IMG/VR virus record: IMGVR_UViG_3300049440_000047
Coordinates: 1-24,002 of that record
Length of the DNA stretch: 24,002 bases
Strand: one strand, 5' to 3'
From: a virus
Positions 1 to 24,002 of the stretch are shown piece by piece. Every line of letters begins with the position of its first letter. The first letter of the stretch is position 1. The notes beneath the pieces are model-generated. The model did no database searches. It saw only the letters and a list, made by a program, of their open reading frames with translations, and was not told the DNA's origin. Position numbers and translations under genes: made by a program.

Positions 1-1338
1 CGGCGCAGCCGCTGGGCGGTGATTAGAAACACGTATCGTCAGCTGAACGACACGACGATCCGCACCGTGCACCAGTGGTTCCCTTATCCAATGATGGGGC
101 AGTGGCGGGCCACTGAACATGAATATGTACTAAACAAACTCATTGCCGACGGTGACAAGAAGTGCGCAGAGATCGAGCTGCTGTTCCGCGCGCTCGATCG
201 GCCTGACCATGTGCGGAACTTGCTGTCGTTGGACTTGACAGGCGCCTGGGTGAACGAGGCGCGCGAAGTTCCCTGGACCATCATCGATGCCCTGCAGGGC
301 CGCGTCGATCGCTACCCGGCCAAGCGCGACGGCGGCGGTGCCACCTGGGCCGGCATCATCCTCGACACCAATCCACCCGATGCCGACTCGGCGTGGTACC
401 GCTTCTTCGAGAAGATGGATCACAGCGAGGCGGTGGAGGCGCTCGCCGCGTTCATGCCCGGAATGACCGTCGCCAAATATTGCCGCATCTTCAAACAGCC
501 CTCCGGCCTGTCCGCCAGCGCCGAGAACGCCAAAAACCAGTCCCCAGGTTATTGGCAGCGGCTGGCCATCGGAAAAACTGATGAATGGGTGAAGGTATAT
601 TGCCGCGGTGAATATGGGTTCGTGACCGAGGGTAGGCCGGTTTTCCCCGAGTATCACGACAACGTCCACTGCCCTGGTGGCGCCGACGAGAAGCGCGCAC
701 CCCGCACCGACTCGCGGCTGCCGGTGCACCGTGGGTGGGATTTTGGCCTGACGCCGAGCTGTATCTTCAGCCAGCTGGCGGCCACCGGTCAGTGGAAAAT
801 CGTGGATGAGTTGTGCGCCGATACGATGGGGGTCGACCGGTTCTCCGATCAGGTGCTCAGCCATTCCAGCCAGCACTTCCCGGACACGGAGTTCATCGAT
901 GTCGGTGACCCGGCAGGCACCAGCCGCTCGGAGACCGACGAGAAGACGTGCTTCGATATCCTGCATAATAAGGGGATCATGATCGAGCCGGGTCTGCAAT
1001 CACCGCAGATACGGCAAGAGTGCATCCGCAAGCAGCTCCGGCAGTTCGACGACGATGGGCGCCCGGCGTTCAACCTGCATCCCCGCTGCGGCCGGCTGCG
1101 GCGGGCGCTGCAGGGGGGATACCACTATCGCCGGATACAGATCGCCGGCACCGAGCGCTGGGCCGACAAGCCGGAAAAAAACTTGCACTCCCACCCAGCC
1201 GACGCGCTCCAGTACACCGCCACGCGGCTGTTCGGCCCGTCGATGCAGTGGCGCGGAGACCAAATCGACAACGACATGATCGAGCTGAACTCGCGGCTCG
1301 TGCAGGACCGCACCCGTTCCAAGACGACAGGATACTGA
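1..1338 (+). CDS. terL: Terminase large subunit, 3' part (5' end outside window)
   Basis: Motor and nuclease of the DNA packaging machine; it cuts concatemeric DNA and pumps it through the portal. The frame is open from base 1. Codons before the first in-window GTG (position 19) continue the typical motif (RSRWAVIRNTYRQL), so the true start lies upstream and the Walker A region is missing from view. Numbering from base 1, LTGAWVNEAREVP belongs to the ATPase part. The RNase H-like nuclease half shows WDFG (D247), DVGDPAG (D300, D303) and HPADALQY (D401), the usual spaced acidic residues. The visible 445 residues fit a family of roughly 500 to 600. It is followed after one base by a small ORF. 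Identification is by recognised motifs; family membership is very likely, the exact subfamily is not determined. Confidence 0.93.
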   Translation, partial: RRSRWAVIRNTYRQLNDTTIRTVHQWFPYPMMGQWRATEHEYVLNKLIADGDKKCAEIELLFRALDRPDHVRNLLSLDLTGAWVNEAREVPWTIIDALQGRVDRYPAKRDGGGATWAGIILDTNPPDADSAWYRFFEKMDHSEAVEALAAFMPGMTVAKYCRIFKQPSGLSASAENAKNQSPGYWQRLAIGKTDEWVKVYCRGEYGFVTEGRPVFPEYHDNVHCPGGADEKRAPRTDSRLPVHRGWDFGLTPSCIFSQLAATGQWKIVDELCADTMGVDRFSDQVLSHSSQHFPDTEFIDVGDPAGTSRSETDEKTCFDILHNKGIMIEPGLQSPQIRQECIRKQLRQFDDDGRPAFNLHPRCGRLRRALQGGYHYRRIQIAGTERWADKPEKNLHSHPADALQYTATRLFGPSMQWRGDQIDNDMIELNSRLVQDRTRSKTTGY

Positions 1339-1339
1339 G

Positions 1340-1528
1340 ATGCACAGAGAGCTGGCCGACGAGATCGTTCTCATCGCGGCGCCGATCTTCGCGGCGTTGT
1401 TGGGGCAGCTCGTAGCCAACACGCCGCACGGCCAGACGGTTCCAGCAGAGACGATGGGGGAGCTGCGCCGTCAAGCGATCACCCAGGCGCTGGCGCTGCG
1501 GCGGGATGTGCTGTCCACTGAGGTGTGA
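1340..1528 (+). CDS. Small hypothetical protein (62 aa)
   Basis: Not recognised. The ATG lies one base after the terminase stop, which suggests translational coupling; there is no strong separate Shine-Dalgarno. The protein is mostly helical in appearance, with a hydrophobic N-terminal half (LADEIVLIAAPIFAALLGQL) that could be a membrane or helical-bundle segment, then a polar half with Gln and Arg. Its last codons run into the first unit of the 18-bp repeat array (core starts at 1523). Small ORFs between terminase and portal are common in phages and usually have no assigned role. It could also be a chance frame, but its position and good codon bias favour a real gene. Confidence 0.5.
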   Translation: MHRELADEIVLIAAPIFAALLGQLVANTPHGQTVPAETMGELRRQAITQALALRRDVLSTEV

Positions 1529-1811
1529 GCCGAACTTGAGGAGAGTGCCGGTAACCGGGAGCGAGCCGAAGTTCAGGAGAGTGCCGTAGAGCAGGAGCGC
1601 GGCCGCCACGAGCGAGAGTGCCGAGTCCCAGGAGCGAGCCAGATGCGGTGAGAGTGCCGATTACGGCGAGCGAGCCGTTATACGGGAGTGTACCGTCGAC
1701 TGTGAGCGAGCCGACCATGAAGAGAGTGCCGAGCCACAGGAGCGAGCCGTCCCCCCAGAGAGTGCCGAGCAACAGGAGCGAGCCGACCCGGCTGAGAGTA
1801 TCGAGGTCGCC
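1523..1811 (+). repeat. Tandem array, 18-bp period, alternating conserved 10-nt cores and variable 8-nt segments
   Basis: Sixteen consecutive units fill most of the gap between terminase and portal genes. Odd units carry core A (GAGCGAGCCG, exact at 1559, 1668, 1704, 1740, 1776); even units carry core B (GAGAGTGCCG, exact at 1541, 1577, 1614, 1650, 1722, 1758). Each core is followed by eight bases that look unrelated between units. Units at the ends are degenerate (GTGTGAGCCG at 1523, GAGAGTATCG at 1794). Unit 5 (1595-1613) is 19 nt long. Read as protein the + strand gives SEPxxx/RVPxxx hexapeptides, but a TAG at 1587 and the 19-nt unit break that frame; the - strand gives GSLxxx/GTLxxx, also shifted at unit 5. 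I see a non-coding or decayed coding array; function unknown. Confidence 0.85.
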
Positions 1812-1817
1812 GAGCGG

Positions 1818-1872
1818 TGGGGCCGAGTGTAGCTGGTTACCCAGCACCAGCCTGGGTATATGCTCGGCCCCA
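1818..1872 (+). promoter_or_regulatory. Two-part stem-loop over the start of the small Cys protein gene
   Basis: A perfect 10-bp inverted repeat, TGGGGCCGAG (1818-1827) with CTCGGCCCCA (1863-1872), encloses a perfect 7-bp one, TACCCAG (1838-1844) with CTGGGTA (1852-1858), loop CACCAGC. In RNA this would form one extended hairpin with an asymmetric internal loop. It directly follows the repeat array. The two possible start codons of the next gene lie at its 3' side: the ATG at 1860 falls between the two 3' arms, and the ATG at 1872 begins at the last base of the outer arm. It could therefore limit translation. There is no T-run after it, so a simple intrinsic terminator is unlikely. The pairing is seen; the function is inference. 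Confidence 0.45.
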
Positions 1873-2126
1873 TGTCTTCCACCCTCATAGTCCCGCGCGA
1901 CGTGGTTGCCCGCATGCTCGATCAGGCATGCGCCACATGCCGCTACTCGTGGAAAGATCCCGCCGGGGATCTAAACTGCCGCCGCAACCCGCCGACGGCG
2001 TTCCTCATCCCGATGCCATCGAAGCTGGGAACAAGCATGGAACTCCGGCCGTTCTCCACATTCCCGGTGGTGCGGCCAGATTACTGGTGCGGTGGCTGGA
2101 CCGAACGAGGAACGACCACCGGTTGA
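1860..2126 (+). CDS. Small four-cysteine protein, possible zinc-binding
   Basis: Numbering from 1860, the protein has CxxC at 24 and 27 (ACATCRYSW), C40 (NCRRNPP) and C77 (PDYWCGGW), an arrangement that could bind one zinc ion. Similar small proteins with a CxxC near the N-terminus and a WCG-type motif near the C-terminus occur in many phages; none that I know has an assigned function. The ATG at 1872 (MSSTLIVPRD) is a plausible alternative start and may be nearer to the family norm. Neither start has a good Shine-Dalgarno, and both are inside or beside the 1818-1872 stem-loop. The gene ends 33 bases before the portal start. Existence is fairly likely, function unknown. Confidence 0.62.
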   Translation: MLGPMSSTLIVPRDVVARMLDQACATCRYSWKDPAGDLNCRRNPPTAFLIPMPSKLGTSMELRPFSTFPVVRPDYWCGGWTERGTTTG

Positions 2127-2159
2127 CTTTGAGCCGCTCGCGCGCCTCTACATATAGCC

Positions 2160-4715
2160 ATGAGCGCCGCTTTGAGCGCGATCCCGACAGGGGGACCGCC
2201 ACCCGATCAGGACCAGGACCAGCAACAGCCGCCTGACACGATGCAGGGGCCGCCGCCGGATGAGCCCGAGGCGCCACTGAAGTCTGCTGACATCCTGCCT
2301 CTCCGCCCACCAGCTCCCGACCAGTCCCTCGCCGATCCGAAGACCGACCAAGCCGATCGCCGGCCGCTGCTGCAACAGAAGCATGTGCGCCGGTTCGCTA
2401 GGTGGATCGTGCGGAAGAACATCGCCGACGAGGTCGAGGAGGGCAAACGCCAGCGCCTCGCCGATCAGGCCAAGCGCGAATACGAACTCGATGAGGACAC
2501 CCGCGCCGACTGGAAGCAGCGCTACGCCGACTGGATGGCCTTTGCGCTCCAGGTGGTCGAACCCAAGACGTACCCGTGGCCGAACGCCTCCAACGTCTGC
2601 TTCCCGCTCATCACCGTCGCTGCGCTGCAATTCAACGCCCGGGCCTATCCGGCGATCGTGCAGGGCCGCAACGTGGTCAAGGGGACCGTGATCGGCGATG
2701 ATCGCGGCGTGCCGCTGCTGGCGCCGCCGCAACAGCCCGGCATGGCCCCCGGCGGGCCGGCTGGTCCCGGCGGTCCTGGCGGTCCAGGTCAAACGGCTAT
2801 GCCCGGGCCGCCCGGGGGAGCAGCTCCTGGCGGCATGCCAGGGCCTCCACAGGGGGCGCCGCCAGGGGCACCTCCGATGCCACCACAGCCCGGCCATGGC
2901 GGGCCACAGCAGGCCCCAGGCGGTCAAGCGATCGGTCCTGGCGGCAAGGCACTGTGGATCGTGCCGCCGGGCTCCAAGCAGACGCGCGCCGACCGCATCG
3001 GCCGCCACATGTCCTGGCAGCTGCTCACCGAGATGCCGGAGTGGGAGGAGCAGACCGACCGGCTGCTGATCACCGTGGCGATCGCCGGCACGATGTTCCG
3101 CAAGAACTACTTCGACCCGAAGCAGCGGCGGAACGTCAGCGAGATCGTCTCCGCGCTCCGACTCTGCGTGAACTACAAGGCCAAGAGCTTCGATGCTTCA
3201 CCGCGCAAGACGGAGCTGATCGACTTCTACCCGTGGGAGATCGAGAGCAACGTCCGCTCCGGCCTGTGGCTCGACTACGGCGACGAGGGCTATGGCCGCA
3301 ACGCCGATACCTCCGAGGACGAGCAGGCGCCGGTCACCTTCTGCGAGCAGCACCGCCGCTACGACCTCGACGACGACGGCTACGATGAGCCGATCATCCT
3401 CACCTTCGCCAAGGACAGCGGCAAGCTCGCTAGGATCACGGTGGGCTTCGACCAGGACTGCATCGATGCGACCGAAGAGGGCGAGGTCGCCGAGATCCGC
3501 CAGATCGACTACTACACCAAGTACGGCTTCATCCCGAACCCCGACGGCGGGTCATACGACCTGGGCTTCGGCAGCCTGATGTATCCGCTGAACGCCGCGG
3601 TCAACACCACCATCAACCAGATGTTCGATGCCGGTCACCTGCAGATCGCAGGCGGCGGCTTCATCGGCGGCGGTGTGTCGATCAATGCCGGCTCGGTGCG
3701 GTTCATGACCGGCGAATACAAGGTCGTCACCACGCAGGGCCGCACGCTGCGGGAAAACTTAGTACCGCTGGAGATGCCGGGGCCGAACCCGGTGTTGTTC
3801 CAGTTGCTGCAGTTCTTGGTCGAGGCGGCCAAAGATGTAGGCAGCATCAGGGAAGTTCTGCAGGGTCAGCTGCCCGGCGCGAATGTTCCCGGCATCCTCG
3901 GTCTCGCTGTGATCCAGCAGGGATTGAAGGTGTTCAATGCCATATTCAAACGTATACACAGATCCCTGCGGCAGGACTTCGACAAGCTATTTAGGCTCAA
4001 TCGCCTCTATCTTCCCGATGAAGCAGGATTTCGTATCGGATCAGAATACTTTCAGATACAGAGATCAGACTACATGCGGGGTTCTGGCGCGGAGCCCGTC
4101 AGCGATCCGGACATGGTCACCGACACCCAGCAGATGGCGCAGGCTAATTTCCTGCTGCAGTTCGCTTCTGACCCGTTCTTCGACGGGCGCGAGATCCGCC
4201 TGAGGGCGATGCAGGCTGCGGCTATCCAGCAGGTCGACAAGCTGATCGCCGCCCAGGCGCCGCCCAATGCTGAGCTGGTGCAGGCCGCGGCGGCATTGCA
4301 GCTGCAGAAGGAAGAAGTTGACATAGCGCAACAGATGGCCCAGCTCCGCAATAAAGAGCTGGACATCAGGCAGATGCGCGAGCAGGCCGACCTGATGATC
4401 AAGCGGGGCCGCGACAAGGCCGGCGAGATCAAGGATCTGACTGCGGCTATCCTCAATCTGGCCAATGCCCGCAAAGCTGACGCGGAAGTCGACCAAGGCT
4501 GGGTCGAGCACCAGCTCACCGCGCTCAAGCATCAGGTGGAACTCCTCAATGCTACAACTGACACCGGAACTGATGGCGAAGGCGGTGGCTCCTCCAGTGG
4601 AAATAGCGGAGGCCCGCCGCCCGGCCTTGCTGGATCTGTCGCCGCAGGACTTCAATCAATGGCGCCACAATCCGGTAACGGTGCAGGTTCTCCTGTACCT
4701 GGAGGACTACCGTGA
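2160..4715 (+). CDS. Portal protein (head-tail connector)
   Basis: Forms the dodecameric ring through which DNA enters and leaves the capsid and onto which neck proteins dock. The 851-residue length, position between terminase and scaffold, an N-terminal helical part with the motif WPNASNVCFPL, a central region with MYPLNAAVNTTINQMFDAG, and a long helical C-terminus rich in Gln and charged residues (about 690-795) fit portals of short-tailed phages. Two features are odd: a Pro/Gln-rich N-terminus, and a Gly/Pro-rich collagen-like segment at about residues 190-264 inside the conserved body. The C-terminal tail is Gly/Ser/Pro-rich and overlaps the next gene in another frame. An upstream in-frame stop at 2130, with no ATG/GTG/TTG codon between, supports the ATG at 2160, although no clear Shine-Dalgarno precedes it. 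Confidence 0.85.
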   Translation: MSAALSAIPTGGPPPDQDQDQQQPPDTMQGPPPDEPEAPLKSADILPLRPPAPDQSLADPKTDQADRRPLLQQKHVRRFARWIVRKNIADEVEEGKRQRLADQAKREYELDEDTRADWKQRYADWMAFALQVVEPKTYPWPNASNVCFPLITVAALQFNARAYPAIVQGRNVVKGTVIGDDRGVPLLAPPQQPGMAPGGPAGPGGPGGPGQTAMPGPPGGAAPGGMPGPPQGAPPGAPPMPPQPGHGGPQQAPGGQAIGPGGKALWIVPPGSKQTRADRIGRHMSWQLLTEMPEWEEQTDRLLITVAIAGTMFRKNYFDPKQRRNVSEIVSALRLCVNYKAKSFDASPRKTELIDFYPWEIESNVRSGLWLDYGDEGYGRNADTSEDEQAPVTFCEQHRRYDLDDDGYDEPIILTFAKDSGKLARITVGFDQDCIDATEEGEVAEIRQIDYYTKYGFIPNPDGGSYDLGFGSLMYPLNAAVNTTINQMFDAGHLQIAGGGFIGGGVSINAGSVRFMTGEYKVVTTQGRTLRENLVPLEMPGPNPVLFQLLQFLVEAAKDVGSIREVLQGQLPGANVPGILGLAVIQQGLKVFNAIFKRIHRSLRQDFDKLFRLNRLYLPDEAGFRIGSEYFQIQRSDYMRGSGAEPVSDPDMVTDTQQMAQANFLLQFASDPFFDGREIRLRAMQAAAIQQVDKLIAAQAPPNAELVQAAAALQLQKEEVDIAQQMAQLRNKELDIRQMREQADLMIKRGRDKAGEIKDLTAAILNLANARKADAEVDQGWVEHQLTALKHQVELLNATTDTGTDGEGGGSSSGNSGGPPPGLAGSVAAGLQSMAPQSGNGAGSPVPGGLP

Positions 4716-4890
4716 CGCCCTGCTGCGCGAGGCGCTGCGGACGTTCCTGGTGGGCGAGATGGACAAGCTCATGATGGAGGAATGGCGGGGTCGCTGTCTC
4801 ATGTGCTCCGAATTGGTGGCGTTGCAGCTGGGACATATCCTCAGCTGGTACTTCGGGGATGTGCCGCAACCGAAGCCGGAGCGCGTCTGA
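4549..4890 (+). CDS. Conserved helical hypothetical protein overlapping portal end
   Basis: A 113-residue protein, not recognised by function. I chose the ATG at 4549 (MLQLTPELMAKA) because AGGTGGA lies about nine bases upstream; the frame is open further back to an ATG at 4465, but that part reads as portal shadow. The sequence is helix-rich, with SPQDFNQWRHNPVTVQ, then a long amphipathic stretch (YLEDYRDALLREALRTFLVG) and a C-terminal part with two Cys (CLMCSEL). The first 167 bases overlap the low-complexity tail of the portal gene in a different frame. The stop shares its A with the next start (TGATG). Position next to the portal suggests a head assembly role, but this is only inference from context. 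Confidence 0.68.
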   Translation: MLQLTPELMAKAVAPPVEIAEARRPALLDLSPQDFNQWRHNPVTVQVLLYLEDYRDALLREALRTFLVGEMDKLMMEEWRGRCLMCSELVALQLGHILSWYFGDVPQPKPERV

Positions 4891-5303
4891 TGCCAAGAGC
4901 CTACGTCAAGCACGGTTTCACCGGAATGCCGGAATATGTGGCGTGGAAGCACATGAAGGCGCGCTGCCACAACTCAAACCATCCCGAGTTCCATAACTAT
5001 GGCGGTCGGGGGATCTTCGTCTGTCAGGAGTGGCGCGAGGACTTCGAGGCGTTCTATGCCCACCTCGGGCCACGCCCGTCGCCGAAGCATTCGCTCGACC
5101 GGTATCCCGACAACAACGGGTCATACGAACCCGACAACGTACGATGGGCGACTACCGCCCAACAGCAGGCCAATGCCCGTGACAGGGGGCCAGCGCTCAG
5201 CTTGGCCCTGCAACGAGCCCATCGTGAGCATCCTGGGTTCAATGGGGCGGCCGAGCGTATGAGACGCTTCAATCGCGAGCGCAGAGAGGCTACCCGTGCT
5301 TGA
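4890..5303 (+). CDS. HNH-like phage protein (putative nuclease or DNA-binding)
   Basis: The 137-residue protein has the pattern shared by many small phage proteins annotated as HNH-type: WKHMKARCHN (19-28), NYGGRGIFVCQEW (36-48), LDRYPDNNGSYEPDNVRWA (69-87) and a following QQQAN. The YGGRGI...W and D-R-x(3)-NNG-x-Y-x(3)-N-x-RWA combination is the recognisable signature. The usual first His of the HNH motif is replaced by Asp here (LDR), so catalysis is not certain and DNA binding alone is possible. The C-terminal third is basic. Its start overlaps the previous stop (TGATG), and its last codons overlap the GTG of the GroES gene. Such genes are often mobile; here the tight overlaps at both ends suggest long residence. 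Confidence 0.7.
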   Translation: MPRAYVKHGFTGMPEYVAWKHMKARCHNSNHPEFHNYGGRGIFVCQEWREDFEAFYAHLGPRPSPKHSLDRYPDNNGSYEPDNVRWATTAQQQANARDRGPALSLALQRAHREHPGFNGAAERMRRFNRERREATRA

Positions 5304-5694
5304 AGGCCGCGTCCTGCGAACCGGTGACCAGCGCGAGTTCGTACTGGCCGAATGGGATGGCATCAACCACAGCGGCATCACCCCACTCGATGACAAGGTG
5401 TTGGTGCTGATGGATCAGCACGCCGAGACCACGTCGGGCGGCATTATCGTTCCCGACACCAGCCGCTCACAGCAGACCATGGCATCCGAGACCGGTGTGG
5501 TGATCGCGCTCGGCGCGGCGGCTTTCGAGTTCACCGACGATGGCAATCGGCGCTGGAGCACGGCCAAGCCGGAGCCGGGCGATCGCGTGGTGGTGGAGCG
5601 CTACGCCGGCCGCGTGGTGCAGGGCGAGGACAGCGTGGAGTACCGGCTGGTCAGTCAGCGCTCGATCGGCGCGCTCTACAGCAGGCAGGAATGA
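5296..5694 (+). CDS. groES: GroES-type co-chaperonin
   Basis: A phage-coded co-chaperonin that would cap a GroEL ring and help fold virion proteins, most likely the major capsid protein, as T4 gp31 does. The core begins at PLDDKVLV (30-37). The mobile loop that contacts GroEL is visible as TSGGIIVP (46-53), with the hydrophobic IIV tripeptide, followed by GVVIALG (67-73) and the strand GDRVVVERYAG (95-105). At 132 residues it is longer than bacterial GroES (about 97), because of an N-terminal extension of about 28 residues and an insert before KPEPGDR. The start is GTG with AGAGAGG six bases upstream; an in-frame start nearer the core is not obvious. It overlaps the preceding gene by eight bases. 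No GroEL gene is seen. Confidence 0.9.
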   Translation: MLEGRVLRTGDQREFVLAEWDGINHSGITPLDDKVLVLMDQHAETTSGGIIVPDTSRSQQTMASETGVVIALGAAAFEFTDDGNRRWSTAKPEPGDRVVVERYAGRVVQGEDSVEYRLVSQRSIGALYSRQE

Positions 5695-5698
5695 AAGA

Positions 5699-5729
5699 GG
5701 CCGGTGTCCCACCCCTGGTAACACCGGCC
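5699..5729 (+). terminator. Perfect 9-bp hairpin after groES (possible attenuator)
   Basis: GGCCGGTGT (5699-5707) pairs perfectly with ACACCGGCC (5721-5729) around a 13-base loop, beginning four bases after the groES stop. It is GC-rich enough to stall polymerase or protect an mRNA end, but no T-run follows, so it is not a classical intrinsic terminator. It lies at the boundary between the chaperonin and scaffold genes, where a change in expression level would make sense. Pairing is seen in the sequence; the role as partial terminator or processing/stability element is inference. Confidence 0.4.
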
Positions 5730-5754
5730 GCTCAAGACACGCCCTAACCCAAAA

Positions 5755-5773
5755 CCCTAAGCGCTTGCTCAGT
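5755..5773 (+). promoter_or_regulatory. Motif shared by the scaffold and decoration gene leaders, copy 1
   Basis: CCCTAAGCGCTTGCTCAGT lies 33 bases before the scaffold start, and a similar sequence with small gaps is at 7620-7641 in the leader of the decoration protein gene. Shared blocks are CCCT, AA, CGCTTGC and AGT. These are the two longest gaps between genes in the capsid region. No sigma-70-like -10 element sits at the right distance, so a host vegetative promoter is not supported. It could be a phage-specific promoter, an operator or an RNA element; it could also be chance. Confidence 0.25.
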
Positions 5774-5805
5774 CAAGTTAACAGAACGGTTGAGCGAGGC
5801 AAGCT

Positions 5806-6765
5806 ATGTCAGAAACGGCTGAGCAGTCAGCCGAGCCGCTGGATCAGGAACACGACGATCCGGGGCAGGCTGCGATCGAGCAACGCGCCAGGAATATGGG
5901 GTGGAGGCCACGCGAGGAATTCCGTGGTGACGCGGAGCGCTGGCTCCCGGCAGAGGAGTTCGTAGAGCGCGGCGAGCGGCTGCTGCCGCTGCTGCAGGAG
6001 CGCAACCGGGCAGCCGATCGGCAGATCACCGACCTGCGCAATCAGGTGTCGCAGCAGGGCGAGACCCTGAACCAAATGCTGGCGAGCACCCGCAAGGCGG
6101 AGCAGGTCGGCTACCGCCGGGCGATGCAGGAGCTGCACCAGCAGCGTTCCCGCGCCGTCGAGGCGGGCGATACGGCGGCTTTCCAAGCCGTGGAGCAGGC
6201 CATGCGCGAGCTGGGGCCACCACCGCCGGAGCCGCCGCCACCGCCTCAGGACCGCGGCCAGGGCCAGCCACAGGCCAACGCTGATCCGGTGATCCAGGCG
6301 TGGGTGCGCAACAACAACTGGTTCACCACCGACCCGGTCGCCAACGTGGCGATGATCGCGGCGATGCAGCAGGCGGAGCGCGCCAGCCCCCACGGCAGCG
6401 TCGAGGACCATCTGGTCGAGGCCGAGGCGCACATCCGTCGGCGATTCCCCGAGCACTTCCCGCGAGCGCGCACCACCAACGGCAGCGGCAATGGCACGGA
6501 GCGGACCGTGCGCCAGCCATTGCATGTCCAGGAGGAGGCTGAGGAAGAGGAGGAGCCCGTGGCCCAGCCAGTGCGCCGCCAAGCGGCGGCAGTCGCACGA
6601 TCGTCGGAGGGAGCACCGGCCCGGCGCCCTGGCCCACGCAGCTTCGAGGCCATGCCGGCCGATGTCAGGGCTCAGTACGACCGTCAAAAGCGGATGCTGG
6701 AGGGCAAGGGCGAGCCGCTCACGAGAGAGGAATTCGCCAGCTATTATTGGGAAGGCGAACCATAA
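5806..6765 (+). CDS. Capsid scaffolding protein
   Basis: Internal scaffold that guides capsid protein into a procapsid and is then lost. The 319-residue protein is highly charged and helical, lies just upstream of the capsid genes, and has the recognisable N-terminal block ARNMGWRPREEFRGD followed by RWLPAEEFVERGE, common in phage scaffolds. A coiled-coil-like stretch follows (about 62-115), then a Pro-rich linker (about 136-150), a small conserved block with WVRNNNWF, an acidic run (EEAEEEEEP) and a basic C-terminal part. The ATG has GAGG about nine bases upstream. The stop overlaps the next start (TAATG). No protease gene is seen nearby, so the scaffold may leave intact, as in P22; that is inference. 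Confidence 0.82.
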   Translation: MSETAEQSAEPLDQEHDDPGQAAIEQRARNMGWRPREEFRGDAERWLPAEEFVERGERLLPLLQERNRAADRQITDLRNQVSQQGETLNQMLASTRKAEQVGYRRAMQELHQQRSRAVEAGDTAAFQAVEQAMRELGPPPPEPPPPPQDRGQGQPQANADPVIQAWVRNNNWFTTDPVANVAMIAAMQQAERASPHGSVEDHLVEAEAHIRRRFPEHFPRARTTNGSGNGTERTVRQPLHVQEEAEEEEEPVAQPVRRQAAAVARSSEGAPARRPGPRSFEAMPADVRAQYDRQKRMLEGKGEPLTREEFASYYWEGEP

Positions 6766-6986
6766 TGCTGCACTGCGACCGCAAGGAGTTCGACGGTCTG
6801 GTGGAGGCCCTCGCCATGGCCTGCCTGCGCTGTCGCGGCCCGGGTGGGCTCTTGGTGCAGCCCAACAACAACGTCATGCGGCTCGAAGCCGTCGCCAGCG
6901 CCATGCTGACCATACTGCTGGGCACCACGGTCGAGTGCGAGGGCACTGTCCACCTCAGTGAGTTTCAGATCTCAAGGAGACCTTGA
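6765..6986 (+). CDS. Small conserved hypothetical protein (73 aa)
   Basis: Not recognised by function. The ATG at 6765 shares bases with the scaffold stop (TAATG), and GGGAAGG lies nine bases upstream, which fixes the start. The protein begins MLHCDRKEF, has CLRC (two Cys close together) and a mid-protein hydrophobic stretch (AVASAMLTILLG), and ends with a polar tail. Its stop again overlaps the next start (TGATG). It is translationally linked to both neighbours, so it is probably made with the head proteins. It could be a small accessory head protein; no family evidence supports a firmer call. Confidence 0.6.
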   Translation: MLHCDRKEFDGLVEALAMACLRCRGPGGLLVQPNNNVMRLEAVASAMLTILLGTTVECEGTVHLSEFQISRRP

Positions 6987-7528
6987 TGGCACGACTACCA
7001 GCATCAGAGCGCCAGCCGCTCAACGACGCCGCAGCGGCGGCACAGGCACGGCGTCAGGCCGAGGTCGAGCGCGCACTCAGCGGTAGTGCAGACGACGAGC
7101 AGTCCGTCGACACGCTGCCCAGGCGCGAGCGCAAGCCGTTCGTCCGCAAGCCGTTCGGCAACTTCGACCAGAAGCTGTCCTACCCGGACCGCGAAGGTTT
7201 CCACCGGCATTGGTTCAACGACACGCCGGGGCGGATCATGCAGGCACGCAACGCGGGCTATGAGCAGGTGCATGAGGATGACGGCCGGGTGGTCTCCATG
7301 GTCGTCGGCGTCGGCCGTGGCGGACAGCCTTTGGTTGCATTTTTGATGGAGGTGCCGGAAGAATGGTTCCGAGAGGACATGGCCGCCCAGGAAATGGTGG
7401 TCCATAGCCTTCTGACCCAGATCGGCAAGGGCGATCATTCGAGACCAGGAGGTCCGGATGGTAACCTGCGTTACGCTGGGTCAACGCGGGGCGACATCAA
7501 GATCGAGACAGGAAACTCTCGACGCTGA
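6986..7528 (+). CDS. Conserved phage protein of the head module
   Basis: A 180-residue protein with a basic, low-complexity N-terminus (about 1-45) and a conserved centre: FHRHWFNDTPGRIMQARNAG, then a beta-rich part ending in LMEVPEEWFREDMAAQE. This pattern is frequent in phage genes between scaffold and capsid, usually annotated hypothetical; I do not know an established function. The ATG at 6986 is preceded by AAGGAG (6974-6979), a strong site, and overlaps the preceding stop. A TTG directly before it is in frame but a weaker choice. A gap of 176 bases follows. A role in head assembly is likely by position only. Confidence 0.68.
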   Translation: MARLPASERQPLNDAAAAAQARRQAEVERALSGSADDEQSVDTLPRRERKPFVRKPFGNFDQKLSYPDREGFHRHWFNDTPGRIMQARNAGYEQVHEDDGRVVSMVVGVGRGGQPLVAFLMEVPEEWFREDMAAQEMVVHSLLTQIGKGDHSRPGGPDGNLRYAGSTRGDIKIETGNSRR

Positions 7529-7619
7529 TCACTGGCCTCCGAAGGCGACGGGATAGCAACGCCCGAAGCCGGAACACAGCCGTCACGCGGCTAGGCATCG
7601 CACGCGCGCGGCACGACAT

Positions 7620-7641
7620 CCCTTTAACCGCTTGCCTAAGT
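7620..7641 (+). promoter_or_regulatory. Motif shared by the scaffold and decoration gene leaders, copy 2
   Basis: This 22-base stretch starts CCCTTTAACCGCTTGCC and ends TAAGT. It matches 5755-5773 in the blocks CCCT, AA, CGCTTGC and AGT. It lies in the 176-base gap before the decoration protein gene, directly upstream of the 7642-7674 hairpin. The copies are at different distances from their genes (about 33 and 64 bases). Promoter or binding-site function is only a suggestion. Confidence 0.25.
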
Positions 7642-7674
7642 GCTGCGGGCTGGCCCTGGCCGGTCAGCCGCAGC
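7642..7674 (+). promoter_or_regulatory. Strong hairpin in the leader of the decoration/capsid genes
   Basis: GCTGCGGGCTG (7642-7652) pairs with CAGCCGCAGC (7665-7674) with a single bulged G, and the inner bases GCC and GGT can extend the stem. It ends 30 bases before the ATG at 7705 and leaves the Shine-Dalgarno AGAGG (7693-7697) free. A 5' hairpin ahead of very highly expressed capsid transcripts could stabilise the mRNA; no T-run follows, so it is not a typical terminator. The rest of the 7529-7704 gap shows nothing I can identify. Confidence 0.35.
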
Positions 7675-7704
7675 GCATAGGCGACATGGCGCAGAGGCTA
7701 TGCG

Positions 7705-8316
7705 ATGCCCAATGTGAACAGCCCATTCGGGTTGCGCCCCTACGCAATGCGCAATGGCGCGCCCTACAGCGGGGCAACCCGCACTTACTATGTCCCCGCC
7801 TCCAACCCCACCGCGCTCTACATCGGCGATCCGGTGGTGCTCATCACCAACAGCTCCGACGGCAACGGCATCCAGACGGTGCAGATCGCCACGGCCGGCG
7901 ACAGCAACATGGTGCTTGGCGCCTTCCAGGGCATCACCAACAATGCCGGCGGCGCGGTGATCACGCTGCAGCAGACGCAGCCGGTGTACCTGCCGGCGAG
8001 CCAAGCGGCCTACGTCGTGGTCTCGGATGATCCCGACCTGCTCTATGTCATCCAGGAGGACGGCGCCGCAGGCGCGGCGATGGTGAGCGGTGCCTCGGGG
8101 CGCAACGCCAATCTCCTGTCAGGCACCGGCAGCATCTACTCGGCGCAGTCCGGATGGACGATGCAGACCAGCTCGCTGGCAACCACGCCAGCGCACCAGC
8201 TGCGCATCATCCAGCTGCTGCAACAGCCTGCCGACAATGCCGTGGGTCAGTACGCCCGATGGCTGGTGAAGCTCAACCAAGCCATCCACCCGTACCAAAA
8301 CGCCACCGGCATCTGA
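7705..8316 (+). CDS. Probable head decoration / minor capsid protein
   Basis: A 203-residue, mostly beta-stranded protein directly upstream of the major capsid gene. The start MPNVNSPFGLRPY, then YYVPAS and ALYIGDPVVL followed by a Gly-rich repeat-like part (AGDSNMVLGAFQG), fits a widespread family of phage head proteins of about 150-210 residues beside the capsid gene. I assign decoration or minor capsid from location and size; direct evidence for the role is lacking. AGAGG seven bases upstream supports the ATG at 7705; another ATG at 7700 is in a different frame. It is followed 12 bases later by the capsid gene with its own strong ribosome site, consistent with high expression of both. Confidence 0.65.
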   Translation: MPNVNSPFGLRPYAMRNGAPYSGATRTYYVPASNPTALYIGDPVVLITNSSDGNGIQTVQIATAGDSNMVLGAFQGITNNAGGAVITLQQTQPVYLPASQAAYVVVSDDPDLLYVIQEDGAAGAAMVSGASGRNANLLSGTGSIYSAQSGWTMQTSSLATTPAHQLRIIQLLQQPADNAVGQYARWLVKLNQAIHPYQNATGI

Positions 8317-8328
8317 GGGAGAGCGACA

Positions 8329-9234
8329 ATGGCAGTCATCACCACTGGCACGCATCCCAAGGCGCTGTGGCCTGGGGTCAAGGCCTTCTGGGGCCGGTCC
8401 TACAACGAACATCCGGTCGAGTACCTCGATCTGCTCGACAAGCAGACATCGGACAAGGCGTACGAAGAGGAGGTGGAGATCACCGGCTTCGGTCTTGCGC
8501 CGGTCAAGCCGCAAGGCCAGCAGATCTTCTACGACATCGAGGTGCAGGGGCCGGTCAGCCGCTTCACCCACGTCGCCTACGCGCTCGGCTACATCGTGAC
8601 CTACGAAGAGCTGCGCGACGATCTCTACGAGGTCGTGTCGAAGCGGCGTGCGTCGCAGCTGGCGTTCTCCATGCGGCAGACCAAGGAGAACGTGCTGGCG
8701 GGCATCTACAACCTCGCCTTCTCGGCCACCTCACTCGGCGCCGACGGTCAGCCGATGGTATCAGCGTCGCATCCGACGTTGTCGGGATCGCAGTCCAACC
8801 TCGGCACCGCGGCGGATATCTCCGAGGTCGCGATCGAGGATCTGGTGATCCAGGTGATGCAATGTCAGAACAACAGAGGCATGCGGATCTCCGCGCTGCC
8901 GATGTCGCTGCATGTGCCGCCGCAGCTGTGGTTCGAGGCGAACCGCATCTACAACTCGGTGCTGCAGAACGACACGGCGAACAACGCGATCAACGTGCTG
9001 CGCGCAGTAGGCACCTTCCCCAAGGGGATCAAGGTCAACCACTACTTCACGTCGGCGACCGCGTACTTCATCCGCACGAACATCCCGAATGGCCTGACAT
9101 ACTTCGAGAGAGACGGGATTTCGTTCGACCAAGACAACGACTTTGACACGAAGAATGCCAAGGCTGCGTGCTACGAGCGCTATTCCGGCTACTGGGCGGA
9201 CTGGCGTGGCATCTACGCCAACCAGGGTGTCTGA
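8329..9234 (+). CDS. Major capsid protein (HK97-like fold likely)
   Basis: Main shell protein. The 301-residue length, position after scaffold and decoration genes, the N-terminal block HPKALWPGVKAFWGRSY, the acidic EEEVEITGFG region (possible E-loop zone) and the central ALGYIVTYEELRDDLYEV support a capsid protein of podovirus type. Helical segments with AFSMRQTKENVLAG are followed by a beta-rich C-terminal half ending YWADWRGIYA. The ribosome site GAGGGAGAG lies six bases before the ATG, among the strongest in the window. The next gene starts directly after its stop. The HK97 fold is inferred from the family and has not been modelled here. Confidence 0.87.
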   Translation: MAVITTGTHPKALWPGVKAFWGRSYNEHPVEYLDLLDKQTSDKAYEEEVEITGFGLAPVKPQGQQIFYDIEVQGPVSRFTHVAYALGYIVTYEELRDDLYEVVSKRRASQLAFSMRQTKENVLAGIYNLAFSATSLGADGQPMVSASHPTLSGSQSNLGTAADISEVAIEDLVIQVMQCQNNRGMRISALPMSLHVPPQLWFEANRIYNSVLQNDTANNAINVLRAVGTFPKGIKVNHYFTSATAYFIRTNIPNGLTYFERDGISFDQDNDFDTKNAKAACYERYSGYWADWRGIYANQGV

Positions 9235-9837
9235 GTGCGTTACTTCGAGCGGATCGCTGCCGGAATAGACGTAGATCCTCTGCTGCACCAGATCACCACG
9301 CAGCCGGGACTGTGGAATGCCGTGCCGATCCGCTCGAAGTACGGCAACCACGCCAGCACGGACGACATCCTGCTGCGCTATAACCGGTTCGATCCGACGA
9401 ACGACGACCCACGCGAGGCGGTGCTCAGCAACATCGCCTGCGTGAACTATCCGGCCTTCGCGTCATTGCCGCATGCCATGCCCATCATCTTCGGTCTGAT
9501 GGCGAGGGTGCAGGGCGTGCATCTCGGGCGGGTGTTCGTGTCTCGCCTGCCGCCCGAGGGGGTGATCCCGCTCCACAGCGACCGCGACGCTGCCAGCGAG
9601 CGGGACTACCCCGACCGCGAGATCCCGGCGGTCTACTACGAGCGCTACCAGCTGACGCTGCGCAGCCAGCCCGGTGTCGTGTTCCTGGCCGGTGACGAAC
9701 GTATCTACATGGAGCCGGGCACGATCTGGTGGTTCGACAACCAAGCGCCGCACAGCGTGGAGAACCGCTCGAAGGATGACCGCATCGCGATGACGATCGA
9801 CATCCGGACCTACAAGCCGGTGACGGAGCTGCGATGA
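9235..9837 (+). CDS. 2-oxoglutarate/Fe(II) oxygenase-like protein (Asp/Asn beta-hydroxylase type)
   Basis: Enzymes of this fold hydroxylate Asp/Asn side chains or related substrates using Fe(II) and 2-oxoglutarate. The 200-residue protein shows HxD at H114 and D116 (PLHSDRD), a distal H173 (APHSVEN) and R183 (DDRIAMTID), in the order and spacing of the iron and 2-oxoglutarate ligands, on a background of beta strands (PGTIWWFDN). It starts with GTG immediately after the capsid stop, without a clear Shine-Dalgarno, so it is probably coupled to capsid translation. It overlaps the next start (ATGA). The substrate is unknown; a virion protein or a host protein are both possible. Fold is likely, activity is inference. 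Confidence 0.72.
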   Translation: MRYFERIAAGIDVDPLLHQITTQPGLWNAVPIRSKYGNHASTDDILLRYNRFDPTNDDPREAVLSNIACVNYPAFASLPHAMPIIFGLMARVQGVHLGRVFVSRLPPEGVIPLHSDRDAASERDYPDREIPAVYYERYQLTLRSQPGVVFLAGDERIYMEPGTIWWFDNQAPHSVENRSKDDRIAMTIDIRTYKPVTELR

Positions 9838-11195
9838 GCGACGCACCGAAAGACGACGCAGCTCTTACTGACACACCGGAGATCCAGGTCTTCGGCATGG
9901 GCGGTGGGTTCCTCGGCGCGACGATCAACAAGCTGATCAATCCCACCGCCTCCAGCCTCGGGGCGCAGCATCAGACGCAGCTCGTCATTTCGCCGACACA
10001 GGACGCGCTGAACACACGCGTCATGTCGACGCTGATCGCCGAGTTCGGGATCGACCAGTACACGGCGGAGGCCTTGGTGCCGGCCGGCATGATCCCGCTG
10101 GTGCCCGCGGCGGGCGCTGGTGGTGTGCCGGAGGCGCCGCAGGACAGCTTCACTTACGGCCGGATGAACGCAACCTGGACACAGGTGCTGCCGCTGACCG
10201 GCGGCGCTGTCGGTCCTATCGGTGTGGCGGCTCCTGGTATCGGCTTCCCCTCCATGGGGGCCAACAACGCCAGCTATCAGTTCGCCTGGAGCAACAGCAG
10301 GATCTACCCCTACGTCAACAGTATCGCCCAAGGGGCGATCGCCTACATGACCGACATCCCGACGGTGCCGGTCGCATCCAGCACGATACCCGCGATGGAT
10401 GGCACCGCGGCAATCGGCATCAGCACGACCTGGGCCAGGGCGGACCACGTCCACCCCAGCGACACTTCGAAGGTCTCCAAAGCCGGCGATACGATGGCCG
10501 GGAACCTACAGACAGCCCGGCTCACGGTTTCTCAGACCGGGGGCAACATTCCTTGGGTGTTGGTGACGGGCGACAACACCGCAAGTGATGTTTTCGGATC
10601 GACGCTGTCGCTGTTCAACCGTACCAGCGCAACCGGCGTCGCGATGCGTTATTCCAGCAGCCAGCTCAATGTTATGGCGACCGATAACAGTGGTGTGCCG
10701 GCCGGGACGCCATGGATGCAGATGAACGCCGCCAGCTGTTTGATACAGGTGCCGACTACCCTCATGGGCACCACCACCAACAACAACGCCGCGGCCGGGC
10801 AGATCGGCGAGTTCATCTCGGCCACCGTCCTGGTCGGCGCGGCGATCAACGCACCTACGGGCGTGGCCTTTGACCTCACGACGATCTCGCTCACCGCAGG
10901 TGACTGGGATGTGCAAGGGCAGGTCTCCACCACGGTCAATGCGACCACCCACGTCACGGCGATGTCGGTCTGGACCAACACGGTATCCGCGACGGTGCCG
11001 GCAACCCCGATGGGCAGCCAGCACGGCATCGTCGGGATCAACGCTACGGTGACGCCCGACCCGATGGTGCTGCCCACCGGCCGGATGCGGCTGTCGCTCG
11101 CCGCCACCACGACCGTCTACCTATCGGCCAAGCTGACGCTGACCGGCGGAACGCTGACTTGCTACGGCTTCATCGGCGCCCGCCGAAGACGCTGA
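9834..11195 (+). CDS. Fibre-like virion protein with attachment motif
   Basis: A 453-residue protein with a helical N-terminus (1-90) followed by a low-complexity linker and the motif YGRMNATWTQVLPLTGG (108-124). That motif recurs in the fibre gene at 13381. It is followed by TTWARADHVHPSD, the signature common in phage tail fibres, and DTMAGNL. The beta-rich C-terminal domain (about 325-453), with GDWDVQGQ and YLSAKLTLTGG near the end, resembles C-terminal domains of phage fibres that form trimeric heads. It ends in four Arg. The start overlaps the preceding stop. A role in receptor binding is likely; attachment site on the virion is unknown. A 49-base gap with a 13-base palindrome (11217-11229) follows. 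Confidence 0.72.
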   Translation: MSDAPKDDAALTDTPEIQVFGMGGGFLGATINKLINPTASSLGAQHQTQLVISPTQDALNTRVMSTLIAEFGIDQYTAEALVPAGMIPLVPAAGAGGVPEAPQDSFTYGRMNATWTQVLPLTGGAVGPIGVAAPGIGFPSMGANNASYQFAWSNSRIYPYVNSIAQGAIAYMTDIPTVPVASSTIPAMDGTAAIGISTTWARADHVHPSDTSKVSKAGDTMAGNLQTARLTVSQTGGNIPWVLVTGDNTASDVFGSTLSLFNRTSATGVAMRYSSSQLNVMATDNSGVPAGTPWMQMNAASCLIQVPTTLMGTTTNNNAAAGQIGEFISATVLVGAAINAPTGVAFDLTTISLTAGDWDVQGQVSTTVNATTHVTAMSVWTNTVSATVPATPMGSQHGIVGINATVTPDPMVLPTGRMRLSLAATTTVYLSAKLTLTGGTLTCYGFIGARRRR

Positions 11196-11244
11196 CCCCT
11201 CACCCTCCTTCTGCCCCGCACTCAGTGCGCTGAAAGGAACACCG

Positions 11245-12186
11245 ATGGCCCGCACAGCACTCTACGCCCCCGCCCACCGCGTCATGGGACGCAATCCCGT
11301 CGGGTCGCGGTCAGGCGCCAGCCAGCCGCCGACGGTGTCGATGTCGTTCGACTGTGGCGGCACCGGCATCCAGGACAGCCGCTGGCTGTGGAACGCCGGA
11401 TCGTCGCCCTTCGCGCCGCAGGTGATCGGCTGGCCCGATCCGGGCCTCTATCCGGTGCTCGACTTCGTGCCGGCCACCCTGGCCGCCGCGGCCTTCGCTG
11501 CCGCGCAGATCCCGGTCGTCGGCACACCGATGACCCTGGTCGCCAGCTCCGGTGCCGGGGTGATCGTGCCGACCACGCCGACGCAGATGTTCCCGGGTGG
11601 CCAGCTGGTGCCGGTGACGGGGCGCTTCGTGCAGGCGGTGCCGATCTACCAGAAGTTCGGCTTCGGCAAGCAGCAGGCCTACGCCTACGACAGTGCCACC
11701 ATGGTCGAGCGCTGCATCACCGTGACCTCGGTGGGCAACGACAGCACCGCGACGATCATGCTGACCGGCGTCGACCAGTACGGCTACCTGATGCGCCAGC
11801 AGATGACGATGGGCAGCGGTGCCGCGGTCACCACCACCAAGGCGTTCAAGGCCCTGCTCAGCGCGGTGTGCAGCGGCACGCTATCAGGCTCCAACGTCTC
11901 GATCGGTACCTCGGACACCTTCGGGCTGCCGTTCTATGCCGCGCAGTCGAGCCAGATCTACGGCTTCTACAACAACCTGATCCTGTATGGCACAGGCACG
12001 TTCGTAGCCGGCGTGACCACGATCCCGTCGACCGTCCTGCTGGGCGATACCTGCGGCACCTGGATACCGGCGTCTGCCTCGGATGGCGCCAAGCGCATCA
12101 CGTTGTTCCAGCGTCCGTGGATACCGCAGATGACCAACCCGACGTACGGCCTGAACCAGGGCATGTTCGGCGTCACTCAGACCTGA
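11245..12186 (+). CDS. Virion-associated hypothetical protein (313 aa)
   Basis: Not recognised by function. The ATG has AAAGGA six bases upstream. The sequence is beta-rich with few charged residues and many Thr, Ser, Gly and Ala, like many virion proteins. It begins with a basic stretch (YAPAHRVMGRN), then a Trp/Pro-rich part (SRWLWNAGSSPF), a central block VPIYQKFGFGKQQAYAYD, and repeated short strands with Gly turns. There is no signal peptide or obvious enzyme motif. It lies within a run of structural genes with small gaps, and is followed by another structural-looking gene after 10 bases, so a head or neck surface protein is plausible but unproven. Confidence 0.66.
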   Translation: MARTALYAPAHRVMGRNPVGSRSGASQPPTVSMSFDCGGTGIQDSRWLWNAGSSPFAPQVIGWPDPGLYPVLDFVPATLAAAAFAAAQIPVVGTPMTLVASSGAGVIVPTTPTQMFPGGQLVPVTGRFVQAVPIYQKFGFGKQQAYAYDSATMVERCITVTSVGNDSTATIMLTGVDQYGYLMRQQMTMGSGAAVTTTKAFKALLSAVCSGTLSGSNVSIGTSDTFGLPFYAAQSSQIYGFYNNLILYGTGTFVAGVTTIPSTVLLGDTCGTWIPASASDGAKRITLFQRPWIPQMTNPTYGLNQGMFGVTQT

Positions 12187-12196
12187 GGAGACATCG

Positions 12197-12637
12197 ATGG
12201 TCGATGTTGTATCCAGTCAGATACTGGAGAACGGTCCGCGCTTCATCGTGGCCAAATACACCAGCCTGTCCGACGCCACGGGCGAGGCTGGTGTGACAAA
12301 GCTCGATGCCACCTCGACCGGCCCGTTCGGCATCGTGTTCCAGGGCAACACGCTCTACCCCGGCATCCACCTGTCGGTGCTCTCGGTGTGGTTCTCTGTC
12401 GTTGGGATGACGCTGCGCGTGCAGTGGCACGCCACCGCCAATCTCGACATCTTCGTGCTGAACCAGTCGGACAACTGGCAGTTCCTCGATGCCAATCGCG
12501 GCGGCTTCGCCGGCATCACGCCGCCGGTCGGTCCGGCCGGCATCACTGGCTCGATCGACTTCACCACGGCCGGAGCCCTCGCCAATAGCGGCTACACCAT
12601 CATCCTGAAGTGCGCGAAGAACATCCCGACGAGGTGA
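12197..12637 (+). CDS. Small structural-type hypothetical protein (146 aa)
   Basis: Not recognised. The ribosome site GAGGAG (12185-12190) overlaps the previous stop and lies six bases before the ATG. The 146-residue sequence alternates short beta strands with Gly/Ser/Thr turns (FGIVFQGNTLYPG, HLSVLSVWFSVVG) and ends with IILKCAKNIP. Such compact all-beta proteins in virion gene runs are often decoration or small tail appendage proteins. No catalytic motif is visible. Gene reality is supported by codon bias, a good ribosome site and tight packing; function is unknown. Confidence 0.65.
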   Translation: MVDVVSSQILENGPRFIVAKYTSLSDATGEAGVTKLDATSTGPFGIVFQGNTLYPGIHLSVLSVWFSVVGMTLRVQWHATANLDIFVLNQSDNWQFLDANRGGFAGITPPVGPAGITGSIDFTTAGALANSGYTIILKCAKNIPTR

Positions 12638-12641
12638 GCCG

Positions 12642-12824
12642 ATGTCACTACTGGGACTGATCGTGCTGATCCTAGTGATCGTCCTCCTGTTCGGCGGTGG
12701 TGGTGCGTACTACGGCCCGCGCTACGGCTGGGGCGGTTACCACTATGGCGGCATCGGGATCGTCGGGATCATCCTCATCGTGCTGCTGGTGTGGCTGCTG
12801 CTCGGTCGCGGAGGACCGCTCTGA
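12642..12824 (+). CDS. Small two-helix membrane protein
   Basis: A 60-residue protein with two hydrophobic membrane segments (about 3-18, LLGLIVLILVIVLLFG, and 38-54, GIGIVGIILIVLLVW) joined by a Gly/Tyr-rich loop with charged residues. This layout resembles small bacterial two-helix, Gly-rich proteins (DUF3309-type). In a phage, a holin or other inner-membrane role is a natural guess, but holins vary so much that this is only a suggestion. GAGGTGA precedes the ATG closely. The stop overlaps the next start (TGATG). It is the only obvious membrane protein in the window. Confidence 0.66.
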   Translation: MSLLGLIVLILVIVLLFGGGGAYYGPRYGWGGYHYGGIGIVGIILIVLLVWLLLGRGGPL

Positions 12825-13372
12825 TGCCCTATGGCACATGGTACAAACCGGGGGACTGGAACGTCATCGACGACCTGTCCGGCTTCCGCCTGAAGCACTC
12901 GCAGTCGCGCAAGATCCCTGGCGGGCAGACCGGCGGGCTGGTGGTCGACAAGAAGCGCTGGGAAGCGCAGCAGCCACAGGACTTCGTGCGCGGCATCGCC
13001 GACGACCAGTCGATCCCCGAGCCGCGGCCACGCCAGCAGAACCGCTTCGTCATCACCGCGACCTACGTCACGGCGTTCGCGCCGAGGACGACGCCGTGGG
13101 TGACGGTCGACAGCACTGAGGGATTCAACCTGGGTGACAGGCTGTCGGTGATGCTGGACAACGGCGACCCCTACTATCCGATCATCGTGGCGCTGCGCAG
13201 CGGCCAGCTGCGATTGACGCCCGGGTTACCCCACTCGGTGGGCGGCCCTTATGCCGATCCGATCCAGAATGTGATCGTCAACCTCGGGCCGTCCGGCCAG
13301 AGCTTCCTCAGCAACGACGGCGGCGGCACGCCTATTGTCGACGACTACGGCGATCTGTTCTGGGTGCCCTAG
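12824..13372 (+). CDS. Conserved phage virion-associated protein (RWE/PQDFVRG family)
   Basis: A 182-residue protein. The first 75 residues carry the recognisable block [10 protein letters not shown], then [27 protein letters not shown] and a Pro/Arg-rich segment. Many phage proteins share this N-terminal layout, often with CxxC pairs that look zinc-binding; here the Cys positions are replaced (DDLSG, VVDKKRW), so no zinc site remains. The remainder is beta-rich. The ATG at 12824 overlaps the preceding stop and has GGAGG about ten bases upstream; the frame is open further back but that part is a shadow. Function is unassigned; a neck or tail appendage role fits the location. Confidence 0.68.
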
Positions 13373-13380
13373 GAACCACA

Positions 13381-14835
13381 ATGAGCGATCTCGTTACCGA
13401 AACCGTCAACGATCTCCCACCCGCGGCAGCGCCGCAGCTGGGCGACTTCGTTATGGCGTGGCAGCCGCTACAGTCGCCGCACACGCGCAAGATGACGCTG
13501 GGGCAAGTGAGCGGGCTGATCGGCGGCTTCGGTGATGCGCCGATCGATGGCAGTGCCTATGGGCGGCTGAACGCGGCCTGGACGCAAGTGCTGCCGCTGG
13601 CGGGTGGCACGATCACGCCTGGACCGCTCATCATTCTCAATACCGCCCCGTACGTTACAAACACCATTCCTGTCGGATTGACCATTCGGGCGATAGATAC
13701 CAGTGCGTCGCCTGGGCGGGCTGCGTTGAACATGTACTGCCCGGCCACGAGTGTGCACGGCGGCACATGCACCATCATGGGCTTCAAGAACGATCTTCGG
13801 CGTTGGTCGATGGAGCTACCTACCTCCGAACTCGAACCCGGTGGCAACGTCGGCAGCAACTTCTATTTCGAACGCTACGCTGATGACGGCATCACCAATC
13901 TGGACGGCCCCAATTTTTTCACGGTCGCAATCGAGCGAGTGTCAGGACAGATGGTGTTCCGCAACGGCTTCCGTGCCACAGGCGGCACGGCGACGGTCGC
14001 GGCAGATCCTGTAAATCCACTCGATATAGCAACAAAGCAATACGTGGATGCTCATAGCGGCGGCGGTGGCGGCGCACCCTCGGGACCGGCGGGCGGGGAT
14101 CTTACGGGGACGTATCCCAACCCGACGATGGCGACGACCGCGGTCACGCCGGGCAGCTACACCCATGCCAGCATCACGGTGGATGCCAAGGGGCGGCTGA
14201 CGGCGGCGGCCAATGGTGTCGACACCACCAACGCCTCCAATATCACCAGCGGCACGTTGCCGGCCGCACGGCTGCCTGCGACGGCGGTGACGGCGGGCAG
14301 CTACACGAACGCCAGCATCACCGTGGACGCCGCAGGGCGCCTCACAGCGGCCGCCACGGGCACATCCAGCGGCATCACCGATGCACCGAACGACGGCACG
14401 CTGTACGCCCGTCAGAGCGCCGGGTGGGTGCATGTGCCGTTCTCCGCGCTCACGGGCGTGGCGACCTACAGCCAGCTCCCAAGCGAAGTGCAGCAGCTGC
14501 CGGTTTCGTTCCCATTCTCGGGCAAACCGACGACGGGGGCGATGGTCAATGTCCCGATGGCGTTCGCCATCACGGTTCCCGCCAGCCTTGCCGGCACGGT
14601 GGTGTATGACACGACCAAGACGACAGGCAGCGCGGCGTTCACCGTCAACCGCATCAGCGGGGGCACCACGACCGCGCTCGGCACGGTGACGATCACCAGC
14701 ACTTCGAACACCAGCTGCACGCTCGGCGGTCCTGGCGGCTCGCTGGCGATTGGCGATGTGCTGCAGATCGTGGCACCGACACAGGATGCCACTCTTTCCG
14801 ATTTGGGAATAACCATCCTGGCGGCGCGTGTCTGA
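13381..14835 (+). CDS. Tail fibre-like protein with repeated modules
   Basis: A 484-residue fibre-like protein. After an N-terminal part with [16 protein letters not shown], it carries [18 protein letters not shown] (59-76), matching the motif in the gene at 9834. Then comes a beta domain, a Gly-rich hinge ([18 protein letters not shown], about 226-243), two related 25-residue repeats (254-278 and 302-326) of the GSYTxASITVDAxGRLTAA kind, and the motif [11 protein letters not shown]. The C-terminal domain is a small beta sandwich ([28 protein letters not shown]). This domain order is typical of phage tail fibres that reach out to the host surface. Ribosome site TAGGAA. The stop overlaps the next start. 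Confidence 0.77.
14140..14214 (+). repeat. Fibre module repeat, copy 1 (coding)
   Basis: A 75-base, 25-codon in-frame module of the fibre gene (residues 254-278) that is closely matched at 14284-14358. The shared protein pattern includes AVTxGSYTxASITVDAxGRL. Differences are mostly at third codon positions, so the copies are selected as protein. Such stalk repeats are common in fibres and change length by recombination. Confidence 0.75.
14284..14358 (+). repeat. Fibre module repeat, copy 2 (coding)
   Basis: Second copy of the 25-codon fibre module (residues 302-326), with 144 bases between copy starts. It matches copy 1 at the protein level and ends before [11 protein letters not shown]. Between the copies lies [16 protein letters not shown], another common fibre motif. 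Confidence 0.75.
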
Positions 14836-15860
14836 TGGCGTGGAACTTCGGGGACAGCTTCGACCTGTATGCGGCGGCGGCTGATGCCGCCAACGGCTAT
14901 TGGGATAGCTATACGGCTGGTTATACTCTTATAGCCGGTAGGTTTTCCGGCAGCCAAGCAGTCAATCTTGCCGGCACATTTAACTTGGTCAAGACCAGCG
15001 GCGTAAACGACGCCGTGCATCACTTTGTTTGCTCTTTCAATCAAACGGCGGCAATCTCCGGCTCTACCCTCGCTGGTTACTTTGAGCTGTTTGATGGTGC
15101 GACGGCACAGTGCAGCGTGGTGTTCCGTTCGGATGGTGCGATTTTGTTGACCTCTGGCGCTCCAGCGGGGACGGTATTAGCGACCTACACCGGGGCGTTT
15201 CCGGTGACTAACACTTGGTATGCTTTCGAGATCGAGGTCGTCATCAACAACACGACCGGTAGCTTCACGGTCCGTAAGAATGGCAACACCGTCGCTGATT
15301 TTACCGCGTCGGGCCTGAACACCCGTAACTCAGCCAACAACTACGCGAACAAATTGCAGTTCGGCTCAGCGGGCGCTACCAATCAGAGGATTGACGATCT
15401 GTTCTGGCGCTCCGACGCATCGTCGGTGGCGTGGCTGGGCGACATCCGCTGTTTCACCAGAATGCCAGCGAGCGATGCCAGCGTGCAGTTCTCGCGACTG
15501 GGTGGCGCCACGAACTTTTCGCAGGTGAACGAGGCGCACCAAGATGGCGCCACCTCCTACGTCTACGACAGCACTGCCGGTGACGCGGATTTCTATGGCA
15601 TCGGCACCATTGCCTCGACACCGGCCAGCACGATTGCGGTCACCACTCGCGGCTACATGCAGAAATCCGACGCCGGCTCGCGCACCGCCGCCGTGCAGCT
15701 CAAGTCAGGCGCGACGACCGTGGCCTCGCCGACGCTCACGCTAACCACCTCGGGCTGGCTGTGGGCGTGGCGCACCGACACGGTCGATCCAAACACCAGC
15801 GCGGCGTGGACAGCGGCGGCGGTGAACGCGGCGACGATCGGCCCGGTCGTGGTGACGTAG
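14835..15860 (+). CDS. Lectin-like tail appendage protein
   Basis: A 341-residue, beta-rich protein. The N-terminal FGDSFDLYAAAADAANGYWDS is a recurrent opening of phage appendage proteins with a concanavalin-A/LamG-like sandwich (about 1-195). Supporting patterns are the alternating strands with WYAFEIEVVINNTTGSFTVR and IDDLFW. The C-terminal half (about 205-341) is a second beta domain with many Thr/Ser/Ala. The ATG overlaps the fibre stop (TGATG). It probably binds host surface glycans, inferred from fold resemblance; no direct evidence. Confidence 0.66.
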   Translation: MAWNFGDSFDLYAAAADAANGYWDSYTAGYTLIAGRFSGSQAVNLAGTFNLVKTSGVNDAVHHFVCSFNQTAAISGSTLAGYFELFDGATAQCSVVFRSDGAILLTSGAPAGTVLATYTGAFPVTNTWYAFEIEVVINNTTGSFTVRKNGNTVADFTASGLNTRNSANNYANKLQFGSAGATNQRIDDLFWRSDASSVAWLGDIRCFTRMPASDASVQFSRLGGATNFSQVNEAHQDGATSYVYDSTAGDADFYGIGTIASTPASTIAVTTRGYMQKSDAGSRTAAVQLKSGATTVASPTLTLTTSGWLWAWRTDTVDPNTSAAWTAAAVNAATIGPVVVT

Positions 15861-15862
15861 CG

Positions 15863-16741
15863 GTGGCCAACACCACCTGGAACCCTGCCGATAAGAGCGC
15901 GAATATCACGCTGTCGAATGGCAACCTGAGCATAAGCACCACGACCACTGTGGACTCCGGTGTGCGTTCGACGACATCAATAACGACAGGCGCGAAAGTT
16001 TACTTCGAGATTACGTGGTTCATCACCAGCAGCGGGGCGGATACGTCGTGCGGTATAGCGACCTCCGCAGCAGTCCTGGGTGCCATGGGCAACACGACGC
16101 TCGGCGGGTTGTTTGTCTATCCTGCCGGAAGCGTCTACTTCAATGGCGCATCGCAGCCCTTCGCCATACCTGCGCCTGGGTCTGGCGGTATTTATTGCCT
16201 TGCGATTGATCTGGTGAACTCGCGTGCCTGGGTGCGGCTGAACAACGGCAATTGGAATAACTCAGGCACGGCCAACCCGACGACCAATGTGGGTGGCGTC
16301 GATATTTCGGGGTTGTTCCCCGCTAACGCTGCTTTCGTCGCCATGACGACTCAGCAAGTTCTTAGCCCGCTGGCAACCGTCAACTTCGGCGCATCAAGTT
16401 TCTCTTATACTGTCCCGAGCGGTTTTGCCGCCTGGAATTTTGTCGCGGTAACCAACGCGCTCGCCACACAGGCCGCCGCCGAGCACTGGCTCACCACCAA
16501 CCCACAGGAACAGGTCACCCAGGTCGCTATCGAGCACTGGGCGTCGTTGGCGATCGTGCCGCCGGTCGGTGCTTCCTACGCGCTTCCAGCGAGCCGCGCC
16601 GGCATCGGCTCCGCTGTGCTGTGGCAGACCACCGCCAACACATATGCAGTGCCGCTGAGCGCGATCGTCGCTGAGGCGACCGCAGCGCCGCCACCACCCG
16701 TCAGTGGTGGTGCACAGGCGCGCGTGATGGTACTGGCGTAG
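15863..16741 (+). CDS. SPRY-domain virion protein
   Basis: A 292-residue protein starting with GTG at 15863 (MANTTWNPADKSANITLSNG), two bases after the previous stop. The frame is open further upstream, but that part overlaps the preceding gene and is Arg/Gly/Asp-rich, unlike a real N-terminus. Residues about 5-195 match a SPRY-type sandwich: TLSNGNLS, KVYFEITW, a Gly-rich CLAIDLVNSRAWVRLNNG core and the closing VNFGASSFSYTVPSGFAAW. The C-terminal part is Ala-rich and has two EHW motifs. SPRY domains are protein or ligand-binding modules and occur in phage tail proteins; a receptor-binding role is inferred. Confidence 0.72.
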   Translation: MANTTWNPADKSANITLSNGNLSISTTTTVDSGVRSTTSITTGAKVYFEITWFITSSGADTSCGIATSAAVLGAMGNTTLGGLFVYPAGSVYFNGASQPFAIPAPGSGGIYCLAIDLVNSRAWVRLNNGNWNNSGTANPTTNVGGVDISGLFPANAAFVAMTTQQVLSPLATVNFGASSFSYTVPSGFAAWNFVAVTNALATQAAAEHWLTTNPQEQVTQVAIEHWASLAIVPPVGASYALPASRAGIGSAVLWQTTANTYAVPLSAIVAEATAAPPPPVSGGAQARVMVLA

Positions 16742-18271
16742 ATGGCTGACTGGTACGTCTCATCGGCCGCCTGGACCGCCATCGCGCAGTTCGCGGTGAG
16801 CGGCGTCTACACCGTCGGGCAGATCGTGCGGCCGCTCACGGCGCCTGCATTCAATGCGCAGTATGCGTTCCGTTGCACCACGGCGGGCACCTCGAGCACC
16901 GAACCGGCGTGGCCGGGCGGCAACAACACCACGGTTACGACCGGTGGTGCGACATTCACCAACGTCACGGGGCAGAGCACCTACGGGTGGGGCGCAGCGG
17001 CCGGCAATCTCCTCTGTATCTCTGCCAATGGATCGGGCGGCACTCGGTTTGCGGTCGGCGACCGGGCTTTCCTGTCCAGCGATCACAGCGAGACAACCAC
17101 ATCGATCATCTATGCCCTATCCGGTTCCGGCGCGTATGGCGTGATCTCGGTCATCTCCGTCAATCGCGCCGGGTCGGTGCCGCCAGCTGCGGCCGACGCC
17201 CTATCTGGAGCAGCTATCACCATCACGAGCGGTATTTTCTATTTAGACCCGTACGTCAGCACCTATTGGCAGGGCGTGACGTTTACTCTTGGGGGCACCG
17301 GAACGACCATTTCATTCGGCAACGCCGGGAATAAGACCCTATACTTCAAGAACTGCGCTTTCATATTCACCACGAGCACCACCACCGCCAATATAAACTG
17401 CGGTAATTCCTGTGCGGTTACCTTCGACAGCACCACGGTGACATTCAACGCCGCCGGACAACGCTTCGCCATAGGCGGCGCCAGCTATCCTATTGATTTC
17501 AAGTGGATCAACACGCCATCGGCGTTATCGGGGACCGTGCCGACAAACCTATTCGTGGGGGGAAACCAGATATACCCGGTCGTAGTAACGTGCCGAGGAG
17601 TGGATTTGAGCGCTCTGACTACGACGCTTTATTACGGTGTTGGCAACGCCAATTGGGCAAAGGTTTTGCTAGATAGTTGTCGTATCGCTTCGGGTATGGT
17701 GAGACTTGGAATTACGTCTTATGTCATTTGCTCTGATGAAGTCGAGCTGGTCAACTGCTTCGACGGCACCAACATCCTCTCGGAGCGGCACACCCCGGCT
17801 GGCGACGTCACCACCGACAAATCGACCACCATGGTCGGCGGCGCGCAGGACGATGTCGGACTCTACTCGATCAAGCTGGTGTCCAGCTCGCGCAGCGATC
17901 CCTTCACGATGACGCTCGACAGCTTCTGGATGGATGTCGAACTCACCACGACCGGCGCCCCGCGCACCGCGACCGTGGAGATCATCAGCAGCGCCAGCCT
18001 GAACAACACCGACATCAACCTGATGCTGGAATACCAGGGCACAACCGGCTCTTCGCTCGGCGCCTTCGCCTACAGCCTGCCGAGCCCACTGACACCATCG
18101 GCCGCCGTCCCGACCTCCACAGTGACCTGGAACAACATGCCGTCGACACCGGTCAAGCAACACCTCCAGGTGACGTTCACGCCGCAGGTGGCAGGGCGGG
18201 TGCGTGGTATCGTGCGCCTGGGGAAGGTCAGCACCACAGTGTGGGTCAACCCGCAGATCATCATCACGTAG
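16742..18271 (+). CDS. Tail appendage protein, possible beta-helix adhesin
   Basis: A 509-residue protein whose ATG directly follows the previous stop. The N-terminal 80 residues (DWYVSS, YTVGQIVRPL, AFRCTTAGTS, EPAWPG) match a small module that occurs at the start of many phage tail proteins. Residues about 100-360 show repeated short strands with Asn/Gly/Thr turns that read like a right-handed parallel beta-helix; no enzyme active site is apparent. The C-terminal part (about 365-509) is a beta sandwich ending WVNPQIII. Function is probably surface binding. Ten bases separate it from the next gene, whose ribosome site overlaps this stop. Confidence 0.64.
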   Translation: MADWYVSSAAWTAIAQFAVSGVYTVGQIVRPLTAPAFNAQYAFRCTTAGTSSTEPAWPGGNNTTVTTGGATFTNVTGQSTYGWGAAAGNLLCISANGSGGTRFAVGDRAFLSSDHSETTTSIIYALSGSGAYGVISVISVNRAGSVPPAAADALSGAAITITSGIFYLDPYVSTYWQGVTFTLGGTGTTISFGNAGNKTLYFKNCAFIFTTSTTTANINCGNSCAVTFDSTTVTFNAAGQRFAIGGASYPIDFKWINTPSALSGTVPTNLFVGGNQIYPVVVTCRGVDLSALTTTLYYGVGNANWAKVLLDSCRIASGMVRLGITSYVICSDEVELVNCFDGTNILSERHTPAGDVTTDKSTTMVGGAQDDVGLYSIKLVSSSRSDPFTMTLDSFWMDVELTTTGAPRTATVEIISSASLNNTDINLMLEYQGTTGSSLGAFAYSLPSPLTPSAAVPTSTVTWNNMPSTPVKQHLQVTFTPQVAGRVRGIVRLGKVSTTVWVNPQIIIT

Positions 18272-18280
18272 GAGCGCGGC

Positions 18281-19960
18281 ATGGCCTCCAGCGGCGATTA
18301 CAGCTTCAACCCATCTACCTACCAGATCATCACGGGTGCGCTGCGGCTGCTCGGCGCCGTCCAATCCGGTGAAGCGCCGCCGGCCGAGGAATACGAAGAC
18401 GCGCTCGCCTCGCTGAACGGCCTGATCCATGCATGGCAGACCAACAATCTGCATGTCTGGACGCAGAGCACGGTCGACGTGCCGCTAGTCGCCGGGCAGA
18501 CCTCCTACCAGATCGGCATCGGCTCCACCGACCTGCCGCTCGTCCCCAGGCCGCTGAAGGTCACCGAGGGGCGTCTCGTGGTCGGCGCTGAGGAGGAGCC
18601 GCTGATCCCGATGTCGCGCTGGGACTATGCCAACCTGTCCAACAAGACGAGTCCGCCGGGACCGCCAGCCCAGTACTTCTACGATCCGCAACTGCCCTAT
18701 GGCGTCCTGACGGTCTATCCGACTCCGGCTGTCACCGGGCTTGTCCGAATCGTTGCCCAGCGCCCGCTGCAGTCGTTCGACACCCAGCGCGACACCGCTG
18801 ACATCCCGCAGGAGTGGGTCAGCGCACTGCGCTTCTCCCTCGCTGTGGAGCTGGGACCGGAATACGACACGCCAGCCGAGCGGATGAAGATCCTCAAGGA
18901 GCTGGCCGACGAGAAGCTCAAGGTCGTGCAGGGCTGGGACACCGAGCCGCAGGGCACCACCACCCTGCCGTTCTCCCAGGCGGTCTACCAGCTCATCGCA
19001 GGTGCGCTCCGGCTGTGCGGTGGCTGCGGCGCACAGGAGACCCCAACCCTCGGCCTGATCAACAACGGCTTCTATGCGCTCAACAGCATGGTACAGAGCT
19101 GGCAGGGCCTCGGCATCCACCTCTGGACCGAGCGCGACGCCATCCTGTTCCTGCAGCCCGGGCAGCGGATCTACCGCATCGGCGTGGACTCACCCGACCA
19201 CTGCTGCGCCTCCAACGCCTGGAGGCAGACCTACCTGACCACCGTCGCCGCGGCCGGTGCCACCACCCTGGCGGTCAACGCGATCACCGGCATCCTGGCC
19301 GGCGACCACATTGCCGTGGCGCTCGACGCCACCGCGACCCAGCAGGCCAGCTACTTCTGGACCATCGTCTCCACCATCGGCTCAGGCACCGTCACCCTGG
19401 CCTCTGGGCTGCCCTCACAGGCCACTGCCGGCGCCAGGGTGATCTCCTACACCGACGACCTGCCGCGGCCCCTGAAGGCCCCTGCGGCCCGCCGCATCGT
19501 GTATGCCGGCAACCTCGGCATACCCACCAAGATCGAGACACCGGTCACGGTCTACAGCCGGATCGACTACAGCTTCCAGACCAACAAGGACGCGCCAGGG
19601 CAGGTGACCGGGTTCTTCTTCGACCCGCAGCTGGGCTTCGCTGAGGTGTCGACATGGCCCACCCCAGGCGATCCCAACCAAGCCCTGCAGTTCACGGCGC
19701 AGCTACCGCTCACCACCTTCGCCGACCTCACCACCGCGGACAACTTTCCGGTCGAGTGGAACAATGCGCTGCGCTTCTGCCTCGCGGTCGAGCTGTGGCC
19801 GGAGCATTCAGAGCGTCGCGCCGCTCTCAAGGCCGACTACAACATCCAGCTACTGAAGGGTCTCGCCGACGAGAAGCTCATGAACGCCCGCGCGTGGGAT
19901 CGTGAGCCGGAAAGCGTATACTTCGGGGTGCAGAGCTACTCCGACACCCGGAACACCTGA
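18281..19960 (+). CDS. P22 gp4-like tail adaptor, internally duplicated
   Basis: gp4 of P22 binds under the portal after packaging and starts tail assembly. Here one 559-residue protein carries two gp4-like units. Paired motifs are YQIITGALRLLG (14-25) and YQLIAGALRLCG (236-247), YDPQL (134-138) and FDPQL (447-451), ALRFSLAVELGPEY (182-195) and ALRFCLAVELWPEH (496-509), and LADEKL (208-213 and 528-533). The second unit has an inserted beta domain at about 316-390 (AGATTLAVN, GDHIAVALD, VTLASGLP). P22 gp4 is about 166 residues. AGGAG overlaps the preceding stop and precedes the ATG. The stop overlaps the next start. Family call is strong; the oligomer formed by the double version is unknown. 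Confidence 0.85.
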   Translation: MASSGDYSFNPSTYQIITGALRLLGAVQSGEAPPAEEYEDALASLNGLIHAWQTNNLHVWTQSTVDVPLVAGQTSYQIGIGSTDLPLVPRPLKVTEGRLVVGAEEEPLIPMSRWDYANLSNKTSPPGPPAQYFYDPQLPYGVLTVYPTPAVTGLVRIVAQRPLQSFDTQRDTADIPQEWVSALRFSLAVELGPEYDTPAERMKILKELADEKLKVVQGWDTEPQGTTTLPFSQAVYQLIAGALRLCGGCGAQETPTLGLINNGFYALNSMVQSWQGLGIHLWTERDAILFLQPGQRIYRIGVDSPDHCCASNAWRQTYLTTVAAAGATTLAVNAITGILAGDHIAVALDATATQQASYFWTIVSTIGSGTVTLASGLPSQATAGARVISYTDDLPRPLKAPAARRIVYAGNLGIPTKIETPVTVYSRIDYSFQTNKDAPGQVTGFFFDPQLGFAEVSTWPTPGDPNQALQFTAQLPLTTFADLTTADNFPVEWNNALRFCLAVELWPEHSERRAALKADYNIQLLKGLADEKLMNARAWDREPESVYFGVQSYSDTRNT

Positions 19961-21657
19961 TGCCCCAGGTCCAGGACTGGATCGCGCAGAGTTACACCAC
20001 GAACTCCCTGCCGCTGAACGCGAGCAGGGTCGTGAATATGTTCGCCGAGATGGAGATACCCGACGCCCGCAGCAAGGCGAACATCGGCATCTTCATGCAC
20101 CCGGGCACCGCACCGTTCGCCAACTGCGGCAGCGGTCCGATCATCGCCTTCACCACCATGGGCGGCCTCGTCTATGCACTGACCGGCGACAGCCTGTTCC
20201 GCATCGAGCACAACGGCGTCGCGACATACCTCGGGCACACCTCGGTCAGCACCAACGGCTGCAGCGTCGACAACAACGGCACCACGATCTGCTGGGTCGA
20301 TGGCGTCACCGGCTGGACCTACAACACCACGACCGGTGTGCATCAGATCACCGACATCAACTTCTTCCCGTCCAACACCGTCACCTACTTCGACACCTAT
20401 TTCGTGTTCGTGCGCAAAGGCACGCAGCAGTTCTTCATCTCGCCGCCGCAGTGGAACGGCACCGACCCACTCGATGGCGCGATGTTCGCCAGCAAGGAAG
20501 CCACCAGCGATCTCGCCGTCGCCGCGGCCAACAGCCATGAGCAGCTGTTCATCTGCGGCGAGAAGCGCATCGAGGTGTGGTTCGACGCCGGCAACCCGAC
20601 ACCGCAGTTCCCGTTCTCGCGCAGCTCAGGTGCCCTGGTGCAGCGCGGGCTGATGGCGCCATACAGCCTCGTGCTGGAGGACAACACGCTGTTCTTCTTC
20701 GGCGACGATCTGGTGTTCTACAAGCTCAACGGCTTCGTGCCGGAGCGGCAGAGCAATCACGCGATCGAGGCGCAGTGGGCGAAATACGGCGGGCACTTCT
20801 ACACCAAGGCGTTCGCCTACACGGTGATGGGTCACAAGATGATCGCCCTCACCTTCCCCTCTGCCAAGGCAACCTGGGTGCTGGATCTGGCGACCAAGCG
20901 CTGGCACGAGCGCGAGAGCTGGACCGCCGACAACCACGACAGCTCGATCGGTCGCTGGCGCGTCAACTGCGTGCTGAATAACAGCTCGTCGATCGAGCGC
21001 TATCCCGAGCTGCTGCTGGGCGACAGTCTGTCCGGTCGGGTCGACCAGCTGAACAACAACGTGTTCACCGAGTTCGGCCAGACCATGCGTGCGCTGGTGG
21101 TTGGACCGCCGCTGCATAGCGACCGACGCCGCGTGTTCATGAAGAAGTTCGAGATCGACGTCGAGAGCGGTGTCGGTGCGCCCTACACCCAGCAGGTGCT
21201 GAACGAGTTCTGCCCGGCCGCCATCAGCATGACAACGCCGACCCAGATCGCGACACCAGGGCCATTGCTCGGGCTGCCGGCGACCTACAGCAACTTCGTG
21301 TTCAGCGACTGGGTGTATCTGCCGAACGACGGCACAGTCCGCGGCCTGACGTTCGGCAACAACAACCTGACGATCGATATCGCCAACAACACCAGCAGCG
21401 CAGGCGCCAACCAGATCATCGTGAAGGCCAATGACGCCAGCGGCGTTGCGATCCTCGATGCCGAGTATCAGTGGTCGGCCTGGAGCAACTGGGTGTGGGT
21501 CGGCATCACCTGCGACACAGCAACGCACCAGCTGCAGTGCTGGGTCAGCACGGCCGGTTATGGCGACACGCAGCTGACAGCGGCGTCGCTGACGTGGTCC
21601 AGCACCAACCCGATCGGCAACGACGGTTCGGTCTGGTCGCTGGTCCCGACGAGCTGA
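19960..21657 (+). CDS. P22 gp10-like tail hub protein, N-terminal part, with lectin-like C-terminus
   Basis: gp10 forms the tail hub below gp4 and closes the channel. Residues about 1-410 match this family: ASRVVNMFAEME, the GGLVYALTGDSLFRI strand, DTYFVFV, LFICGEKRIEVW, ALVQRGLMAPYSL and a propeller-like order ending KKFEIDVESGVG (about 395-406). In typical gp10 proteins a C-terminal block of the SDDGxxTWS...GQY..R..W type follows at once. Here it is replaced by a LamG/concanavalin-like domain (about 415-565, FSDWVYLPNDGTVRG, WVGITCDTATHQLQCW). The missing block lies at the end of the next gene. ATG overlaps the preceding stop (TGATG). Confidence 0.82.
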   Translation: MPQVQDWIAQSYTTNSLPLNASRVVNMFAEMEIPDARSKANIGIFMHPGTAPFANCGSGPIIAFTTMGGLVYALTGDSLFRIEHNGVATYLGHTSVSTNGCSVDNNGTTICWVDGVTGWTYNTTTGVHQITDINFFPSNTVTYFDTYFVFVRKGTQQFFISPPQWNGTDPLDGAMFASKEATSDLAVAAANSHEQLFICGEKRIEVWFDAGNPTPQFPFSRSSGALVQRGLMAPYSLVLEDNTLFFFGDDLVFYKLNGFVPERQSNHAIEAQWAKYGGHFYTKAFAYTVMGHKMIALTFPSAKATWVLDLATKRWHERESWTADNHDSSIGRWRVNCVLNNSSSIERYPELLLGDSLSGRVDQLNNNVFTEFGQTMRALVVGPPLHSDRRRVFMKKFEIDVESGVGAPYTQQVLNEFCPAAISMTTPTQIATPGPLLGLPATYSNFVFSDWVYLPNDGTVRGLTFGNNNLTIDIANNTSSAGANQIIVKANDASGVAILDAEYQWSAWSNWVWVGITCDTATHQLQCWVSTAGYGDTQLTAASLTWSSTNPIGNDGSVWSLVPTS

Positions 21658-21665
21658 GCCGTAAC

Positions 21666-23369
21666 ATGACAACGACACTTTCCTACACTCTGGAGACGGT
21701 GGCGCCGACAGACCCCAACTTTCCGATCCCGCCCGGCTACACGGCCGACCTCTACCGACAGACCTTCGACTTCGGCAGGAATTGGTTCTATTCGCCCGTC
21801 TCCAGCAGCCCGAATGGCGGCATCGTGGTCACCGACCTGTCCTCGATGGCGGTCATCAAGACGGCGACGCTCAATGAGATGTATGCCGGCACACCCTACG
21901 GATACCCGGCCGGCTCACCGCCTTCGCAAACCATCTATGACCTCGCTGCGGCCGACGACAGCGATCTTTACATCCTGATGGACAATGGCATCGGCGGTCT
22001 GGTGACCGGCGAGTTCTGCCGCTTCACTCGCGTCAACCCGGTGACGATGAAAGTGACTGGCGAGTTCTACTCGTCTAATTCCTTCCCGCCGCCGATCAAC
22101 TGCGTGATGCCAAGTCAACCGGGTAGCACAGTCAACATGACGGCGACCCGCACCATCGTCGCCTATAAAACCAATGGCGCCCTGGATGTGGGGCCGCAGA
22201 TCATGGATGGCACCGGCATGGCGCCGATCGGCATGGGGCCGACGCCGTTCTATGACGGCCATCAGGTCTACCTGACCGCCGGAGCGAGACACGGCGACGG
22301 CAGCTGCGACTTCGTGATGGTCAACCCTGACTACAATGGCACGTCTGGCAACATCCAGATGTGGCGCATCAAAGTGTCGAACAGCCTCGTCATCACCAGC
22401 ACCCACACCGGCACGACGAACACGCTGTCATTCATCCCATACACCGGACACCTGTATGTCGCCCAAGTGGACTACGACACCACGAACGACGCGATCATCA
22501 TGCTGGTCACCAATAGCAGCGTTCCTACCGGTCCACCGGTCTGGGTCGTCTCGGCGAACTATGACGGCTCAATCAACTGGCAGCGCGGGCCATACGACGA
22601 CATCGGCATCCCCTACAGCAGGGGTCAGTCGAACCTGACCGGCACCACGTATACGTTCGGCCGCAGCGACATGCTGAATGTGCTCGACACCGCGACCGGC
22701 AACACACTCTTCACCGGCAGCATCAACCCTGAGGGCACCTTCGCTGGCTCGTACTATCGTGTGTGGGACGCCTCACGGAACGCCTACTGGACCTACGGCA
22801 ATTCGCGCGGGTTCATACGGATCAACTTCCACACAGACACCCAGACCCTGACCGATGCCGAGCTGGTGTTCAGCGACACGCCCGGCTTCGTCGATCTCTC
22901 GGTGGTAGCGAACCGGCGCAGGTTCATCGCCACAAGCGGCACGCCAGCCTGGATGGAGAACAACGCGGCGATCGCCTTCGCCGGCCAAGTGCCACCGGTC
23001 TACCTCTCGGTCGCTGGCGGCCTCCCCAACACCTTCGCCAGCAACAACGGGGCCGGCGGTCCCTTCGCCATCAGCAACGGCCCCCTCACCCTCGCGGGCG
23101 GCCCGGGCTGCTCGCCCTACTTCATCACCGAGGCGGCCGGACCGACCTCAAAGCCGCAATGGCGGCTGTCGGTCAGCGACGATGGCTCACGGACCTGGAG
23201 CACGCTGGTGAAGCCACGCGACATCGGTGCCACCGGGCAATACAAGACGCGGCTGCGTTGGCTGAAGATGGGGCACTTCCGGCAGCGCTCGATCAAGCTG
23301 GAGTGCACCGATCCGGTGCGGCGCAACATCATCGGCATCTACCTCGACGATGAGCAGGGCATGGCCTGA
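21666..23369 (+). CDS. Propeller-like virion protein carrying the missing gp10 C-terminal block
   Basis: The ATG at 21666 follows the previous stop by eight bases; no good Shine-Dalgarno is visible, so coupling is likely. The frame is open further back, but that is a shadow of the gp10-like gene. The 567-residue protein has about 480 residues of beta-propeller-like repeats (IVVTDLSSMAVI, WVVSANYDGSINW, MLNVLDTATGNTLFTG, FIRINFHTDTQTL). The last 70 residues (about 497-567) are different: WRLSVSDDGSRTWS, GATGQYKTRLRW, MGHFRQRSIKLECTDPV. That is the conserved C-terminal block of gp10-family hubs. It probably assembles with the preceding protein to complete the hub, with the propeller exposed. 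The stop overlaps the next start. Confidence 0.76.
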   Translation: MTTTLSYTLETVAPTDPNFPIPPGYTADLYRQTFDFGRNWFYSPVSSSPNGGIVVTDLSSMAVIKTATLNEMYAGTPYGYPAGSPPSQTIYDLAAADDSDLYILMDNGIGGLVTGEFCRFTRVNPVTMKVTGEFYSSNSFPPPINCVMPSQPGSTVNMTATRTIVAYKTNGALDVGPQIMDGTGMAPIGMGPTPFYDGHQVYLTAGARHGDGSCDFVMVNPDYNGTSGNIQMWRIKVSNSLVITSTHTGTTNTLSFIPYTGHLYVAQVDYDTTNDAIIMLVTNSSVPTGPPVWVVSANYDGSINWQRGPYDDIGIPYSRGQSNLTGTTYTFGRSDMLNVLDTATGNTLFTGSINPEGTFAGSYYRVWDASRNAYWTYGNSRGFIRINFHTDTQTLTDAELVFSDTPGFVDLSVVANRRRFIATSGTPAWMENNAAIAFAGQVPPVYLSVAGGLPNTFASNNGAGGPFAISNGPLTLAGGPGCSPYFITEAAGPTSKPQWRLSVSDDGSRTWSTLVKPRDIGATGQYKTRLRWLKMGHFRQRSIKLECTDPVRRNIIGIYLDDEQGMA

Positions 23370-24002
23370 TGGCTGGCAGGTTTGCCTGTATCTGGCGCGC
23401 GCCGTTTACCAGTGTGCAAGTCTTGCAGCCGCTGCTCGGTAATGGGCCAACCGACGTGCGGGCAATCACGCCGGATGGTTCCGTCGCGGTTGGCGGCGCG
23501 TATGACAATACCGGTATTTCGAAGATGGTCCGGTGGAACACATCTACCTTGGCAGTGACGCAGCTCGCTGATGCGCTGCCAACACAGAACTGCTTGGCTG
23601 GACAGGTATCTGCCGACGCTTCGGTGATCACCGGAGGCCAGTCCTCCACCGGGACGGACGACAGCACGATCGTCCTTGACCCCATGATCCGCTGCACAGG
23701 AGGCGGAACAACAGCGACGCTGTTGCTGGATCAAACTGGTGGAACAGGGACCGATATCGAGTGGGGTGGTAGCCCGACCCTTAGTCGTCGGCAGTCTGAT
23801 GACGGAAGTATCGTCACCGGCAACGCGAACAATACCAATGCCAGCGCCGGAAGGTGGATCAACGGCACCTATTCCGGCCTGCTGGGGATCGCCACGACCA
23901 GCGGCACCGTCGGGCCACAGTGTAGCGGATGCTCACATGACGGGTCGACCATTGTCGGTAACGCTGGCAACAGCAGCATCGTCATAGATGCCATCGCGTG
24001 CC
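23369..24002 (+). CDS. Repeat protein, beta-propeller-like adhesin (3' end outside window)
   Basis: The frame opens with the ATG at 23369, overlapping the previous stop (TGATG), and stays open for 211 codons to the window edge. Translation shows recurring units of the type xSxDGSxxVGG: TPDGSVAVGGA, SADASVITGGQ, SDDGSIVTGNA, SHDGSTIVGNA, each separated by about 40-60 residues with RWN- or RWI-type strands. These resemble HAF-type extracellular repeats, which form beta-propeller blades in surface proteins. Six Cys are present in the visible part. No signal peptide is apparent. It is probably another tail appendage or receptor-binding protein; this is inferred from repeats and context. Confidence 0.72.
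   Translation, partial: MAGRFACIWRAPFTSVQVLQPLLGNGPTDVRAITPDGSVAVGGAYDNTGISKMVRWNTSTLAVTQLADALPTQNCLAGQVSADASVITGGQSSTGTDDSTIVLDPMIRCTGGGTTATLLLDQTGGTGTDIEWGGSPTLSRRQSDDGSIVTGNANNTNASAGRWINGTYSGLLGIATTSGTVGPQCSGCSHDGSTIVGNAGNSSIVIDAIAC

Follow-up and report, generated by a model that had tools for sequence, protein, structure and literature searches.

Organization of the locus

The window, as we call the whole 24,002-nt stretch of viral DNA analysed here, opens inside the gene for the large terminase (terL) and carries an array of short alternating repeats between terL and the portal gene, with a small reading frame on either side (Table 1). The 62-residue frame upstream of the array (1340–1528) had no Pfam match, and the gene downstream of it (1872–2126) matched neither Pfam nor PHROGs. 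Further along, the structural gene module contains a GroES/Cpn10 homologue (5296–5691; Pfam PF00166, E 1.8e-13).

Recounting the array confirmed the 16 units, strictly alternating cores and mutually different octamers of the original prediction; 15 units are 18 nt long, and the single 19-nt unit that it had reported lies at 1595–1613. The two 10-nt cores, GAGCGAGCCG and GAGAGTGCCG, differ at two positions; the last of the 16 copies lies at 1794–1803, and 12 copies are within one mismatch of their consensus (mismatches along the array, 2000301002000002). Both repeats have the form GAx...x'CR, which is GAG...CCG in the window. The first core, GTGTGAGCCG, is an edge repeat that is either degenerate or truncated. 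The array starts with the truncated edge TGAGCCG and closes with the truncated edge GAGCG, beyond which a structured stretch leads up to the start codon (ATG) of a small gene. No Rfam family matched the array.

Table 1. Features from the start of the window to the end of the portal gene (A and B, spacers of each predicted guide).
Feature	Position	Strand	Description
Large terminase, terL	1–1338	+	5′ part missing; homologues matched by sister-phage guides
Small ORF	1340–1528	+	62 aa; between terL and array; stop overlaps first edge repeat
TIGR array	1523–1811	+	8 predicted guides; edge – spacer A – loop – spacer B; 36-nt period
Guide unit 1	1523–1558	+	degenerate edge GTGTGAGCCG, A=AACTTGAG, loop GAGAGTGCCG, B=GTAACCGG; overlaps TGA stop of ORF 1340–1528
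Guide unit 2	1559–1594	+	A=AAGTTCAG, B=TAGAGCAG; identical pair in relative G016
Guide unit 3	1595–1631	+	37 nt; degenerate edge GAGCGCGGCCG, A=CCACGAGC, B=AGTCCCAG
Guide unit 4	1632–1667	+	A=GATGCGGT, B=ATTACGGC; 1-nt variant in relative G001
Guide unit 5	1668–1703	+	A=TTATACGG, B=TCGACTGT
Guide unit 6	1704–1739	+	A=ACCATGAA, B=AGCCACAG; identical pair in G003, within a different array
Guide unit 7	1740–1775	+	A=TCCCCCCA, B=AGCAACAG; identical pair in G001, 2-nt variant in G004
Guide unit 8	1776–1811	+	A=ACCCGGCT, B=AGGTCGCC
Truncated 3′ edge repeat	1812–1816	+	GAGCG; truncated array ends described in PMC12045711
RNA pseudoknot flanking the array	1818–1872	+	P1 up to 14 bp around P2/P3; ends on the A of the following start codon
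Small Cys-containing protein gene	1872–2126	+	begins at pseudoknot foot
Portal protein gene	2160–4715	+	PHROG 1216 portal, E 6.8e-11; weak P22_portal

The repeats form a TIGR array

Although the original prediction knew of no described element that would fit, this one has a description: it is a TIGR array. TIGR-Tas is an RNA-guided DNA-binding system, the arrays of which consist of two alternating repeats of 8–12 nt and short spacers (about 9 nt, and 8 nt in SpTIGR) in a 36-nt unit, with truncated edges at both ends (Faure et al. 2025, PMC12045711). The window array has alternating 10-nt repeats, 8-nt spacers, a 36-nt unit and truncated ends. In published tigRNAs, edge and loop have a box C/D in common and the edge has an extra pair that is supported by covariation (PMC12045711). 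The edge repeats of arrays from the wider Tas family differ from one another by paired changes (GAGCGAGCCA, GATCGAGACA, GAACGAGTCA, GAGTGAACCA, GAATGAATCA), and their positions 3:8 and 4:7 covary, pairing having had no part in the scoring. Because these paired changes match the published edge pairing, we assign GAGCGAGCCG as the edge and GAGAGTGCCG as the loop.

A terminase search yielded 11 related contigs (G002 overlaps the window at 97.1% over 1,489 nt, G001 at 90.8%), and each contig that reaches the terL–portal junction, where the original prediction had proposed to look, has an array there with the same cores. These relatives keep the cores at 18-nt spacing and carry mostly different octamers. 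The original prediction was right in proposing a role at the level of the nucleic acid, with cores held and octamers free. A pattern scan found arrays of the same kind in many phage contigs. When arrays were sought de novo by their 36-nt period, 188 of 267 loci, most of them fetched for carrying arrays or tas, proved to contain arrays, whereas 0.76 Mb of shuffled DNA contained none, which places the array far beyond chance. Within the sequence available, relatives G001 and G002 have six arrays each and G004 has seven; such dispersal of several arrays over same-strand intergenic sites, the terL–portal junction included, looks new. TIGR-TasA loci also occur in contigs of two named bacterial isolates, Acidobacteriaceae KBS 96 (L140) and Halomonas sp. 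NO4 (L139).

Tas protein in related phages

Published TIGR arrays lie on one or both sides of a tas gene. The window holds no tas gene in its 24,002 nt, since it begins inside terL: in the closest relatives, G001 and G002 among them, Tas is encoded about 5–6 kb upstream of terL, and other arrays adjoin the gene. The link to tas comes through relatives with 87–97% nucleotide identity over terL, from which we infer a Tas gene in the window's own phage. Near one of the arrays upstream of tas, in relative G001, there is a tRNA gene (L227 1403–1495, − strand).

Clustering of reading frames placed one protein family in most array-bearing loci, in a cluster that also contains array translations; counted without these, the family is present in about 40 array-bearing loci. 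Its sequences match TasR (9mty, the best PDB hit by sequence, E 8e-16, one member) and TasH (21kl, E 3e-10), also by profile, and the relatives' proteins match Pfam PF02371. When folds were compared, Tas structures took ranks 1–10 at TM-scores of 0.4–0.7 (model pLDDT 78). No nuclease domain had a supported Pfam match in the Tas of the relatives, and we class the lineage protein as TasA because it lacks a recognisable N-terminal nuclease. It has an N-terminal extension of about 80 residues with predicted helices (L063 2326–2580; four alignment rows), which is missing from most other Tas relatives and was modelled with low to medium confidence.

A Tas relative is encoded in 396 viral stretches. 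Of the annotated phages and plasmids, a single phage record, that of Microcystis phage Mvi-JY20, had a Tas protein (29% identity) and no plasmid had one. Pfam detected no ParB-like partner among eight genes near tas of one close relative. Two tas genes contain in-frame stops, one TGA and one TAG in L042 5434–6372 and one TAG in G036:C1:35859–36659; they are possibly decayed or read through.

A pseudoknot flanks many arrays

The structured stretch directly 3′ of the array can fold into a 14-bp outer stem that encloses an H-type pseudoknot and leaves almost no base unpaired; as full-length helices leave too few bases for the loops, some terminal pairs are probably open. A strict search over 400 kb of the lineage found 20 such pseudoknots, 19 of which lie no more than 60 nt from an array; Markov-shuffled sequence contained none. 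The sequences of 17 copies differ while the pairing is kept, with G–U pairs at several positions; since the copies were found by structure, pair counts alone would be circular, which does not apply to their number and location. The element also flanks arrays in L227, L228, L230, L231, L232, L252 and L086, often ending at the next start codon, and it matched no Rfam family. As a covarying pseudoknot at the flank of many arrays it looks like a new feature. Our guess is that it separates guide processing from the downstream message.

Guides are shared as whole units

Spacer pairs common to several arrays lie around a loop repeat (A–loop–B) 20 times and around an edge repeat (B–edge–A) 4 times. 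This supports the assignment of edge and loop and indicates that the unit of inheritance or exchange is the whole tigRNA. Differences of one or a few bases also occur between related guides; pairs of closely related guides showed no preference for differences at third codon positions, which counts against the reading that we favour below. Families of near-identical guides extend across G001, G002/G007 and G003 (for example, CAGTCCTTTAGCTTCT, CGGTCCTTTAGCTTCT and CAACGCTTTAGCTTCT), and no phage target was found for these; host DNA is a candidate target.

Guide matches in sister phages

In the published target geometry, spacer A runs along one strand and is followed immediately by spacer B in reverse complement (PMC12045711). 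We searched for sites of this form, given below as spacer A / reverse complement of spacer B, with 420 distinct guides in the window and 20 contigs of its lineage, 504 kb outside arrays. A match was a site with at most one mismatch, a test that was set beforehand, or with at most three mismatches if all were synonymous, a criterion set after the first hits had been seen, for which the longest ORFs on the array strand were simply taken as the genes.

At up to one mismatch, 15 guides matched another contig, compared with 6.2 ± 2.5 when spacer B was shuffled within its contig; none of 107 shuffles reached 15, and one or more did in a second set of 126. Spacings of 1–6 between the target halves gave 3–7 such guides. 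No guide matched its own contig at this threshold, where 0.4 would be expected by chance. The synonymous criterion was satisfied by 33 guides, and the two criteria together by 41 of 420 guides at 67 sites, compared with 23.1 ± 4.2 guides (maximum 39) and 28.3 ± 5.9 sites (maximum 44) in 126 shuffles; one shuffle thus came near the observed number of guides (39 and 41) but not near that of sites. The same union came to 16–29 guides at spacings of 1–8, to 26 of 405 with wrong pairing and to 17 on the same strand. About half of the 41 guides would be expected to match by chance, so single guides call for caution, and most lineage guides had no match. For opposite-strand pairing of A and B with adjacent target halves, these counts provide statistical support in the lineage as a whole, as distinct from the window's own guides.

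The terL gene and the tas region are each hit by four of the guides that matched sister phages. A guide of G002/G007 (AATGGTTT/CCGTATCC) and one of G003 (AGTGGTTC/CCGTACCC) match different synonymous alleles of one terL site (QWFPYP), and they differ from their carriers' own terL alleles by 3 and 2 bases, respectively. A scan of public viral contigs for this site in its two-allele form found terL matches only in phages already known. The terL Walker A motif of three phages is matched by a G001 guide (AACCGCTA/CTCTTGCC) with 2 synonymous changes, the tas gene of five phages by another G002/G007 guide (TGGTTGGA/AACCTTGT) with one mismatch, and one G004 guide spans the portal start codon.

Outside the lineage, the same test on 96 mutually unrelated array-bearing loci gave no excess of matches, which fits targets being close kin, and a search over all DNA collected, regardless of kinship, gave a weak excess only (one run with a single shuffle). 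The window's eight guides had no convincing target in the DNA searched. Exact 16-mer scans of public viral contigs with two of them returned 17 hits for one and 10 for the other, and no hit fell in a gene homologous to one of the lineage.

Proposed role and alternative explanations

We think it likely that the array is a guide array of a TIGR-TasA system and that some guides of the lineage are aimed at genes of sister phages, which they would probably block. The array is probably transcribed together with the late genes. By analogy with published tigRNAs, cleavage of the transcript within the edge repeats would release guide RNAs of 36 nt, in each of which a loop repeat separates two 8-nt spacers, and these guide RNAs would be loaded onto a Tas dimer encoded elsewhere in the phage genome, outside the window. 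At a target of 16 bp, spacer A would pair with one strand of the DNA and spacer B with the opposite one. Some guides would thereby be directed to conserved sister-phage genes (terL, tas and the start of the portal gene), where TasA may open the 16-bp target of a sister phage that shares the cell and block expression or replication; we infer blocking rather than cutting because TasA lacks a nuclease. The window's guides may act alike. We hold it about evenly balanced whether all of this amounts to RNA-guided competition between sister phages, in which dispersed guides recognise conserved terL, tas and portal sites of relatives but differ from the carrier's allele, TasA blocks these relatives and the pseudoknot separates guide RNA from message.

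Alternatively, the array might be a TIGR array with guides that act in regulation or integration of the phage itself or are directed at host DNA, the sister-phage matches being incidental. Regulation and mobility are among the possible TIGR roles listed by Faure et al. (PMC12045711), most guides are unmatched in the phage DNA searched, and some are kept with small changes over several phages although no phage target was found for them. However, enrichment in sister phages appeared only at the geometry predicted beforehand, the matches include the groups on terL and on the tas region, and at one mismatch or fewer no guide matched its own contig, although chance alone predicts few such matches. 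We regard this explanation as rather unlikely.

Readings without guides fare worse. An array of protein-binding DNA sites for packaging, replication or regulation, as the original prediction suggested, would suit the regular spacing and the place between terminase and portal genes, but arrays lie at many intergenic sites, and beside tas in many phages, and binding sites predict neither inheritance in A–loop–B units nor the signal of spacer geometry, which makes this reading highly improbable. The same prediction had considered a decayed hexapeptide-repeat gene. The repeated peptide would be E-R/S-A-x-x-x, the 18-nt unit is divisible by three and one frame is partly open in several arrays, yet of 49 distinct lineage arrays, 30 lack any open frame on the coding strand and 15 have spacings that break the frame, and none of the frames is conserved. 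The TAG that was said to break the frame of the window array is present, but it falls in one of three frames only. Having examined all six frames, we reject coding in any of them and find a decayed repeat gene scarcely credible.

According to Faure et al. (PMC12045711), it is unknown what TIGR spacers target in nature and how the arrays grow. The lineage bears on both, with close phages that carry several arrays, share whole units and contain candidate targets, and a small set of predicted guide–target pairs makes the biological role of TIGR testable. A literature search, which mostly did not extend to subscription journals, found no later report of TIGR targets. We thus have a known kind of element, TIGR, in a new arrangement, with what is, as far as we know, the first evidence, from sequence comparison, for its natural targets. 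The phage of the window is a soil phage, and the guide matches within its group hint at competition of phage against phage. The loci of the two named isolates would be useful for an experimental search for hosts and targets.

Comparison with known systems

The lineage resembles the described TIGR-TasA systems (PMC12045711) in its 10-nt repeats (a length given there for tasA–tasParB loci), short spacers, 36-nt period and truncated terminal edges, in the phage as carrier and in a Tas protein with a Nop-type domain only. It differs from them in that arrays also lie kilobases away from tas, in several late-gene intergenic sites, with up to six or seven arrays per phage; in spacers of 8 nt; in the roughly 80 extra N-terminal residues of Tas; and in that the window array is followed by a pseudoknot without a T-run and by an ATG, with no terminator, which is usual, though not universal, in the published systems. 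SpTIGR-TasH of a Salicola phage (PMC12045711; PDB 21kl, 9vzx, 9w02) is likewise phage-encoded and has 8-nt spacers (16 nt in total), but TasH has an HNH nuclease, whereas the lineage protein has neither such an N-terminal domain nor a supported nuclease match. CRISPR arrays, including those borne by phages, are alike in having guides made of repeats and spacers, in the gain, loss and exchange of units and in guides against competing phages; in contrast to CRISPR, TIGR uses two alternating short repeats, a guide split over two strands and a Tas rather than a Cas effector.
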